This document shows positions 1 to 64,000 of a stretch of DNA of 64,000 bases, piece after piece. Where the stretch lies: NCBI RefSeq assembly GCF_005780165.1, contig NZ_VAUV01000007.1:248001-312000 (forward strand), in the 5' to 3' direction. Position 1 is the stretch's first letter, and each line of letters starts with the position of its first letter. Under the pieces are notes generated by a model. It was not told the origin of the DNA. It was given only the letters and a program-made list of their open reading frames with translations, and did not search any database. The position numbers were made by a program, and so were the translations under genes. This DNA is from Phragmitibacter flavus (GTDB taxonomy: Bacteria; Verrucomicrobiota; Verrucomicrobiia; Verrucomicrobiales; Verrucomicrobiaceae).

Positions 1-78
1 GGGGACGCAACTTAAACCACAACCAGGCACAAATTCACCTGAATTCATCACGCGGAAGACGGGATGTCAGGCAGATTG

Positions 79-324
79 CTATTCGGTCCCTAGGGGCGGC
101 TGGGGGTCGTCAACGCCTTCATCGCCATGTGAGAGATCTTCTTTGGGATGCAGCGTTTCGTCATCGGTGTTGGGCTCTTCTTCGTCAATGAGGTGAGTTT
201 TCATGCCGACTGAATCGGGACTGGGGATTTGATTGGTCTCGAAGGTTTCGTCTGCCGGCAGTTCAATCGAATCACTGAGGACGAAGCTGTCCGGTTCAAG
301 CATCGAGCAATTGGGTGGTGCCAT
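79..324 (-). CDS. small acidic hypothetical protein
   Basis: About 81 residues, beginning at an ATG 41 bases after the stop of the upstream FAD oxidoreductase. It is strongly acidic and Pro/Asp/Glu rich, with no recognisable domain, signal peptide or membrane segment. The same frame stays open upstream into the oxidoreductase, but that part is a Ser/Pro/Lys-rich shadow, so only the part downstream of the oxidoreductase is proposed. No clear ribosome binding site precedes the ATG. It could be a small protein co-transcribed with the oxidoreductase, or non-coding. Confidence 0.35.
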   Translation of the reverse strand: MAPPNCSMLEPDSFVLSDSIELPADETFETNQIPSPDSVGMKTHLIDEEEPNTDDETLHPKEDLSHGDEGVDDPQPPLGTE

Positions 325-364
325 GCCGACTGGAATGGCGCTGATTTGCGACTTGCGCGGCTGT

Positions 365-1975
365 TTAAAATTCTGGGGGACCGTTGAGGTCGGTGGCTTT
401 TTCGGGCTGGCCGGGGATGAAGTCGATGACCTGGTTTTGTTGGCGGAGTTTTTCCTGGAGGGCTTGGATGTTGATGGACTGGACGGGGACTTCTTCTTTG
501 ATGGCTTGTTGGGCGGCAAGGCCGGCGGCTTGTCCGGTGATCATCCAGACGCTTTCAAGTCGCAGGGTGCAGAAGGCGACGTGGGTGAAGCTGGCGGCGC
601 AGGGGACGAGGAGGTTGGTGGTTTGCTCGGCTTTGGGAGTGAGTGAGCGGTAGGGGATTTGATAGGCGTAACCCATGCGCCAGATGCGGCCTTCGTTGAT
701 GAATTCGGTAGGGGAGAGGGCGAGGCGTTGGACGTGATGGCTGTCGATGAAGTGGCTGGAGTTGCCGATGGTATCGGATTTGCGTCGGTCGGTGGTGACG
801 TCGTGCTGGGTGACGATGGTTTCGCCGATCATGCGGCGGGCTTCGCGGACGTAGAGCTGGTAGGGGAGGTGGTGGTTGTCAGTGAACTCGTCTTTGTGGA
901 GGCCGAGGGATTTCATTTCGTCCTGAACATGGGTGGGGACGGCGGGGTCGCTGGCGAGAAAATGGAGGAGACCAAGGGTGTAGTCGAGGTGATCGTTGTA
1001 GATGGTTTTGCGTTGGTCGTAGCTGGCGTCGGACCAGGTGAACTGGCCGCCGAAGTGGCCGAGGGAAATGACAGCGGCTTGTTTGTTGTTGAGTTCGAAC
1101 TTGCCGTTGCGGCGTTTGTAGAGGTCGAGGATGTTGTCGAGCTTGGTGGGTTTGTTTTTGGCGGTCTGATCACGAAACCAGTGGGCGAGGATGGCGTAGC
1201 GGTTGGGATCGTAATTTTTTGGGGCGGGGATGGGAACCTGGAGATTGGGATCTTTGGCGACGGTGAGGCGGAAGTTGTAGTTCATGGGCGCGGGATGGGC
1301 GTCGCCTTCGGTGTAGTCCTTGGCCCAGCCGCTGATGCCGGGGAGGAGATTGCCACTGTCGTCGGTGGTGCGGGCGGTGCGTGGAGTTTTGTCGAAACGG
1401 ATGCCGGCGGCTTCCTCGTTGAACTGGGCTTTAGATTCGCGACCGATGGTGTAGCTGACGCCAGCGCGGGCCATGAGGTCTCCTTCGTAGCTGGCATCGA
1501 TGAATTGTTTGGCGTTGATGATGGTGCCGTCGGTGAGGGTGATGTGAGTGATGCGGGGGCCGGTTTTGTGGACTTGGGTGACGCTGGCTCCGTAGCGGAT
1601 GTCGACTTTGGTTTCGGCGAGCATGGCGTCGTAGGTTTTCTGGGCGACGCTGGATTCGAAGTAGTATTCGGGTTGGTTGGTGCCGTAGTGCGTGCCGAGC
1701 CGGGGGTAGAATTCGTCGGAAAAACCGCCGATGGTCCATTTGAGCATGTGCTCGGATTCGGCGGTGTTGATGCCGCTGGTGCTGAGTCCGCCGACGTGTT
1801 TCTCGGGTTCGATGAGGATGACGCTGGCTCCCTCGCGGGCGGCAGTGATGGCGGCAGCGATGCCACAGGGGACGCCGCTGTAGACGACGATGTCGGTGTT
1901 GAGGGTTTGGGGTTGAGCTTGGGTGTGGACGAGGCTAGTCAGGGAGAGCAGGAGAATGTGCCAGAGTTTTTTCAT
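365..1975 (-). CDS. secreted FAD-dependent oxidoreductase (FAD_oxidored family)
   Basis: A 536-residue protein with an N-terminal signal peptide (about residues 1-20, ending AQA). A Rossmann FAD-binding motif follows at about residues 27-55: a beta strand (DIVVYSG), a Gly/Ala-rich turn (PCGIAAAITAAREG) and an acidic strand end (ILIEP), then the GGLSTSGIN segment typical of this family. The C-terminal NLLVPCAAS and TGQAAGLAAQQA segments match the second FAD-contact region. Such exported flavoproteins are common in Verrucomicrobia and Planctomycetes beside polysaccharide-degradation genes, but the substrate is unknown. It is monocistronic or leads into the small ORF downstream. Family assignment is solid; function is inferred. 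Confidence 0.88.
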   Translation of the reverse strand: MKKLWHILLLSLTSLVHTQAQPQTLNTDIVVYSGVPCGIAAAITAAREGASVILIEPEKHVGGLSTSGINTAESEHMLKWTIGGFSDEFYPRLGTHYGTNQPEYYFESSVAQKTYDAMLAETKVDIRYGASVTQVHKTGPRITHITLTDGTIINAKQFIDASYEGDLMARAGVSYTIGRESKAQFNEEAAGIRFDKTPRTARTTDDSGNLLPGISGWAKDYTEGDAHPAPMNYNFRLTVAKDPNLQVPIPAPKNYDPNRYAILAHWFRDQTAKNKPTKLDNILDLYKRRNGKFELNNKQAAVISLGHFGGQFTWSDASYDQRKTIYNDHLDYTLGLLHFLASDPAVPTHVQDEMKSLGLHKDEFTDNHHLPYQLYVREARRMIGETIVTQHDVTTDRRKSDTIGNSSHFIDSHHVQRLALSPTEFINEGRIWRMGYAYQIPYRSLTPKAEQTTNLLVPCAASFTHVAFCTLRLESVWMITGQAAGLAAQQAIKEEVPVQSINIQALQEKLRQQNQVIDFIPGQPEKATDLNGPPEF

Positions 1976-2084
1976 GGGAGGAAGATTCGGTGGTATGGAG
2001 TGCAGTCCGGTTGCGGAAGGCTTGGACAGAGGAAAATGATTTTTTGCTGGCGGAGTGTCGGGATGGGGGGATGGTTAGGCGCTT

Positions 2085-3104
2085 ATGAGCGACAATATTC
2101 TGGAGAAGACGCGCTGTTATCTGTCTGGTCCGATGGATTTTGTGGGGTCGCGGGTGATTGAAAAGTATCTGGGTTGGAGGGCGATTTTGACACCGATCTT
2201 AAAAGGGTTTTCGATCCGGGTGTTGGATCCGTGGAACAAGCCGATCATTCGCGGGCATAGCAATTATGGTCAGGAAGGGGTGTTGCCGAACAAGGAGCAG
2301 TATGAGGCGGATTTCTGGACCAATGCGCAGACGAGGGTGCAGTTTGAGCGCGATTTTTGGGAGACGGTGCACATCGATTTAAGGATGACGGATTTGTCGG
2401 ACTTTGTCGTGGCCTTTGTGCCGACGAATGTTTACAGCGTGGGGACGGTGCATGAGATTATTGTGGCGAGATTGCAGTTCAAGCCGGTGTTGTTGATCAG
2501 TCCGCCGGTGAAGTATGATTTTTTCCCGGAGCTGGCGGAACTTTCGGACGAGGTGAAGCGGGCGTTGAAGTTTGCGGGGTTCAAGGAAAATCCGCAGGGA
2601 ATTCCGAGTCAGTGGTATGGAAATATTGTGGGTGGTCGGAACATGTTTGATGGGTTTGGCTGGGAGGGGATCGACATCAAGCGACCGGATTTTTATGAGG
2701 TGTTGATGCAGCAGGTGCTGGAAGATGCGAAGCCGGCGGAGGAGTCGGGGGCAGATTGGGAGCGGTGGGTTTGTGTGCGCAACTGGATGGCCGAGGCGCA
2801 GGCACTGAAGTCGCTGAAGGGCGGGGTGCTGGATTATGTGAAGTTTGCGGATGATCGGGAGCGGGGCCTGTTTGAAGCGGAATTGAATGAGGGCAAGGAA
2901 CGCGAGAGACGGTATTTCTGGCACAATCAACCCTACACGCCGAAGCGGTCGTTCTTGTATCAGTTCCTGTGCATAGCGAGCGGGTATATTCCGCCCAAGT
3001 TGAACATTCTATCGCAGTTGAACGCCGAGGGGCAGGTGGTGCCGGTGTTGCAGGAGAGTGTGGATGATGACTGGTTGTTGATCTCCACGGAACACGAGAA
3101 TTGA
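2085..3104 (+). CDS. nucleoside 2-deoxyribosyltransferase-like protein
   Basis: A 339-residue cytosolic protein without signal peptide or membrane segments. The N-terminus carries CYLSGPMDF, the beta-strand/SGPM motif of the nucleoside 2-deoxyribosyltransferase fold. Around residues 105-130 the segments LSDFVVAFVP and SVGTVHEI match the second motif, a conserved Asp strand followed by GT..E, where the family keeps its catalytic Glu. It is about twice the usual 150-residue length; the C-terminal half (about residues 200-339) matches nothing I recognise. It may act on nucleosides or nucleotide-like ligands. It is preceded by a divergently oriented oxidoreductase and followed after 46 bases by a transporter in the same direction. 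Confidence 0.6.
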   Translation: MSDNILEKTRCYLSGPMDFVGSRVIEKYLGWRAILTPILKGFSIRVLDPWNKPIIRGHSNYGQEGVLPNKEQYEADFWTNAQTRVQFERDFWETVHIDLRMTDLSDFVVAFVPTNVYSVGTVHEIIVARLQFKPVLLISPPVKYDFFPELAELSDEVKRALKFAGFKENPQGIPSQWYGNIVGGRNMFDGFGWEGIDIKRPDFYEVLMQQVLEDAKPAEESGADWERWVCVRNWMAEAQALKSLKGGVLDYVKFADDRERGLFEAELNEGKERERRYFWHNQPYTPKRSFLYQFLCIASGYIPPKLNILSQLNAEGQVVPVLQESVDDDWLLISTEHEN

Positions 3105-3150
3105 TTTTATCTAGATGAAGGGATGAGGGCGAAGGGGTAAAGGAAGCGCG

Positions 3151-4080
3151 ATGTTTTTGTTTGAGCTGTTTCTGAATGTTTGTGCGCCGATTTTTGTGGT
3201 GGTGGGGTTGGGGTGGGTGTTGGATCGGAAGTTTAGGCTGCACCTTGAGACGCTGGTGAAGCTGAACATTTATTTGTTGGTGCCGGCGTTCATTTTTTGC
3301 CGGGTGCTGGATACGGAACTGGGGGAGGGCGAGGCTTTGAAGATTGTGGGTTTCACGATGGCGACGATCTTTGCCATGTTCGTGGCGAGTGCGGTGTTGG
3401 GTCGGCTGCTGGGCTTGAATGAGCAACGCAAGCGGGCGCTGGGATTGGCGACAATGTTTTACAATTGCGGCAACTACGGGCTGCCGTTGGTGACGCTGGC
3501 GTTTGGTCACGAGGGGGCGGCGGTGCAGGTGTATGTGCTGGCGACGATGAATGTGGCGACGTTTACGATCGGGCTGTTCCTGGCGCAGAAGAAGGGCGAG
3601 GTGGGTGATGTGGGGCAGCACTGGCGGACACTGATGAAGGTGCTGCGGCAGCCGACGTTGTATGCGCTGATGGCGGGAATGTTGTGCCGATGGATGGGCT
3701 GGAGGGTGCAGGAGGTAAACTGGCTTTGGCAGCCGTTGGACTTGTTGCAGTCGGGGTTGATTGGATTCGCGCTGGTGACGTTGGGGGTGCAGATGTCGCA
3801 GACGCGACCGGAACCGTTTAGGGCGCCGCTTTGGGCGGCGTTGGGGACGCGACTGGTGATGGGACCGCTGGTGGCGGTGGGGTTGGTGAATGTGCTGGGA
3901 TTTTCGCCGCTGGTGGCGGGGTCGCTGATATTAGCGGCGGGGGCACCGACGGCGGTGAACACAGCGCTGCTGGCGCATGAGTTTGAAGGGGACGTGTCGT
4001 TTGCGACTTCGGCGGTGTATTACAGCACGATTTTTAGCATGGTGACGACGACCGTCACGCTCGCCCTATTGAAAGGCTGA
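3151..4080 (+). CDS. AEC family transporter (auxin efflux carrier type)
   Basis: A 309-residue inner-membrane protein with about ten hydrophobic segments in two halves. Family signatures are the early segment LVKLNIYLLVPAFIFCRVL, the NCGNYGLPLV segment at about residues 107-116 in the middle of the protein, and a C-terminal APTAVNTALLA stretch before the last helix. AEC proteins export or exchange organic acids and other small anions in bacteria; the substrate cannot be read from sequence. It lies 46 bases after the deoxyribosyltransferase-like gene, and could be co-transcribed with it, and converges with the acyltransferase on the other strand. Confidence 0.88.
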   Translation: MFLFELFLNVCAPIFVVVGLGWVLDRKFRLHLETLVKLNIYLLVPAFIFCRVLDTELGEGEALKIVGFTMATIFAMFVASAVLGRLLGLNEQRKRALGLATMFYNCGNYGLPLVTLAFGHEGAAVQVYVLATMNVATFTIGLFLAQKKGEVGDVGQHWRTLMKVLRQPTLYALMAGMLCRWMGWRVQEVNWLWQPLDLLQSGLIGFALVTLGVQMSQTRPEPFRAPLWAALGTRLVMGPLVAVGLVNVLGFSPLVAGSLILAAGAPTAVNTALLAHEFEGDVSFATSAVYYSTIFSMVTTTVTLALLKG

Positions 4081-4101
4081 GGGAGAAGCACTTTTCTCTT
4101 T

Positions 4102-5067
4102 TCACTTCTCCCTTTTGACTTGGCCGAGCATGTCACGGAAGGGTCGGCTGGTGTTGGCGTAGTCAGGGTATTTGGGGTCGGGTTCGAGACCGGGAAGGTA
4201 ACGCCAGTGTTTATACATCCATAGCCAGCATTCGGGGCGCTGGCGGATGTGGATTTCGAAGTGATCCCAGGCGGCCTGGGACATGGCGGCGGGCGTGGGA
4301 TAGTCGGTGGGGTGGAGGATCTTGAATTGGAAATGATAACTGCCGTCGTCGAATGGGGTGCAGAGGCCGGCGACGATGGGGAGGTCGAGGCGTTGGGAAA
4401 GGCTGGCGTGGAGGGTGGTGACGCAGGTTTTTAGGCCGAAACATTCAATGGCGGCGGCGGTTTTGTTGGGTTTGATGGTGAGGTCGGTAAGCAGGGCAAC
4501 GTGTCCGCCGCGCTTGAGTTCCTTCATGAGGCGAAGCATGGCGCCTTGCTGGGGAATGACACGATGGCCACTGTTTTGACGAAGGCGGGTGAAAATGGTG
4601 GTGAGGGAAGGGTTTTTGAAGTTTTGGGCGACGACGATCAGGGGGACGTCGCGAAATCCCATGATGAGGCTGATGAGTTCGAAGTTGCCGAAGTGGGGGG
4701 TGACCCAGATGGCACCTTTCTGCTTGGCGATGGAGATGGCTTGTGGGACCTCGGGGTGGTCGTGGAAGAGTCCGTCGATGTTGTCCCGTGTGAGCCGAAG
4801 GGACCAGAAGAGGTCAAGAAAGGTGCGGGCGAACGTGTGGTAAGAGGCGATGGTGATGCGGCGCACCTGATCGGGGGTGATGTTTTGGTCGGAAAAAGCG
4901 GCGTAGAGGTTGGTTTTGGCGGTGGTGCGTCCACGGTAGTCGACGAGGTAGGCGATGGAGCCGAAGATCTGGCCGAGCAGAATGATGAGGGGGCGGGGGA
5001 ATTGGGGCAGCGCCCAGGTGGCGAGTCGGACGAGGACGGTTTCGATGGCGGGACGAAGGTTCTTCAC
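4102..5067 (-). CDS. LpxL/HtrB-type lipid A acyltransferase
   Basis: A 321-residue lysophospholipid acyltransferase-superfamily protein. An N-terminal hydrophobic segment anchors it to the inner membrane. The catalytic HX4E motif is visible as HFGNFE at about residues 128-133, followed by VVAQNFKNP and, after the GALLTDL-like strand (HVALLTDLTIKPNK), a typical block. The family transfers an acyl chain from acyl-ACP to the Kdo2-lipid A precursor. An acyl carrier protein gene lies about 1.2 kb away. It is convergent with the AEC transporter and divergent from the M42 peptidase. LpxL versus LpxM or an ornithine-lipid acyltransferase cannot be resolved here. Confidence 0.85.
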   Translation of the reverse strand: MKNLRPAIETVLVRLATWALPQFPRPLIILLGQIFGSIAYLVDYRGRTTAKTNLYAAFSDQNITPDQVRRITIASYHTFARTFLDLFWSLRLTRDNIDGLFHDHPEVPQAISIAKQKGAIWVTPHFGNFELISLIMGFRDVPLIVVAQNFKNPSLTTIFTRLRQNSGHRVIPQQGAMLRLMKELKRGGHVALLTDLTIKPNKTAAAIECFGLKTCVTTLHASLSQRLDLPIVAGLCTPFDDGSYHFQFKILHPTDYPTPAAMSQAAWDHFEIHIRQRPECWLWMYKHWRYLPGLEPDPKYPDYANTSRPFRDMLGQVKREK

Positions 5068-5109
5068 GTTTGCGGTTTGGTAGTGGCGAAAATGTGTTTA
5101 GATTGGGAC

Positions 5110-6111
5110 ATGTCCGACACGCTGACCTCTATCCTGAACAAGTTGCTGAATCAACCGACCGCTCCCTTTCATGAATACCATGTGAGAGAGGCGATCGAAC
5201 AATTGTTGCTGGATGTGCCGCATGTGGATCTTTCGCATGACGCGTTTGGCAACTTGCTGGTGACTTATCGCAAAGGCAAGCGCCGGTCGACGCCGACCTG
5301 GGTTTTGGGGGCGCACATGGATCACCCGGCTTTTGTGAAGGTGCCGAACAAGGATGAGTGGGATTTCCTGGGCGGAATGCCGAAGGCGGTGGTGGAACTG
5401 GAAGAGAATGTGGCGCAGCGCAAGGAGCATGGCGATTTTGCGCCGTGGGATTTTGATGCGGTGGTGGACAACGGTCGGGTGCAGGCACCGGCTTGTGATG
5501 ATCTGGTGGGTTGTTCGGTGATTGTGGCGGTTTTCAAGGAACTTGCCAGGCTGGGGCTGGATGCGACGGTGCATGCGGCGTTTACGCGGGCAGAGGAGGT
5601 GGGTTTCCTCGGAGCGTGGCATTTGGGCAAGAACTGGCCGTTTGGCAAGGAGTCGGTGTTTTTGTCGGTGGAGACGAGTCGTCCGGTGAATGGCGCGGAG
5701 TTGGGTGAGGGGCCGATGATTCGTGTGGGCGACCGGCTTTCAATTTTCGACAATGAGCTGACGAAGATTTTGGTGAGCACGGCGATGGGGCAGGGCATCC
5801 GGGTGCAGCGCTGTTTGCTGGATGCGGGGGCTTGTGAGGCTTCGGCGTTGCAGGCGTGCGGGATTCGCAGTGCGGGAGTGAGTGTGCCGCTGGGGAATTA
5901 TCACAACCTGGATGATGATCAGGTGCTGGCACCGGAGTGGGTGTATTTGGAAGATGTGCAGTCGATGGTAAACCTGTTGGTGGCGCTGGTGGGTGTTGAT
6001 CAGCACGGGTTGGAGGAGCGTCCTTTGGAGGAACGGGTGAGCCTGCGGATGAAGGAGTTCAAAAAGCACCTTGAGGCGGGCAATTCGAAGTTTGAGGCGT
6101 TGGCGGTTTAA
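5110..6111 (+). CDS. M42-family metallopeptidase (glutamyl aminopeptidase / endoglucanase-like)
   Basis: A 333-residue cytosolic metallopeptidase. Metal-ligand motifs are in family order: GAHMDHPAF (H69, D71), ACDDLVGC (bridging Asp), TRAEEVGFLGAW (catalytic Glu pair), VETS, and a C-terminal GNYHNLDD (His ligand). The M42 family forms large tetrahedral aminopeptidase complexes that degrade peptides in the cytosol. The ATG at 5110 is chosen because homology begins there; an in-frame ATG lies 18 bases upstream. The open frame extends far upstream antisense to the acyltransferase, which is a shadow. A strong terminator follows at 6136. Confidence 0.87.
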   Translation: MSDTLTSILNKLLNQPTAPFHEYHVREAIEQLLLDVPHVDLSHDAFGNLLVTYRKGKRRSTPTWVLGAHMDHPAFVKVPNKDEWDFLGGMPKAVVELEENVAQRKEHGDFAPWDFDAVVDNGRVQAPACDDLVGCSVIVAVFKELARLGLDATVHAAFTRAEEVGFLGAWHLGKNWPFGKESVFLSVETSRPVNGAELGEGPMIRVGDRLSIFDNELTKILVSTAMGQGIRVQRCLLDAGACEASALQACGIRSAGVSVPLGNYHNLDDDQVLAPEWVYLEDVQSMVNLLVALVGVDQHGLEERPLEERVSLRMKEFKKHLEAGNSKFEALAV

Positions 6112-6135
6112 CTGGAAAAGCCAGATCGCCATGAG

Positions 6136-6168
6136 AAAACCGCCGGCCTGCAGGCTGGCGGTTTTTTT
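6136..6168 (+). terminator. Rho-independent terminator after M42 peptidase
   Basis: A GC-rich stem, AAAACCGCCGGCC pairing with GGCTGGCGGTTTT with a small loop, is followed by a run of seven T residues. It lies 24 bases after the peptidase stop codon. Confidence 0.9.
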
Positions 6169-6227
6169 GTGGAGCCGGATTCAGATGAAGGCAGATCAAT
6201 GAGGTCGGGCGGATGGGATGCGGGCAC

Positions 6228-6258
6228 AAAAAAAGGCGAGGTAAACCGCGCCTTTTAA
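6228..6258 (-). terminator. Rho-independent terminator after acpP
   Basis: Read on the minus strand, AAAAGGCG pairs with CGCCTTTT around a ten-base loop and runs into a T tract. It lies about 50 bases after the acpP stop. Confidence 0.8.
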
Positions 6259-6308
6259 TGATGATGGGAACGTTCGAGGTCCCGTTTGTCGGTGGGAGTC
6301 AGCGGGGA

Positions 6309-6551
6309 TTATTCCGCGTTCTCTTCAACATAACGGATAACGTCGCCAACGGAGAGGAGTTTTTCGGCTTCTTCATCGGGGACGTCGATGCCAAACTCTT
6401 CTTCGAAGGCCATCACAAGTTCCACGGTGTCGAGTGAGTCTGCGCCCAAATCTTCAATGAATTTGGCTTCAGGGGTCACTTGTTCAGGGTTAACGCCGAG
6501 TTGTTCGACGATGATGTCCCGGACTTTGTCTGCGAAGTTGGTGTCGGCCAT
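6309..6551 (-). CDS. acpP: acyl carrier protein
   Basis: An 80-residue acidic four-helix protein of normal ACP length. The 4'-phosphopantetheine attachment site is clear: [12 protein letters not shown], with the modified Ser in the DSL motif at about residue 38. ACP carries growing acyl chains on the phosphopantetheine thiol in fatty acid synthesis and donates them to acyltransferases such as the LpxL-like enzyme at 4102. It has its own terminator and is not flanked by fab genes here; the ketoacyl synthase at 23519 is 17 kb away. Confidence 0.97.
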
Positions 6552-6708
6552 AGATGAGAGTTAGTAGTTGCTTTGAGTGGCGCAGCTTTACCGGGTGAGT
6601 CGAATTTGGCAACCGGGAAAATGCGATTTTTTTGAATGCGAAATGCTCAATGTGAAAACGTCAAGCTGAGAATGACGATGTGGTGGGAAAACGCAGGGGT
6701 ATTTTTGT

Positions 6709-7125
6709 TCAAAATAGGGCTCCAGGAGATTTGCCGGACTTGAATCGCTTGAGGTCCTGACGCTCCGATTGCTCCTCGGGGGTGAGTTCCCTGGCGTCGG
6801 CACGATGGCGGTAGGTGAAGCCCAAGACGAAGCAGGAAACATCCGCGACGAGGAAGACCATGGCGACGATGATGCCGTAGCGCTTGAGTTTTTCATCAAT
6901 TCGTTTGTTGCGATTGACCGAAAAATGGTCGCGCGGTCCCTGGACTTTTGCCTGGTAGAGCCGACGCCAGCTGCGGGGATTGCGGGCGATGCTGAAGGTA
7001 AGCAGGAACAGTGCGGTGAGAATGATGCACGCGATTTGGTAGACCAACGGGAACCGGACGGTTTCCGCGCTGGCCTGGGCAATGACGGGTGCTAATGATG
7101 TCGTGAATGAAAACGGAAACGGCAT
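6709..7125 (-). CDS. hypothetical membrane protein (two TM segments)
   Basis: A 138-residue protein with two clear hydrophobic helices at about residues 25-45 (LVYQIACIILTALFLLTF) and 82-103 (IIVAMVFLVADVSCFVLGF). A basic, Arg/Lys-rich stretch separates them and the C-terminal tail is charged. I recognise no family. It is downstream of pgi on the same strand, 33 bases after the pgi stop, so the two are probably co-transcribed. A longer overlapping minus-strand frame (6588-7082) is Ser/Pro-rich and looks like a shadow. Confidence 0.65.
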   Translation of the reverse strand: MPFPFSFTTSLAPVIAQASAETVRFPLVYQIACIILTALFLLTFSIARNPRSWRRLYQAKVQGPRDHFSVNRNKRIDEKLKRYGIIVAMVFLVADVSCFVLGFTYRHRADARELTPEEQSERQDLKRFKSGKSPGALF

Positions 7126-7158
7126 TTCGAGTTCATTCTAGGGATGCAGACATTAAAC

Positions 7159-8757
7159 TCAAGATGATTGTCCCACCCATGTGAAGAGATCGTCACCGGG
7201 AGAGTCGGCAAGCTGAACCTGAATTTGTGGATCGTTGGCGGCAAGGTGGGTGAGACAGTGGTAAACTTCCTCGGGATCGGCCTGGATGGAAACAGCGATG
7301 ACGTTGGCGGTGGCGCTGCCGGCATGGGCGATGGCATTGCGCACGGAGGTGAGCACTTTGAGAAAGTCGACGGCGGCCTTTTTTCCGGCTTCGACGCCTG
7401 GTTGGTGATAGGCGTTGATGTTGACGAGGCTGGCGTAAAAAGAGACGGCGCGTTCGAACAGGGCGACGAGCATGCCAACGGTGTAGGGGGTGGCTTGTTC
7501 GATGCTGAGGGTGACGGATTCGCGGTCGCTGTCGAAAAGCGCTTTGCGGGTGCCGCGGAGGAAACCTTGAAGGTAGTCGCTGGCGGTGGTGTTGGGGTCG
7601 ACTTCGACCTGGGGTTGATCGGAGCCCTTGCGAACTTCGATGAAGGTGGCGAAGAAGTTGTTCACCCCATCGCGTAGCTGTTGCACATAGGCATGCTGGT
7701 CGGTGGAACCCTTGTTGCCGTAGACGGCGATGCCTTGGTTGACGACGTTGCCGTCGAGGTCGTGCTGCTTGCCGATGGATTCCATGACGAGCTGCTGGAG
7801 GTATTTGCTGAGCAGCATGAGGCGGTCCTTGTAGGGGAGGACGACCATGTCCTTGGCACCTTTGCCGTTGCCGGCCTGATACCACATGAGGGCGAGCAAC
7901 ATGGAGGCGTTTTGCGCGGTGGGAAGGGTGCGGGTTTTCTCATCCATGGCTGCGGAGCCGGAGAGGATGAGGTCGATGTCGATGCCCTGGAGCGTCATGG
8001 GCACGAGGCCGACGGTGCTCATGATGGAGGTGCGGCCGCCGACCCAGTCGGTCATGGGGAAGATTTTGAGCCAGTCGTTTTCGGTGGCGTAGGCTTCGAG
8101 TTTGCTGCTGATGCCTCCAGAGGCGGTGCCGGTGACGGCGACGGCGTGTTTCGAGAAGTCGAGTCCGGCGCGTTCATAGGCAGCGCGGGCTTCGAGCATG
8201 CCGTTGCGGGTTTCGGGGGTGCCGCCGGATTTGGAAATGACGACGGAGAGCGTGGTGGCAAGGTCCGCTCCGATGTTGGCGATGGTGCGCTGGATGCCGT
8301 CGGGATCGGTGTTGTCAAAGAAGTAGGTTTGCAGCGGGGCGCTGTGCGCGTCGACGAGGGCGTCGGTGATGAACTGGGGGCCAAGGGCGGAGCCGCCGAT
8401 GCCGATGATGAGAAGCTTGCTGAACTTGGCTCCGTTTTGGGCGGTGATTTCGCCGCTGTGGATTTTGGAGGCGAAGACTTTGCAGTCGGCGATGTCGTTG
8501 TCGATGCCGGCGGCAAGTTCGGGAGTGGGGGCGAGGGCAGAGTTGCGAAGCCAGTAGTGGCCGACCATGCGTCCTTCATCGGGATTGGCAATTTCACCAG
8601 CTTCGAGTTTTTTCATATCCTCGAAGGCACGGGCAACGAGCGGCTCCATTTTGGCGAAGAAGCCGTCGTCGAAATTCATGCGGCTGATGTCGAGGCTGAA
8701 GCCGAGATCGGGGTAACGAAGAAGGTGTTGCTGATAGCGCGTCCAGAGGTTCATCAT
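7159..8757 (-). CDS. pgi: glucose-6-phosphate isomerase
   Basis: A protein of about 532 residues interconverting glucose-6-phosphate and fructose-6-phosphate. Family motifs appear in order: [12 protein letters not shown] (sugar-phosphate binding), [14 protein letters not shown] (SIS domain phosphate loop), [33 protein letters not shown] (catalytic His region), and [10 protein letters not shown] with the C-terminal active-site Lys. The frame is open a further 40 codons upstream, but that extension is Cys/Pro-rich and unlike the family. The Met-Met pair at 8757/8754 preceding [12 protein letters not shown] is preferred, although no strong ribosome binding site is seen. The downstream membrane protein may share its transcript. 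Confidence 0.95.
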
Positions 8758-8990
8758 GCTGGCACACAAGCAGGGAAGGGCGTTTTCGCAAGGATTTGCG
8801 CGCTCTGGAGGGATTTTCGTTGATGCACATTTATGGAGCGGCGGAGAATGGAGGTGGGATAGTGCCCAAATAAACAACGGTCAGCACCACAAATGCCTCG
8901 CATTGCACAAAAACTGATTGGTGCCGTCGCCCCAAAAGATTAGGTATTAGCATGCTTAAATAAAGAGCAATTATTTGGCATTATTCCACG

Positions 8991-9004
8991 GAATTATGTA
9001 ATTC
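8991..9004. promoter_or_regulatory. short palindrome upstream of the beta-helix gene
   Basis: GAATTA-TG-TAATTC, with 6-bp perfect arms, in an AT-rich leader 15 bases before the ATG at 9020. It directly precedes the likely ribosome binding site (GAAGG at 9005-9009). It could be an operator or mRNA hairpin; only the sequence symmetry supports it. Confidence 0.3.
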
Positions 9005-9019
9005 GAAGGGCTAATATAT

Positions 9020-11368
9020 ATGGTTAAGACATTGTCAGGACATTTGGAAAAGTTGGTTTTGGTGGTCGCGGTCGTGTTGTTTGGGGGTGAGATCAGGGCA
9101 CAGGAGCTTCAACCGTTTATTTTCAATGTCACGAAGTCGGCGGTGGCCGGGGATGTGGTGGGGATTCATGGAGATCAGTTTGGAACGGCACCGACGGTGT
9201 GGATCGACCGCTTGGAGCCGGGGGACAGCCATCCAAATCCTGAAATGCAGCTGACCGATGTTTTGACGAAGTCGAATCAGTATATCGGCGTGCGGTTGCC
9301 AACCAATCTGGCGCTGGGAGTGTATGCGATTTTTGTGAAGTCGGGCACCAAGACGAGTGCGCCGGGTTGGGTGAACCGGGCGGACGGGTGGCATTATCTG
9401 GATCTGGCGGGGCGGGAGATTGCGCCATCGTTTCCGTTTCGCATTACCGGAAGAAATCTGGCATTTCCAGGGGCGACACCACAGGTGCGCTTTGTGAACG
9501 CGGCAAATGGCGGGGTGCTGGCGGCTTCAGGGGTGGGATCGACCGGGGATTCACTTGGAATCAAGTGTGTGGCTCCGCTGGGTTTGTCGATCGGAGCTGA
9601 ATATCATGTGGAGGTGAACAACGGCTTGGCGAATCTACCTTCGGCGTGGGTGCGAATGCCGGGTCAACCGTTGCTGGTGCGGGCCATCGGGTTTGATCTT
9701 TTTGGACTTGGCGTGCCTTGGGGGTCGGATTTTGCGAAGATGCTGGGCAGGGTGATCAATGTGAAGGGGATTGGTTTCAATGCGGTGGGAAATGGGGTGG
9801 CTGATGACCGGGCGGCGATCCAAAAGGCGATTGATACGGCGTCGGCAATGGGTGGCGGGGTGGTTTATCTGCCGAGTGGTGTTTATGCGATCGGGGTGAC
9901 CAGCAGTGGCGGGGTGGATTACAATTTGGTGATGAAGTCCAATGTGGTTTTGATGGGTGAGGGAATGACCAGGTCGACGCTGGTGACGACAGGTGGGGGT
10001 TCAGGGTTGCACGCGGGTTTGGTCTATGTGCCGCCGGGGCATACGACGCTGGGCTTTTACAATCTGACGATGCGTGGCGGTCCGAAATGCTCGATGGTGG
10101 TGAATTACTTTGCTGCGATTCGCGCTTTCATTGCGGGCTGCCGGTTGGAAAACCATGGAGGGCAGGGCACACGTTCCATCGCGTGGCGGGAAGGGGCACA
10201 AACGGTGTTGAAGGACTCGCAATTCGTATCCACCCAAATGAAAAGCGATGCGGCCTATTTTGTGGGGCAAAACGATTTGATCGTGAAGAACTGCTACTTT
10301 GAGTATCATGACGGACGCATCCGCTTCACGCTGGGTGAGCGCGTGCAGGTGGAAAGTTGCACCATCGCGAGGTCGGTGGAAACGGATGGTTTGGAAACGC
10401 CCACTTATGGCGGGTTGGTATCTCCAGTGGACGACTTTTCCCTTTTGAGCACCAGCTTCATCAAGCTTGGCAATGGGCTGATTCCTCGGGCGAACGACGG
10501 CGAGAGTGTGCTTTGCGAATATCCTTCGGAGCACTACGCCCTTGGTTCAGCAACGGCCGGCGGGGTGGATCTATTGTCGGACAGTTCCGCAGCGTGGAAA
10601 TCCGGTGGTTTGGTGGGTTTGGAGGTGATGATCATCAAGGGCCCTGGTGCCGGACAGCGGCGCACGATCAGTGGCAACACGGGGAACAGTCTGACCGTTT
10701 CCCAGGCGTGGGACGTTCCGCCCGTGGCTGGGAAGAGTTACTACAATGTGACCAACCGGTGCAAGCGGCACATGATCAAAACCTGCATGTTCAACGGAAT
10801 GCCGAGTGGCATCTGGTATTACCGCACTCCGATTGATGATCTGGTGATTTCAGGCAATCAATTTGTGGACACGGCTTATACGGTCTTGGTGCGCGCCAAT
10901 CAGCGGGTGGTGGCAGAGAGCTACAGTTTCGGGAATGAGTTCAACACCATGTCGGGCATCCTGATTGAGAAAAATACCTCGCGGCTTTCCTCGCCTGCCC
11001 TGAGCAATGGACCGGCGACTCCGGTGATTGATGCGGTGTTGACCAGCGGCAATCAAATTTACGGCAATTTCTACTATGATTGCGTGATGCGTGGCAATGC
11101 CTGGATGGGAAACAACGCGGAGAAGGACTGGGGCACGCATATTGGTTTGACGGCTGGTCCGGTGGTGGACAATGTGAGCGCAAGTGCCGTTGGAATGATT
11201 GTTCAGGGCAATTACTTCTCGAACAACCTGGTAGGCATCAATCTCGGAACAGGTAATTCACAAACGGTCATTCTGGGAAATGTCTTTGTCAATGTGCAGA
11301 CGCCGCTTCAGCAAACGCGGCTTCCGGGCTTTTCATCGGAATCGGTGGGAACGGTGTTTGCGCCGTGA
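9020..11368 (+). CDS. secreted right-handed beta-helix protein (pectate lyase 3 / GH28-55-like)
   Basis: A 782-residue exported protein with a signal peptide (about residues 1-29) whose ATG follows GAAGG at a 10-base spacing. Residues about 35-115 and 135-210 look like two small beta-sandwich (IPT/TIG-like) modules. The beta-helix domain starts near residue 245 with the signature NAVGNGVADDRAAIQKAID, then GGGVVYLPSGVYAIG, characteristic of the pectate-lyase-3 superfamily. The remainder is Asn/Gly-rich with repeated short beta turns (for example VVLMGEG, VKNCYFEYHDG, VISGNQF). The likely substrate is a polysaccharide. It is followed by xylose isomerase, so a role in plant or algal sugar use is plausible but inferred. 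Confidence 0.8.
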   Translation: MVKTLSGHLEKLVLVVAVVLFGGEIRAQELQPFIFNVTKSAVAGDVVGIHGDQFGTAPTVWIDRLEPGDSHPNPEMQLTDVLTKSNQYIGVRLPTNLALGVYAIFVKSGTKTSAPGWVNRADGWHYLDLAGREIAPSFPFRITGRNLAFPGATPQVRFVNAANGGVLAASGVGSTGDSLGIKCVAPLGLSIGAEYHVEVNNGLANLPSAWVRMPGQPLLVRAIGFDLFGLGVPWGSDFAKMLGRVINVKGIGFNAVGNGVADDRAAIQKAIDTASAMGGGVVYLPSGVYAIGVTSSGGVDYNLVMKSNVVLMGEGMTRSTLVTTGGGSGLHAGLVYVPPGHTTLGFYNLTMRGGPKCSMVVNYFAAIRAFIAGCRLENHGGQGTRSIAWREGAQTVLKDSQFVSTQMKSDAAYFVGQNDLIVKNCYFEYHDGRIRFTLGERVQVESCTIARSVETDGLETPTYGGLVSPVDDFSLLSTSFIKLGNGLIPRANDGESVLCEYPSEHYALGSATAGGVDLLSDSSAAWKSGGLVGLEVMIIKGPGAGQRRTISGNTGNSLTVSQAWDVPPVAGKSYYNVTNRCKRHMIKTCMFNGMPSGIWYYRTPIDDLVISGNQFVDTAYTVLVRANQRVVAESYSFGNEFNTMSGILIEKNTSRLSSPALSNGPATPVIDAVLTSGNQIYGNFYYDCVMRGNAWMGNNAEKDWGTHIGLTAGPVVDNVSASAVGMIVQGNYFSNNLVGINLGTGNSQTVILGNVFVNVQTPLQQTRLPGFSSESVGTVFAP

Positions 11369-11447
11369 AGCCGATGGCGACGGTGTTCATTTGATCGATA
11401 GGGATAAACTTGACGCGGACGCCCAGTCCGGCTGAAATGGGCGGCTT

Positions 11448-12758
11448 ATGAGCGAAGCGTTTCCTGACATTCCTAAAATTCAGTTCGAGGGCCCCAAGTC
11501 GAAGAACCCCCTTTCATTCAAACAATACAATGCGGATGAAGTGGTGGCGGGCAAAACCATGCGGGATCACTTCCGCTTTGGGGTTGCCTACTGGCACGCG
11601 ATGCGCAACACGCTGTCGGATCCCTTTGGCGGCGGCACCTCGCAGAAGCCTTGGGACGACGGAACGGAGAGCGTGGACAACGCGCGTCGCCGTGCGCACG
11701 TGTGTTTTGAGTTCATGGACAAGCTGGGGATTGACTACTACTGCTTCCATGATCGGGACATCGCTCCTGAAGGCGCATCGTTGAAAGAGAGCCACGCGAA
11801 TCTGGATGCGGTGGTGGATGAGCTGGAAGGTTTGCAGAAGGCGACGGGCAAGAAGCTTCTTTGGGGCACCGCATCGTTGTTTGGCAATGCCCGATACAAT
11901 CAGGGCGCGGCGACGAGTCCGAGTGCGGCCGTGTTTGCTTATGCTGGAGCGCAGGTGAAAAAAGCGCTGGAAGTGACGCATCGTCTTGGCGGCGAGGGTT
12001 ACACCTTTTGGGGTGGTCGTGAGGGTTATGCTTCGCTGTGGAACACCGACATGAAACGTGAGGTGGATCACCTGGCGGCGTTTTTGCACATGGCGGTGGC
12101 ACACAAGAAGAAGATCGGATTTACCGGTCAGTTTTACATTGAGCCAAAACCACGTGAGCCTTCGACGCACCAGTATGATTCCGACAGCGCCGCCTGTTTG
12201 AACTTCCTGCGTCAGTATGATTTGCTGGAGCATTTCAAGCTGAACATCGAGACCAACCACGCAACGCTTGCCGGTCACACGATGCGTCATGAGTTGGAAG
12301 TGGCTTTGGCGGCAGGGGCCTTGGGTTCGATTGATGCGAACACCGGCGATGAACTGATTGGTTGGGATACGGACCAGTTCCCGACAGACATTTATTTGAC
12401 GACGCAGATCATGTTGGTGTTGTTGAAGATGGGCGGATTCACCACCGGTGGATTGAACTTTGACGCGAAAGTGCGTCGCGAAAGTTTTGAACCCGTCGAT
12501 CTTTTCCATGCGCACATTGGGGGGATGGATGCGTTTGCACGCGGCTTGAAGATCGCATCGGCGATCATTGAAGACGGTCGTCTCGATGGTTTTGTGAAGC
12601 AGCGTTACAGCAGCTTCGACAGCGGCATCGGTGCACAAATTGAGAAAGGCGAAGTAGGCTTTGAAGAACTTGAAGCCTACTCCTTCGCCAATGGCGAACC
12701 CGTCATCGGTAGCGGACGTCAGGAGATGCTCGAAGGCTTGGTGAACGAGTTTATTTGA
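11448..12758 (+). CDS. xylA: xylose isomerase
   Basis: A 436-residue cytosolic enzyme of normal class II length converting D-xylose to D-xylulose. Active-site motifs are present: [13 protein letters not shown] (catalytic His and Asp), [16 protein letters not shown] with the Glu/Lys metal-site strand, [17 protein letters not shown] (metal-binding Glu and His), and [19 protein letters not shown] (metal-binding Asp cluster). No xylulokinase or XylR regulator is nearby. A strong terminator follows, so it ends its transcript. Confidence 0.97.
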
Positions 12759-12777
12759 TTCCGGGTAGAGATTAATC

Positions 12778-12817
12778 AACCGGCGATTTCTGGGATGCCA
12801 GAGATCGCCGGTTTTTT
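12778..12817 (+). terminator. Rho-independent terminator after xylA
   Basis: AACCGGCGAT pairs with ATCGCCGGTT, and inside this TCTGG pairs with CCAGA around a GATG loop. The stem runs into six T residues, 20 bases after the xylA stop. Confidence 0.93.
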
Positions 12818-13298
12818 CGGGTCATGTCCAAGGTGGAAAGTAATTGGTGATCTTCTTTTGGCTTGCCACTGATCCAGTCCACCACTTCGTTTAAACCAAA
12901 TTCCATCTATTGCTGAAAATAATCTCAACATCCGGAGGCCAGACTGATTTGATCACGTTAAATCCCTAACCAAGAAATAGATCATTCCAACCTCCCATGA
13001 AGAAGATTTTATCCCCGAGGAAGGACAACCAATTTCTGATTAACTTCTGCTCTCGCTTGATCGCCGCCCTTCATCTGAATGGATGAAAGCAGGCCTCGAA
13101 GCGGCTAATGTCAGCCAGCAGATGCGAAGGATGAAGCGCGAAAAAAGAAGTTCGACCTGCCGATAATGTTGAGGCAGTTTTTGAAGGAGATCCAACAATG
13201 ACATGCAAAGCCGACCACCACATTTGTCAATAGTTTGCACACTGACCCCATTTTACCCTGCATTAAAACCTAATCCTGTGCCGATCCCTCTTTAACCA
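12818..13298. other. AT-richer intergenic region without convincing genes
   Basis: About 480 bases between the xylA terminator and the YcxB-like gene. Base composition is visibly more AT-rich than the flanks. A 66-codon minus-strand frame (13040-13240) is present but has no family features. The segment at 13070-13088 can fold into a small hairpin (CTTCATC...GATGAAAG). No tRNA, promoter or mobile-element end was identified. Confidence 0.5.
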
Positions 13299-13871
13299 AT
13301 GAATCCAGACGTAATCGATCTAACCGAAGAGGATGTAAAAAGGGGATTCCAAATCGCTTGCTATACAACTGCGCAGCGTCGCCGACGTTTATTTATTGCG
13401 GTCGCCCTTTCTGCGCTGCTCGCATTATTCGCTTCTTTGTCGACTTCGAATGAGGCCCATATGAAGATCGGTTCATTCGATTACTCTAAAATGTTTCAAT
13501 ATAGCCTGAAGGTTTTTTCGTTTGTTTTTGTTGGTGGATTCGCATTTTATTTGACTTCAAATCTTCAAAAATCGCGTCAAAAACGTTATAGTGCATTAAT
13601 GGCAAGAGAATGGAAATCAGTAACAGGTGGTGTTGCTAAAGTCAGTCTACATGACGGTTTCTTCAATCTTCTGTTCAGCGAATCTGAAGAAAAGTTTTTC
13701 ACAACACAAATCAAGTTGATAATTGAAACGCAGGATTACTTTGTGATCGTTATTGGGAATGATCAAAAGGAGCGATTTATCCCACTTCCAAGAAACAATC
13801 TTGTGAGTAGCTGGCTAGACGTAAGTGCGGATGGGATAAAAAAGGAAAATGTTTCAATAAAGTTAACGTAG
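13299..13871 (+). CDS. YcxB-like membrane protein
   Basis: A 190-residue protein with two adjacent hydrophobic segments at about residues 27-47 and 65-88, and a C-terminal soluble domain. The soluble part has the beta-rich pattern of YcxB-like domains: FNLLFSESEEKFFTTQIKL, ETQDYFVIVIG and RFIPLPRNNL. The function of this family is unknown. Codon use is notably more AT-rich than the flanking genes, as is the upstream region, which suggests recent acquisition. It stands alone, with no co-directional partner within 250 bases. Confidence 0.6.
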   Translation: MNPDVIDLTEEDVKRGFQIACYTTAQRRRRLFIAVALSALLALFASLSTSNEAHMKIGSFDYSKMFQYSLKVFSFVFVGGFAFYLTSNLQKSRQKRYSALMAREWKSVTGGVAKVSLHDGFFNLLFSESEEKFFTTQIKLIIETQDYFVIVIGNDQKERFIPLPRNNLVSSWLDVSADGIKKENVSIKLT

Positions 13872-14103
13872 GCCCCAAATCAAGCACCCTTAGCAAATTC
13901 TCGTCATAGGTCCTGTGGGTCGTAGTATTTGGCCATGACGAAGCCGCTTCGCGGAAGGGTAGGCCCACCGCACGGCGCAACCGCGAACCAGCTGTCTGAC
14001 AACTCTGTTTTTCCCAGATCGCGCTGGGCTTCGACCGAATGGTGGGATGCATTTGGTTGGGGAAAACAGGTTTCTGCAACCAGAGAGTGGTTGGCATTGA
14101 TAA

Positions 14104-14128
14104 ATTATTTGACCGGTGGTCAAATAAT
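14104..14128. promoter_or_regulatory. perfect 25-bp palindrome, probable TetR operator
   Basis: ATTATTTGACC-GGT-GGTCAAATAAT has perfect 11-bp arms around a 3-bp centre. It lies 14 bases before the GTG start of the TetR regulator. Length, symmetry and place match autoregulatory TetR-family operators, so it probably overlaps the promoter of the regulator and the ABC export operon. Confidence 0.8.
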
Positions 14129-14142
14129 CGCATAATGCCTCT

Positions 14143-14880
14143 GTGGCCTCTGAATCACTCCCTGTTACCCGCAAAGAACGCGAGTTCTTTGCGCGTGAGA
14201 AGTTGATTCTGACCCAGGCACGTCGGCTCTTGATCGAGAAAGGTTTTCAGGCCTGGAACATGGATCAGTTGGCGGAGGCCGTGGAGTATTCAAAGGGCAC
14301 GCTCTACCAGCACTTTACTTCGAAGGAGGACCTCGTGCTTGGCGTCGCTACCGATTCACTCAAGACGCGGGCGGATTGGTTTGAGAAGGCGAGCAAGTTC
14401 AAAGGCACCACTCGTGAGCGCAGTCGGGCGATTGGTTTTGCATGCTGTGAGTTCGCCGAAAAATGTCCGGACTACTTTCACATTGAGATGATGCTGAAGT
14501 CGGCCTCATTCTGGGAGAAAGCCAGTGAAAAGCGGCGGTTGGCCCATGCATTCCAGAGTGCGCGATGCTGGCGCTTGCTAAACAACATTGTGGTGGAGGC
14601 AATGGCCCTCGGGGACCTGCCCAGAGATGGACACACTCCCGAGCAGGCGACTTTTGCCCTGGTTTCCGTAACCGTGGGGAGTCATGTGATGAGCCAGGAA
14701 CCGCAGATTCTAGTCCAGGCTGGCATCACGAATCCGATGAAGGCCGTTCGCCTTAACCAAGACATGGTTTGTGATGGGCTGGGATGGAAACCGCTTATGA
14801 AGGATTTCGACTATTCCGAGACCGATCGTCGGATCGTGAAGGAAGTTTTCCCAGATGCTGTGAACTGGCTGAATGGCTGA
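14143..14880 (+). CDS. TetR/AcrR family transcriptional regulator
   Basis: A 245-residue regulator starting at a GTG. The N-terminal helix-turn-helix is clear at about residues 22-70: ILTQARRLLIEKGFQAWNM, then QLAEAVEYSKGTLYQHF and SKEDL, the standard TetR_N layout. The C-terminal ligand domain is variable and gives no ligand clue, although it includes several Cys residues. It sits just downstream of a perfect palindrome and is followed after 48 bases by a three-gene ABC export operon, so it most likely represses itself and the transporter until an effector binds. This is inferred from context. Confidence 0.93.
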   Translation: MASESLPVTRKEREFFAREKLILTQARRLLIEKGFQAWNMDQLAEAVEYSKGTLYQHFTSKEDLVLGVATDSLKTRADWFEKASKFKGTTRERSRAIGFACCEFAEKCPDYFHIEMMLKSASFWEKASEKRRLAHAFQSARCWRLLNNIVVEAMALGDLPRDGHTPEQATFALVSVTVGSHVMSQEPQILVQAGITNPMKAVRLNQDMVCDGLGWKPLMKDFDYSETDRRIVKEVFPDAVNWLNG

Positions 14881-14928
14881 GTTTTTTTGCCACTAGAATG
14901 ACCAGGAGTCAAAAATGGACCGTTAGAT

Positions 14929-16065
14929 ATGAATTTCATCGCCCTCCGCATGTTGATGTCAGACCGAGCCAAATATTGGGGCCTGGTTTTTGCATTCGCA
15001 TTCTCGACCTTCCTTCTGCAGAACCAGATCAGCATCTTTTGCGGCATCATGATGCGCACGGGCAGCCAGATTTTGGATGTCACCGATGCGGACGTTTGGG
15101 TGATGGATCCTTATACGGAGTATTTTGAGCAAACCAAGGCGCTGAAAGACACAGACCTGACGCGTGTGCGAGGGGTTCCGGAGGTGGATTATGCCGTGCG
15201 GCTGTTCAAGGGCAATCCGACTGCCCGCACGCTTGCGGGAAAGTTTGCCTCCACCTTCACTCTGGGGGTGGATGACAGCACTCTTGTTGGAGTGCCGCGC
15301 AAGATGATCATGGGCAGTTGGGAGCGTTTGACTGAAGCGAAGAGCATCGTGATTGATAAAGCGGGATACAACCTTCTGTTTCCGGGTGAACCCTTGGAAC
15401 TGGAACGAATTCTCGAGTTGAATGACCACAAGGTCACGATCGTTGGCATATCGGATGCCGCTGCTCCATTTGTCAGTTTTCCAGTCATTCATGCTCGATA
15501 CAGCGAGGCGGTGAACTTCCAGGGTCGGGAGCGAAATCAAATGAGTTTTGTTCTCGCACGGCCAAAGCCTGGGGTGTCGCCTGAAAGTCTCGCCAGACAG
15601 CTTGAACAGGCGACGGGACTGAAGGCCAGGACGACTCGTGAGTTTGCGTGGGATTGTGTGGTTTATTACCTCAAGAACACCGGCATCCCGGTGAACTTCG
15701 TCATTACCATTGCCGTGGCTTTGGTGGTCGGACTGGCGGTTTCGGGGCAGACATTCTACATGTTCACGGTCGAGAACCTTCGTCAGTTTGGGGCTCTCAA
15801 GGCCATCGGAGTTACGAATACCCGACTGGTCTTTATGGTTCTTTTGCAGGCCGTTGTTGCCGGGGCGATCGGCTACGCCATCGGCACCGGAATGGCCGCT
15901 GCCTTTTTCACCGCCACCCTCAATGGCATGGCTACACGCGGAATCATCCTCATGTGGCAGGCGGTCGTAGGTGTCGGCGGGGTGATGGCGCTCGTCGTGG
16001 CGGCCGTCAGCATTCTAAGCGTCCGCAAGGTCCTCGTTCTTGAACCCGCCAGTGTCTTTCGTTGA
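14929..16065 (+). CDS. ABC transporter permease (DevC/FtsX-MacB type)
   Basis: A 378-residue inner-membrane protein. One N-terminal TM helix (about residues 16-40) is followed by a periplasmic domain of about 220 residues. Three C-terminal helices carry the FtsX-domain segments FVITIAVALVVGLAVSGQ and LRQFGALKAIGVTNTRL, the latter being the conserved coupling segment. The topology matches DevC/MacB-type permeases, which work as mechanotransmitters rather than classical channels. The ATP-binding gene begins 3 bases after this stop and the adaptor follows. A well-spaced AGGAG upstream belongs to a three-codon minicistron (ATG 14915, stop 14924) just before this start. Confidence 0.9.
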   Translation: MNFIALRMLMSDRAKYWGLVFAFAFSTFLLQNQISIFCGIMMRTGSQILDVTDADVWVMDPYTEYFEQTKALKDTDLTRVRGVPEVDYAVRLFKGNPTARTLAGKFASTFTLGVDDSTLVGVPRKMIMGSWERLTEAKSIVIDKAGYNLLFPGEPLELERILELNDHKVTIVGISDAAAPFVSFPVIHARYSEAVNFQGRERNQMSFVLARPKPGVSPESLARQLEQATGLKARTTREFAWDCVVYYLKNTGIPVNFVITIAVALVVGLAVSGQTFYMFTVENLRQFGALKAIGVTNTRLVFMVLLQAVVAGAIGYAIGTGMAAAFFTATLNGMATRGIILMWQAVVGVGGVMALVVAAVSILSVRKVLVLEPASVFR

Positions 16066-16068
16066 CCC

Positions 16069-16776
16069 ATGAATGCTTCTCCATCTTCACTCGCGGTGCG
16101 TTGCACGGCCGTCCAAAAACATTTCGGCGGAAACGAGGCGCGGGTTCAGGTGCTGCGCGGCGTGGAGTTTGAAGCCAGGCAGGGCGAGATCACGTTTTTG
16201 GTCGGTCCGAGCGGATGTGGAAAAACCACACTGATCTCGGTGATTGCGGGTCTTCTTGATCCCAGTGACGGGGAAATCGAGGTTCTGGGACACCGTCATG
16301 GTCAACTCCAGGGAGCCGATCGAGTGGTGTTTCGGCGTCGGAATCTTGGCTTCGTTTTTCAGCAATACAATCTGCTGCCTTCGCTGACGGCTGCGGAAAA
16401 CGCGGCGGTGCCTTTAATGGCCGATGGCATTCCTCGAAACGCAGCGGTCAAGAAGGCCGCTGAACTTCTCGATCGCCTTGGCCTGGGTTCCCAAGTCAAT
16501 GCCATGCCGCGGGTGCTCTCTGGAGGTCAGCAGCAACGTGTGGCTCTTGCCCGCGCGCTTGTTCATGAGCCTGCTCTCATCATCTGCGATGAGCCCACCT
16601 CCGCCCTTGATCACAAGACCGGCGAGTCGGTCATGCAATTGCTCGCCACCGCCGCGCTTTCTCCGCAGCGGGCGGTCATCGTCGTCACGCACGACAACCG
16701 CGTTTTCCATCACGCCCACTCCATCGCCCATATGGACGATGGTCGGGTCACTCACGTCGAAACCCAGCGCCCCTGA
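16069..16776 (+). CDS. ABC transporter ATP-binding protein (LolD/MacB/DevA type)
   Basis: A 235-residue ATPase with all motifs intact: Walker A GPSGCGKTT at residues 46-54, Q-loop FVFQQYNLLP, signature LSGGQQQR, Walker B ALIICDEPTSALD and switch His in VIVVTHDNRV. The GFVFQQYNLLPSLTA context is typical of the MacB/LolD/DevA subfamily, which pairs with FtsX-type permeases. Flanked by permease and adaptor with gaps of 3 and 6 bases, it should energise the same export complex. Confidence 0.95.
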   Translation: MNASPSSLAVRCTAVQKHFGGNEARVQVLRGVEFEARQGEITFLVGPSGCGKTTLISVIAGLLDPSDGEIEVLGHRHGQLQGADRVVFRRRNLGFVFQQYNLLPSLTAAENAAVPLMADGIPRNAAVKKAAELLDRLGLGSQVNAMPRVLSGGQQQRVALARALVHEPALIICDEPTSALDHKTGESVMQLLATAALSPQRAVIVVTHDNRVFHHAHSIAHMDDGRVTHVETQRP

Positions 16777-16782
16777 ACGTCC

Positions 16783-17724
16783 ATGAAAATACCGATACTT
16801 CCCATCCTCGCCGTTGGTTGCCTGATCGCAGCCGTGCACACCGTCATCAGCAGTCAGCCTCAGCGCAGCTCCACTTCGCCACCGAAGATGCCGCCGCGCA
16901 GTTTGTATGAAAAAACCATTGCGGCCATGGGACTGGTGGAGCCGAGCAGCGAGATGATTTTCATCGGCAGTCACCGGAGCGGAGTGGTGCAGGAGGTGCT
17001 GGTGACGACGGGTCAAAAGGTGCGGGCGGGAGATGCCTTGATCCGGCTCGACACGCGGGAGCTGGAAGCAACGCTGAAGGTGGATCGTGCCCAATGGTTG
17101 GAGGCTCGGTCGCAACTTCGTGTGGCGCAGTCCCAGTGCATGCAGTCCCGGCGCAGCTTTGAATACGCCCAAAAGCTGGCTGGCACCCGGGCGATCTCAG
17201 AGGAGGAAGTGACTGACCGCAAAACAGCGCTGGAGACCGCCCTTGCCCGGGTTGAAGCGGCCGAAAGTTCCATCGCTCTGGCAGAAGCGCGCATTCAACT
17301 GACTGAAACCGAAATCAAAAAAAGCACCCTGCATGCCCCGATCGATGCCACGGTGCTTCAGTTGAAGATCCGGGCGGGGGAGGCGGTGTCGGCGACACCT
17401 GCTGCGACGCCTTGGTTAACGCTGGGGCAGACCGACACTCTCCACCTCCGTGCCGATGTGGACGAGCACGAAGCTTGGCGCGTCAGGCCCGATGCGGAGG
17501 CGACTGCGCAGGTCAGGGGAAATCCGGAACTCCAGGCCGCACTCGAATTCGTGCGCTTCGAGCCATTGGTCATCCCCAAGAAATCGCTCTCGGGGGATGC
17601 CACCGAGCGCGTCGATACCCGGGTCCTTCAAGTCATCTACCGGGTGAAGAAAGGCGATGCGCCCGCCTTGTATGCGGGTCAACAGATGGATGTGTTCATC
17701 TTGGCGGGAGGCTCGACACCGTGA
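16783..17724 (+). CDS. HlyD-family periplasmic adaptor (DevB-like)
   Basis: A 313-residue protein with an N-terminal TM anchor (about residues 4-22), then a lipoyl/barrel-sandwich half (SGVVQEVLVTTGQKVRAGDALIRLD), a long alpha-hairpin coiled coil (about residues 85-185, Ala/Glu/Arg rich), the second lipoyl half (APIDATVLQLKIRAGEAV) and a beta-barrel domain. This is the order of membrane fusion proteins linking inner-membrane ABC exporters to an outer-membrane channel. No TolC gene is in the window. With the preceding genes it makes a DevCAB- or MacAB-like exporter under TetR control; the substrate is unknown. Confidence 0.92.
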   Translation: MKIPILPILAVGCLIAAVHTVISSQPQRSSTSPPKMPPRSLYEKTIAAMGLVEPSSEMIFIGSHRSGVVQEVLVTTGQKVRAGDALIRLDTRELEATLKVDRAQWLEARSQLRVAQSQCMQSRRSFEYAQKLAGTRAISEEEVTDRKTALETALARVEAAESSIALAEARIQLTETEIKKSTLHAPIDATVLQLKIRAGEAVSATPAATPWLTLGQTDTLHLRADVDEHEAWRVRPDAEATAQVRGNPELQAALEFVRFEPLVIPKKSLSGDATERVDTRVLQVIYRVKKGDAPALYAGQQMDVFILAGGSTP

Positions 17725-17824
17725 CTCCTTCTCATGACCCACACATTCTCGTTAAGGAATGAGTTCTCCAAGCAATCGTGGGAAGCAGCAATCATCGGAA
17801 TGATCTTGGGTTTGATGGCGTTTT

Positions 17825-18730
17825 ATGGGAATGACCAAATTTTTGAAATGCATGGGATGGGGAATGATGTTGCTGATGGCGATGGTTGGTGTTCAGGGGC
17901 AGGCGCAGGAGAAACCGAAGTGGAAGAAGGTGCTGCCGGATTTGCCGGAGTCGGTGGAGTTGTTTGAGAATGTGGAGATTGCGAAGCCGGAGGGGTTTCC
18001 TTTGTTGGTGAACGTTTATGTGCCGAAGGCGGAGGGAGCACATCCGGGGCTTTTGTTGATCCATGGCGGGGGATGGCAGAAGCGGCAGATTGATTCGGAC
18101 ATGCCGTTGGCGGAGCGACTGGCGGCGAGGGGTTATGTGGTGGTTCAGGTGAGGTATCGACTGGCGCAGGATGCGATGTATCCGGCGGCGGTTCATGATT
18201 GCAAAACGGCGCTGCGATATGTGCGGGCGAATGCGGCGAAGTATCGGTTGGACAAGGAGCGGGTGGGAGTGATGGGCGGTTCGGCAGGGGGACATTTGAG
18301 CGGGTTGATGGGGATGACAGGTGGGTTCAAGGAGGTTGAGGGCGATGGAGGTTTTGGTGAGGAGTCGACGCAGGTGAAGGCGTGCATCGTGATGGCGGCG
18401 ACGATGGATTTGATGGAGGCGAACAAGGAAAAAAACGGGGAGAGTCATGTGGCGTTTTTTGGTCCGATTGGGGAGAAGCGGGAGGTGTATTTGCAGGCTT
18501 CGCCGATCGAGCATGTGAAGGCGTCGAGTCCACCGACGTTGTTCATTGAAGGGGAAAAGGACACGCTGAAGATCGGGCGTGCTGAGATGCAGGAGAAGTT
18601 GAAGGCGGCGGGAGTCGCGACGGAGTTGGTGACCTTGAAAGGTGCGCCGCATCCGTTTTGGATGAGTCAGCCGTGGTTGGATGAGACGGCGAAGGCGGCG
18701 GGGGATTGGTTTGACCGCTATTTGAAGTGA
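17825..18730 (+). CDS. secreted alpha/beta hydrolase (esterase, BD-FAE/COesterase-like)
   Basis: A 301-residue hydrolase with signal peptide (about residues 1-27, cleavage near VQGQAQ). The oxyanion motif HGGGWQ at about residue 76 and the nucleophile elbow GGSAGGHLSG (Ser in GxSxG) place it among the HGGG-type esterases. A late SPPTLFIEGEKDTL segment carries the acid, and the His is in GAPHPFW near the end. Acetyl-xylan or similar carbohydrate-ester cleavage is plausible for this family in Verrucomicrobia. The start is ATG 17825 or 17831. It precedes the PSD1 gene on the same strand by about 80 bases. Confidence 0.85.
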   Translation: MGMTKFLKCMGWGMMLLMAMVGVQGQAQEKPKWKKVLPDLPESVELFENVEIAKPEGFPLLVNVYVPKAEGAHPGLLLIHGGGWQKRQIDSDMPLAERLAARGYVVVQVRYRLAQDAMYPAAVHDCKTALRYVRANAAKYRLDKERVGVMGGSAGGHLSGLMGMTGGFKEVEGDGGFGEESTQVKACIVMAATMDLMEANKEKNGESHVAFFGPIGEKREVYLQASPIEHVKASSPPTLFIEGEKDTLKIGRAEMQEKLKAAGVATELVTLKGAPHPFWMSQPWLDETAKAAGDWFDRYLK

Positions 18731-18811
18731 TGGAGTGAAGGAGGGTTCCCGGGTTCGGAAATGTCCTAATCCCGGGCTGGGGCGCTATGAACTGAGGTGC
18801 TGAATTTTGTT

Positions 18812-21800
18812 ATGAATTTGATGGGTCGAATTTCTGCTTTGATCTTTTTGCTGACTGCTTTGACGGCAGAAGGTGGAGAGGTGCAATTTAATCGGGATGT
18901 GCGGCCCATTCTCTCGGACAAGTGTTTTGCTTGTCATGGTCCGGATTCGGCGACGAGGGAGGCGGGATTGCGGTTGGACACGCGTGAAGGGGCGATTGAG
19001 GGACTGGCAGTGAAGCCGGGGGATGTGGGGCACAGTGAGTTGATGGCCCGTGTGGTCAGTGAGGATGGGGATGAGGTGATGCCGCCGCCGGAGTCGAAAT
19101 TGGGTAGGTTGAGTGAAAAAGAAATCGATGTTTTGAAGCGGTGGATTGAGCAAGGGGCGGAGTATCAGTTGCATTGGGCGTTTGAGCCGGTGCGGATGGA
19201 GGATGCGCAGAAGGACATGGATGAGGTGGTGCTGAAGAAGCTGCGGGAGAAGGGGTTGTCGTTTCAGCCGGAGGCGGACAAGTCGACGTTGATTCGCCGG
19301 GTGAGTTTTGATCTGACCGGATTGCCGCCGACGGTGGCTGAGGTCGAGGATTTTTTGAGCGATAATCGCGTGGATGCTTATGAGCGGTTGGTGGATCGTT
19401 TGCTGGCTTCACCGGCTTACGGAGAAAGGATGGCAGTGGACTGGCTGGACATGGCGAGGTATGCGGACAGTTATGGATTTCAGGTAGACAAAATGCGTGT
19501 GGTCTGGCCTTGGCGGGACTGGGTCATTGATGCGTTCAACGAGAACCTGCCGTATGATGATTTTATCACCTGGCAAGTGGCGGGGGACTTATTGCCGGGG
19601 GCGACGGACGAACAAATTTTAGCGACGGCGTTTAACCGTTTGCATCAACAGGAGTCTGAGGGCGGAAGTGTGGAGGAGGAGTATCGGCGTGAATATGTGG
19701 CGGATCGTTTGCACACTTATGGCACGGCGTTTCTGGGGCTCACATTCGAGTGCGCGAGGTGTCACGATCACAAGTATGATCCGATTTCGCACAAGGAATA
19801 TTATGAGATGGCGGCCTTCTTCCAGAACATTGATGAGGCGGGATTGTATTCGTATTTCACGGAGTCGGTGCCGACGCCGACTTTGGTGATGAAATCGGAG
19901 GATGGTTCTGGGCGATTGAAAGATGCGAAGTTGGTGGTAGCAAAGCTGGAGGGTGAGGGGAACGGATTGAAGGCGTCGAGGCGTGAGGCGTTTTTGAAAT
20001 GGAAAGGTGAGTGGAACGGTGGGGTGGAGATGAAGGGTGAGTTGGCGAGATTCAAGTTTGATGAGGTGGTGGATGGCAAGATGCCGAATGCGATTGAGGG
20101 AGGTGAGCCTGCGTTGTTGAAAGGCGAAAACCGGTTGGCGGAAGGATGGGAGGGGAGCGGGGTGTTGTTGACGGGAGATGATGGGGTGAGTTTGCCGGTG
20201 GGGAATTTTCGGCGTGATCAGCCGTTTGCGGTTTCGTTGTGGATGAAGGCGTCGGAGGCGGCGGAGCGGGCGGTGGTTTTTCATCGTTCGCGCGCCTGGA
20301 CGGATGCGGCGAGCCGGGGATATGAGTTGCTGATTGAAGAGGGCAAATTGAAGTGGTCCTTGATTCACTTCTGGCCTGGGAATGCGATCTCGGTGAGGAC
20401 GAAGGACAAGGTGAAGGTCGGTGAATGGACGCAGGTGACGGTGAGTTATGATGGCAGCAGCAGGGCGGCAGGGTTGAGGATGTTTGTGGATGGCGTTGAG
20501 GCTCCGGTGGAGGTGGTGCGGGATGCTTTGACGAAGGAGATCACCGGGGGAGGCGGGGACACGATCACAATTGGCGAACGGTTTCGGGATCGGGGATTTA
20601 AGGGGGGAATGGTCGATGATTTTCGGGTGTTTGAGCGGGAGTTGGGGATCTATGAAGCCGGGGTTTTCTTTGATGGCAAGAGGTCGGAGGATGAGGGAGC
20701 GTTGTTGGAGTTTTATCTGGCTCAGGTGGATGAGGCGTGGGGGAGTTATCTGGAGCGATTGCAGAAAGCGCGGCGTGATTTGGCGGGGCTGACGGATGGC
20801 ATGCGGGAGATGATGGTGATGAAAGAATTGCAGGAGCCGAAGAAGGCGTATTTGCTTTTGCGCGGGGAATACAACCAGCATGGCGAGGAAGTTTTTGCGG
20901 ATGTGCCGGAGGTGTTGCCGCCCTTGCCAGAGGGGGTGAAAAAGGACCGGCTGGCGTTGGCGAATTGGACGGTGGATGCGAAGAATCCGCTGACGGCGAG
21001 AGTGACGGTGAATCGTTTTTGGCAGTCGGTGTTTGGTCGTGGATTGGTGAAGACTTCGGAGGATTTTGGGAGTCAGGGCGAGAGGCCGCTGCATGGGGAG
21101 TTGCTGGATGTTTTGGCGGCGGATTTCGTGTCGGGTGGTTGGGATGTGAAGCGGTTAATGAGGAAGATGGTGATGAGTCGAACGTATCGGCAGGGCAGCT
21201 TCAATTTTGAGGACAGGCAAATGATGGTGGATGATCCTGACAACGAGTGGTTGTCGCGCGGGCCGAGATTTCGTTTGCCGGCGGAGATGATTCGGGACAA
21301 TGCGCTGGCGGTGGCGGGGTTGCTGGATGGGGCGATGGGCGGGGCGCCGGTGAATCCGTATGAGATGAGTGAGGCGTTCAAACCGGTAAAGGATTTGAAG
21401 TTGGCGGGGTTGCATCGGCGCAGTCTTTACACGAGCTGGCGCAGGACGGCTCCGGCTCCGGCGATGATTGCTTTTGATGCGCCAAGGCGGGCGGTTTGCA
21501 GTGCGAAACGTGAGCGCACGGATTCACCGTTGCAGGCGTTGGTTTTGTTGAATGGTCCCCAGTTTGTGGAGGCGGCGCGGGTGATGGGGGAGAGGGTGTT
21601 GAAGGAATGTGGTGATGATGTGGAGAAGATGATTGAAGGGATTTTTATGAGGTGTTTGAGCAGGATGCCGGACGAGAGGGAGAGGGACATTGTAAGGGTT
21701 TTGCATGCGGAGCAGTTGGAGCATTTTAGGAAACATCGCGAAGAGGCGGCGGAGTTGCTGAGGGTGGGTCAGGTGGGGCGTGATGAGGAGCTGGATGTGG

Positions 21801-21871
21801 TGGATGTGGCGGCGGCGACAGTGCTGGCACAGGCTTTGATGAATCACGATTCGAGTGTGGTGAAACGGTGA
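18812..21871 (+). CDS. PSD1 / DUF1549-DUF1553 cytochrome c protein with LamG-like domain
   Basis: A protein of about 1,019 residues with signal peptide. Domain order: planctomycete-type cytochrome c with haem motif CFACH near the N-terminus and MPPPESKL as possible Met-ligand region; DUF1549 (about 150-360) with a second CARCH motif; a LamG/concanavalin-like insert (about 400-620); DUF1553 (about 690-960) with FWQSVFGRGLVKTSEDFG and RSLYTSWRRTAPAP. A GTG five codons upstream is also in frame, but ATG 18812 follows GAGGTG and starts a proper signal peptide. Such proteins occur in pairs with DUF1501 proteins, as here, and are thought to act in exported polysaccharide metabolism; the reaction is not known. 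Confidence 0.92.
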   Translation: MNLMGRISALIFLLTALTAEGGEVQFNRDVRPILSDKCFACHGPDSATREAGLRLDTREGAIEGLAVKPGDVGHSELMARVVSEDGDEVMPPPESKLGRLSEKEIDVLKRWIEQGAEYQLHWAFEPVRMEDAQKDMDEVVLKKLREKGLSFQPEADKSTLIRRVSFDLTGLPPTVAEVEDFLSDNRVDAYERLVDRLLASPAYGERMAVDWLDMARYADSYGFQVDKMRVVWPWRDWVIDAFNENLPYDDFITWQVAGDLLPGATDEQILATAFNRLHQQESEGGSVEEEYRREYVADRLHTYGTAFLGLTFECARCHDHKYDPISHKEYYEMAAFFQNIDEAGLYSYFTESVPTPTLVMKSEDGSGRLKDAKLVVAKLEGEGNGLKASRREAFLKWKGEWNGGVEMKGELARFKFDEVVDGKMPNAIEGGEPALLKGENRLAEGWEGSGVLLTGDDGVSLPVGNFRRDQPFAVSLWMKASEAAERAVVFHRSRAWTDAASRGYELLIEEGKLKWSLIHFWPGNAISVRTKDKVKVGEWTQVTVSYDGSSRAAGLRMFVDGVEAPVEVVRDALTKEITGGGGDTITIGERFRDRGFKGGMVDDFRVFERELGIYEAGVFFDGKRSEDEGALLEFYLAQVDEAWGSYLERLQKARRDLAGLTDGMREMMVMKELQEPKKAYLLLRGEYNQHGEEVFADVPEVLPPLPEGVKKDRLALANWTVDAKNPLTARVTVNRFWQSVFGRGLVKTSEDFGSQGERPLHGELLDVLAADFVSGGWDVKRLMRKMVMSRTYRQGSFNFEDRQMMVDDPDNEWLSRGPRFRLPAEMIRDNALAVAGLLDGAMGGAPVNPYEMSEAFKPVKDLKLAGLHRRSLYTSWRRTAPAPAMIAFDAPRRAVCSAKRERTDSPLQALVLLNGPQFVEAARVMGERVLKECGDDVEKMIEGIFMRCLSRMPDERERDIVRVLHAEQLEHFRKHREEAAELLRVGQVGRDEELDVVDVAAATVLAQALMNHDSSVVKR

Positions 21872-21892
21872 AATTTTTGGAGGTGTTATGAT

Positions 21893-23455
21893 ATGACGGA
21901 AGATTGTTTGCGAGATGGAAACGGGGAGACGTTCGGGGTGACAGGCAAAATGCCTGTCACACCCACAGGCTACAAGCCTGTGTCACCGCTCCGCGGCGAA
22001 GCTCCCAACCCGACAGGCTACAAGCCTGTCACACCCACAGGCTACAAGCCTATGTCACAGGGGATGAGCCGACGGACGTTGTTGAATCGATTTGGGATGG
22101 GGCTGGGTGGAATGGCTTTGTCGGAGATGCTGGCGAGTGGTGCGGAGAAAGGGGTGATGGGAGGGAATCATGTGGCGCCGAAGGCGAAGCGGATCATTTA
22201 TTTGTTCATGTCGGGCGGGCCGTCACAGGTGGATCTGCTGGATTACAAACCGTTGTTGAATCAACGTCATGGGGAGCAGTTGCCGGATTCGGTGCGGGGG
22301 GCGCAAAGGCTGACGGGGATGTCGGGGAACCAGTCGTCGATTCCATTGGTGGGGTCGCCGTTCAAGTTTTCACAGCATGGGGAGTCGGGCGCGTGGTTCA
22401 GTGAGTTGCTGCCGCACACGGCGTCGATTGCGGATGATCTGTGTGTGGTGAAGTCGATGTTTACGGAGGCGATCAATCACGGTCCGGGCGTGACGTTTTT
22501 ACAGACGGGTTCACAGATCGCGGGGAGGCCGAGTTTCGGTTCGTGGTTGAGTTATGGGTTGGGTCAGGAGAATGCGAATCTGCCGTCGTTTGTGGTATTG
22601 ATCACGAAGGACAAGACGGGGCAGCCGTTGGGATCGCATCTCTGGGGCGGTGGGTTTTTGCCATCGAAACATCAAGGGGTGTTATTTCGGGCGGCGAAAG
22701 ATCCGGTGCTGTATTTGGGGAATCCGGCGGGGGTGAGCGAGGGGAGTCGGCGGATGATGCTGGACCGGTTGAAGGAGCTGCATGAGCATCAGTTTGCGGG
22801 CACGCCGGATGTGGAGATTCAGAACCGGATTGATCATTATGAGATGGCGTATCGGATGCAGTCGAGCATTCCGGAGGCGACGGGGATTGAGGAGGAGCCG
22901 GAGTCGGTGCTGGATTTGTATGGTCCGGATGTGAAGACGCCGGGGACGTTTGCGGCGAATTGTTTGCAGGCGCGGCGCATGGCGGAGCGCGGGGTGCGGT
23001 TTATCCAGTTGTATCATCAGGACTGGGATCACCATGGCGGATTGCCGGGGGCATTGCCGAAGCTTTGCAAGGAGACGGATCAGGCGGCGGCGGGACTGGT
23101 GCGGGATTTGAAACAGCGGGGGATGCTGGAGGACACGCTGGTGGTGTGGGGTGGGGAGTTTGGGCGGACCAATTATTGTCAGGGCAAGATCCAGCCGAAC
23201 TTTGGGCGGGATCATCATCCGCGCTGTTTCAGTTTATGGATGGCCGGGGGTGGCGTGAAGCCGGGAACGGTGCACGGGGAGACGTGTGAGTTTGGCTATA
23301 ACGTGGTGAGCGGCGGGGTGCATGTGCATGATTTTCATGCGACGCTGCTGCACTTGCTGGGGATTGATCACGAACGGTTGACGTATCGTTTTCAGGGGCG
23401 GCGGTTCAGGCTGACGGACGTGCATGGGCACGTGGTGAAGGAGTTGTTGGTGTGA
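21893..23455 (+). CDS. DUF1501 protein with palindromic repeats translated in its N-terminus
   Basis: A 520-residue DUF1501 (sulfatase-like fold) protein. From about residue 59 it has the usual twin-arginine leader SRRTLLNRFGMGLGGMAL, then LFMSGGPSQVDLLDYKP and a C-terminal VVWGGEFGRTNY and GRDHHPR metal-site region. Before the leader lies an odd segment, residues about 16-54, reading PTGYKPV three times. It is encoded by four palindromes (21938-22054). The first ATG has an excellent GGAGG at 21879 with 9-base spacing, so translation probably starts there and runs through the repeats. Internal ATGs at 22052 and 22064 would give conventional starts. It is the usual partner of the preceding PSD1 gene. 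Confidence 0.88.
   Translation: MTEDCLRDGNGETFGVTGKMPVTPTGYKPVSPLRGEAPNPTGYKPVTPTGYKPMSQGMSRRTLLNRFGMGLGGMALSEMLASGAEKGVMGGNHVAPKAKRIIYLFMSGGPSQVDLLDYKPLLNQRHGEQLPDSVRGAQRLTGMSGNQSSIPLVGSPFKFSQHGESGAWFSELLPHTASIADDLCVVKSMFTEAINHGPGVTFLQTGSQIAGRPSFGSWLSYGLGQENANLPSFVVLITKDKTGQPLGSHLWGGGFLPSKHQGVLFRAAKDPVLYLGNPAGVSEGSRRMMLDRLKELHEHQFAGTPDVEIQNRIDHYEMAYRMQSSIPEATGIEEEPESVLDLYGPDVKTPGTFAANCLQARRMAERGVRFIQLYHQDWDHHGGLPGALPKLCKETDQAAAGLVRDLKQRGMLEDTLVVWGGEFGRTNYCQGKIQPNFGRDHHPRCFSLWMAGGGVKPGTVHGETCEFGYNVVSGGVHVHDFHATLLHLLGIDHERLTYRFQGRRFRLTDVHGHVVKELLV
21938..22054. repeat. array of four short palindromes inside the DUF1501 gene
   Basis: Four units: GTGACAGGCA-AAA-TGCCTGTCAC (21938-21960, perfect), CACAGGCT-ACA-AGCCTGTG (21964-21982, perfect), GACAGGCT-ACA-AGCCTGTC (22012-22030, perfect) and CACAGGCT-ACA-AGCCTATG (22036-22054, one mismatch). 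Two more copies are at 33990-34032 outside genes. This looks like a dispersed REP-type palindrome family. Confidence 0.9.
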
Positions 23456-23461
23456 CGGAAA

Positions 23462-23522
23462 GTAGAAGGCTCGTCCCGGGCCTTGGCAGATCGGGATGAA
23501 AGGCTCGGGACGAGCCTTCTAC
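23462..23522. repeat. long inverted repeat between convergent genes, likely bidirectional terminator
   Basis: Arms of 23 bases starting GTAGAAGGCTCGTCCCG are inverted with a single mismatch around a 14-base loop. It fills the gap between the DUF1501 stop and the convergent ketoacyl synthase stop and overlaps the last bases of the latter. It could terminate both transcripts and may be another dispersed palindromic element; a T-rich stretch follows at 23525 on the plus strand. Confidence 0.75.
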
Positions 23523-24769
23523 GTTGTTTTTTGGAGGATCAGACAGGAGTCGATGCCGCCGAAGCCGAAGGAGTTGTTGAGGACGGCGGTGACTTTGGTT
23601 TCGCGGCCGTGGTTGGGGAGGTAGTCGAGGGTGATTGGGCAGTCGGTGGACTCAAAATGGAGGGTGGGAGGGAGCCATTGGTTCTCAATCGCGAGAGCGC
23701 AGATGAGGGCTTCGACGGCACCGATGGCTCCGAGGGAATGACCGGTGTAGGCTTTGGTGCCGGAGACGGGTGGGGCGGATTTTTCGCCGAAGAGAGTGGC
23801 GATGGCGGTGGCTTCGTTGAGGTCGTTTTGCGGGGTGCTGCTGGCGTGGGCGTTGATGTAGGACATGTCGCCGGGGTTGAGCCGGGCGTCGTCGAGGGCA
23901 AGCTGCATGGCGCGCCGGAGGGGGGTGCCGTCGGGTTTGGGGATGGTCATGTGATGGGCTTCGCAGATGAGGCTGCTGCCGGTGAGTTCGGCATAGATGC
24001 GGGCGTTGCGGGCACGGGCGTGGGAGAGAGATTCGACGATGATGATGGCGGCTCCCTCGCCCATGACGAAACCGTCGCGTTGGGTGTCGAAAGGACGGCA
24101 GGCGTGCGCCGGGGGATCGCCTTGCCAGCGGCTCATGGTGTGGATTTGATCAAAGGCGGCGTAGGTGAGGGGGCTGAGGGGGGATTCGCTGGCACCAGCG
24201 ATGACGATGTCGGCGGCTCCCTGACGGATGAGGCGAAGGGCGTCGGCAATCGCGACGTTGCCGCTGGCGCAGCTGTTGGAGTGGGTGGTGGCAGGACCCT
24301 GGGTGTTGAAGTGGATGGAGAGGTTGCCGTGGGTGCTGCCGCCGTAGATTTGCAGAGCGAGGGCGCGGCTGACGGATTTGGGTCCGTTTTCGAGGAAGAG
24401 GTGGTGCTGGTGTTCGGCGTCGGCGATGCCGCCGAGGGCGCTGCCGAAGCTGATGGCGGTGCGGGTGGGATTGGTCTTGCTGAGGTCGAGGCCGGAGTCT
24501 TCGATGGCAAGCTGGGCGGCGACCATGGCGAGGGTGGTGCAGCGGTCCCAGCGTTTGGTTTGATGGGGGGCGAACCAGAGGCTTGGATCGAAGTCGCGGA
24601 TTTCGGCGGCGTGCCGGGCTTTGGTATGGGGGGATTCGAAGCGGGTGAGGCGGCTGATGGCACTTTTTTCGGCAAGCAGGCCGGACCAGAAGGCGGATTT
24701 GCCGATGCCGATGGGGGTGACGGGACCGAGGCCGGTGATGACGGCGCGGCGATGAGGGTCGAGATTCAA
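23519..24769 (-). CDS. beta-ketoacyl-ACP synthase (FabF/KAS II-like)
   Basis: A 416-residue thiolase-fold condensing enzyme. It begins with the family start RRAVITGLGPVTPIG. Active-site Cys lies in SNSCASG (about residue 166), the first His in NAHASSTPQND where most FabF proteins read HGTSTP, and the second in YTGHSLGAIGAVE; GFGGIDSCLIL closes the fold. All three catalytic residues are present. It is the last gene of a minus-strand run behind HemW, isomerase and GtrA and is not in a fab cluster, so it may serve a specialised lipid or polyketide rather than housekeeping fatty acid synthesis (inference). Confidence 0.9.
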   Translation of the reverse strand: MNLDPHRRAVITGLGPVTPIGIGKSAFWSGLLAEKSAISRLTRFESPHTKARHAAEIRDFDPSLWFAPHQTKRWDRCTTLAMVAAQLAIEDSGLDLSKTNPTRTAISFGSALGGIADAEHQHHLFLENGPKSVSRALALQIYGGSTHGNLSIHFNTQGPATTHSNSCASGNVAIADALRLIRQGAADIVIAGASESPLSPLTYAAFDQIHTMSRWQGDPPAHACRPFDTQRDGFVMGEGAAIIIVESLSHARARNARIYAELTGSSLICEAHHMTIPKPDGTPLRRAMQLALDDARLNPGDMSYINAHASSTPQNDLNEATAIATLFGEKSAPPVSGTKAYTGHSLGAIGAVEALICALAIENQWLPPTLHFESTDCPITLDYLPNHGRETKVTAVLNNSFGFGGIDSCLILQKTT

Positions 24770-24808
24770 GATCTTGAATTTGAGATTTGAGATTTGATTT
24801 GAAGGAGG

Positions 24809-25330
24809 TCAGCCCTTGAAGACAAAGAATTTGCGGGCGACGAAGTTGATGAGGGCGGCGGCGACGGTGTTGCTGAAGATGGCGATGTTGGTGGGGATGT
24901 CGAAGCGACGCACAAGTTCAGGGCCGGCGACCTGGCTGATGACAAAGGCGATGAGGTTGATGAGGGTGAAGTAGAGGAACTCCATCCAGGGACTGTGTCT
25001 GCCGCGTTTGAACACGAGCATGACGTTCATGTAGTAGACAAAAAAGTTGGTGATGAAGAACGAGATTCCGTTGTTGATGAGAAGGTTTTTGGCGCGGAGT
25101 TCCTTGGTGAGGGGTTCGCCGTTGACGATCATGCCTTCATAGGCGGGGATGACGGTTGTGGAGAGAAGGACGATGATGCCGACACTGACGACGGTGGCGA
25201 GGATGCCACAGAAGCCGTAGACGCCGAGTTGGACGATCCAGGGCAGGTCACGCTCTTTGATGCGGCGCAGCATTTCTTTGGGAGGGGTGCGGAAGTAGAA
25301 AATGAGAGCGTCGATGATGTCCTGTTTCAT
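24809..25330 (-). CDS. GtrA family membrane protein
   Basis: A 173-residue protein with four predicted TM helices, matching the GtrA layout: VQLGVYGFCGILATVVSVGII, an ISFFITNFFVYYMNVMLVF helix pair, then KRGRHSPWMEFLYFTLI and a final NTVAAALINFVARKFFVF. GtrA proteins are thought to move lipid-linked sugars across the membrane or to support polyprenyl-phosphate-sugar pathways. It lies 36 bases after the isomerase and 39 before the ketoacyl synthase on the same strand. Confidence 0.85.
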   Translation of the reverse strand: MKQDIIDALIFYFRTPPKEMLRRIKERDLPWIVQLGVYGFCGILATVVSVGIIVLLSTTVIPAYEGMIVNGEPLTKELRAKNLLINNGISFFITNFFVYYMNVMLVFKRGRHSPWMEFLYFTLINLIAFVISQVAGPELVRRFDIPTNIAIFSNTVAAALINFVARKFFVFKG

Positions 25331-25366
25331 GAGAAGTTGAGATGATGGGAGATTGAGGAGATTTGG

Positions 25367-26284
25367 TCAGTTGCCGAAGCGGGATTTCCAGATGGGGAGT
25401 TGTTGGGCGACGACGGATTGGCGTTGGGTGGGAGAGAGTTCCCAGACCCAGGGGATGTCTTTGGGGATGAGGGGGATAAGGGTGTCGAAGTCGACGTCGC
25501 CGCCAGTAAAGGGAACGCGGTGGTCCTGGGCGGGCCAGGTAACGTCGTGGATGTGGCATCCGATGAGCCGCGGGGCGATTTTGGTGAGGAATTCGAGGTG
25601 GTTGAGCAGTCCGAGATTGGCTTTGCGCTGGACGTGGCCGAAGTCATGCCAGAAGCCGATCCATGGGCTGTCCTTGTAGTGGTCGACGAGCTGAAACATC
25701 TCGGCTTCACTGGGAACTTGTTCGAAATGGCTGCGGGTTTCGATGCCGAGTTTGATGCGATGTTCTTCGCAAAGGGGAAGGAGGAGGTCGAGGGCGGAGC
25801 GAGAGCGGTCGAGGTAACGCTGGGCGACTTTGGCGCGCTTGGTGACGAACTCGAGTTTGAGCCGGTTGTAGTCGCGCGAGTAGATTTTGCCCTGGTCGAC
25901 GAGGGTTTCGAGGCGGTCGGTGTAGGGTCGCATGCGCACGCAGCCGAGGTGGATGACGACGCGGTCGGCGCCGAGTCGGGCGGTGGTTTCGAGGGTGCGT
26001 CGGGTGAGGTCGAGGGCGCGTTCGCGTTCGGCGCGGCGCAGGGAGGTGTATTCGTAGACGTCGGGGGCGTCCATCATGACCTCGACGGGCGAGGGGCAGA
26101 AGTTGTGGACGCTGGAGATCTTGATTTCGCGGCGGTTGACGCGGTTGATGATGTCGGGGAGGTGGGTGACTTTGAGGCCGTGGCTGAGTTCGATGTATTC
26201 AAATCCGAGGCGCAGGGCATCCTTGACGATATCGTCGCCTTCGAGATGGCGATGGCTGTTCCAACAGGAGGAAAGGGACAACAT
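25367..26284 (-). CDS. sugar phosphate isomerase/epimerase family (AP_endonuc_2 TIM barrel)
   Basis: A 305-residue TIM-barrel protein. Visible family strands are LGFEYIELSHG, ISSVHNFCP, ADRVVIHLGCVRMRPY, KLGIETRSHFEQVPSEAEM (metal-binding Glu), WIGFWHDFGHVQ (Asp and His) and LIGCHIHDVTWPAQDHRVPFTGGDVDF (metal-site His, Asp). These are the conserved ligands of xylose-isomerase-like epimerases. The substrate is unknown. It sits between HemW and GtrA on the same strand; about 90 bases of low-complexity repeats separate it from HemW. Confidence 0.85.
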   Translation of the reverse strand: MLSLSSCWNSHRHLEGDDIVKDALRLGFEYIELSHGLKVTHLPDIINRVNRREIKISSVHNFCPSPVEVMMDAPDVYEYTSLRRAERERALDLTRRTLETTARLGADRVVIHLGCVRMRPYTDRLETLVDQGKIYSRDYNRLKLEFVTKRAKVAQRYLDRSRSALDLLLPLCEEHRIKLGIETRSHFEQVPSEAEMFQLVDHYKDSPWIGFWHDFGHVQRKANLGLLNHLEFLTKIAPRLIGCHIHDVTWPAQDHRVPFTGGDVDFDTLIPLIPKDIPWVWELSPTQRQSVVAQQLPIWKSRFGN

Positions 26285-26285
26285 G

Positions 26286-26375
26286 AAAGGCTAAAGGATA
26301 AAGGCGAAGGGATAAAGACTGAAACGGAGTTGAGCACGCTTCATTCTAAATTCATCATTCATCGTTCAAAATTCA
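26286..26375. repeat. low-complexity repeat spacer
   Basis: The gap between HemW and the isomerase begins with an AAAGGCTAAAGGATAAAGG stretch, like that at 54435-54501. It ends with tandem copies of an ATTCATCATT-type motif. No coding potential is seen. Confidence 0.7.
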
Positions 26376-27491
26376 TCATTTAGGCTCCTCAGGGATGAGG
26401 GTTTCGGCGATTTGGTCGACGAGGGGTTTGCCTTCGCGGGTGAGATGGAGGTGGGTGGGGGTGAGGTGGATGAGGTTTTCGGTTTGAAGGGTGGGGAGCC
26501 AGTGGGCGATGGAGGGGGCAATGCGGCTGAGGGAGAGGCCTTCGGCGGTGCGGAGTTCGAGGGCAATGCGTTCCATGAGCCATTGGTTGTCGGTGAGGTC
26601 TTCGGATTCGACGATGGGGACGCGGTTTTGACTGAGGAGTTCGTTGTAGCGGGTGGTGTCGGAGATGTTTTTCCAGCGGGTGCGTTGATGCGTGCTGGAG
26701 GCGGAGGGGCCGAGGCCGAGGTAGTCGGCGCCCTGCCAGTAAGCTTGGTTGTGAAGGGAGCGGCGGCCGGGAAGGGCGAAGTTGGAGGTTTCGTAGTGTT
26801 CGTATCCGGCGGCTTCAAGGAGGTCGATGGTGGTGCCGAAGTGGTCGGCATCGCGGTCCTGGTTTTGATCAAGTTCGCCGGTTTGGTGGCGCTGGAGGAA
26901 GTCGGTGTCTTCTTCGTAGGTGAGGTTGTAGCAGGAGAGGTGGTCGGGCTTGAGGGAGAGGCTGTGGTGGAGTCCGGCGGTCCAGATGTCGAGGGTCTGG
27001 TGGGGGATGGAGAACATGAGGTCTAGGTTGAGGGCGGGGATGCCGGCGTCGCGGAGGATGTGGAAGGTTTCGGTGGCTTCGTCGGGGGCGTGATCGCGGC
27101 CGAGCAGGGTGAGGGTGGGTTGGTCCCAGGCCTGGACCCCGAGGCTGACGCGGGTGACGCCGAGGTCGCGCAGAAGCGTGGCTTTGGCGGGGCTGACGGT
27201 TTTGGGATTGGCTTCGAGGCAGAGTTCCTGGAGGTCGGAGAGGTCGAGTCGCTGGCGCAGGCCGTGGATGAGGGTGGTGAGGTGGGAGCGACTGAGGGCG
27301 GTGGGGGTGCCGCCGCCGAAGTAGATGGTTTTGGGTCGGAGATCCAGCTGGCGTTGGTGAAGGGTTAGTTCGTTGAGGATGGCATCGACAAATGCGGCCA
27401 TGTCGGTGTTGCCGGGCGTGTGTTTGTAGAAACTGCAATACGGGCAGACGCGGTGGCAGAAGGGGATGTGAAGGTAGAGGTGCTGGATCAA
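26376..27491 (-). CDS. hemW: radical SAM HemW-type protein
   Basis: A 371-residue radical SAM protein. The N-terminus YLHIPFCHRVCPYCSFYK has the CxxxCxxC cluster motif followed by an extra downstream Cys-aromatic context typical of the HemN/HemW family. TIYFGGGTPTAL and LCLEANPKTV follow, with a HemN C-terminal domain. It lacks the long N-terminal extension of the true coproporphyrinogen dehydrogenase HemN, so HemW (a haem-binding chaperone-like member) fits better. The start ATG is immediately before the motif and divergent from the squalene/phytoene synthase gene. Confidence 0.88.
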   Translation of the reverse strand: MIQHLYLHIPFCHRVCPYCSFYKHTPGNTDMAAFVDAILNELTLHQRQLDLRPKTIYFGGGTPTALSRSHLTTLIHGLRQRLDLSDLQELCLEANPKTVSPAKATLLRDLGVTRVSLGVQAWDQPTLTLLGRDHAPDEATETFHILRDAGIPALNLDLMFSIPHQTLDIWTAGLHHSLSLKPDHLSCYNLTYEEDTDFLQRHQTGELDQNQDRDADHFGTTIDLLEAAGYEHYETSNFALPGRRSLHNQAYWQGADYLGLGPSASSTHQRTRWKNISDTTRYNELLSQNRVPIVESEDLTDNQWLMERIALELRTAEGLSLSRIAPSIAHWLPTLQTENLIHLTPTHLHLTREGKPLVDQIAETLIPEEPK

Positions 27492-27544
27492 GGAACGGTG
27501 AATTTAGCTTTACTATGCCCGGCTTGCATCTTGCTTGTTGTCTG

Positions 27545-28552
27545 ATGAGTGACGAAAAAGATTTGGGGGGCAAGTTGCTGGCGGAGGTTTCGCGCAGTTT
27601 TTATCTGACGTTGAAGGCGTTGCCGGAGGGGGTGCGGGAGCCGTTGTCGCTGGCGTATTTGATGGCGCGGGCGGCGGACACACTGGCGGATACGACGGTG
27701 GTGCCGGGGGAGGTTCGACTGGGGTGTTTGAGGGATTTTGATGGGGTGGTGCAGGTCGGGGCGGAGGAACAGGGGTTGATGGCGCGATTGAAGTCGGAGT
27801 TCATGCCATTGCAGGAGGATGAGGGGGAGCGCAAATTGCTGGACCGGCTGCCGGAGGTGGTGAAGGCTTATCGGGCTTCTGATGATGTGGACCGGACGAT
27901 GACGCGCGGGGTGTTGGGTCCGATTGTGAAAGGGCAGATGCTGGACATTGAGCGGTTTCCGCAGGATGGACAGGTGAGGGCGCTGGTGACGGCGGCGGAA
28001 CTGGATGAGTATACCTGGCTGGTGGCGGGGTGTGTGGGGGAGTTTTGGACGAAATTGTGCGTGGCGAAGTTGGGGGCGTCGTTTGCATCCGGGACTACGG
28101 CGGATGAGATGGTCAGAAAAGGGGTGAATTATGGGAAGGGGTTGCAGTTGGTGAACATTTTGCGGGATGTGGCGAAGGATGGTCGGATGGGCCGTTGTTA
28201 TCTGCCGCTGACGGAGATTGAGGCCGTGGGGTTGACCATGGAAGAAGTGAGGGCGAAGCCGGCGGTGCTGCTGCCCTTGACGGTGAAGTGGCGGGAGCTG
28301 GCGCGGGAATATTTGATGGATGGTCTGGCTTATGTGGAGGCTTTGGAGATGAAGCGATTGCGGTATGCGACGGCGTTGCCGCTGTTGTTGGGGTTCAAGA
28401 CGCTGGTGCTGATTGAGCGGGCTTCGCAGGCAGAGTGGTTGGCGGGATTGAAGGTGCCGAGGGGGGAGACGACGAAGTTGTTGTTTGAGGCGGGCATTGC
28501 TTCAGCGACAAGAAACGGGATCAGCAAACTGGCAGCCAAGTGCATGGGGTAG
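27545..28552 (+). CDS. squalene/phytoene synthase family protein
   Basis: A 335-residue isoprenoid head-to-head synthase. The first Asp-rich motif is ARAADTLADT (about residues 36-45), preceded by SRSFYLTLKALPEGVREPLSLAYL. The second is QLVNILRDVAKDGRMGRCYLPL, the strongest family marker. Such enzymes condense two farnesyl or geranylgeranyl diphosphates to squalene (hopanoids) or phytoene (carotenoids). No hpn or crt partners are adjacent. ATG 27545 is chosen because homology begins there; an in-frame ATG lies at 27515. Confidence 0.88.
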   Translation: MSDEKDLGGKLLAEVSRSFYLTLKALPEGVREPLSLAYLMARAADTLADTTVVPGEVRLGCLRDFDGVVQVGAEEQGLMARLKSEFMPLQEDEGERKLLDRLPEVVKAYRASDDVDRTMTRGVLGPIVKGQMLDIERFPQDGQVRALVTAAELDEYTWLVAGCVGEFWTKLCVAKLGASFASGTTADEMVRKGVNYGKGLQLVNILRDVAKDGRMGRCYLPLTEIEAVGLTMEEVRAKPAVLLPLTVKWRELAREYLMDGLAYVEALEMKRLRYATALPLLLGFKTLVLIERASQAEWLAGLKVPRGETTKLLFEAGIASATRNGISKLAAKCMG

Positions 28553-28604
28553 GGGCGGTGTGGTTTGTGGTGACATGCATCAGGTTCGATGCTCCAATGA
28601 CCCA

Positions 28605-28883
28605 ATGATGAACTGGATGGTTGAGTTTAGCGCGTTTACCATGGTGTTTTCTGTCGTATTTGCGACGGCGACGGTGGTGGTGCATGTAGCGTTTGCCTTG
28701 GCGGTGTGGATCGACGCGAAGGAGGTGATGCTGCGCACGGGGGCGAGGACTTTTCTTGTGGGAGCAGGTCTTTGGGGATTGGGAATCTTGGTGACCGGAG
28801 TTTTGGGAGCGGGGATCTACTGGTTGATTCATCATTCGACGCTGCGGTTGGGGCCGGTGACGGCTGGAAAGAGTGAAGAGTAA
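28605..28883 (+). CDS. small hypothetical membrane protein
   Basis: About 92 residues starting at a Met-Met pair, with two hydrophobic helices at about residues 10-36 and 48-74 separated by DAKEVMLRTGART. The first helix is Val/Ala rich and the second Gly/Leu/Val rich. No family recognised. It is followed 6 bases later by the DMT transporter, so the two are probably translated from one message. Confidence 0.7.
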   Translation: MMNWMVEFSAFTMVFSVVFATATVVVHVAFALAVWIDAKEVMLRTGARTFLVGAGLWGLGILVTGVLGAGIYWLIHHSTLRLGPVTAGKSEE

Positions 28884-28889
28884 AAACAT

Positions 28890-29771
28890 ATGAGTTCCTG
28901 GGTGTTTCTATGGGCTGCCCTTGGGGCGCTCACCTATGTGGCGGCAGCTTTGACTTTAAAGCGGGCGGCGGAGCTGGGGGCCGGGCTGTGGCATTCGACC
29001 TGGGTGTCGAATGTGCTGGTGGGTTTGCTGTTCCAGATTTTGTTGCTGTTTCCTGGCGAGTGGATGCCGGTGGAGATGTGGTATCAACCGATGTTGGTGG
29101 CGTTGTTGTTTCTGGCGGGGCAGGTGCTGACGTTGTTTTCGTTTCAGCGCGGGGATGTGTCGGTGGCGACGCCGGTGTTGGGTTTGAAGATCGTGATGGT
29201 GGCGGTGTTGACGACGTTGATCATTGGTTCGGCGTTGTCCTGGCAGTTGTGGCTGGCGGCGATTTTGAGCACGTTGGGGATTGTGTTTTTGAATCAGAAG
29301 AGCGCGGTGGGTGGCGGAGGAAAAACGGGGATTACGGTATTGAGTTCCGGCATGGCGGCGGGATGTTATGCGTTGTTTGATGTGCTGGTGCAGAAGTGGT
29401 CGCCCGCGTGGGGCATCGGGACGTTTTTGCCGGTGATGATGGGGATGGTCGGAGTATTTTCGTTGCCGGTGGGATTCTTGTTTCCTTCTCCGCTGTTGAA
29501 GATGCCGACTCAGACGCTAAAGTGGTTGGTTGGCGGGGGGCTGCTGTTTGCGTTGCAGTCGATTTTTCTGGTGGCGAGTATTGGCTATTTTGGCCAGGCA
29601 ACGACTTCCAATGTGATTTATAGTTCACGTGGGTTGCTGAGCGTGGCGGCGGTGATGTTAATCGGGCATTGGTTTAGCAATGCCGAAAAGGATCTGGAGG
29701 CGGCTGTGATGAAGAAGCGCTTTGTCGGAGCGGCGCTGATGTTTGTGGCGATCCTGCTAGTGCTGATCTGA
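28890..29771 (+). CDS. EamA/DMT superfamily transporter
   Basis: A 293-residue inner-membrane protein with about ten TM helices in two EamA repeats. Each repeat ends with the typical pattern of a charged-poor helix and a short loop: FSFQRGDVSVATPVLGLK in the first half and FGQATTSNVIYSSRGLLSVAAVMLIGH in the second. DMT transporters export amino acids, nucleosides or other metabolites; the substrate is not evident. Probably co-transcribed with the small membrane protein upstream. Confidence 0.85.
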   Translation: MSSWVFLWAALGALTYVAAALTLKRAAELGAGLWHSTWVSNVLVGLLFQILLLFPGEWMPVEMWYQPMLVALLFLAGQVLTLFSFQRGDVSVATPVLGLKIVMVAVLTTLIIGSALSWQLWLAAILSTLGIVFLNQKSAVGGGGKTGITVLSSGMAAGCYALFDVLVQKWSPAWGIGTFLPVMMGMVGVFSLPVGFLFPSPLLKMPTQTLKWLVGGGLLFALQSIFLVASIGYFGQATTSNVIYSSRGLLSVAAVMLIGHWFSNAEKDLEAAVMKKRFVGAALMFVAILLVLI

Positions 29772-29784
29772 CCGTTGAGAGAGC

Positions 29785-30294
29785 TTATTTGCCAACGGAA
29801 CCATGGAAGCCTGCTTTGTTCAGGGAGGCGATGAGATCAGATTCGGTGAAGTCGCCTTTGACGGTGAAGCTGTTCTGTTTGTTGACGATGTTGTATTCGG
29901 TGACACCGGGTGTCGATTTGACGGCGTCGGTCATGGCGTTGACGCATTTCTGACAGCAGAGATGGACGCTGGTGACGGTGGCGGTGGTAAGTTTTTTAGC
30001 AGGTTTGACGATCGTGGAAGAGGCGGCGGCGCTTGGTTCGGAACTGGTGCCGTAGTAGCCAGCGTCCATGATGGCCTCGACGGCTTTTTTGGCATTGGTT
30101 TTGGATTTCGAAACGATGGTTACAGTTTCACCTTCGGCGGTGACCGTGACGTCTTTGAGGTCGGCGGCGGCTTTGATGATGCCGTTGGTGCAGCCTTTGC
30201 AGCAGTTATGCACGCCTTCGAGGGTGACGGTGGTTTCGGCCTGGGCAATGGTGCTGACGAGTAGAAGGAAGGAAACTAGGATGGTTGATTTCAT
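29785..30294 (-). CDS. exported protein with two heavy-metal-associated (HMA) domains
   Basis: A 169-residue protein with a signal peptide (about residues 1-19, ending AQA). Two ferredoxin-like HMA domains follow: residues about 20-85 with HNCCKGC and 105-165 with HLCCQKC. In both, the usual CxxC metal site is extended to CCxxC with a preceding His. A Ser/Ala/Pro linker joins them. It should bind copper, zinc or another soft metal in the periplasm. The upstream ATG at 30327 would spoil the signal peptide, so 30294 is used. No metal ATPase is adjacent. Confidence 0.8.
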   Translation of the reverse strand: MKSTILVSFLLLVSTIAQAETTVTLEGVHNCCKGCTNGIIKAAADLKDVTVTAEGETVTIVSKSKTNAKKAVEAIMDAGYYGTSSEPSAAASSTIVKPAKKLTTATVTSVHLCCQKCVNAMTDAVKSTPGVTEYNIVNKQNSFTVKGDFTESDLIASLNKAGFHGSVGK

Positions 30295-30338
30295 AGGATG
30301 AGATGTGAACGTCTGGATGGCGACCATTCTTGGGGGAG

Positions 30339-31076
30339 TTATTGCACGGCGACAAATTGGATGAGGTGAGGTCGTGCACGGGGATGAAGTTTTTCGAGCA
30401 AAAGACGCATGGTTTCTTCAGACATGGCGGTGCAGCCTGAGGTGGGTTCGTTGGGGGTTGGCCAGAGATGGAGGAAGATGCAGGAGCCGGAGTGGGGGCG
30501 ATTTTTCGGATTGTGGGTGACGAACAGGCCGAGCCGATAGCTTCCTCCAGACGGGATCATGGACTCGGCGCTCTGCCAATCGCGGGTGACTTCACGAGTG
30601 TCGACGATCTGGTTGTAATGGTGCGAGTTTGGGTCATCAACCCCCGCATGGTGGGGGGTCATCCGATGGTAGGGGAGGTTGGAGTGGACTGAGGCGGCTT
30701 CTCCAAAAGCATACGGAATTCGGAACACACCAAGGGGAGTGCGTTTGTCGCCTTCGCGTTTCAGGGGAATGGAGGCCGGTCGTTGGATAGAGTGTTCGCC
30801 GATGCCCCATGCAAGGCCATTACGACCCAGTGAAACGGGGCTGGGACCGAGGGTGGATTGCCATTGATCAAGGTGTCGTTCGAGCAGCCAGAGGTGTCCG
30901 GCAGTGGACGAGATGGTGCTTGCCTGAACGACGACGATCTGAGTGCAAGTGGGATCAACAGCGGTGAGGAATTCGGGCGGTATGGTTGGAGCGGGAAGCG
31001 GGCTTTGCATGGTGTGACAGCCGAGGAGGAGGATGCAGCAGATGGCGGGCAGGACTGATGGGAAGGGGGGATTCAA
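30339..31076 (-). CDS. L,D-transpeptidase (YkuD-like) lipoprotein
   Basis: A 245-residue protein with a lipobox (LLLGCH, Cys about residue 20). The C-terminal catalytic region has SGSCIFLHLW, supplying the His, followed by TSGCTAMSEE, the SxGC motif with the nucleophilic Cys. TPLGVFRIPYAFGEA is the substrate-side strand. Such enzymes form 3-3 cross-links in peptidoglycan or attach proteins to it, acting in the periplasm. This protein resembles the YafK/ErfK-like subgroup. It follows the HMA gene on the same strand upstream by 45 bases. Confidence 0.82.
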   Translation of the reverse strand: MNPPFPSVLPAICCILLLGCHTMQSPLPAPTIPPEFLTAVDPTCTQIVVVQASTISSTAGHLWLLERHLDQWQSTLGPSPVSLGRNGLAWGIGEHSIQRPASIPLKREGDKRTPLGVFRIPYAFGEAASVHSNLPYHRMTPHHAGVDDPNSHHYNQIVDTREVTRDWQSAESMIPSGGSYRLGLFVTHNPKNRPHSGSCIFLHLWPTPNEPTSGCTAMSEETMRLLLEKLHPRARPHLIQFVAVQ

Positions 31077-31239
31077 CAGGGAAAGTTTGAAAAGGGTTGA
31101 TCACTGAGATGGCAGGATTGAGAGCGCAGCAGTTTTTTCTTGTTTAGCCTCAGCAAGTTCGATACGATTCGGGTTCGGTTCGGTGTGCTGGACTTTTGCT
31201 CAAGCATTTACGGCCAATCTTGTTTTGTCATCTGTGAAA

Positions 31240-33942
31240 ATGCGTTTTTATTTCAGGTCTTTGTCGATGCTGGCAGCGGTGGCTGGATTGAGTTATTGCG
31301 GGGCTGATGTGAACGCGGCCACGATGGTTTGGGATGTCAACTCGGGAACCGACGGGGCTCAGGATGGCAATGGGACGTGGACGAATGGTGCTGGGAACTG
31401 GTTCAATGAAACGGTGCCGTTGCAGAATCAGAATTGGAACAATGCGGCCAATGATACGGCAGTTTTCGGTGCGGGCGGAACGTTGGTCAGCCAGACGGTG
31501 ACGGTTTCAGGGACGGTTAACACGAATGGGATGGTGTTCCGTCCTTTGGTGGCGACCTCCCCGGCCTATATTTTTGGTGGAGCAGGCACTGTGGCATTGG
31601 CTTCCGGATCGACGATTTCGGTTTTGGATGGTGCGTCGGGCCTTGGTGCCAATCAACGGATCACTTTTGGGTCGGCGATTTCGGGGGAGAATTTAACGAT
31701 CCAGAAAACCGGCGGATCGGCTCTGGCTTTGATGACGATTTCGGGAACGAATAGTTTGACGGGCACCTTGTCGCTTCGGAATACAGGAGCAGCCACTGGC
31801 GGACTTTTTGTGCAGGTGAACGGACAGAGTTCTCTGCCTTCGGGGACTTTAACGGCGGTGGACGGGGGGGCGGATGCGACGCTGGTGCTTGGGGCGAGGG
31901 GGGCTTGGGCAGTGCCGTTTGTTTTGAGTGGCGTTGGAGCTGGCGGCAGGGGCGCAATCCGTATGGATGCCAATGGCACGATCCTGACCGGCAGCATCAC
32001 CTTGGCAGGCAATGCGAGCATCACGAGCAATACGGGGTCGACTCTTTCCACGATCAACTCGAACATTGGTCAGTCGGTGGGGCCGTTTAGTCTGACGTTG
32101 GGACGTCAAGGCGCTGGCACCAATACGGTGGTGCTGGGCGGTAACAACACCTTTACTGGCGGGCTGACGATTGATATCAATGAAGTGAGGATCAACAACC
32201 TGGGAGCGTTGAATTCAGCGGCTCCGAATGTGGTGACTTTTGCCTCCAGCGCCAACAACAAAGGTTTGGTGCTTAATGGATTTTCGGTGAGTGTGGCTGG
32301 TTTGGTTTCATCGGGTGGGACGGGCACCATCAGTGTGAGAAATTCGAATGCCGCAGCGGCGACTCTGACGATTGATACGCCCACCTTGGGGGCGTCGCCT
32401 TTTGGTGGGGTGATTGAGGATGGCGTGGGTGGCGGCGCTCTGTCAGTGGTGAAGAACGGGGCGGGAACTCAGGCACTTAGTGGGGCCAACACGTTTACGG
32501 GCGGACTGACCTTGAATGCAGGCCAGCTCAATATCAACAGCGCGACGGCCTTGGGAGCGACAGCCAGCACGTTTACCATTAACGGCGGCACGGTAGGCAA
32601 CAGCAGTGGTGGGGCAATCGTGAACGCCAACAACAACGCCATTGTTTGGAATGGGAATTTCATCGCTTCTCCATCGTCGGCATTGGATCTTGGTGTTGGG
32701 GCAATTTCTTTGGGATCAGCTGCCGGCACCGTTCGTGATGTGAATGTGACGGGTGTGCTGTCACTGACTTTAGGCGGCAGTATTTCCGATGGCGCCACTG
32801 CCACTGGAGTTAGCAAATCGGGAGGAGGCACGCTGGTATTGGGTGGGATTGACAGCACTTACACGGGGCTAACTTCGGTGACGGGTGGGAATCTTCGAAT
32901 TCGCAGTGACAAGGCGTTGGGCGGCACGGCGGCGGGAACCATTTTGGCAGCGAATACGCGCCTTCAGTTGGAGAACAACATCACGGTGACGGGCGAGGAA
33001 CTTATCACGCCTTATATTGAAAACCTAAGCGGTGCCAACACTTGGAATGGCAATGTGCAGGCGGCGATTGGAGCGACTTTGACGTTGGATGCTGCGGCGG
33101 GAACTTTGCGGATTACCGGAGATGTCAATGCGGCTTCGACAGATCTCGTTGCGCATACTTTTAACGTGATTGGGTCGGGGACGGGCGAGGTGGTGGGAGC
33201 GATCTCTGGAACGCTTAGCGTTAACAAGACGGGAAGCGGCACATGGGTGTTTAGTGGGGCGAATGTTTACACGAGCGCCACCAATATCAATGGAGGCAAC
33301 TTACAGATTGGCAGGTTGGGGGTTGGGCAAAGTGGCACGGGCGCGGTGAATTTGACGAATGTGAGTTCGGTATTGTCCGGGACGGGTAATGTGCGTGGCA
33401 ATGTGAGTGTCACCAATGGCATGATCCGCGCGGGAGACAATGGGGGGGCGGGGGTGGGAACGTTGATGTTTGCCACGAGTGTGACGTTCAGTCCAAGTTC
33501 GTTGGCGACGGTGGGTGAGTTTACTTTGTTGAGCAACGGGGTCGGGGACAAACTTAGCATCGCGAGCAATCTTACCTTGAATGCGAACAGTCGTTTTGAT
33601 GTGGTTTTTGATCCCACTTATACGCTGACGGTGGGTGACTCATGGGACATTGTCGATTGGGGTGGCAGCCTGGGGTTGAATGGGTTTGATGTGGGTGGGG
33701 ATCGTGATGGGGCGGGGGATGCGCTGGACAACCTCAATCTCCCGGATTTGACGTTGCTGGCGGGATATTCGGGTCAGATTTGGCAGGTCACCAATTTTAG
33801 TGGCAGCGGGGCGCTCACCGTTAGTATTGCCAATGTGCCGGAGCCCACACGGGTTTTGTTGTTGGCTGGTGGGATGCTGGGCTGGTGGTGGCGGCGGCGG
33901 CGGTGGCGGTGGGTGGGTGGTTTGATTTGGACGGGTGAATGA
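31240..33942 (+). CDS. PEP-CTERM protein with autotransporter-associated beta-strand repeats
   Basis: A 900-residue secreted protein with signal peptide (about residues 1-30, NAATMVWD after it). The body is a beta-solenoid of repeated GGANTFTGGLTL-like units: TNGLSLRN, LGGNNTFTGGLTIDINEVRINN, LSGANTFTGGLTLNAGQLNI, FSGANVYTSATNINGGNLQI, typical of the PATR repeat. The C-terminus has the PEP-CTERM signal: VPEPTRVLLLAGGMLGWWWRRRR. About 13 residues follow the Arg cluster, which is longer than usual. PEP-CTERM proteins are sorted by an exosortase in EPS-producing bacteria; no exosortase is in the window. The start ATG 31240 is preferred over the GC-poor upstream frame. Confidence 0.9.
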   Translation: MRFYFRSLSMLAAVAGLSYCGADVNAATMVWDVNSGTDGAQDGNGTWTNGAGNWFNETVPLQNQNWNNAANDTAVFGAGGTLVSQTVTVSGTVNTNGMVFRPLVATSPAYIFGGAGTVALASGSTISVLDGASGLGANQRITFGSAISGENLTIQKTGGSALALMTISGTNSLTGTLSLRNTGAATGGLFVQVNGQSSLPSGTLTAVDGGADATLVLGARGAWAVPFVLSGVGAGGRGAIRMDANGTILTGSITLAGNASITSNTGSTLSTINSNIGQSVGPFSLTLGRQGAGTNTVVLGGNNTFTGGLTIDINEVRINNLGALNSAAPNVVTFASSANNKGLVLNGFSVSVAGLVSSGGTGTISVRNSNAAAATLTIDTPTLGASPFGGVIEDGVGGGALSVVKNGAGTQALSGANTFTGGLTLNAGQLNINSATALGATASTFTINGGTVGNSSGGAIVNANNNAIVWNGNFIASPSSALDLGVGAISLGSAAGTVRDVNVTGVLSLTLGGSISDGATATGVSKSGGGTLVLGGIDSTYTGLTSVTGGNLRIRSDKALGGTAAGTILAANTRLQLENNITVTGEELITPYIENLSGANTWNGNVQAAIGATLTLDAAAGTLRITGDVNAASTDLVAHTFNVIGSGTGEVVGAISGTLSVNKTGSGTWVFSGANVYTSATNINGGNLQIGRLGVGQSGTGAVNLTNVSSVLSGTGNVRGNVSVTNGMIRAGDNGGAGVGTLMFATSVTFSPSSLATVGEFTLLSNGVGDKLSIASNLTLNANSRFDVVFDPTYTLTVGDSWDIVDWGGSLGLNGFDVGGDRDGAGDALDNLNLPDLTLLAGYSGQIWQVTNFSGSGALTVSIANVPEPTRVLLLAGGMLGWWWRRRRWRWVGGLIWTGE

Positions 33943-33989
33943 TGGGGGCAGGGTGGCTGCCTGGGGTGGATGGCCGGAATGATGAAACT

Positions 33990-34032
33990 GACAGGCAGCA
34001 TGCCTGTCTCACGCACAGGCTACAAACCTGTG
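33990..34032. repeat. two more copies of the ACAGGCT-type palindrome
   Basis: GACAGGCA-GCA-TGCCTGTC (33990-34008, perfect) and CACAGGCT-ACA-AACCTGTG (34014-34032, one mismatch). They lie between the PEP-CTERM gene and the beta-helix gene, whose stop codon it adjoins. Same family as the copies at 21938-22054. Confidence 0.9.
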
Positions 34033-34911
34033 TCACTCTTTGGGGGCTTGTCTTGAGATGTTTTTCTCAGTGAAAAGGGTGTTGGGGCCGATGGAGAAGT
34101 CTTTGGCCTGATTGAAGATGATGGTGTCGGTGACGCTGTGGGATTTGCCGGTGAACTTGAAGGCGGGTCCGAGGTTGTCGTGGACGATGCAGTTTTTGTA
34201 GGTGGTGGTGCAGCGATCAACGTCGGCGACGCCGCCTTCTATGGAGCCGTTCCAGGCGATTTCGGCTCCAGCGACGTCCATTTGCACTTCGCCGTGGGCG
34301 CTGATGCCTTCGTCGCCATTGGAAAAGGCACGGACGTTTTCGAGTCGGATGCCGACCCACTTGTTATGGATGTTGAAGCCGTCGTTGGAGGCATGTTTGG
34401 CGGTGATGTTGCGCACGATGATGTGGGAGCAGGCGATGGTGATGCCGCTGGTCCAGGGTTTGGGCGGGCAGAGGATGGTGTGTTGGCCGGGGGTTTTGGA
34501 GGCGGGCCAGCGGAAGTAGATGGAGCCGTCGGGGAGGACGCCCATCTGGCCGGGCTTGACGGTGGCGGGCGGATGGTAGAGTCGGGTTTTGATGATTTTG
34601 TCGTTGCGTGCCCGCTCGGCGGCAGTGTCCCAGGCGAGAGTAATGGGGATTTCTTCGATGAACAGTCCGGTGCATTGACCGTCCTGATCAAGCGGGTAGG
34701 CGGCGATGGGACCGGTGGAGGTCCACAGGTTGCCTTCTTTTTTCCAGGTATGGTTGGTGATATCGACGCCGAGATCGATGGTGAGTCCCTTGCCGTCAAA
34801 GATGACAGGGTTTTCGGGCGTTCCGCCTTTGGTGAGGATGAGGGGCTGGTCGGTGATCTCGCCGGACCAGATCGATGTGGCAACAAGGAGGGACGCAAGA
34901 ATGAAGCGCAT
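34033..34911 (-). CDS. secreted right-handed beta-helix protein
   Basis: A 292-residue exported protein with signal peptide (about residues 1-16, IWSGEIT after it). The body looks like a parallel beta-helix: PVIFDGKGLTIDLG, GITIACSHIIVRNITAKH, ASNDGFNIHNK, IRLENVRAFSNGDEGISAHG, TTTYKNCIVHDNLG. This suggests polysaccharide binding or lyase activity. It is encoded 3 bases after the pyruvyltransferase-like gene, which makes an operon of two exported proteins. Confidence 0.72.
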   Translation of the reverse strand: MRFILASLLVATSIWSGEITDQPLILTKGGTPENPVIFDGKGLTIDLGVDITNHTWKKEGNLWTSTGPIAAYPLDQDGQCTGLFIEEIPITLAWDTAAERARNDKIIKTRLYHPPATVKPGQMGVLPDGSIYFRWPASKTPGQHTILCPPKPWTSGITIACSHIIVRNITAKHASNDGFNIHNKWVGIRLENVRAFSNGDEGISAHGEVQMDVAGAEIAWNGSIEGGVADVDRCTTTYKNCIVHDNLGPAFKFTGKSHSVTDTIIFNQAKDFSIGPNTLFTEKNISRQAPKE

Positions 34912-34914
34912 GGG

Positions 34915-36201
34915 TTATGAGATGAGCTTTTTGAGAGTCTGCATGCCCTCGGCTTGCTTCTGGTGCACGAATGCCATGGCTTTTTCAACCTTGGCAAGGG
35001 CGCCTTCGTAGTCGTTGTGGATGCTCATGAGGATCTCGAACATTTTTTCGGCGGGGGTGCTGTCGAATTCGGGCAGCCATTCAGAGAGACCGATGTCCTG
35101 GAACATCCAGCATTTGGGCGAGTGAAATTCGGAATAGGTGTGGATGATGGGAGTGCCGTTTGCCAATGCGATGATGGGGGAATGCGGTTCGTGGCAGACG
35201 ACGGTGTGGGCGCGGGCGAAAACGGAGGCGGCTTCGTCGGCGTTCCAGAATTCGTCGAGGTTGACGACGTGCTGCTGGATCTCGGGAGGAAGTTTGTCGT
35301 AGATGAAGCGTTTGTTGTGCTCCATTTCCTTGTAAACTTCGGGGGCGATGAGGACTTTGAGGCCAGTTTTTTTGACCCACATGGTGATGAGGTCCTGGTA
35401 GACCTTGGCGCGGCGTTCGTCGTCCGCGATCATCTGTGGAGTGGGGTTGAGAGGGTTGAGTTTTTGCGGACGATTGTCGTCGACACCGGGGCTGGTGGGG
35501 GTGTGGGTGCGGAGTTGGATGGTGATGAATTTGCGGTCTTCGAGTCCGTGCTTTTTCATGCGGGCAAGGCCGCGTGTTTCGTCGCGCACGTCGATACCGA
35601 AGCAACCGTCGGGTCCGAATTCGAGGACGGGCGTTTTGACGTTGGCGGCTTTGAGGATGGCGAGAGTTTTGGATTCGCGGGTGTAGATGAAGGAGGCGTT
35701 ATTGAGGTGATCAATGCGGGTTTCCGCGCCTTCGCCACTGACCATGTCGGTGAAATACGACTGGCCGTAGAGGCCGTAGGGTTTGCCGACCTTGCGGCAG
35801 TGGACCATGAAGGTGGTGTCCTGGCCCATGCCGGAGTTGCGCATGAAGAAGTCGGCGCGGGCGATGGCTTTTTGGACGGGTCCGTCGTTTTCAGTGAGCT
35901 TGCCTTGGACGATCTCGACTTTGGGGAATCGGGTGCGCAGCATGGCTTCGACAGGCTCGTTGACGTGGGCGGCCCAAAGAATGATGTGGACGTCGGGAAG
36001 ATGTTGTTCGAGGACGCGAAGGGTGCCGGGGGTATGGCCGATGTCGCCAATGTTTTTAACAGCCCAGGCGGAGTGGAGGAGGACGGTTTTTTTGATTGCG
36101 GGGGACTGGGAGAGGGACGGAAGCGAGGAGGCGCCGAGGGCGAGTCCGGTGGCTTTAATGAAGTGGCGGCGAGAGGAAGGGGAGGAAGCTGCGGAAATCA
36201 T
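34915..36201 (-). CDS. exported polysaccharide pyruvyltransferase-like protein (Tat signal)
   Basis: A 428-residue protein. The N-terminus SSRRHFIKATGLALGASSLP is a twin-arginine signal, unusual for this family. The mature part resembles polysaccharide pyruvyltransferases: VLLHSAWAVKNIGDIGHTPGTL at about residue 39, FFMRNSGMGQDTTF, GKPYGLYGQSY, FIYTRESKTLAIL and FARAHTVVCHEPHSPIIALANGTPII. The reaction normally adds pyruvate or acts as a glycosyltransferase in the cytoplasm, so an exported member may have another role. ATG 36201 is used because the Tat signal starts there; the frame opens 15 codons earlier. Confidence 0.72.
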   Translation of the reverse strand: MISAASSPSSRRHFIKATGLALGASSLPSLSQSPAIKKTVLLHSAWAVKNIGDIGHTPGTLRVLEQHLPDVHIILWAAHVNEPVEAMLRTRFPKVEIVQGKLTENDGPVQKAIARADFFMRNSGMGQDTTFMVHCRKVGKPYGLYGQSYFTDMVSGEGAETRIDHLNNASFIYTRESKTLAILKAANVKTPVLEFGPDGCFGIDVRDETRGLARMKKHGLEDRKFITIQLRTHTPTSPGVDDNRPQKLNPLNPTPQMIADDERRAKVYQDLITMWVKKTGLKVLIAPEVYKEMEHNKRFIYDKLPPEIQQHVVNLDEFWNADEAASVFARAHTVVCHEPHSPIIALANGTPIIHTYSEFHSPKCWMFQDIGLSEWLPEFDSTPAEKMFEILMSIHNDYEGALAKVEKAMAFVHQKQAEGMQTLKKLIS

Positions 36202-36336
36202 GGTGAGGAATAAAGGGGAACGGGATGGAGATGGAATTTCTTCCAATGGGTGAGCGGGTATGGGATAGGGTGAAAAGGATGTCGAGTGTGGTGAGAAGAT
36301 TGGTTAGACTTGGTTGTATCAATTCGATTTAAAAGT

Positions 36337-37116
36337 ATGAAGCCAAAAACTGTTTTTCTTGATGAGATGACCAATCCGGAACTGGAGGAGTTCCTGAAAC
36401 GTCATCACACCGTGTTCATTCCGGTGGGCGCGACGGAGCAGCATGGCCCGCATTCTCCGCTGGGCACGGATGTGTTTTTGCCGAAGGAGATTGCGCGTAG
36501 GGTGGCGTTGGAGAGGGGTGATGTGGTGGTGGCTCCGGCGTTGCCGTATACGTTGTCGTATCCGCATCAGGGGTTTGTGGGCGAGTTCAGTTTGCGGATT
36601 GAAACGTTCATGGCGGTGATTCGTGATGTGGCGGTGTCGTTTGCGAAGAGTGGGTTCAAGAGGATCGTGTTTTTGAATGGTCATTTCGACAACACGTATG
36701 CGCTGGCCTATGCCTGTGCGCAGGCGGCACCGGACATGCCGGCGGATGCGAAGGCGTTTCCGTTCAACCATTGGGATGGATACACGGCGGAGCAGATGCA
36801 GGCATTCGGCATGCATGCGGGGGTGGGGGAGACCTCGATGGTAATGGCGATCAATCCCGATTGGGTTGACGCCGAGAAGTTGAATGTGGAGCATCCGCGA
36901 TTTCCGGAGTCGAAGACGAAATCGGCGGCCTTGCACACGGCGTTTTTTTATTCGAGTCCGGGCAGTGTTTATCGGATCACTGAGAGTGGCACTTGGGGCG
37001 ATGCAACGGGGGCGACCGCGGAGAAGGGGGAGGCGTTTTTGGAACAGGGAACGCGATCGGTGATTGAGCTGCTGGAGGACATGGAGCGCATGCTGGCGGA
37101 GACGCCGATTCGGTGA
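36337..37116 (+). CDS. creatininase family protein
   Basis: A 259-residue cytosolic amidohydrolase. The metal-binding motif GATEQHGPHSPLGTD (E34, H36, D45) is intact, with NGHFDN and MHAGVGETS downstream supplying the remaining ligands. Family members hydrolyse creatinine, form pterin or act in mycofactocin and other pathways; the substrate is not evident. It is divergently transcribed from the exported pyruvyltransferase-like gene with a 135-base gap. A TTG 27 bases upstream keeps the frame open but has no support. Confidence 0.85.
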   Translation: MKPKTVFLDEMTNPELEEFLKRHHTVFIPVGATEQHGPHSPLGTDVFLPKEIARRVALERGDVVVAPALPYTLSYPHQGFVGEFSLRIETFMAVIRDVAVSFAKSGFKRIVFLNGHFDNTYALAYACAQAAPDMPADAKAFPFNHWDGYTAEQMQAFGMHAGVGETSMVMAINPDWVDAEKLNVEHPRFPESKTKSAALHTAFFYSSPGSVYRITESGTWGDATGATAEKGEAFLEQGTRSVIELLEDMERMLAETPIR

Positions 37117-37138
37117 GGTGAGGTGGGGGACCGGGAGG

Positions 37139-37230
37139 GCGGACATTCGTGTCCGCTTTAGTTGGAAAAGAGGCTTCGCCGTTGAGGGAGATGACGCGGA
37201 CAGGCTGCGTAGCCGCGAAGCGAATGTCCG
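37139..37230. repeat. mosaic of inverted repeats in an intergenic gap
   Basis: GCGGACA-TTCG-TGTCCGC (37139-37156) is a perfect hairpin with a UUCG loop. CGGACATTCG (37140-37149) recurs inverted as CGAATGTCCG (37221-37230). The region separates the creatininase from the convergent solute-binding gene, so it may also terminate transcription. Confidence 0.6.
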
Positions 37231-37237
37231 GGCTCCT

Positions 37238-38011
37238 TTATCTCAGCATGAAAGGGATTCCGGCGGCTTGCATGGCGGCCTTTTCTTCGGAGAGGTATTG
37301 CTCGGCGAGTTTTTCGAAACCGCCACTGGCTCGGAACTTGGTGAGGAAGGCGTTGATCTGCTGAAGGAGATCGGGGGTGCCTTTGGCGAGGCCGATGGCC
37401 CAAGTTTCCTCGGTGAAAGGCTTGAGGAGGGCGCGGGTGGTGTCGGGATTTTTCTTTTGGTAACGGTAGATGCTCAATTGGTCGTAGAGGAAGGCGTCGG
37501 CGCGGCCCTGAATGACTTCGAGGACGCAGGCGGCGTCTTCGGAAAAGGCGGTGCGCTTGGTGTTGGGAAGGTTTTTGGTGGCCCAGGATTCGCCGGTGGT
37601 GGAGGATTTGACGGCGAGGCGGCGGTCGGGGGACTTGAGGTCGTCGATGGACTGGATGGGGGAATCTTTGGCAACCAGCAGGGCAAGAGCGGTGAAGGCG
37701 TAGGGTTCGGAGAAGTCGATGGTCTGGCGGCGTTCGTCGGTGGCGGTGAGGGAGGAGATGATGAGGTCGATGTTGCCGGATTTGAGGGCGGTGGTGAGGC
37801 TGCCGAATTCCATGGGGACGATGGTGAGGGGGCGGCCGAGATCGGCGGCGAGGGCTTCGGCGATTTTGACGCTGACGCCATCGGGTTTGCCGGAGCTGTC
37901 CTGGGTTTCAAACGGGGGGTAGTTGAGTTCCATGCCGACGCGAAGGGCATTGGATGGGCCGGGATTGCAGCCGGTCAGGAGCGTCAGGCAAAAAAGAAGG
38001 ATGAGGCGCAT
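37238..38011 (-). CDS. extracellular solute-binding lipoprotein (SBP_bac_3)
   Basis: A 257-residue protein with lipobox LLTGC (Cys about residue 14). After it the pattern is that of amino-acid-binding proteins: LRVGMELNYPPFE at the N-terminus, IDLIISSLTATDERRQTIDFSEPY at about residue 80, and DAFLYDQLSIYRYQ. The ligand is probably a polar amino acid or similar. No permease or ATPase is adjacent, so it may serve another transporter or signal. ATG 38011 is the start of the signal peptide; the frame extends 11 codons upstream. Confidence 0.85.
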   Translation of the reverse strand: MRLILLFCLTLLTGCNPGPSNALRVGMELNYPPFETQDSSGKPDGVSVKIAEALAADLGRPLTIVPMEFGSLTTALKSGNIDLIISSLTATDERRQTIDFSEPYAFTALALLVAKDSPIQSIDDLKSPDRRLAVKSSTTGESWATKNLPNTKRTAFSEDAACVLEVIQGRADAFLYDQLSIYRYQKKNPDTTRALLKPFTEETWAIGLAKGTPDLLQQINAFLTKFRASGGFEKLAEQYLSEEKAAMQAAGIPFMLR

Positions 38012-38064
38012 GGGGGAGTTTGCGCCTTTGGCGGACGTTGGCAAATGATACGGTGGGTGATCAG

Positions 38065-38712
38065 TCAGTTGGATTGACTGACGATCCAGGGGAGGGTGCG
38101 ACCGTCGATCTCTTTGCTTCCGGCCCTGGCGGCGCGACCACGAAGGATATCACCCTCCGCGTGGTGGGTTTTGACGCCGGTGACATAAAGGGGCTTGTCC
38201 CATTCGACGTAGCTGGGCACGTGGTAAACTCTTTGGCAGGGTTTGCGCAGGGCATTGACGACACGGGCGGTTTCACCTACTGGGCCCCCTTCGTGGTAGC
38301 GATGGCAAAGGAGTGAGCCGTCGGGATAGACATGGGTGATCTGGACGACCATGTATCGGTATTTGAGCTGGCTGAAGTGGACGGTTTCCAGTTCTTTTTT
38401 GCGGAGGATTTTGCGGATGCGTTCGGCGTTTTCGAATTCTTCTTTTCTCGTTTTGGCGAGGGCGGTGCGGTGTTCGATAGCTTGATCCGGTTGCAGATTG
38501 AAGGTTTGCTGAAGGTCGGTCGGCAGGTTTTCGAATTCGATTTTGGAGGCTCCGGTGTCGTGCATGATGCGGATGCCGTCGGGTTCGACTTTGAGGAGTC
38601 GGGCGTTGTGATAGGTGGCGTTGTGAACGACGAGTTTTGGCCAGGTGGTTTCTTGGGCGGCTGCGTTGTGTGTGACGAGCAGGAGGATCAGGATGCAAAA
38701 AAGAGGTCGCAT
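38065..38712 (-). CDS. hypothetical secreted protein
   Basis: A 215-residue protein with an N-terminal signal peptide (about residues 1-19, ending NAAAQE). The mature part starts with WPKLVVHNATYHNARLLKVEPDGIRIMHD, a small beta-rich repeat, and ends in a GVKTHHAEGDILRGRAAR segment. The charged central stretch (about residues 83-105) looks helical. No family recognised. It lies about 50 bases before the solute-binding gene on the same strand, so a shared transcript is possible. Confidence 0.65.
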   Translation of the reverse strand: MRPLFCILILLLVTHNAAAQETTWPKLVVHNATYHNARLLKVEPDGIRIMHDTGASKIEFENLPTDLQQTFNLQPDQAIEHRTALAKTRKEEFENAERIRKILRKKELETVHFSQLKYRYMVVQITHVYPDGSLLCHRYHEGGPVGETARVVNALRKPCQRVYHVPSYVEWDKPLYVTGVKTHHAEGDILRGRAARAGSKEIDGRTLPWIVSQSN

Positions 38713-38794
38713 GCTGGGGTTTGACGGAGCGAATCGGTTTTCATTCGATGGGGATGCAATTTCAGGCGGGGATCAGTGTGTTTTGGTTGCGCGC

Positions 38795-38837
38795 CAAAAA
38801 ATAATGACCCCGGCAAATCGATGGACTTGCCGGGGTC
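38795..38837 (-). terminator. Rho-independent terminator after the ThuA/PVC-haem gene
   Basis: On the minus strand, GACCCCGGCAA pairs with TTGCCGGGGTC around a ten-base loop, followed by ATTATTTTTTGG. It lies about 30 bases beyond the stop of the gene at 38866. Confidence 0.88.
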
Positions 38838-38865
38838 GGATAAATTTTTTATAACGAGTGCCGAA

Positions 38866-41800
38866 CTACTTGGCGAACGGATGTTCTTTGAGGAGTTGGT
38901 CGGTGGTGTAGAACATCATGCGGCCGGGGTTGGCGTCGCGGATGGGTTTGACCTGGGAAGGTTTGATCGGGTCGGCTTTGTTGCCAAAGCTGTTGCGGAC
39001 AAAGGTCAGGACGTCGGCGATGTCCTGGTCGTTCAACATGCCGGCGAAGGGCGTCATGGGGACCTGACCGTCGTATTTCTTGCCGTTGACTTCGAGGGGG
39101 CCCATCAAGCCATACATGGTGAGTTTGATGAGGCGGTCGGCATCTTCGGTGACCCATGGGCTTTTTTCGATGGAGGGGAAGGCGGGATCAAGGCCTTTGC
39201 CGTTGGGTTGGTGACAGGTGACGCAGTGGCCTTCGCGGAAGTAGATCTTCTGACCGGCAAGGAACTGGGCTTTGGCTTCAGCATCAAGGTGCGCGGGAGC
39301 GGCGAGTTCGACGTGGTCGGAGACTTCTTTTTCAACGAGTCCTGAAAGGCGGGTCTCGGCGGTTTTATTGGCGTTGGTGCTCCACTCGTCGAGGGGTTTG
39401 CTGGAGGTGATGGCGACGATTTTCTTCGCAGCAGCAATGTCGGGGAGCCACGAAGCAGCGACGGTGGCTTCGAGTCGGACGCGACCATTTTCGTCGTTGG
39501 CGGCTTTTTCAAGCAGGGCAACGGCGTCGGGGATGCGGTCGAAGTTGTAGCGGATGACGCGGACGGCGGCGGCGCGGGCGCGGGCATCTTTGGCGGCGAA
39601 GACCTGATTGAGCAGGGCGGGGTCGACCTGGTTGAGGCCCCAAGTGGTCCAGAGAGCTTCGAGCAAGTGGTGCTCGTATTTGGCGTCGTTTTTGTCGAGG
39701 GCGGCAACCCAGGTTTTGAGCGCAGGGAGCACTTCGGCGGCGGGGCGGCCGCGCAGTTCGTTGCGGGTGCGATAGCGGGCGCGGAGTTCAGGTTCCTTCA
39801 AGTTGTTGAGGAGGGTCTCGATGGAGGCTCCGGCAACTTGAGCGGGCTTGACGAGCGGGCGGCTTGGGTAGGTGATGCGGTAGATGCGGCCGTGGACGTG
39901 GTCGCGAAGGGGATCGCGGGCGTTGTGTTGCATGTGGCCGATGAGGACGTTGTGCCAGTCGATGACGTAGAGGGAGCCGTCGGGGGCGAACTCGAGATCG
40001 ACCGGGCGGAAGTTGCCGTCAGTGCTTTTGAGGAGGTCGTGACGGAAGGTGGTTTTCCAGCCGGTGCCGTTGTCTTCGATTTGATGTTGTTTGATGCCGA
40101 GGAAGCCAATGGAGTTGGCGAGGATGATGTCGCCCTGGACTTCGTCGGGGAAGTGGCGGGAGGAAACGATTTCGAGTCCGGAAGTGGGGCGGACTTTTTG
40201 GCCTTCGGGAATGAGGTCGGGAGTGGAGGGGGTTTTGCTGCCGAAGGTGGGTTTGATGGAGACGGGGAGCATCCAGTTCATGCTGGTGCCGGAGGTGTGC
40301 AGGAAGAAGTCCTGGCCCCATTGATCGAAGACGGCGCCCCATGGATTTGGGATGCCCATCTGCACGGTGCGCTCGAGTTGGCTGCGTTGGGGGCTGTAAC
40401 GGTAGAAACCACCATCGACTGCGCGAATGGGGCCGTAAGCGGTTTCGACGTTGGAGTGAAGGAAGACGCCTTCGCACATGATGATGCCACCGCTGGGGTC
40501 GGCGGTGAAGGCACTGATGGCGTGGTGGGTGTCGTGGGTGTCGAAACCGCCGAGAACGATCTCGGTGGAGTCGGCTTTGTCATCGCCGTTGGTGTCGCGG
40601 ATGAGGACGAGGTTGGGCTCCTGCGAGACGTAAACGCCGTCGGCGGCGAATTCGAAACCGATGGGCAGGTGGAGTTTGTCGGCGAAGACAGTTTCCTTGT
40701 CGGCTTTTCCGTCGCCGTTGGTGTCTTCATAGATGAGGATTTTGTCGTCGGGCATCGCATCGCCAGGACGGTAGTGAGGATAGGTGGGCATGGTGGCGAC
40801 CCAGAGACGGCCTTTGGCGTCGAAGGAGAGCTGCATGGGGTTGGCGAGATTGGGGAACTCTTTTTCGCTGGCGAAGAGTTCGACTTTGTAACCTTCGGGG
40901 ACCGTTAGAGATTTTTCGGCGGCTTCACCGTAAAGGTATTCCTGAGTGCCGTTCTTGGCGCTCGGCTGATAGTTGGTCGGGACGTCGGGAAGTTGGTGGG
41001 TCTTGCTGTCGTCGACGCTGAGATCGGATTTTTTGGAAGAAGCGACGTTGTGAATGAGGGTGTCGCGCAGGGCGGCCATTTCACGGGTCTTTTTGACTTC
41101 GTCAGGATAGTTTTGAGGGCCGAACGGATTGTAGCGTTGGCCGTGGGTGTGGACGCCGTTGAGGATGTGATAGTCGTTGTTCCAGAACCAGTCCTTTTCT
41201 TTCACCGCTTCGCGAACGAGGGCAGGGTCGGCTTTGGAGGTGCGGGACTGGTGTCCGTAAATGCCGGTGGCAAGCAGTTCGGCAATTTTTTCATAGCCGA
41301 GTTCGTTGGGGACGAATCCATCAGTGGTGAGGGGGGCTTCGGTATTGGCGTAGAGGGTTTTGGTGGGGGTGAAGAGGTCGATGAAGGTGAGGCCGTGTTT
41401 TTTGGCGACGGTTTCAATGGTAGCAGAGTAGAGGATGATGTTGGCGTTCTCTTTTTGGCCGTTGGGAAGATCGCGCTGGGCGGACTGGTCTTCAAACGCG
41501 ATGGGAGAGACGAGGACAATGCGGGGTGCGGCTTTGCCATTGTAAGCTTTGGTGAGCGAGTGCTGAACCCAGGCATCGAGTTCGGCTTCGAAGTTGGCGA
41601 CCTTGGAAGGGCCGTCGAAGGATTCGTTGTAGCCGAAGAATGCGACAATCGTGTCGGCTTTCAAATGGGTGAGCCACTGGTCGGGCGTGGGGAAGAAACC
41701 TTTGCCGTTGTGGGTTTTGAGTTCCGGATGGAATTTTTCAGCGCCGGGAAATGCCCATTGGGTGGGGCGGGAAGGATGGGGGCGGAAGCCGGGGGTGTCG

Positions 41801-43041
41801 CCAACGCGGCCCATGTTACGAAGGAAGAGTTGCTGGTCGGGGAAGCGCAGGTGGAGTTCGGTTTCGATGCGATGGTAGTAGACGTCGCGTTCGGCGAGGC
41901 CGTTGCCGATGAGCACGATGCGTTCAGCCTGCGATGGAGCGGCGACGGCTTGTGGGCGGACGGAGGTTGCAGCGGTGGGTTCAACTTGCGGAGCGTGAGG
42001 AGCGCCGGGGCCGCTGTTGTCGGGGTATTTGGGACGCTCGACGCCGCCGGTGGCAGGGCTTTTGCCGAGAGCGTAGTCGGCAGGTTTACGGTTGAGATTT
42101 TTGTAGAATTCGTTTTTGAGGTTGCCGTAGAAGGTAGGTTCGAATTTGTCGACCGGGGTGGCATCGGATTTGTCGGGAACTTTTTGGCCGGTGAGGTAAA
42201 GGGAGGCGTTGATGACCAGGCGGCGGAGGTCTTCGTCGGCGAAATCATCGGAGGAACCGAGGGTGGTGCAGAAGGCTTTGCCTTTGGTGGTGCCGTTGGG
42301 AGCGGTGTATTCGCGCAGCCAAGCGAGCGGCATCATGGGTTTGTTTTTGGGTCCGTCGAGGTTTTTGGATTTGGGGTTGAGCGATTCGGTGACGGCTCCG
42401 CGAAGGAGAATGGTGGCGGCTTTTTCGTCGAGGTTTTTGATGCCGTAGACATCGGTGGCTCCGAAGATTTCACCGACGCTTTTGAGGATCTCGTGGGATT
42501 TGTTGGCGGCTTCGATGACGCTGCGGGTGCCTTCTTTTTTGTGAACGCCGTGATGGTTCACCCAACGTTCTCCGAGGATGGAAAAGCCGAAGTCGGCCCA
42601 TTTGAAGTCGCCGGTTTTGGCGTCGCCTTTGAAGGCGTGGGTGGCGGTGCGGAAGCCAATGACGGGTTTGCCGTCGTTGAGGAATTTGGCGAAGGGGGCG
42701 AGCTGGGCTTCGGGAAGCTGGCGGAAGCGGGTGCCGATGATGAGGAGGTCGGCGTCGTTGAGGGCCTCAGTGCCGGGGGTGTTGGTTTGGAAGTTGGAGT
42801 CGATGTAACCGCCGTCAGGGTTGATGGAGAAAAGGACGGTGCAGTCGAAGCCGTGTTTCTGGCTGAGGATCTTGGCCAGCATGGGGGCGGTTTCCTCGGA
42901 GCGGTATTCCTCATCACCGGCGACCAGCACGATCTTTTTGCCATTGGCGGTGCCTTGTTTGGCGGGCAGGTGAAGCCAGTCGGCGGCGGGAGCCAGCGCG
43001 GTCGAGGCGAAGAGTGCAAGTGCGAGGACGATGTGTTTCAT
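38866..43041 (-). CDS. multidomain exported protein: ThuA, degenerate SGNH, PVC-type dehydrogenase propeller, HEAT, cytochrome c
   Basis: A protein of 1,391 residues with signal peptide. Domains: ThuA-like (about 35-290, KIVLVAGDEEYRSEET and FRTATHAFKGDAK); SGNH-like (about 375-600); six-bladed PVC membrane-bound-dehydrogenase propeller (about 715-1100, LTVPEGYKVELFAS, YEDTNGDGKADKETVF, IPNPWGAVFDQWGQD); HEAT repeats (about 1110-1260); and cytochrome c with CVTCH near the C-terminus. In the SGNH part the block I GDS is GNG and the block V His is replaced (DGFVPNELGY), so catalysis is doubtful. It follows the DUF1552 gene after 260 bases. ATG 43041 is used. Confidence 0.9.
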   Translation of the reverse strand: MKHIVLALALFASTALAPAADWLHLPAKQGTANGKKIVLVAGDEEYRSEETAPMLAKILSQKHGFDCTVLFSINPDGGYIDSNFQTNTPGTEALNDADLLIIGTRFRQLPEAQLAPFAKFLNDGKPVIGFRTATHAFKGDAKTGDFKWADFGFSILGERWVNHHGVHKKEGTRSVIEAANKSHEILKSVGEIFGATDVYGIKNLDEKAATILLRGAVTESLNPKSKNLDGPKNKPMMPLAWLREYTAPNGTTKGKAFCTTLGSSDDFADEDLRRLVINASLYLTGQKVPDKSDATPVDKFEPTFYGNLKNEFYKNLNRKPADYALGKSPATGGVERPKYPDNSGPGAPHAPQVEPTAATSVRPQAVAAPSQAERIVLIGNGLAERDVYYHRIETELHLRFPDQQLFLRNMGRVGDTPGFRPHPSRPTQWAFPGAEKFHPELKTHNGKGFFPTPDQWLTHLKADTIVAFFGYNESFDGPSKVANFEAELDAWVQHSLTKAYNGKAAPRIVLVSPIAFEDQSAQRDLPNGQKENANIILYSATIETVAKKHGLTFIDLFTPTKTLYANTEAPLTTDGFVPNELGYEKIAELLATGIYGHQSRTSKADPALVREAVKEKDWFWNNDYHILNGVHTHGQRYNPFGPQNYPDEVKKTREMAALRDTLIHNVASSKKSDLSVDDSKTHQLPDVPTNYQPSAKNGTQEYLYGEAAEKSLTVPEGYKVELFASEKEFPNLANPMQLSFDAKGRLWVATMPTYPHYRPGDAMPDDKILIYEDTNGDGKADKETVFADKLHLPIGFEFAADGVYVSQEPNLVLIRDTNGDDKADSTEIVLGGFDTHDTHHAISAFTADPSGGIIMCEGVFLHSNVETAYGPIRAVDGGFYRYSPQRSQLERTVQMGIPNPWGAVFDQWGQDFFLHTSGTSMNWMLPVSIKPTFGSKTPSTPDLIPEGQKVRPTSGLEIVSSRHFPDEVQGDIILANSIGFLGIKQHQIEDNGTGWKTTFRHDLLKSTDGNFRPVDLEFAPDGSLYVIDWHNVLIGHMQHNARDPLRDHVHGRIYRITYPSRPLVKPAQVAGASIETLLNNLKEPELRARYRTRNELRGRPAAEVLPALKTWVAALDKNDAKYEHHLLEALWTTWGLNQVDPALLNQVFAAKDARARAAAVRVIRYNFDRIPDAVALLEKAANDENGRVRLEATVAASWLPDIAAAKKIVAITSSKPLDEWSTNANKTAETRLSGLVEKEVSDHVELAAPAHLDAEAKAQFLAGQKIYFREGHCVTCHQPNGKGLDPAFPSIEKSPWVTEDADRLIKLTMYGLMGPLEVNGKKYDGQVPMTPFAGMLNDQDIADVLTFVRNSFGNKADPIKPSQVKPIRDANPGRMMFYTTDQLLKEHPFAK

Positions 43042-43302
43042 GGGTGAATTCGTGAGGACGGGCAAAGCAATACGTGGGCGTGAGGTGAAATATTAGGCGT
43101 TCGTGAGAGAAAGAGAAAGGGCGATCATTTTGAATGCGAATGGGGGAAACGCACAAGGAATTTTTGAATAGCGGGGGTGCGGCGGATTGGGACAGAGTTT
43201 TTCCCTTTCTTCGCGGCGGGCAACGAAGGCGGGATGAAGCAGCGGACCGGGAGGGCCGTTGGCGGGAGGGCGTTTTGTCCGGAAGTGGATTCCGTCGACG
43301 CT

Positions 43303-44604
43303 TTAGGCGACCATTTCTTTGATGGTGCCGGAGCTGTCGCCGTGGCGTTCGGCTTTGACGCCGAGGCCGTGGAGCATGGTGAGCCAGGCGTTGCAGAGAG
43401 GGGTGTCTTCGGAGACAACAATGTTGTGGCCGAGCTTGAGGCCGGCACCGCCGCCGGTGATGAGGGTGGGGCAGTTGTCGAGGTCGTGTTCGGTGCGTAT
43501 GTTGCTGCCGTAAGCGAGGGCGACGTGATCGAAGAGACGGGTGCCGTCGGTTTCTGCGGTGGATTTGAGTTTGTCGATGAAACCGGCGAGGAGTTCGCTT
43601 TGGACGAGGTCGCGACGTTGCGAGGCCTGGTGTTTTTCGCCCATGGTGGAGTGGTAGTGGCTCATGTCATGGGGGGCGACTTTGATGTCGAGGCTGGTGA
43701 GAAGGCTGCCAACGGGCTGGCGGTAGGTGAGGACGCGGGTGCTGTCGGTTTGCATGGCGGCGACCATGAGGTCATACATGATTTTGATTTCTTCGCGTCC
43801 GGCGAGGCCGGGTTGGGGTTCGGGGATGGGGGCTTTGACGGGGGGAACGCCGATCCATTGTTCGTCTTTGCTGAGTCGGGTTTCGATATCGCGGATGCCC
43901 TGGAAATATTCGTCAAGTTTGGCGGTGTCAGTTTTGCTGAGGCCACGTTTGAGGTCGTTGGCGTTTTCGAGGACGGTGTCGAGCACGCTGCGTTTTTGGG
44001 CGAGCATGGCTTTTTGTTGTTCGATGGGGGTGTTGTCGGAGGAGAACAGTCGATGGTAGGCTTCGAGGGGGCCTTTGTGGCCGCCGACGGGTTTGCCGCT
44101 GATGTCCCAGGCCATGGAGAGGCCGGGGCCGTGGCCGGAGCGATCGTTTTCTTCGCTGTGGTTGAGCTGGAGGGAGGCGAAGCGGGTTTGCAGGCCGAGT
44201 TGGGCGGCGGCGACCTGGTCGGCAGAGATGCTGTTGTGGAAGGTTTGGCCGGGTTGTTCGAATCGGTTCGCTCCGGTGAGCCACCAGGTGCTGCCTGCGT
44301 GGCCGTCGTGGGTGTGTTTGTTCCAGAGACCCTGGACGATGGAAAAGTCGGCTTTGTGACGGGCGAGGGGTTTGAGGCCTTCGGGCAGGGTGTAGTCGGG
44401 GCCGGGCTGGTTGATGTCGGGAAACCAGGTTTCAGTGGTAATGCCCCAGCCAAAGCCGAGGAATACGAGTCGTTTGGGTGGGGTGGCGGGCGCAGTCGCG
44501 GCGGCGGAGGCGAAGCGGCGGAAGCCGAGGGATTGCAGGACGGGCAGGGCAATGAGCGCGGTGTTGGAGCGCAGAAAGTGGCGGCGGGAGAGGGGTGTGG
44601 TCAT
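43303..44604 (-). CDS. DUF1552 protein (twin-arginine leader)
   Basis: A 433-residue exported protein beginning with a Tat-like signal: LSRRHFLRSNTALIALPVL. Family features are KRLVFLGFGWGITTETWFP, a GHAGSTWWLTGANRF segment and the LVFLG...HGxGPGLSMAWD region. The frame stays open for another 380 codons upstream, but that part is Ser/Pro-rich antisense noise over the DUF1592 gene. It starts 7 bases after the DUF1592 stop and is the last gene of the operon. DUF1552 proteins travel with DUF1592 proteins, as here; function unknown. Confidence 0.88.
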   Translation of the reverse strand: MTTPLSRRHFLRSNTALIALPVLQSLGFRRFASAAATAPATPPKRLVFLGFGWGITTETWFPDINQPGPDYTLPEGLKPLARHKADFSIVQGLWNKHTHDGHAGSTWWLTGANRFEQPGQTFHNSISADQVAAAQLGLQTRFASLQLNHSEENDRSGHGPGLSMAWDISGKPVGGHKGPLEAYHRLFSSDNTPIEQQKAMLAQKRSVLDTVLENANDLKRGLSKTDTAKLDEYFQGIRDIETRLSKDEQWIGVPPVKAPIPEPQPGLAGREEIKIMYDLMVAAMQTDSTRVLTYRQPVGSLLTSLDIKVAPHDMSHYHSTMGEKHQASQRRDLVQSELLAGFIDKLKSTAETDGTRLFDHVALAYGSNIRTEHDLDNCPTLITGGGAGLKLGHNIVVSEDTPLCNAWLTMLHGLGVKAERHGDSSGTIKEMVA

Positions 44605-44611
44605 GATTCGG

Positions 44612-47320
44612 TTACTTGGTGTTGAAGGCTTTGCTGCTGACGACGGCGTGGATGAACTCGCGGGTGGCGAATTTTTTCGATTGGGTGTGGCTGACGATTT
44701 GTTCGATGAGGGGTTCGTCGCGGAAGCCAGTGGGGCGTCCGAGGGCGTAGCTGAGGAGGGCTTCGCTGAAGCCGCGGGCGAAGTCGTCGGAGCGGGAGGC
44801 GATGATGTTGCGGAGTTCGTGGTAATTGTTGAAGGCGGGGCCTTTGTGGAGGGTGGCGGCGGCTTCGATGGTCCAGGTTTTGGTGGATTTGGGATCGGGT
44901 TTGCCGTTGGGAAGGGAGGCAGTGTAGCTGTCCTGGGTGCGCCATTGGCCGACGGCGTCGAAGTTTTCGAGTCCGTAACCGATGGGGTCGATGCGGCGGT
45001 GGCAGCTGGCGCATTGGGGGTCTTCCTGGTGGGCGAGGAGGCGTTCCTTGGTGGTGAGGACCTGGCCGGTGAGGCGGGTGAGGGCGGGGATGTTGGGTGG
45101 GGCGGGTGGTGGAGGATCGTGGAGGAGTTTGCGAAGGACCCAGGCGCCGCGTTCGACGGGGCTGGTGTGTTCGCCGTTGCCGCCCATGTAGGCGATGGCG
45201 GCCATGCCGAGGAGTCCGCCGCGTGGGGAGTTGGGAGGCAGGGCAACCTTTTCAAAACCGTGGCCTTTGACGCCGGGGAGGCCGTAGTAGTTGGCGAGGA
45301 CGCGGTTGATGATGGCGTAGTCGGATTTGAGGAGGAGGCTGAGGTTTTCGTTGTGACGGACGAAGTGGCTGAGCGTGGCGTAGACTTCCTGTTGCGCGGC
45401 GAGACGGGTGCCGTTGTCGAAGCGGGGGTAGAGTTCGCGGTTGGGTTCGAAGAAGTCGAAGCGGTCCATGCCGAGCCATTGGTGAGTGAAGGCGTTGATG
45501 AAGTCTTCGGATCGTGGGTCGTCGAGGAGGCGTTCGGTTTGGGCGGCGAGGGTGGCGGGGTTTTGCAGGTCGCCGTTTTTGCCGAGTTCGCGAAGGGTGG
45601 TGTCGGGTGGGGCACTCCAGAGGAAGTAGGCGAGGCGGGTGGCGAGTTCGGGTCCGGTGAGTGAACGGGGTTTTTCCTCGGAGGAGGGTTCCGCAAGATA
45701 GAGGAACATCGGCGAGGCGAGGACAACGGAGAGGGTTTCTTTGAGGGCGGTGGCGGGTTTGTCACCGGCAGTGCGGCGGGTTTGATAGAGGGTGAGGAGT
45801 CGGTCGATGTAGTTGGCGGGTGGGGTCACGCCACGGAAAGCCTCGTGGGTGAAGCGTTCGAGGGCGCTGCGCAGCTCGGGCGTGGCCGGGGCGGGAGATT
45901 TGTCGTTGAGGGGGATGTTGTTGAGGGCGGCGATGGCGGGCGGAGTGGGTTTGGTGTTGTTGGGAAGGCGTTCGACTTCGATCCAGTCGATCCACAGGAC
46001 GAAGTCGGGGCCGAGGCCGTTGCGTTTGACGGCTTCGCTGCGTTTGCGGTTGCCGGATTCGTTGGTGTCCCAACTGCCTTTTTCGCGGAAGAAGAGCATG
46101 CGGGTGTCGTGATCGGAGTTGCCGCGGGTCATGGTGAGGGGGAACTCAACAATTTGGGGATCGTCGATGGTGCCGGTGATTTCGCGGGTGGCGAGCACGG
46201 GGCCCTGGCGGGCGTTGATGCCGAAGTCGAGGAAGCGGCGGTCGGCGGGGGCGTCTTTGGTGACGCCGGCTTTGACGCGGACGATGTAGTTGCCAGGGGG
46301 CCAACTGAAGGGAACGAGGACGTTGACGGATTTGAGGTTGAGTTCGGCGGGGTGGCGGGTTTCGGGTCCGAGATAGGCACCGGTTTTTACGTGGGGTTGC
46401 TGGAGGTAGTGCTGGTGGTATTCGAGCCAGCCAGCGCGGAGGGAGTCGTTGGCGAGGTCGGCGTCGTTTTCGCCTTTTTTGTCGAAGCCAAAGGAGCGTG
46501 GGGATGGGGCACCGGGGATTTTTTCCCATTCGCGGCGGAGCTGGGCGATGTCGTTGGGGTTTTTGATTTGGGTGCGGAGTTGGGCGACGATGGTGGCGTT
46601 TTCGGGGAGGGCGATGGCTTTTTCGACGGCTTCAACCCAACGTTGAGCGCGGGCTTTACCGTCGATCTGGTGGGCGACGAATTTTTCGATGACGGGCGTG
46701 AACGTTTCGGCTTCGTGGCGGAGGCTGCGTTGTTCGCTGGCGTTGAGGTGCCACGTGAAGGCTTCGGTGAGGGCTTCGCGTCCGAGGGATTGGTATTGTT
46801 CGAACTGGTTTCCGGACATGAAGAGGTTGATGCCGGCGGTGTCGAATCCACCTGCGGCGATGTCGGCAGGGAGTTCGCTGACGTTGATTTGGACGCCGAG
46901 AAGTTCGCGCAGAGTGTTGCGATATTCGCGGCGGTTGAGTCGACGCAGGGTGATGACGCCGTTTTGATCGCCGAGGCTGCGACGGGCGGCCACCATGGCG
47001 CTGGAGAGGTCGTCGAGGAAATCGGTTTTGGCGTCGCTGGCGGGTTGGGGTTCGTCGTCAGGGGGCATGTCGCCTGAGTTCATGGCATTCAGGACCATCT
47101 GCCATTTTTCGGCGGTTTGGACGTCGGTGATGGTGAGGGGGAGATCGTCGATGCGGAACTGGCCTTTGCGGGTGTCGGCGTTGTGGCAGGTGATGCAGTT
47201 TTCTTTAATAAGCGCGCGGTGTTTGTCAGGCAAAACGGCGCGTGGGGATTCAGCAGCGGCTGTGGTGGTGAGGCACAGGGCGAGCAAGGCGTGTTGAATT
47301 TTTTGGAGGGCGCGGATCAC
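44612..47320 (-). CDS. DUF1592/DUF1588/DUF1587 cytochrome-containing protein (PSD family)
   Basis: A protein of about 902 residues starting at GTG 47320 with a signal peptide (ending TTAAAES). The GTG overlaps the stop of the previous gene as GTGA. The N-terminus is a PSCyt1-type cytochrome c with ENCITCHNADTRKG (CxxCH). DUF1587 follows (about 130-195, LRRLNRREYRNTLRELLG), then a carbohydrate-binding-like middle, DUF1592, DUF1588 with the second motif CASCHRRIDPIGYGLENFD, and DUF1585 at the end. These proteins are the partners of DUF1552. Electron transfer linked to extracellular polymer processing is likely but unproven. Confidence 0.9.
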   Translation of the reverse strand: MIRALQKIQHALLALCLTTTAAAESPRAVLPDKHRALIKENCITCHNADTRKGQFRIDDLPLTITDVQTAEKWQMVLNAMNSGDMPPDDEPQPASDAKTDFLDDLSSAMVAARRSLGDQNGVITLRRLNRREYRNTLRELLGVQINVSELPADIAAGGFDTAGINLFMSGNQFEQYQSLGREALTEAFTWHLNASEQRSLRHEAETFTPVIEKFVAHQIDGKARAQRWVEAVEKAIALPENATIVAQLRTQIKNPNDIAQLRREWEKIPGAPSPRSFGFDKKGENDADLANDSLRAGWLEYHQHYLQQPHVKTGAYLGPETRHPAELNLKSVNVLVPFSWPPGNYIVRVKAGVTKDAPADRRFLDFGINARQGPVLATREITGTIDDPQIVEFPLTMTRGNSDHDTRMLFFREKGSWDTNESGNRKRSEAVKRNGLGPDFVLWIDWIEVERLPNNTKPTPPAIAALNNIPLNDKSPAPATPELRSALERFTHEAFRGVTPPANYIDRLLTLYQTRRTAGDKPATALKETLSVVLASPMFLYLAEPSSEEKPRSLTGPELATRLAYFLWSAPPDTTLRELGKNGDLQNPATLAAQTERLLDDPRSEDFINAFTHQWLGMDRFDFFEPNRELYPRFDNGTRLAAQQEVYATLSHFVRHNENLSLLLKSDYAIINRVLANYYGLPGVKGHGFEKVALPPNSPRGGLLGMAAIAYMGGNGEHTSPVERGAWVLRKLLHDPPPPAPPNIPALTRLTGQVLTTKERLLAHQEDPQCASCHRRIDPIGYGLENFDAVGQWRTQDSYTASLPNGKPDPKSTKTWTIEAAATLHKGPAFNNYHELRNIIASRSDDFARGFSEALLSYALGRPTGFRDEPLIEQIVSHTQSKKFATREFIHAVVSSKAFNTK

Positions 47321-48318
47321 GGAAGGGCGGGACGTTGGGTGAGGGTGGTGCGGATGTTGTCGAGGAAGAGGCCTTTGAACTCGACGGGTTTGGGGATTTC
47401 GGGTCGGTGGGAGCCGTGAAGGTGGGCGCGCAGGTGGATCATGAGGTAGCGGGTGCTGGCAGGAAGGCGGAGTTCGGAGGCGACGTTTTGCCAATGGTTG
47501 GGGGAGGCGTCTGTGGTTTCGGTTCGCGCCGAGGTGGCGAGGATGCGTAGGGCGGACTCTGAGGTTTCGGGATTTTCGGAAAGCGCGGCGCGGCTTAGGA
47601 AGGCGTCGTCGCGTTCGCCGGGAGGAGGGAGGGCGTCGATGGCGTAAACGGTGACGCCGCAACTGAGGCGTTGGAGGTCGGCCTGAGGCAGGGCAGAGAA
47701 CTGGGCGCTGATGAGGAGGGAGACGTCGCCGCGATGGATGCCGAGGTCGGGGTTGGTGAGGTCGATGATGTGGAAGAGGTCGGCGACCCAGCCGTCGCGA
47801 ATAGGTTTACCTTGGTAATCAGCGCGCAGGAAGCGCAGCATGTGCTTGCCTTGGGCCGGCTGGACGTTGCTGGTGGGGCCGACGATTTCTGAGAAGTCGC
47901 CGCTCCATTGTCCAGGTTGAAGGGGCATGCCGGTGACGAGCGGCGCGGCGGAGGTTTCGAAGGTTTCTTCGAGGAGGGCGATGGGTTTTGGAGAGTAGTT
48001 GCCGACGTAACCCCAGACGACGGTGGCGCAGAACAGTCCGATGACGAGTCCTGCGACGGCGGACATGAGGGGGTTAAGTGAAAGGGACGATGTGCGGGTG
48101 CGGGCAGAGGTTTTGAGGAGGGGTGCCGGAATGACATGGCGAATTTCGGCGAGGCTGCATTCGTTGTCGTTGTAGAGGAACCAAAGCTGGCGAGCGTCGG
48201 CGTTGGATTTGAGGAGGGTGGACAGGGATTCTTTGTCGATGGGGGTAAGGGTTTGATTGAGGGCGGCGTTGAACAGCCGGTGCCATTCGTCGGGAGTGGG
48301 AACGGGGTTGGAGTTCAT
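47317..48318 (-). CDS. membrane protein downstream of ECF sigma (anti-sigma-like)
   Basis: A 333-residue protein whose ATG overlaps the sigma-factor stop (ATGA). An N-terminal cytosolic segment of about 85 residues (WHRLFNAALNQTLT, ARQLWFLYNDNECSLAEIRH) is followed by one TM helix (about residues 87-107) and a large periplasmic domain with a jelly-roll-like pattern (LRFLRADYQGKPIRD). The layout and position are those of anti-sigma factors or FecR-like regulators. No classic zinc-binding anti-sigma or full FecR motif is seen, so it may be a membrane signal transducer. Confidence 0.72.
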   Translation of the reverse strand: MNSNPVPTPDEWHRLFNAALNQTLTPIDKESLSTLLKSNADARQLWFLYNDNECSLAEIRHVIPAPLLKTSARTRTSSLSLNPLMSAVAGLVIGLFCATVVWGYVGNYSPKPIALLEETFETSAAPLVTGMPLQPGQWSGDFSEIVGPTSNVQPAQGKHMLRFLRADYQGKPIRDGWVADLFHIIDLTNPDLGIHRGDVSLLISAQFSALPQADLQRLSCGVTVYAIDALPPPGERDDAFLSRAALSENPETSESALRILATSARTETTDASPNHWQNVASELRLPASTRYLMIHLRAHLHGSHRPEIPKPVEFKGLFLDNIRTTLTQRPALP

Positions 48319-48884
48319 ATGGGAAGGGTGTTGGTCATGCGGCGTTGCACGCATTCGGCGAGGGCGCGACGAATGAAGTTGAGTTTGTTGTAGATGGTTT
48401 GGATGGCGCGTCCCTGTTGTTGGGCGAGGGTGGCGGCTTCAATGCCTTCCAGGTAGATGGCATCGACAAGATCGCGATGCTGAGGATCAAGTTTTTCGAT
48501 ACAGGCTTCGAGGGCTTCCATGCGTGGATGCCACTGGAGCAGGTGGGATTCGCGTTCGGTGGCAAGGGTTTGCAGGAGTTCGTCCTCGAATTCGAGGTGG
48601 GAGCGCCCGGTGCTGCGTTGGAAGTTGCGGGTTTCGTAGAAGGCAACGGTGGTGGCCCAAGCGATGAAGTCGGTGCCCGGTTCGAAGGTGGCAAATCGAC
48701 GCCACATGAGGAGGCTGGTGCGTTGGAGGACGTCCTCAGCATCGTGACGGTTGCCGAGCAGGGACATGATGTAGCGCAGCAGCAGTGCATGGGCTCCGTT
48801 AAGCAGCACGACGAATTCTTCCTGCCGGTCAGGCGGGAGCGGGGAAGAGGGTTCGTGCGGGTGTGGCTGCGGATGATTGGTCAC
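48315..48884 (-). CDS. ECF RNA polymerase sigma factor
   Basis: A 189-residue sigma70-family ECF protein starting at GTG. Region 2 is visible as LLRYIMSLLGNRHDAEDVLQRTSLLMWRRF (split here: helix with DAEDVLQ, then a W-rich core), and region 4 as LDPQHRDLVDAIYLEGIEAATLAQQQGRAIQTIYNKL, with a helix-turn-helix. It belongs to the planctomycete/verrucomicrobial ECF group that precedes PSD-type genes. It is the first gene of a four-gene operon and is translationally coupled to the membrane protein. Confidence 0.93.
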   Translation of the reverse strand: MTNHPQPHPHEPSSPLPPDRQEEFVVLLNGAHALLLRYIMSLLGNRHDAEDVLQRTSLLMWRRFATFEPGTDFIAWATTVAFYETRNFQRSTGRSHLEFEDELLQTLATERESHLLQWHPRMEALEACIEKLDPQHRDLVDAIYLEGIEAATLAQQQGRAIQTIYNKLNFIRRALAECVQRRMTNTLPI

Positions 48885-49170
48885 TGAGGGGGTATGTAGG
48901 CGGCGAACCCAGTCTTACCGGGATTTTTTGGGGTGGGGTGGCTAGTGATGTGGTTGAGAGTGGTGAGAACTGTGCAAAGAAATCACTGCAGGAATGGTGA
49001 AGTCGGCGGCGGAGTTTGGCGAACAAGTCAGTCCCGGTCCGAGACTCGGTGCGCCGCACGACACAATTTTGTCTAAACCCTCCGGAAAGTTACGCGGCTC
49101 AAGCGCTGGATTGTGCTGCCTGTCAATTCAAGTGAGTGGGAGGTTTTTTGCGAGCGTCAGGCAGTATGAG
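48885..49170. other. intergenic region, sigma-operon promoter and end of AlbA_2 operon
   Basis: About 285 bases between the sigma operon start and the stop of the AlbA_2/HATPase gene. It must hold the sigma-operon promoter. No hairpin terminator or repeat was recognised. Confidence 0.4.
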
Positions 49171-50436
49171 TTAGTCTCCCAAGCTAGCAGCATAGATGAT
49201 GAGTTGGAGTTCATCGCCATCCAGCAAACGATAAAGGGGGCGCTTGCTGGAGAGACGCTCGGAAAGCTGAAAGATGAGCGGGACGCCTTCGCCACGTCTG
49301 TCCATGATGGTGGTGCGGTCTGAATTGAGTCCTTCCAATTCGGGGACCGGACATTTGGCCAGCAGGCTGGTGAGATTCTCGTTTCGGGACGCTTGACGGA
49401 ACTCCAGACTTTCGAGCGTCATGGTGTTAGGGATGGCCCCCGGGGAATGCAGTTCCAGTCGATCTTCGAACATACGGAGGCGCACCTTTTGGCCATAAAT
49501 GGCATAGTCTCTATGGGAGACGGCGTTCGTGATGGCTTCGAATACAGCGGTGAGGTCGTATTGTGGGAGATCATGCCGCCCAAGGGTTTTGCTCGCAGCG
49601 ACCTTCATATTCCGTGCCACAAAACGGCAGGCCTCCGCGATTTGCTCATTCAAAGGGCCGTGAATGTCTTTGGCATCTAACTGGTAGGCATGGTGGTCCG
49701 ATGGTGCGACTTCGTTGCCGCGATAAGCGACAGCTTGAATGAATGCTGAGGGCAGGAAATCATGTGGTCTGTGACAGGCCATCAACAAGCCGGATACTGT
49801 CGGGTGCCACGCACTTTCTGAGTCACGGTCCGCCAACTTGAGTTTGGATAGCGTGTCGTAATCTGTGCCCGTTGTGCGCACCGTGGCGAACTTCTTCCAC
49901 AAGTCAGCCGACAGCGCATCCATCGGTGCATTTGGCACCACTTGCTCATCAAAGCGCAGGAGACGCGACTGGCTGCGCTGTTGGAACAGGCGTGCGAGGT
50001 ATTCGGGTGCCATCTCGCGCACAGAACTACCAGCCCGTATTTTGTAACCGCCGGGCGAGCGATGAACAAATAAACTGCGCGGCAAGTCCAGCCGGAAAAC
50101 GGGCTGCAACGCTCCGGTGCCATCCGGAAGCTCAATGCGGCGCAGGGTGTAGGCCTGGAGGGGTGGCTCCAGCCGGGTTTCCATGATTTCACGCAGCCAA
50201 GTTTCAGTGAGTTCCAGCTTGGCTGACTCGATGCCAACAATGTCGCGAGTCTTGTCCTCGACTCCGAGCACAATGATTCCTCCGGCGGCATTGCTCATGG
50301 CAGCAATCTCGTCCGCTATTTTTTCTGGCCTTGGGCCATCTACTTTCCCGCCGCGAAAGAGAATCTGCTTACACTCAAGCAGACTGTCTTCTCCGAGCTG
50401 AATCTGGCGCAGGAGTTCGTCGTTTGTATCAAACAT
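49171..50436 (-). CDS. AlbA_2 (Schlafen-type) domain protein with HATPase-like C-terminus
   Basis: A 421-residue cytosolic protein. The N-terminal AlbA_2 domain (about residues 8-155) shows LLECKQILFRGG and EIAAMSNAAGGIIVLGVED, the signature of this nucleic-acid-binding fold. The C-terminal part has an ATPase-like pocket: AVFEAITNAVSHRDY (E..xNA..HRDY motif), DRLELHSPG and an Asp-Arg-rich RRGEGVPLIF. This is the RecG-like/HATPase_c_4 layout found in stress and defence regulators. It lies 3 bases after the PHP-SMC gene on the same strand. Confidence 0.82.
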   Translation of the reverse strand: MFDTNDELLRQIQLGEDSLLECKQILFRGGKVDGPRPEKIADEIAAMSNAAGGIIVLGVEDKTRDIVGIESAKLELTETWLREIMETRLEPPLQAYTLRRIELPDGTGALQPVFRLDLPRSLFVHRSPGGYKIRAGSSVREMAPEYLARLFQQRSQSRLLRFDEQVVPNAPMDALSADLWKKFATVRTTGTDYDTLSKLKLADRDSESAWHPTVSGLLMACHRPHDFLPSAFIQAVAYRGNEVAPSDHHAYQLDAKDIHGPLNEQIAEACRFVARNMKVAASKTLGRHDLPQYDLTAVFEAITNAVSHRDYAIYGQKVRLRMFEDRLELHSPGAIPNTMTLESLEFRQASRNENLTSLLAKCPVPELEGLNSDRTTIMDRRGEGVPLIFQLSERLSSKRPLYRLLDGDELQLIIYAASLGD

Positions 50437-50439
50437 AGG

Positions 50440-53400
50440 TCATGATTCCTCTCTACCCATTCGGTCAAAACGTTTGCGGAAGGCAATGGTGCCACCCTCC
50501 ATGACATCACAGATAAATTGGCGGGTGGCTTTTGCTTGGAGACCGCCTGAAGCAGCTTCATCCCGTTTCACCTGGCCCCCGTTGTCCACCATAGCGTGAA
50601 CCAGATCCGCGTCTCCATGGACAACGATGTTTGGGTTGTGAGTGACGATGATGATCTGGCGGTGCTCTTTCATGGTGCGAACCTGCTCCACGATGAGGGA
50701 CATGATCATCCGGGTATCAAGGTCGTCCTCTGGCTGATCAAGGACCAGAGGCTCATTGCCGAAGGAAAGCAGGAAGGAGAGAACCGCTGCAGTCTGCTGG
50801 CCGATTGAACCTTGGGAGATGGACTTCCAGGCGGTTGACTCAGCAGTGCGATATTCAAGCTTCAAATGGTCCTCGGGAAGCCATGTTTCAATGGCTTCTC
50901 TGCGTGATGGATTGGTGTTGAGCTGGCTTCTAAGGTTATTTTGGAGAGCAGCAAAGCCTTGTTCATTCTCTGAAGAATCGATCAATTCAAGAATGCGCTG
51001 ACGAACAGCAGCAGCACCTGCTTCGCCTGCACCAGCGCCTTGAAAAACTCGGAGCAACGAATCTGTCCTAGCTTCCTCCGAGACTTCGATTGATGTGCTG
51101 AACTTATCACCGTCTACGCCCATGGCTTCCCGCAGAGTGCGTTCCACCTGGGAGGCTTCCGCGCCCATAGGTGCTAGTATCAGCCTAAGTAGGGTGCCAT
51201 TGGCATTGTGCGTGGCGACAAATGACTCACGGGCGGTGCTGATGGCTTTCCTGGCGGCATGCACGGCTGCCAATTGTTCGGTGGCAGACGTTTGGAGGCG
51301 CGTGATTTCCTCCTTCGTCCCCTTGTGCCGTGCCAGCCGTGTCTCCAATTGTGCGCGGTCCTGATTCAGTTTCGTCAATCTAGCCGGATCAAAGGTCGTT
51401 GTCTGGGTTCCCAGCAAAGCATCGTAGGCGGTCTTGGAATCCTTGCATGCCTGGAACCAAGCACTGCTGCGTAGGTTTTGATCCAATGTGGTAAGGACAG
51501 TTTGAATGGCGTCGGCTTGGGCGCGGATCTGGGTGGCGACGGTATCCAACTCCCTTTGTGCTTCTTGATACAGGGCGTGAGCCTCGACTGAGACAGTGTC
51601 TGCGGCTTGAATCAGCGTCGCTGGGAGATCTGGAAGGCCAAGGCGGTCTGCCTGTTCGTTGAGTTCCTGAGCAAGGGCAAGAGATGGAGAATCAGGCTTG
51701 AGATTGGGAAACAACGCGCGTGCTTGCGCTTGGCGTCGTTGGTAGTCTTTGACGGCATCGGATTGAACCTTTTCCAGCTCGGCCAGGATGTCCTTCAGGG
51801 AGGCGGAATCCTGAGCTTCGTTGGCCAAAGTCGCATTGAGTTCGCGGATTTTTGCCCTCGTAGCGGAATAGGAAGCAATGGCTTGCTTCAATTGCTCTTC
51901 AAGAGCGGCGACGTTTTGCTCTCGGTCGATGATTTCCATCAATCCAGCCGGACGACGGCTCATTTCTAGGACTTGTTTCTGGCTATAGATACTGAGCGGA
52001 AATCGGGATGGTGTGTAGGCTCCTCCCTCGTTGGCCGGCAGTGATCCCAATTCGCCTACACGAACGGCAGGAGGGGAAGATCTGGCACCCTGACCCAGGA
52101 AGGAAGCCTGCCAGTGCAGTTCCGCCGCCTGGGCTGGGGAGCGGTAGAGAACTTTGATAACGCTGGCCTCTCTGAGAATGACCCCATCCTGGCCGCGCGA
52201 TGCAGGAATCTGAGCCCAGCGCCAAAAGTCCCCTGCCGGGGATTCCCGCACCGGCGTATCTCGATCGTAGTCTGGTAACTCCCGTCCACGTTGCGTGGCG
52301 AGGCGTAGAGCGTGAACAAAGGTGCTTTTTCCCGAGCCTCGTCCTCCAACCAGGACATTCAGCCGGGGGTGTAGGGGCATCTCAAGCGGGGTCACTCGGC
52401 CAGCTGTTTTGATTTGAGCGATGGTGATCTTTTCTACTGCATGGTCTGGCCAGACATTCCAATCAGTGGTGTCGCTACTGGAGATGGGACGAATCGACCA
52501 ACTCCCAGTGACGGCATCTCCACCCCTTGAACGTATCGCGGAGCCGTCCGCGAAGGCCATGCGCAGACCCTCTAAGTTCGGCTGGGTCATGTGAACCATG
52601 GAGAATCCGTTGCGCCCGATGTCTCTGGGCATGTGGCTGTCTGAACCGGTAACCCGGGCGAGGCGCGCAAGGACCGGGTGGCGCTGAATATCCGATTCGG
52701 GGAGTCTCGACCAGTCTCGAACCTCAAGAGCATTCAAACCCGCTTCAAGCACCAGATTCAAAGTTTGTCCCACTGTAGGTGAAAAGTTCAGCAAATTTGC
52801 CGCCACCTCGCCTGCTGTGGCCAATTGTTGGAGGGCATCAGAATGAGACAAGCCCTGCTGATTGCGGAAATTTCGATACCGTCGGCCATCCATCGGAACG
52901 TCCATCCAAAGCAGGCCGCACGGTTCGTCGATATGCGCAGCGATGGTAAGCCCGCCGTGCTCTTTGATGATCCGCACACAGTCAGCCATTGATTTGGAAC
53001 ATACGCCAGAGTCGGTGCGTCCTCGTGCTCCTGGTGGGTAGCCACAAGCGGTAATCACACCACTTACATCTTCCAGATCCTTTGCCGGATCAAAAACGGC
53101 CAGCAGGTGAAGGCCGCCATTTACGGAGAGTTCAAATCCCGGAAAGATGACCAAAGGCCGGAACGAAACGTCGTTGGGATCCATAGTAGAGTAAGCTGTC
53201 TGAAGACGGGCGATGAATCCTGTAGTGTTGTGATCCGTGACAACCACCGCATCCAGTCCAGCGGCCATATGATAATTAAGCCAATCTTCCGGCGTCTGCT
53301 GTTTGAGTGAAGCCCGAACTGCTGCATCTTGTTCTCTACCTGCATAGTCATCGGACTCTGGAGTGTGAGTATGGAAATCCATTTTCCACCATTTGGCACC

Positions 53401-53478
53401 GGGGTAGACGTAGCGGCCAGGGTATGCAGGCTGGGTGCTAGGGGCAGGCGGCTGGGTGCTAGGGGTGATCGTGCTCAT
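50440..53478 (-). CDS. PHP-domain and SMC-like ATPase protein (TrlF-type)
   Basis: A protein of about 1,012 residues. The PHP phosphoesterase domain (about 30-330) has HTHTP (H36, H38), VVTDHNTTG (D82, H83), AAHIDEPCG and GSDSH (278-282), all metal ligands. The ATPase follows: Walker A VGGRGSGKST (about 377-386), a coiled-coil arm (about 540-760), signature SQGSIGQQ, Walker B PLVLDQPEDDLD and the HNP switch near the end. This is the RecF/SMC arrangement; I recall public annotations calling such proteins TrlF-family. The N-terminus is Thr/Pro rich. The frame begins 12 codons earlier but the 3' end of an upstream fragment overlaps the ATG here as ATGA. Confidence 0.85.
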   Translation of the reverse strand: MSTITPSTQPPAPSTQPAYPGRYVYPGAKWWKMDFHTHTPESDDYAGREQDAAVRASLKQQTPEDWLNYHMAAGLDAVVVTDHNTTGFIARLQTAYSTMDPNDVSFRPLVIFPGFELSVNGGLHLLAVFDPAKDLEDVSGVITACGYPPGARGRTDSGVCSKSMADCVRIIKEHGGLTIAAHIDEPCGLLWMDVPMDGRRYRNFRNQQGLSHSDALQQLATAGEVAANLLNFSPTVGQTLNLVLEAGLNALEVRDWSRLPESDIQRHPVLARLARVTGSDSHMPRDIGRNGFSMVHMTQPNLEGLRMAFADGSAIRSRGGDAVTGSWSIRPISSSDTTDWNVWPDHAVEKITIAQIKTAGRVTPLEMPLHPRLNVLVGGRGSGKSTFVHALRLATQRGRELPDYDRDTPVRESPAGDFWRWAQIPASRGQDGVILREASVIKVLYRSPAQAAELHWQASFLGQGARSSPPAVRVGELGSLPANEGGAYTPSRFPLSIYSQKQVLEMSRRPAGLMEIIDREQNVAALEEQLKQAIASYSATRAKIRELNATLANEAQDSASLKDILAELEKVQSDAVKDYQRRQAQARALFPNLKPDSPSLALAQELNEQADRLGLPDLPATLIQAADTVSVEAHALYQEAQRELDTVATQIRAQADAIQTVLTTLDQNLRSSAWFQACKDSKTAYDALLGTQTTTFDPARLTKLNQDRAQLETRLARHKGTKEEITRLQTSATEQLAAVHAARKAISTARESFVATHNANGTLLRLILAPMGAEASQVERTLREAMGVDGDKFSTSIEVSEEARTDSLLRVFQGAGAGEAGAAAVRQRILELIDSSENEQGFAALQNNLRSQLNTNPSRREAIETWLPEDHLKLEYRTAESTAWKSISQGSIGQQTAAVLSFLLSFGNEPLVLDQPEDDLDTRMIMSLIVEQVRTMKEHRQIIIVTHNPNIVVHGDADLVHAMVDNGGQVKRDEAASGGLQAKATRQFICDVMEGGTIAFRKRFDRMGREES

Positions 53479-53684
53479 AGTATCTTCCGATAGACAGTAG
53501 ACAGGATCTCGCAAAAAACCAATTGTTGAAGTTTGCCTCCCATCTTTCCGATCAAATCCTCGTGATTTTGATTGAGGGCGTCTTGGGCTTTATATAAATG
53601 AACGCGCTTTTCATCGCGCTGGGCATCGGCGGCTCGGATCTGCTTCCGACTGGGAGTTCGCCCTCCTGTTGGGACTAGGCGAAT
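53475..53684 (-). pseudogene. 3' remnant of a third gene upstream of the PHP-SMC gene
   Basis: Seventy codons without stop, ending TGA that overlaps the next ATG (ATGA), the junction expected for a translated operon partner. The product is Lys/Arg/Glu-rich helix: GRTPSRKQIRAADAQRDEKR then AQDALNQNHEDLIGKMGGKL. It resembles the C-terminus of some Swi2/Snf2 helicases accompanying defence ATPases (my recollection, weak). A further ATG at 53723 is in the same frame but a TGA at 53685 interrupts it, so no complete protein is seen and 5' loss or a disruption is likely. Confidence 0.55.
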
Positions 53685-53689
53685 TCATT

Positions 53690-53894
53690 CAACGCGGTGT
53701 TTGGCAAGTGCGGTTTTGCTCATGTGAATTCGGTGGAAGAACTGATGACTATGGAGCTTGATCACATGCAGGGACAATGGGTTTGTTGGGGTTTCAGGCA
53801 TGTTTTTAGCGTTACTTTGATCGGATGTTTGAATGCTGCCAACGGGGACATTTGTGGTCCCGGGGATTGGAACTCTTGGATTAGAGCAAGGATT
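53690..53894. other. intergenic region with no convincing gene
   Basis: About 200 bases upstream of the remnant. A 73-codon plus-strand frame (53697-53918) overlaps the Nudix gene and looks like chance. No terminator or repeat recognised. Confidence 0.4.
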
Positions 53895-54431
53895 TTAGGG
53901 CTGGCTGCCGAGCCATAGGAGGGCGATGACGGACATGCCGTCGCGGATGGTGCCGTTGCGGGCCATCTCGATGGCGTCTTCCAAAAGGACGCGTTTGACT
54001 TCGATTTGCTCGGTGCTTTCGGGGATGGCCTTCTTAAAATGGAGCCCGCGGGCGGTGAAGAGATAGGCGACTTCGTTGGTGGTGGAATTGGAAAGCTGGA
54101 GGTCGGAGAGGATCAATTCAAACTGGTCGGCGTGGATGCCGGTTTCTTCGATGAGTTCGCGACGGGCGGTGTCGATGAGTTCTTCGCCTTCAGGACTGCC
54201 ACCTTCGGGGATCTCCCATTCGTAGCTTTGATGACAATAACGATATTGGCCAACGAGGTAGGTGTAACCTTCGTCGTCAATGGGAACGACACCGACGGCG
54301 CGGTTTTTGAATTCGACCACGCCGTAGATGCCGGGATTGCCACCGGGATCGGTGACCTGGTCTTCACGGACACGAATCCACGGATTGTGATAGGTTTCGC
54401 GGGTGCTGTGGGTGATCCAGGGGGAGAGCAT
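53895..54431 (-). CDS. Nudix hydrolase (ADP-ribose pyrophosphatase-like)
   Basis: A 178-residue cytosolic hydrolase of standard length. The full Nudix box is present, starting GGSPEGEELIDTARR and ending ELIEETGI (GX5EX7REUXEEXGU). Upstream there is a typical FKNRAVGVVPIDDEGYTYLVGQYRY beta sheet of ADP-sugar pyrophosphatases, and a C-terminal EVKRVLLEDAIEMARNG helix. It probably cleaves ADP-ribose or another nucleoside diphosphate derivative. It follows, on the same strand, a block of low-complexity repeats upstream of its start. Confidence 0.92.
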   Translation of the reverse strand: MLSPWITHSTRETYHNPWIRVREDQVTDPGGNPGIYGVVEFKNRAVGVVPIDDEGYTYLVGQYRYCHQSYEWEIPEGGSPEGEELIDTARRELIEETGIHADQFELILSDLQLSNSTTNEVAYLFTARGLHFKKAIPESTEQIEVKRVLLEDAIEMARNGTIRDGMSVIALLWLGSQP

Positions 54432-54434
54432 ATC

Positions 54435-54501
54435 GAAAGGCTAAAGGATAAGGGCTAAAGGCTAAGAATGGAAAGGATAAAGGATAAGGGCTAAAGGCTA
54501 A
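54435..54501. repeat. direct repeat of a 23-base low-complexity unit
   Basis: A 23-base unit, AAAGGATAAGGGCTAAAGG plus CTAA, occurs at 54443-54465 and 54479-54501 with identical sequence, and a related AAAGGCTAAAGG stretch precedes the first copy. The same words appear at 26286. It lies between the Nudix start and the ClpP-like stop. Confidence 0.85.
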
Positions 54502-54539
54502 TTGGGGAGAGTGCAACTGAGAGGGGATGCCCTTGAAGA

Positions 54540-55973
54540 TTAAGGGAGTTTGTAGTAGCCGTCAGGGTTGTAGAGCCAGTAGCAGTCGAAGGGATTGAGG
54601 CGGGGGAGAAGCATGCTGGGGCGGCCTTTGGCGTCGGTGGTCTCGGCGTGGGGGTCGGCAGAGGCGGTGCTGGTGGCCAGGCGGCGCATGGAGGGCTCGG
54701 TGCCGGAATCTTCAGGGAGGCGGAGGGTGCCGGTTTCTTCGATCTCTTCGACGACGACATCGACCCACTTGAGTTTTTGGGCTTCGTCGGCGAATTCGTT
54801 CCAGTCGCCGCTGGAGGATTTGGCATACATGCGTTTGATGAACTCCTCACGGGTGATGCCCATTTTGTCGGCGACGGGTCCGGCGAGACGTTTCCACCAT
54901 TCCTCCATTTCACGCACCCATTCCTGCTGCTGGGTGAGGTTGCCGCCGCTGAAGGAGGCGATTTGATGGTGGAGGATGACGGCGTTGGGATAGGCGAAGG
55001 ATTTTTCGGCGAGGGTGGTGATGCAGGCGGCCATGCTGGCGGCGAAAGATTTGACGACGGTGTAGACGGGGGCCTCGGAGCCTTGCATGGCTTTCAATAT
55101 CTTGTAGCCGGCCATGACGGAGCCGCCGGGGGAGTCGTCGATGACGATGAAGATGGGCAGGTTGCGGTCGCGGTTATTGAAGTAGTTGATGCGGTCGACG
55201 ATGTCGTTGGCGGTGCGCATGCCAATCAGACCATTGAGGGGAATGCGGCGGTCGGAGAGGACAAGGTTGCCATCCTTGAGGGGGTTTTCGAGGTAGATGG
55301 GCTGGTTGTTGGCGTAGTTGCGGGGGTCGGCCTGCTTCTCTTCAAGCTCCATGGAGGCGGCAAGGCGGGTGGTGTCTTTTTTGATGACGTTCTCCATCCG
55401 TTTGATTTCGGCGATCTCAGTCTCGACCTCGGCTTTGGCCAAGGTGGAGATGAGGGTGGCCTTCTCAAGTTGGACGCGAAATTCGCCGAGAGTCTGTTCG
55501 GCCAGCACTTTGCGTTGGAAATCTTCGAGGTCCTGGGCGGCCTTGAGTTCGGCGAGCTGGGCGGCGAGACGTTCGGCTTTTTGTTTGCCGGGGGCGAGTT
55601 CGGCATCAAGACGGGCCTGGGCAAGGGCGAGCTCGGCGAGGATTTTATCTTTTTCGGCGGCGAGCCGGGCGGTTTCGGTTCCCAGTTTTTCAACGGCGGG
55701 ATCGTCGCTGTTGGAGGAATCGGGGGTGACCTTGGTTTCGATGGTGACCGATGGCGAAGTGGTGGTGACGGTCGGCGCGGCTGCCGGAGAGATGGTGGTC
55801 AACGCCGCGATCTGACCCTGTCCCAGATCCTGATTTTGACCAATGATGCTGCCCTCAGCAGGAGTGGCACTGGATTCCGACGGTGGAGGGGATGTCGGTG
55901 TTTCGGCGAATGCAGCGAATGGGATCGCTACTGCCATGATCATGTGAACGAAGAGACGACTAGGTTTCAGCAT
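54540..55973 (-). CDS. exported ClpP-like serine protease with coiled coil
   Basis: A 477-residue protein with signal peptide (about residues 1-25, FAAFAE). Residues about 75-210 form an Ala/Glu/Lys-rich coiled coil (LAAEKDKILAELALAQARLD). The C-terminal domain is ClpP-like: IPLNGLIGMRTANDIVDRI, FIVIDDSPGGSVMAGYKIL, then SFAASMAACI with the likely nucleophile Ser, and ILHHQIASFSGG with the His. It lacks a Clp ATPase-binding partner here and is exported, so it may act in the periplasm or be membrane-associated. The frame opens 16 codons before ATG 55973. Confidence 0.82.
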   Translation of the reverse strand: MLKPSRLFVHMIMAVAIPFAAFAETPTSPPPSESSATPAEGSIIGQNQDLGQGQIAALTTISPAAAPTVTTTSPSVTIETKVTPDSSNSDDPAVEKLGTETARLAAEKDKILAELALAQARLDAELAPGKQKAERLAAQLAELKAAQDLEDFQRKVLAEQTLGEFRVQLEKATLISTLAKAEVETEIAEIKRMENVIKKDTTRLAASMELEEKQADPRNYANNQPIYLENPLKDGNLVLSDRRIPLNGLIGMRTANDIVDRINYFNNRDRNLPIFIVIDDSPGGSVMAGYKILKAMQGSEAPVYTVVKSFAASMAACITTLAEKSFAYPNAVILHHQIASFSGGNLTQQQEWVREMEEWWKRLAGPVADKMGITREEFIKRMYAKSSSGDWNEFADEAQKLKWVDVVVEEIEETGTLRLPEDSGTEPSMRRLATSTASADPHAETTDAKGRPSMLLPRLNPFDCYWLYNPDGYYKLP

Positions 55974-56127
55974 GGGCCGCACTATGCACACGCAAGGGGG
56001 GCTCTGCAAAGGATTCGTCACTGCGATTGCGCGTGGACGTAAAATTTACGGATTTTGTGAATATCTTCTTGATTTATTGGGAAGGAGAGGGAGTTTGTCT
56101 GCCGCTTAATCCAGAAACTTATCGATC

Positions 56128-56382
56128 ATGGTTGTTATCAGACTCCGCCGCGAAGGCACGAAAAATCGCCCTTTCTACCGTATTGTTGCCGCCGACCAGC
56201 GGTTCCGCCGCGACGGTCGTTTTATTGAAATCTTGGGCACCTATGACCCATTGACCGAAAAGGATTCTTTGAAGATCGACCTTGAGAAGGCGGATTCCTG
56301 GATTCAAAAAGGTGCACAGCCGACGGAAACCGTGGGCAGCTTGATCAAAAAAGCTCGCAAAGCCGCAGCCGCTGTTGCCTGA
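56128..56382 (+). CDS. rpsP: 30S ribosomal protein S16
   Basis: An 84-residue small basic protein. The opening [20 protein letters not shown] and the following [12 protein letters not shown] are diagnostic for bS16, which binds the 5' domain of 16S rRNA and stabilises the 30S body. Followed by a terminator and a KH-domain gene, the usual neighbours in the rpsP operon; rimM and trmD do not follow in this window. Confidence 0.98.
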
Positions 56383-56425
56383 GCAAGGCGAACTCGAGCG
56401 GGTTAGCTTTTCGTTTTTAGTTTTT

Positions 56426-56468
56426 AACACCGTAGTGTCGGCATCGGCACTGCGGTTGTTTGCTTTTT
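56426..56468 (+). terminator. Rho-independent terminator after rpsP
   Basis: AACACCGTAGTGTCG pairs with CGGCACTGCGGTTGTT with two wobble pairs and one bulge, followed by TTTGCTTTTT. It lies 44 bases after the rpsP stop and before the KH gene. Confidence 0.65.
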
Positions 56469-56497
56469 ATGGCGGGTGATGCGAAGGATCGAATGAT

Positions 56498-56890
56498 ATG
56501 AATGCGCCGGAAGCTTTGCGGGAATTTTTGATGTATGTGGTGGCGAATTTGATCGAGCACCCGAAACAGGCGTCGATTGCGGTGGGCACGACGCAGAGTG
56601 GGGCGGTGTCGTTTCGGATTCAGCTGGCACCGGATGATGTGCGCCGGGTGGTGGGGAGGAATGGATTTACCATCAGCGCGATCCGTTCATTGGTGAACGT
56701 GGCCGCGCACAAGCATGGGGTGCGCGTGGTGTTGCGTGTGGATGGGGTGAGTGATGAAGATGAGGCGGAGCATATGGGAGAGGGTGGTGGAGAGGGACAA
56801 CCACAGCCGAGCGAAGCGAGACAGCCTGCCGAAGGCAGCACCGAAGGGCAGAGCGAAGCGAAGCAAATGGACACGAATTCACACGAATAG
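56498..56890 (+). CDS. khpA: KH-domain RNA-binding protein (KhpA-type) with repeat-derived tail
   Basis: A 130-residue protein. The first 85 residues are a KhpA-type KH domain: LREFLMYVVANLIEHPKQ, a beta strand SFRIQLAPDDV, then the GxxG loop VVGRNGFT and helix ISAIRSLVNVAAHKHG. It binds RNA, and KhpA usually pairs with KhpB (Jag). The last 45 residues are a low-complexity, Glu/Gln/Ser-rich tail encoded by GC-rich inverted repeats (56800-56870), not typical of KhpA, ending near the GGACACGAATTCACACGAAT repeat word. Confidence 0.85.
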   Translation: MNAPEALREFLMYVVANLIEHPKQASIAVGTTQSGAVSFRIQLAPDDVRRVVGRNGFTISAIRSLVNVAAHKHGVRVVLRVDGVSDEDEAEHMGEGGGEGQPQPSEARQPAEGSTEGQSEAKQMDTNSHE

Positions 56891-56895
56891 AGAAA

Positions 56896-57456
56896 TTATT
56901 CCCCAGATTCATTGCTCTTATCTGATATGGAACGGACAAATCTGAGATAGTTGTTGAAGGGCTCGGAGTTGCTAGAGAACCCGTCGGAATAACGGTGAGT
57001 CTTGTTGTCTATAAGGACAGCAACGTTGATGTTTGTATACGAGAATCCCATTGGAAGCAGTTTCTGAAGGTGCTCATTTTCTTCAGCTGAAAGTTGTTCA
57101 CGTCGTTCTTGTTCACTCAATTCTGCAACAGCGTCAGCGTAAGCTATTCGGACTTTGAGGAGCATTTCCGTAGCCTCAGCATCGCTAATGATGGCTACAG
57201 CGGTGGGCAGTAAATCGGTTCTGGACCTGCTGTAGGGAATGGAAGAAATGATGACTTTATTTTCCAGACGTTGAAGAATAATGTATGGGCCGAATCCGGC
57301 AGCATCGCCGTAACACCAGAAAAATCCGAATCTTACACTCTGCCAGTTGGCTTTGAAAAGTTCGCCAATTAATGGATTAGGTTTTTGTGCACTGGCAGGG
57401 ATGCAAGCCATTAGGCAAAATGCAACCAGTGTGGAGAGTCGTTGTTGGAATGCCAT
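56896..57456 (-). CDS. hypothetical exported protein
   Basis: A 186-residue protein with signal peptide (about residues 1-23, ending ASAQ). The body has mixed alpha/beta character: FGFFWCYGDAAGFGPYIILQ, VAIISDAEATEMLLKVRIAYADAVAEL, and LPMGFSYTNINVAVLIDNKTHRYSDG. No family recognised. It is convergent with the KH gene, its stop lying 6 bases beyond that gene's stop, and may precede or share context with the peptidase upstream. Base use is rather AT-rich compared with neighbours. Confidence 0.65.
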   Translation of the reverse strand: MAFQQRLSTLVAFCLMACIPASAQKPNPLIGELFKANWQSVRFGFFWCYGDAAGFGPYIILQRLENKVIISSIPYSRSRTDLLPTAVAIISDAEATEMLLKVRIAYADAVAELSEQERREQLSAEENEHLQKLLPMGFSYTNINVAVLIDNKTHRYSDGFSSNSEPFNNYLRFVRSISDKSNESGE

Positions 57457-57512
57457 GGCCTGATGAATTCTGGGAACGAACTAGTAGCAATCCACGGAGT
57501 AGAACGACACCG

Positions 57513-58298
57513 TTACGCCTTTGCGATCTTTGGTGTCGAACCCCATTCGGCGTTGCGGCCGCGGGTGTCGATGTGAGTGAAGCTGCTGTAGACACCGATG
57601 CCGCCTTTGAAAAGGCCTTGGGACCGGAGGGCTTGGGCGGCTGCGAAGACTTTTTCTGGGGAACAGGCGTAGACGAGGTCGAGCGCCATGTTGCGGGTGT
57701 GGTAGGACTGGGGGGCGGCTCCGGGGCAGGCGGAGTTGTAGGCGGTGCTGCGGAAGGCGCTGTTGATGGAGATCAACGGAGCGTTGAGTTTTTCACGGAG
57801 GGCGTCAGCGACGCGCAGGGTGGGGGCGATGTTTTTCCAGAGTTCGCGAGGCGGAAGGTGATTGTTGACGTTGCCGAGGGTTTTGAAGTGGGGTCGGAGC
57901 AGTTCGATGGGCTTGATATGACAAAGATTGAGGCTGTAGAGGAAGCTCTGATAGGCGAGCCCGTCTTGGTCAAGGGTGATGGGTCGAAAGCGCGAGGGAG
58001 TGTTGGTAAAGCGGCGGTCCTCGTTGAGGTCGTTGGTGGCGTGCAGGGGGCGGTTTTTGCGTTGGCGGGGATTGTTGAGGTCCTGCCATTTTTCTTCGAG
58101 GAAGGCGGCAAATTCCTGGCGACGGTTGCCTACGAGGTAAGGATGGGCGGCGTAGCCGGAGAGGCCGCTGATGATCATGGTGACGCAGGTGGAGAGGAAA
58201 CGTCGACGTTCGTAGGGTTGCCAGTTGGTGGGGCCAAAAATTTCACCGGCCTGTTCTTCAGGTTCGGGCGGTGTGGGGACAGAAGAAGGTTGGTCCAT
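57513..58298 (-). CDS. M15-type peptidase domain protein (Peptidase_M15_3 / DUF882)
   Basis: A 261-residue protein. A hydrophobic leader after ERRRFLSTCVTMIISGLSGY suggests a Tat-like or N-terminal membrane signal. The C-terminal third has ISINSAFRSTAYNSA, SYHTRNMALDLVYA (HxxxxAxD metal site) and SSFTHIDTRGRNAEW (HxD), the zinc ligands of M15-type D-Ala-D-Ala carboxypeptidases. It probably acts on peptidoglycan in the periplasm. The long linker (about residues 50-180) is Arg/Leu rich. The upstream region has no clear second gene. Confidence 0.85.
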   Translation of the reverse strand: MDQPSSVPTPPEPEEQAGEIFGPTNWQPYERRRFLSTCVTMIISGLSGYAAHPYLVGNRRQEFAAFLEEKWQDLNNPRQRKNRPLHATNDLNEDRRFTNTPSRFRPITLDQDGLAYQSFLYSLNLCHIKPIELLRPHFKTLGNVNNHLPPRELWKNIAPTLRVADALREKLNAPLISINSAFRSTAYNSACPGAAPQSYHTRNMALDLVYACSPEKVFAAAQALRSQGLFKGGIGVYSSFTHIDTRGRNAEWGSTPKIAKA

Positions 58299-58632
58299 GA
58301 GGCAGTGGGTGCGGGATGCCGGGTGGATGGCGGATGATTGATTATCGCCTTGGGTTTAGTGTCGGGATTTTCGCAGGAATGGAGCAGGACGTCAATGGTT
58401 TCTGCGTTGGATGCCCGGATTTCCAATCGCAAACGAACAGGGGTAGACACTGTTGAGGCGACAAGGTTCGATTTTTGCGTGGTCTTGTTGAAGGGGATTT
58501 TGACGGGGTGATTAAAAAATGGGAGGGTAGTGCTGGTGCGTCGCCAAATGGCATGCATCTCAACCGCGACATGGCATCGCCTGGCGCGGAAGCTTGGGGG
58601 TTGCGTGCGGGTGGGAGGGCGGTCCGGCTTAC
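58299..58632. other. intergenic region without clear gene
   Basis: About 330 bases before the stop of the MFS gene on the minus strand. Overlapping short frames exist on both strands, but none has a domain, signal peptide or good start context. Confidence 0.4.
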
Positions 58633-60180
58633 TTACACCAGTTTACGGCCTTTGGTTTCAGGGGCGAACCAGACGAGGATCATGCCGACGATGTAAATAA
58701 GACACAAGGTGGTGTAGGCGTTGCCAGAGGCGTTGGCGGCGGGTTGGAAGGCGGCGACCAGGTTGGCAATTTGCAGGCCTCCGATGGCGGCGATGATGCG
58801 GGCGACGTTGAAGCAGAATCCCTGTCCGGTGGCGCGAACGCTAGTGGGGAAAAGTTCAGGCAGATACAAGGGGAAGAAGCCGTAGAAGCTGGCGGTGATG
58901 CCGCCCATCAGGAAGGCAGTGACGAAGAACCAGGTGTTCACCGTGGTGTTGGTTTGGAAGAACACGGTGGAGGCTGCGAGGGCGCTGATGCAGAGGATCA
59001 GGTAGGTAATGCGCCGGTTGAAGAGGTCGGCGAGGAAAGGGGCGATCAAGGCAAACAGGATGGCGCCGCAGGAGGTGGCGATTTGCGTGTATTGCATGAC
59101 GTTGGTCCATTCGCCGGGAACGAGTGTGGTGGACCATTTGGCGGACTGTTGGGTGGCACCCCAGGTGCCAAGCATGGCGATGCCAGCGAGGACAGATCCC
59201 ATCAGAAGGTTTTTGCGGATGCTGGCGCTGCTGGAGTCGCTCATGCTCCCGGCAATTCCGGCTCGACGCAGGTAGCCGCGCACGGGAAGGAGGTAGCCCC
59301 AGATGACCAGGAAGAAGGCGACGATGGTGATGACAAAGGCGATCGGGGTGGTGATGCCGCGTTCGATGCCCATGGGTGACCAGGAGAAGATGATGACCAT
59401 GGCGGCAATGGCACCAAGGAGAACGCCGTTGAGGTCCTTGGTGTTCCAGTGCGAGGTGTTGCCGGTGGCTTTTTCCTCCTCCCATTTGTCGGATTCGGGA
59501 ACGAAGAGGCGGATGAGGAAAATGACCAGGGCGGGCAGGGCGCCGCTGAGCATGAGGAAACGCCAGGCCTGGTTGTCGAGCAGCCAGTCGGCGAGGGCTT
59601 GCGAGCCGCCGACGGCAAAGATCCAGCCTTCCATGGTATCAATAAAATTGTTCATGCCGAGGCTCAGCAGGGCGACAAGGAGGAAGCCGACGTTGGCGGC
59701 GGCACCGATGACCCCGGCGACGAGGGCGCGGTTGCCTTTCCAGAGTTCATTGACGAGGGCCACACCGAGTGCCCATTCACCGCCCATGCCGAGGGAGGCG
59801 ATGAAGCGCAGGATGGCGATGTGCCAGGCTTCGGTGGCAAAACCGCAGAGCCCGGTGAAGATGGCATAGGTGAAAATGCTGAGAGACATGGCTTTGACGC
59901 GGCCGATGCGGTCGCCAAGCCAGCCGAAGAAGACGCCGCCCGTGGCGGCACCGACGAGGAAGGTGGCGATGATGACCGAGAACCAGCGGTCAAGATCGAG
60001 GGCAAGTTGCTCGGGCGGGACGGACCCGGCAAGGAGGGCTTCGAGGGCGGGTTTTCCGATGACGGGGAAGAGTCCCATTTCAAAACCATCGAACATCCAG
60101 CCGAGGAAGGCGGCGATGAGGGCCATGATGCGACCAGTGTCGGTGGGGGGGGCGGCTTTGGGAGAAAGTTGGGATGCCAT
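58633..60180 (-). CDS. MFS transporter (sugar-porter-like, twelve TM)
   Basis: A 515-residue inner-membrane protein. The start ATG 60180 (MASQLSPK) precedes the first helix MALIAAFLGWMFDGFEMGLF; the upstream open frame adds 30 residues of no clear meaning. MFS markers are the loop 2-3 motif FFGWLGDRIGRVKAMSLSIF, EWALGVALVNELWKGNR, and PELFPTSVRATGQGFCFNVAR in the second half, a sugar/metabolite porter pattern. A large soluble loop lies between the halves, and the C-terminus ends APETKGRKLV, the family tail. The substrate is unknown. Confidence 0.92.
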   Translation of the reverse strand: MASQLSPKAAPPTDTGRIMALIAAFLGWMFDGFEMGLFPVIGKPALEALLAGSVPPEQLALDLDRWFSVIIATFLVGAATGGVFFGWLGDRIGRVKAMSLSIFTYAIFTGLCGFATEAWHIAILRFIASLGMGGEWALGVALVNELWKGNRALVAGVIGAAANVGFLLVALLSLGMNNFIDTMEGWIFAVGGSQALADWLLDNQAWRFLMLSGALPALVIFLIRLFVPESDKWEEEKATGNTSHWNTKDLNGVLLGAIAAMVIIFSWSPMGIERGITTPIAFVITIVAFFLVIWGYLLPVRGYLRRAGIAGSMSDSSSASIRKNLLMGSVLAGIAMLGTWGATQQSAKWSTTLVPGEWTNVMQYTQIATSCGAILFALIAPFLADLFNRRITYLILCISALAASTVFFQTNTTVNTWFFVTAFLMGGITASFYGFFPLYLPELFPTSVRATGQGFCFNVARIIAAIGGLQIANLVAAFQPAANASGNAYTTLCLIYIVGMILVWFAPETKGRKLV

Positions 60181-60311
60181 GGATGTTGGGTTCGTTGTGC
60201 TGGAATTAATTTGGCGATTTTGGATTGAGGCGTGAGACAACACGCTGGCGGCCGGATTCTCTTTCTCCATTGTGAGAAAAAGAGCGGATTTGGAGGGAAA
60301 AGATCACAATA

Positions 60312-61313
60312 TTATCGCTGCAAATGGGATAGATAGAAATTGGCCATGTCGGCATAGAGCGGCATGGGGGTGACGAGGACGCGGTCGTGGGTGCCGGTTT
60401 CGATGCGTCGCCATTCTTTGTGGGCAGACGGAACGGCGTCGAAGAGTTGCTGGCCGATTTCGATGGGGATGAGGGTGTCGGCGGTGCCGTGTCCGATCAT
60501 CGCGGGCAGGGTGAGCTGGCGGGCGGAATTGATGGGGGTGATGTCGCCGAGCTGGTATCCGCCTCGAAACTCGACGACGGGTTTGAGGAGGGTGAACATG
60601 AGGGTGGAGGCGGGTCCGAAGAGGCGGTCCGACTGGCCGCGGCAGATGTCTTCGAACTGGGCAAAGGAAGCGATGACGATGAGGGCATCCCAAGGAGTTT
60701 TGGCGGCGGCTTGAATGGCGACGGCTCCGCCTTGGGAGATGCCCCAGAGGGCGCGTGGCCCGGATGGGTATTGGAAGTGGGCGGCGGCGGTGGTTTCGAT
60801 GAGGTCGGGGAGCTTCCATTCGTGCAGTCCGTAGCTGGCGATGGGGTTGAGGTTTTCGCCATGCGCGGGGAGGTCGATGAGCAGGCAGCGAAATCCGGCG
60901 GCACACAAGCGTTCGGCGACGGGGAGGTTGTCTTCCTTGCGACCTTTGCGGCCGTGGAGAAGGACGAGGGTGGCGGTGATTTCACCGAAGGGTTTGAGTT
61001 GCTGACCGAGGTCGGTGAGTTGCTGACGGAGCAGCTGTCCTCTTGGGCCCGGCTGGGCTTGTGGATCGGGTTCGCAGAGCAGAACGGGAGTGGCGAAGTC
61101 GCCGGGGCTGGAGCCGGCGACTTCGAAGGGTTTGATGACGAGTCCGTGCGTCTGGGGGGAGTTGAGGATGGCGTGATGGTAGTCTTGCAGTGGTCGGCGC
61201 GGTGGATGAACGATTTCACCGGCGGCCCACCAGATGACGGTGGAGGCAAGGAGGAGGATCGCGGACAGGCCCAGGCCAAGATAGAGCGCCATGCGACGGA
61301 GTTTGGGGTTCAT
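60312..61313 (-). CDS. alpha/beta hydrolase with N-terminal membrane anchor
   Basis: A 333-residue protein with an N-terminal TM segment (about residues 10-32, LYLGLGLSAILLLASTVIW). The hydrolase fold has VLLHGRKGRKEDN (oxyanion strand), ALWGISQGGAVAIQAAA with GxSxG nucleophile elbow, GHGTADTLIPIE carrying the acid and GTHDRVL with the catalytic His. It faces the periplasm or membrane surface. The substrate is unknown; it may be a lysophospholipase-like esterase. It lies 131 bases downstream of the MFS start, same strand. Confidence 0.85.
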   Translation of the reverse strand: MNPKLRRMALYLGLGLSAILLLASTVIWWAAGEIVHPPRRPLQDYHHAILNSPQTHGLVIKPFEVAGSSPGDFATPVLLCEPDPQAQPGPRGQLLRQQLTDLGQQLKPFGEITATLVLLHGRKGRKEDNLPVAERLCAAGFRCLLIDLPAHGENLNPIASYGLHEWKLPDLIETTAAAHFQYPSGPRALWGISQGGAVAIQAAAKTPWDALIVIASFAQFEDICRGQSDRLFGPASTLMFTLLKPVVEFRGGYQLGDITPINSARQLTLPAMIGHGTADTLIPIEIGQQLFDAVPSAHKEWRRIETGTHDRVLVTPMPLYADMANFYLSHLQR

Positions 61314-61499
61314 GGAAAAGGGTGGCGCTGCTTATGGCTTAAATTTTGATCGGCGCAACTGCAAACGTAGGCATGGGCTGAGGACGAGGCCCGGCCAAAT
61401 CAGCAGTTGCATGATGGTCAAGATGGGGTTGTGGTAGGGGCCGTTTTTCAATTGCCATTGAACGCTGCTTCCGACCATTCAATCCCTGCGGATACCGAC

Positions 61500-62669
61500 T
61501 TGCCTGGTGCCTTGTTGTATGCAACGAGCGCGGGTCTCGGAGGGAGTGGTTTGAACACCACTTCACTTGAGGGGGCGCTGGCTTCGTGGCGCGGAGGGTT
61601 TCTTGGAGAGGCGGTTTGTTATTCGGTGCAGCAGATGGAGATTGCGCGGAGCAGGATTCGGTCGCTGCAATATCATCCGGCGCGGTTGTTTTCGTTTTTG
61701 GACAGTCAGGATTATTATGCGGTGAAGAAGAGGTATCTGGACTGGATGGCGTCGCGAAGATTGCAGATGGGCGGTTTTGATTTTTTTCACGGGTGGAGCG
61801 GAGAGTGTTTTGAGACGTTGGTGGAGGCGCGGCTGCTTGGGGTGCCATCGGTGATGGATGTGCCGACGTGGCATCGGAACAAGGGGGCGGTGAAGTCGAC
61901 GGAGACGTTGAAGGAGCGTCGGGCCCGCGTGGCGGATCGGGGCTGGCGGGACTGGCGCAAGAAGTTGACCGTGACCCGGCAGCAGAATCTGGCGGAGTAT
62001 GATTTGGCGGATGTGCTGTTGATGCCGTCGGTGAAGTCGGCGGAGACATTTTTGACCGCAGGGGTGGATGAGAAGAAGCTGCATTACGTGGGGCGGGGGG
62101 TGGATGTGGAGCGGTATCGACCGGGTGGCCCGCCTGAGAAATTTCGTGTGGGATTTGTGGGAGCCTTGATCAAACGCAAGGGGGTGCATGTGCTGCTGGA
62201 GGCGTGGAAAAAGGCGGGATTGAAGAATGCGGAGCTGGTGTTGGTAGGGAATTTGCATGAGGAGATGAAGCCGTATTTGGAAAAATTTGGGACGGACGAT
62301 GTGCGACTGGCGGGGGTGACGAACCGGGTGCAGGACGAATTGCGAGCCTGTGTGGCATTTGCTTTTCCAAGTGAGTGCGAGGGGTTTGCCAAGGCGACTT
62401 TGGAGGCGGCGGCTTGTGGGTTGCCGTTGATTGCGACTCGCGAGTCCGGGGATGCGGTAGTGGATGGTGAGACGGGTTTGGTGATCCAACCCAACGATGT
62501 GGAAGGTTTGGCTGCGGCGCTGGTGCATGCGGCTTCGCATCGGGACGAGATGGCGGAGATGGGACGGATGGCCCGCAAGATGGTGGAGGAGCGGTTTACT
62601 TGGGATCACTATCGGGCGCGCCTGTTGCAAGGATATGCGAAGGCGAAACGGCAGGTCAGGGTTGTGTGA
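61500..62669 (+). CDS. glycosyltransferase family 4 (GT1 superfamily)
   Basis: About 390 residues of a GT-B glycosyltransferase. The N-terminal strand ALLYATSAGLGGSGLN and the C-terminal GRGVDVERYRPG, VGFVGALIKRKGVHVLLEAW, and ECEGFAKATLEAAACGLP with donor-site Glu are the family hallmarks. No ATG precedes the conserved region: the start is a TTG at 61500, 61512 or 61515, or a GTG at 61431, so the true N-terminus is uncertain. The stop TGA overlaps the next gene's ATG by one base, so the two are translationally coupled. Confidence 0.87.
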   Translation: MPGALLYATSAGLGGSGLNTTSLEGALASWRGGFLGEAVCYSVQQMEIARSRIRSLQYHPARLFSFLDSQDYYAVKKRYLDWMASRRLQMGGFDFFHGWSGECFETLVEARLLGVPSVMDVPTWHRNKGAVKSTETLKERRARVADRGWRDWRKKLTVTRQQNLAEYDLADVLLMPSVKSAETFLTAGVDEKKLHYVGRGVDVERYRPGGPPEKFRVGFVGALIKRKGVHVLLEAWKKAGLKNAELVLVGNLHEEMKPYLEKFGTDDVRLAGVTNRVQDELRACVAFAFPSECEGFAKATLEAAACGLPLIATRESGDAVVDGETGLVIQPNDVEGLAAALVHAASHRDEMAEMGRMARKMVEERFTWDHYRARLLQGYAKAKRQVRVV

Positions 62670-63694
62670 TGGAAGGAAACGGAGATCTTTTTGTGGAACG
62701 CATTCTTGTCATACAGCTCAAACGCATCGGGGACTTTGTGTTGACGGTGCCTGCGTTGGGAAGATTGCGAAAGATGCGGCCAGAGGCGGAGTTGGTGTTG
62801 CTGGTGCCGTCGGGTTTGGTGGAGCTTGCCGAGGCGTTGCCGATGGTGAATCGGGTGATTGGATTTGAGTCGGGTGGCGTGAACTGGCGCGCGTGGGCTT
62901 CCATGGTGGCGGGGGAGTGGGATGTCTGTCTCGATTTTAGCGGAACGGATCGCGCGGCGTTGTTGACGTGGCTTTCGCGGGCGGATTTGCGGGTGGGGTA
63001 TCAAAAATTTGCGGGTTTTGGCATGCGACGGCTGGCCTACCACCGGCTTTGCGGTGCTTCGGTGAGGGATCTTCATACGGTGGATTTCCATCTCGAACTG
63101 ATTGGCGAGGCATTGGGTTCGTGGGAGGGAACCGGGCCTCCGGCGATGTTTGTTGTGGGAGCTGGGATTCGGGATGGGGTTCAGAGGAAGCTTAAAAGCG
63201 AGGGCGTGACGGGGAAGTATGTCATTTTGCATCCAGGCACCGCGCGGATGGAGAAGTTTTGGTTGAACGAGCGTTGGGCGGAGGTGGCGCGGGTGGTGCA
63301 TGAACGGTTGGGCTTGCAGGTGGTGTTGACAGGGACTGGCACGGGCCTGGAAGAGGCTCCGCTGAAGGCGATCAAGGAGATGGCGGGGGTTCCGATGGTG
63401 GATCTTTGCGGAAAACTTTCGCTGGCGGAGATGACGGTGGTGATTGAGGGGGCCGAACTGATGGTGGGGGTGGACAGCATGGCGATGCATCTGGCAGCCT
63501 TGGCGGAAAAACCGCAGGTGGCGTTGTTTGGTCCCACGAATCCGTTTCATTGGCGGGCGCGGCATGCGCGCTCGATGGTTTTGCAGGGGTCTTCGGGGCT
63601 TCCGGTGGCGGAGTTCGCCCCGAAGGCAACACCGGCGGACATGAACCAAATCTCGACGGCAGCAGTTGTTGATGCTATGACTTCGCTGCTCTAA
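62669..63694 (+). CDS. glycosyltransferase family 9 (LPS heptosyltransferase-like)
   Basis: A 341-residue GT-B protein. The start RILVIQLKRIGDFVLTVPALGRLRK, the middle KYVILHPGTARMEKFWLNERWAEVA and the C-terminal MVGVDSMAMHLAALAEKPQVALFGPTNPFHW are the heptosyltransferase/GT9 motifs. Such enzymes add heptose or related sugars to the LPS core at the cytoplasmic face of the inner membrane. It is coupled to the GT4 gene (TGATG) and followed by an MsbA-like exporter, consistent with an LPS or lipo-oligosaccharide assembly cluster. Confidence 0.93.
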   Translation: MEGNGDLFVERILVIQLKRIGDFVLTVPALGRLRKMRPEAELVLLVPSGLVELAEALPMVNRVIGFESGGVNWRAWASMVAGEWDVCLDFSGTDRAALLTWLSRADLRVGYQKFAGFGMRRLAYHRLCGASVRDLHTVDFHLELIGEALGSWEGTGPPAMFVVGAGIRDGVQRKLKSEGVTGKYVILHPGTARMEKFWLNERWAEVARVVHERLGLQVVLTGTGTGLEEAPLKAIKEMAGVPMVDLCGKLSLAEMTVVIEGAELMVGVDSMAMHLAALAEKPQVALFGPTNPFHWRARHARSMVLQGSSGLPVAEFAPKATPADMNQISTAAVVDAMTSLL

Positions 63695-63740
63695 CTTTCT
63701 TCGCACGTGCCGCGACCCCGCGCGGCCATCTTTTGTTTCC

Positions 63741-64000
63741 ATGCCAAAAATCACGCAGCCTCCTCCGGGCAAAAAAATCAGTCGCAAACAAGTCACCGAT
63801 CTCAGCTCGAGCGAGCTCTGGGCGCTTACGAAATGGACCTACGGCAAATTGTTTCGTTACATGAAGCCGTATCGTGGCCGGTTCATGATCGGGGTGGCGC
63901 TGGGCATCTTGAGCGGCCTGTTCAACGCGGTGATGCTGGTGGGATTCAAGATCATCTTTTCCGTGGTGCTGTCGCATGGTCCGGTGGCTCAAACGGCGAC
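63741..64000 (+). CDS. ABC transporter, MsbA-like (5' part, runs off window)
   Basis: The first 86 codons of an ABC half-transporter: MPKITQPPPGKKISRKQ leads into KLFRYMKPYRGRFMIGVALGILSGLFNAVMLV, the first TM helix with the conserved coupling-helix region. The start ATG at 63741 is 46 bases after the GT9 stop. The ATP-binding domain lies beyond the window. Context (lipid A acyltransferase, GT9) suggests lipid A or lipid export. Confidence 0.7.
   Translation, partial: MPKITQPPPGKKISRKQVTDLSSSELWALTKWTYGKLFRYMKPYRGRFMIGVALGILSGLFNAVMLVGFKIIFSVVLSHGPVAQTA

Follow-up and report, generated by a model that had tools for sequence, protein, structure and literature searches.

A TrlF-TrlG gene pair in Phragmitibacter flavus is probably a mobile anti-virus module left by a larger defense operon

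We analyzed a 64,000-nucleotide stretch of the genome of Phragmitibacter flavus (positions 248,001 to 312,000 of contig NZ_VAUV01000007.1), which we will call the window. On its reverse strand are two adjacent genes, A and B. Gene A (trlF-like; 50440..53478) encodes a 1012-residue protein with a PHP phosphoesterase domain and an SMC/Rad50-type ATPase, as identified from NCBIfam, PADLOC, and a phylogenetic tree. Gene B (trlG-like; 49171..50436) encodes a 421-residue protein with a Schlafen AlbA_2 domain and a GHKL (HATPase_c_4) domain, as identified from Pfam and a structure model. The initial annotation of this DNA had placed the two genes 3 bases apart, which is exact: the gap from the trlF stop to the trlG start is 50437..50439 (-), and it is conserved in three relatives (loci L003, L004, and L005). 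Just upstream of gene A, on the same strand, is the tail of a third gene (53475..53648), which comprises the last 57 codons and the stop of a DrmD-like SNF2 helicase and overlaps trlF by the four bases ATGA.

The reading frame for gene A (50440-53514, reverse strand) encodes 1024 residues and begins with TTG at 53514. The ATG at 53478 is the better start; it has a Shine-Dalgarno-like GGAAG five bases before it (53484..53488, reverse strand), and it overlaps the stop codon of the remnant. Residue numbers for gene A refer to the 1024-residue (TTG) form.

The pair is flanked by Nudix and ClpP-like genes and by a sigma factor. The region with the sigma factor (43303-48884 of the window) contains a sigma-70-type gene, then a gene without a Pfam match in the usual anti-sigma position, and also a DUF1592/DUF1552 (PSD/HXXSHH) gene pair. 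This arrangement of a sigma factor with DUF1592/DUF1552 genes is common in Planctomycetes and Verrucomicrobia.

Gene A matches the NCBIfam model for TrlF family AAA-like ATPases (NF045780) with 450 bits, where the cut-off is 350, and the alignment spans positions 2-944 of the model's 944. It also matches PADLOC's Ppl model (291 bits) and NCBI's Ppl equivalog (NF042955; 415 bits, which is under the cut-off of 1000). The PHP domain (residues 40-354; 52453..53397, reverse strand) was missed by Pfam at the threshold that we used; the NCBIfam TrlF model spans it. All ten of its metal-ligand positions are intact (D46, H48, H50, D94, H95, E128, H136, H194, D292, and H294). The SMC/Rad50-like ATPase (residues 357-1019; 50458..52446, reverse strand) was identified by Pfam's AAA_21 and SMC_N, by the structure model, and by alignment. 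It is split: a Walker A motif (GxGSGKS, 390-397) is followed by a coiled coil (535-771), a Walker B motif (DQPEDDLD), and THNPN (D/THN motifs). A search of PDB sequences with TrlF gave no match, so we compared folds instead. In the predicted structure of gene A (mean pLDDT of 77.3), the PHP part matches Endonuclease Q (Z = 18.1) and RNase AM (Z = 15), and the ATPase part matches the heads of SMC and Rad50 (Z = 15-17). Gene A is a TrlF-family ATPase that joins PHP to an SMC-type ATPase, which bears out the initial annotation on this point.

To place gene A among its relatives, we used a tree of 68 TrlF-type proteins. The protein from the window groups with those from L003-L005, and next with L045 and two TrlFs from plasmids that lack a partner. 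These lie within a clade of 18 proteins (SH-aLRT of 99) that contains both of the annotated Ppl proteins. The TrlF proteins of the Photorhabdus type form a separate clade.

In gene B, Pfam identifies SLFN_AlbA_2 (E = 1.8e-12; residues 16-142, 50011..50391, reverse strand) and HATPase_c_4 (E = 1.4e-17; residues 315-413, 49198..49494, reverse strand). The latter is a GHKL-type domain that resembles the folds of SpoIIAB and histidine kinases. An N-box (E300, N304, and H308) lies just upstream of it. A profile of 15 TrlG homologs matches the structures of SLFN14 (E = 5e-9), SLFN13-type proteins, SLFN11, SLFN12, and SLFN5, and also a bacterial structure labelled CbCash. In the SLFN14 profile alignment, E206, E211, and D249 of SLFN14 correspond to E16, E21, and D61 of gene B; the domain also has K23. 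Structure 9jr9, whose title describes an E211A mutant, has an alanine at the expected position, which confirms the register of the alignment. In the AlphaFold model (mean pLDDT of 73.9), the first 160 residues match SLFN11, SLFN5, and SLFN14 at Z of about 9, and the C-terminal half matches GHKL proteins such as SpoIIAB and histidine kinases, also at Z of about 9. The full architecture is similar to that of DIP2311 (3lmm; Z = 19.4), but with a large domain motion (rmsd of 15.6).

These alignments indicate that the AlbA_2 domain of gene B belongs to the Schlafen type and that none of the three predicted catalytic acidic residues is missing. The initial annotation had noted an HATPase-like pocket in this protein. 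The HATPase_c_4 domain is indeed present, but the key feature, a putative Schlafen RNase domain that retains the catalytic acids, had been missed. That annotation's statement that the motif ligands appear intact agrees with what we found in both genes.

Other labels for TrlG proteins seem to be mistaken. PADLOC reports TrlG as "pAgo" with 55 bits, but this match spans only positions 59-387 of a model of length 1121, so we rejected an identity as Argonaute and take the match to be homology of AlbA_2/GHKL to a fusion protein. Some TrlG homologs are labelled as RecG helicases, which is a misnomer (PMC7554251). We also rejected Menshen (NsnA/B/C) for the pair, as NsnB is merely a weak P-loop match (26 bits). 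The genome that contains the window encodes a distant second protein of the AlbA_2/HATPase type, which is 27% identical (L002; contig C21:40353-41300).

The initial annotation could not place this combination of genes in a named system. However, the two-gene unit corresponds to trlF-trlG of the temperature restriction locus (TRL; PMC7554251), and the larger protein bears NCBI's name TrlF, which evidently derives from that locus. The pair is a variant of this already-described operon. In Photorhabdus laumondii, TRL is a three-gene locus in which trlG (AlbA_2 at 14-128 and HATPase_c_4 at 298-365) adjoins trlF, which was annotated as a histidinol phosphatase (PMC7554251).

The coding remnant upstream of gene A had been recognized as a truncated third gene, and its identity comes from comparison at the protein level: nucleotide comparison of the upstream region to L003-L005 found nothing, and PADLOC has no match for the remnant alone. 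The remnant's frame stops at the TGA at 53475-53477 and aligns without gaps to the extreme C-terminus of SNF2/DrmD-like helicases. When we compared it to the DrmD-type helicase of L054 (705 bits to PADLOC's DrmD), none of 2,000 shuffled sequences attained its score. The remnant was matched in nine other genomes of the phylum at E ≤ 1e-3, and eight of these nine matches lie within reading frames of 951-990 residues, with the tails aligning throughout. The resemblance to SNF2 helicase tails is far beyond chance. It indicates that an SNF2 helicase was once encoded upstream, of which the last ~57 codons alone remain.

In L187, a DrmD-like helicase directly precedes an AlbA_2 protein. This AlbA_2 protein is of another kind; its C-terminal domain is Fic-like, and the two genes overlap by 16 bases (L187:1044-5569). 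So AlbA_2 proteins recur straight after this type of helicase. Several of the helicases that match the remnant are accompanied by DNA methylase and ResIII genes. Together with the remnant itself, this indicates that the locus descended from a defense operon that contained a helicase. The core gene set of DISARM, Hma, or BREX is incomplete at the locus, and SNF2's share of it is the 57 terminal codons.

A scan of contigs found only three near relatives, L003-L005. In two or more of these, the two-gene unit occupies an unrelated site: next to a sulfatase in L003 and next to an ABC transporter and a kinase in L005. (In this clade, the neighbors of the pair in the window, in L003, and in L005 are not defense genes.) The relatives at other sites have no internal stops, and they are 87-93% identical to the window's proteins for TrlG and 73-90% identical for TrlF. 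We looked next to the orthologous Nudix gene in nine members of the family, and the pair was absent there in all nine, although in four of them the Nudix gene and the ClpP-like gene are found together. In our sample of 388 genomes from the phylum, close homologs of TrlG were present in 6 and homologs of TrlF in 23. The pair is a patchily-distributed accessory element rather than a housekeeping operon. It also looks mobile, because it is found by itself at unrelated sites within the clade and is missing from the orthologous positions.

The contig of L005 is titled Candidatus Kuenenia stuttgartiensis, yet its TrlG is 87% identical to the window's; this is possibly a binning error or a recent transfer. 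In L053 (7820-11391), a Photorhabdus-type trlF and a shortened trlG lie between the genes for G6PD and tyrosyl-tRNA synthetase, in a genome from the window's phylum. This TrlF is very close to versions from plasmids of Klebsiella and Pseudomonas, which suggests a recent cross-phylum transfer or contamination.

Homologs of TrlF or TrlG are found inside type I, II, and III restriction loci, Hma, BREX-like, and PglZ loci, plasmids, and phage contigs. By a raw count, at least 10 of 20 regions from the phylum have TrlF or TrlG next to genes for restriction, methylases, Snf2, BREX, or PglZ; several of the remaining regions are interrupted by contig ends or were not scanned. For instance, the homologs adjoin type I restriction genes in L050 and L060, MmeI in L059, an XhoI restriction-modification system in L056, a BrxC-like protein and an Eco57I-type methylase in L057, HmaA and HmaB in L058, SNF2, DNA methylase, and ResIII genes in L054, GmrSD in L046, PglZ in L051, and a DNA methylase and an AAA gene in L044. 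In L044 (8307-10699), a TrlG-like Schlafen-GHKL gene follows an RNA ligase gene and lies beside the DNA methylase and AAA ATPases. The pairing of an RNA repair enzyme with a putative tRNase is suggestive.

Mobile elements give a similar picture. On plasmid pNDM-KN, the pair lies between HsdR and HsdS, and on pCFR-0b27, it lies between HsdS and HsdR. TrlF without a partner is found on plasmids after a helicase and an N6 methylase, or adjoining a type II restriction gene. In many plasmid records, including pYR3 of Yersinia ruckeri, the two genes are annotated next to each other. Among viral contigs, we found TrlF at 76 loci with over 200 bits, and the TrlF-TrlG pair in one. Three viral contigs (L084-L086) have long TrlG-like genes (467-518 amino acids) but lack a TrlF in the vicinity, which shows that Schlafen-GHKL proteins travel solo in phages too.

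The initial annotation had read the genes as a candidate conflict or anti-phage operon. This is supported by the homology of TrlF to Ppl and by the homologs inside restriction, Hma, and BREX-like loci. That annotation had also raised an Snf2-type helicase as something to look for beside the homologs, and the lost gene upstream was itself such a helicase.

We compared the active sites of the two proteins across TrlF-TrlG pairs. All ten PHP ligands are present in the window's clade, in L045, and in Ppl. In contrast, all seven of the Photorhabdus-type TrlFs that are paired with TrlG (L011, L012, L013, L053, L058, L060, and L140) have D94N and a replacement of H294 by K, D, or Q, and their TrlG partners have Q at position 21 (E21Q). 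In one odd pair (L014), the HxH motif of the PHP domain is lost from TrlF and E21 is retained in TrlG. As judged by these residues, the window's pair retains both nuclease sites while the Photorhabdus-type pairs are degraded. The association between the PHP site and E21 spans two or three lineages only, so we did not compute a statistic for it. Given E21Q, it is uncertain if the Photorhabdus-type lineage of TrlG cleaves RNA.

Published mutations in TrlG also bear on the Schlafen site. Using close homologs, we mapped 11 published missense sites from P. laumondii at which substitutions relieve the growth arrest, and we recovered the numbering by matching residues. Five of the 11 fall on columns that are identical in at least 12 of 13 sequences (1.7 expected, p = 0.018). 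One of the five is S16N, which changes a serine that is invariant in the GEDS motif; the first catalytic glutamate is two residues away. These data indirectly support a requirement for the Schlafen site in the growth arrest by TrlG.

We think it reasonably probable that the pair is a compact and mobile two-component anti-invader module, with a TrlF/Ppl-type PHP-SMC protein and a TrlG-type Schlafen-GHKL partner. TrlF would most likely be the sensor and the first effector. While NTPs are plentiful, its SMC/Rad50-like ATPase would keep the PHP nuclease inactive; during infection, which would yield DNA ends and drain nucleotides, the ATPase would engage those ends. The second effector would most likely be TrlG. 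As a Schlafen-type RNase with tRNA as its probable target, it would be gated by nucleotide binding to the GHKL domain and would arrest growth once TrlF has been triggered or overwhelmed. The pair would derive from a larger SNF2-helicase defense operon and would now move as a stand-alone cassette. We infer phage defense by the pair, cleavage of tRNA by TrlG, and an interaction in which TrlF controls TrlG. The biochemistry expected of TrlF is that of Ppl, and the growth arrest is that reported for Photorhabdus TrlG; both are carried over from the literature on these relatives. The initial annotation suggested that nucleic acid, sensed by the ATPase, could switch the PHP nuclease; this agrees with the reports on Ppl, in which NTP depletion is a further input. 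Several observations count against the module: the published phenotype of TRL is growth arrest, most TrlFs occur without TrlG, the neighbors in the window, L003, and L005 are not defense genes, and gene A is under the Ppl equivalog cut-off.

A more specific form of this idea is tentative: two-stage immunity with two nucleases, in which a Ppl-type sensor of DNA ends and the nucleotide pool, its PHP exonuclease still active, would govern a Schlafen RNase whose catalytic site is complete. Among pairs of the Photorhabdus type, the nuclease of TrlF would have degenerated so that TrlF is a sensor or regulator, which would leave TrlG as a growth-arrest switch.

Instead, the pair might be a stress-triggered switch for growth arrest, as in TRL, with TrlG as an effector that is induced by temperature or stationary phase, TrlF as its modulator, and defense islands as mere carriers. 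The window has the same pair of domains as TRL, and P. laumondii can grow at 36 °C after mutations in trlG or deletion of the operon, while the operon restores the arrest (PMC7554251). But operons for restriction, Hma, and BREX-like systems, as well as mobile elements, repeatedly harbor TrlF or TrlG, the Ppl relatives are anti-phage, and induction by heat could be a by-product of a defense toxin. Also, a search for trlR, the regulator gene of TRL, had no result at the window's locus: using tblastn with a 79-residue protein from beside trlF in Y. ruckeri, which we took to be TrlR, we found none in 46001-57000 of the window or in L003-L005. We consider this explanation unlikely.

We are more doubtful that TrlF acts alone, as a single-gene phage defense like Ppl, with TrlG as an independent neighbor (such as a transcriptional regulator or a separate defense gene). 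TrlF does not need TrlG, as 55 of the 68 TrlFs in the tree lack a TrlG partner and Ppl functions as a single gene, and TrlG is found without TrlF as well (L044, L046, L047, and L084-L086). Yet the 3-base spacing is constant and the genes were co-transferred in four relatives at differing sites, pairing arose or persisted in several lineages of TrlF, and the active-site states of TrlF and TrlG match in the pairs that we saw. It is very improbable that the pair is a decaying and non-functional leftover of a larger SNF2-helicase defense operon, even though the upstream helicase is down to its last 57 codons, because both genes are full length and without stops, with all catalytic residues intact and with high identity to relatives elsewhere. 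Genes that are intact and conserved at other sites were presumably maintained under selection without the helicase.

The pair links separate literatures: TRL, with temperature restriction of puzzling role, and the anti-phage effectors Ppl and bacterial Schlafens. If this link is right, temperature restriction in Photorhabdus would probably be auto-activation, or a side effect, of an immune module. The clade that has both nuclease sites (the window, L003-L005, and L045) offers material for studying how a sensor of DNA ends might control a Schlafen RNase, a step that also bears on animal Schlafens.

Among named systems, TRL of P. laumondii, with the locus on pYR3 of Y. ruckeri that was named as a syntenic TRL (PMC7554251), shares with the window's pair the two gene families and their order, strand, and adjacency. 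Its TrlG has AlbA_2 and then HATPase_c_4, and its TrlF, a PHP-SMC ATPase, likewise belongs to the family that NCBI names TrlF. However, the window's TrlF is on another branch, on the Ppl side, its TrlG is only 26-30% identical, and the substitutions of the Photorhabdus type (D94N, H294K/D/Q, and E21Q in TrlG) are absent from it. The published phenotype of TRL is temperature-dependent growth arrest, not phage defense, and no trlF mutants were recovered (PMC7554251).

Ppl from E. coli is a 3'-5' exonuclease for single-stranded DNA that is activated by depletion of the nucleotide pool and by 3'-OH ends (2026 review, PMC12904381). This single-gene anti-phage PHP exonuclease-NTPase has the same two domains as the window's TrlF, has the ten PHP ligands, and is in the same clade of the tree. 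But the Ppl proteins in the tree have no TrlG beside them, and the window's TrlF is under the equivalog cut-off.

In the literature that we found (subscription articles and preprints aside), no paper names PHP-SMC and Schlafen proteins as a pair. According to a 2026 survey, at least 1017 taxa have, next to BREX loci, a Schlafen RNase in fusion with a wHTH and a minimal histidine kinase (PMC12839542). These share the combination of Schlafen AlbA_2 with GHKL and the linkage to defense, but the partner in the window is TrlF instead of BREX, and Pfam finds no C-terminal wHTH in gene B. Finally, animal SLFN11, SLFN13, and SLFN14 differ in that their lobe is duplicated and their C-terminal domains are others than the GHKL of gene B, but they share its AlbA_2 RNase domain, with E, E, and D at the aligned positions.
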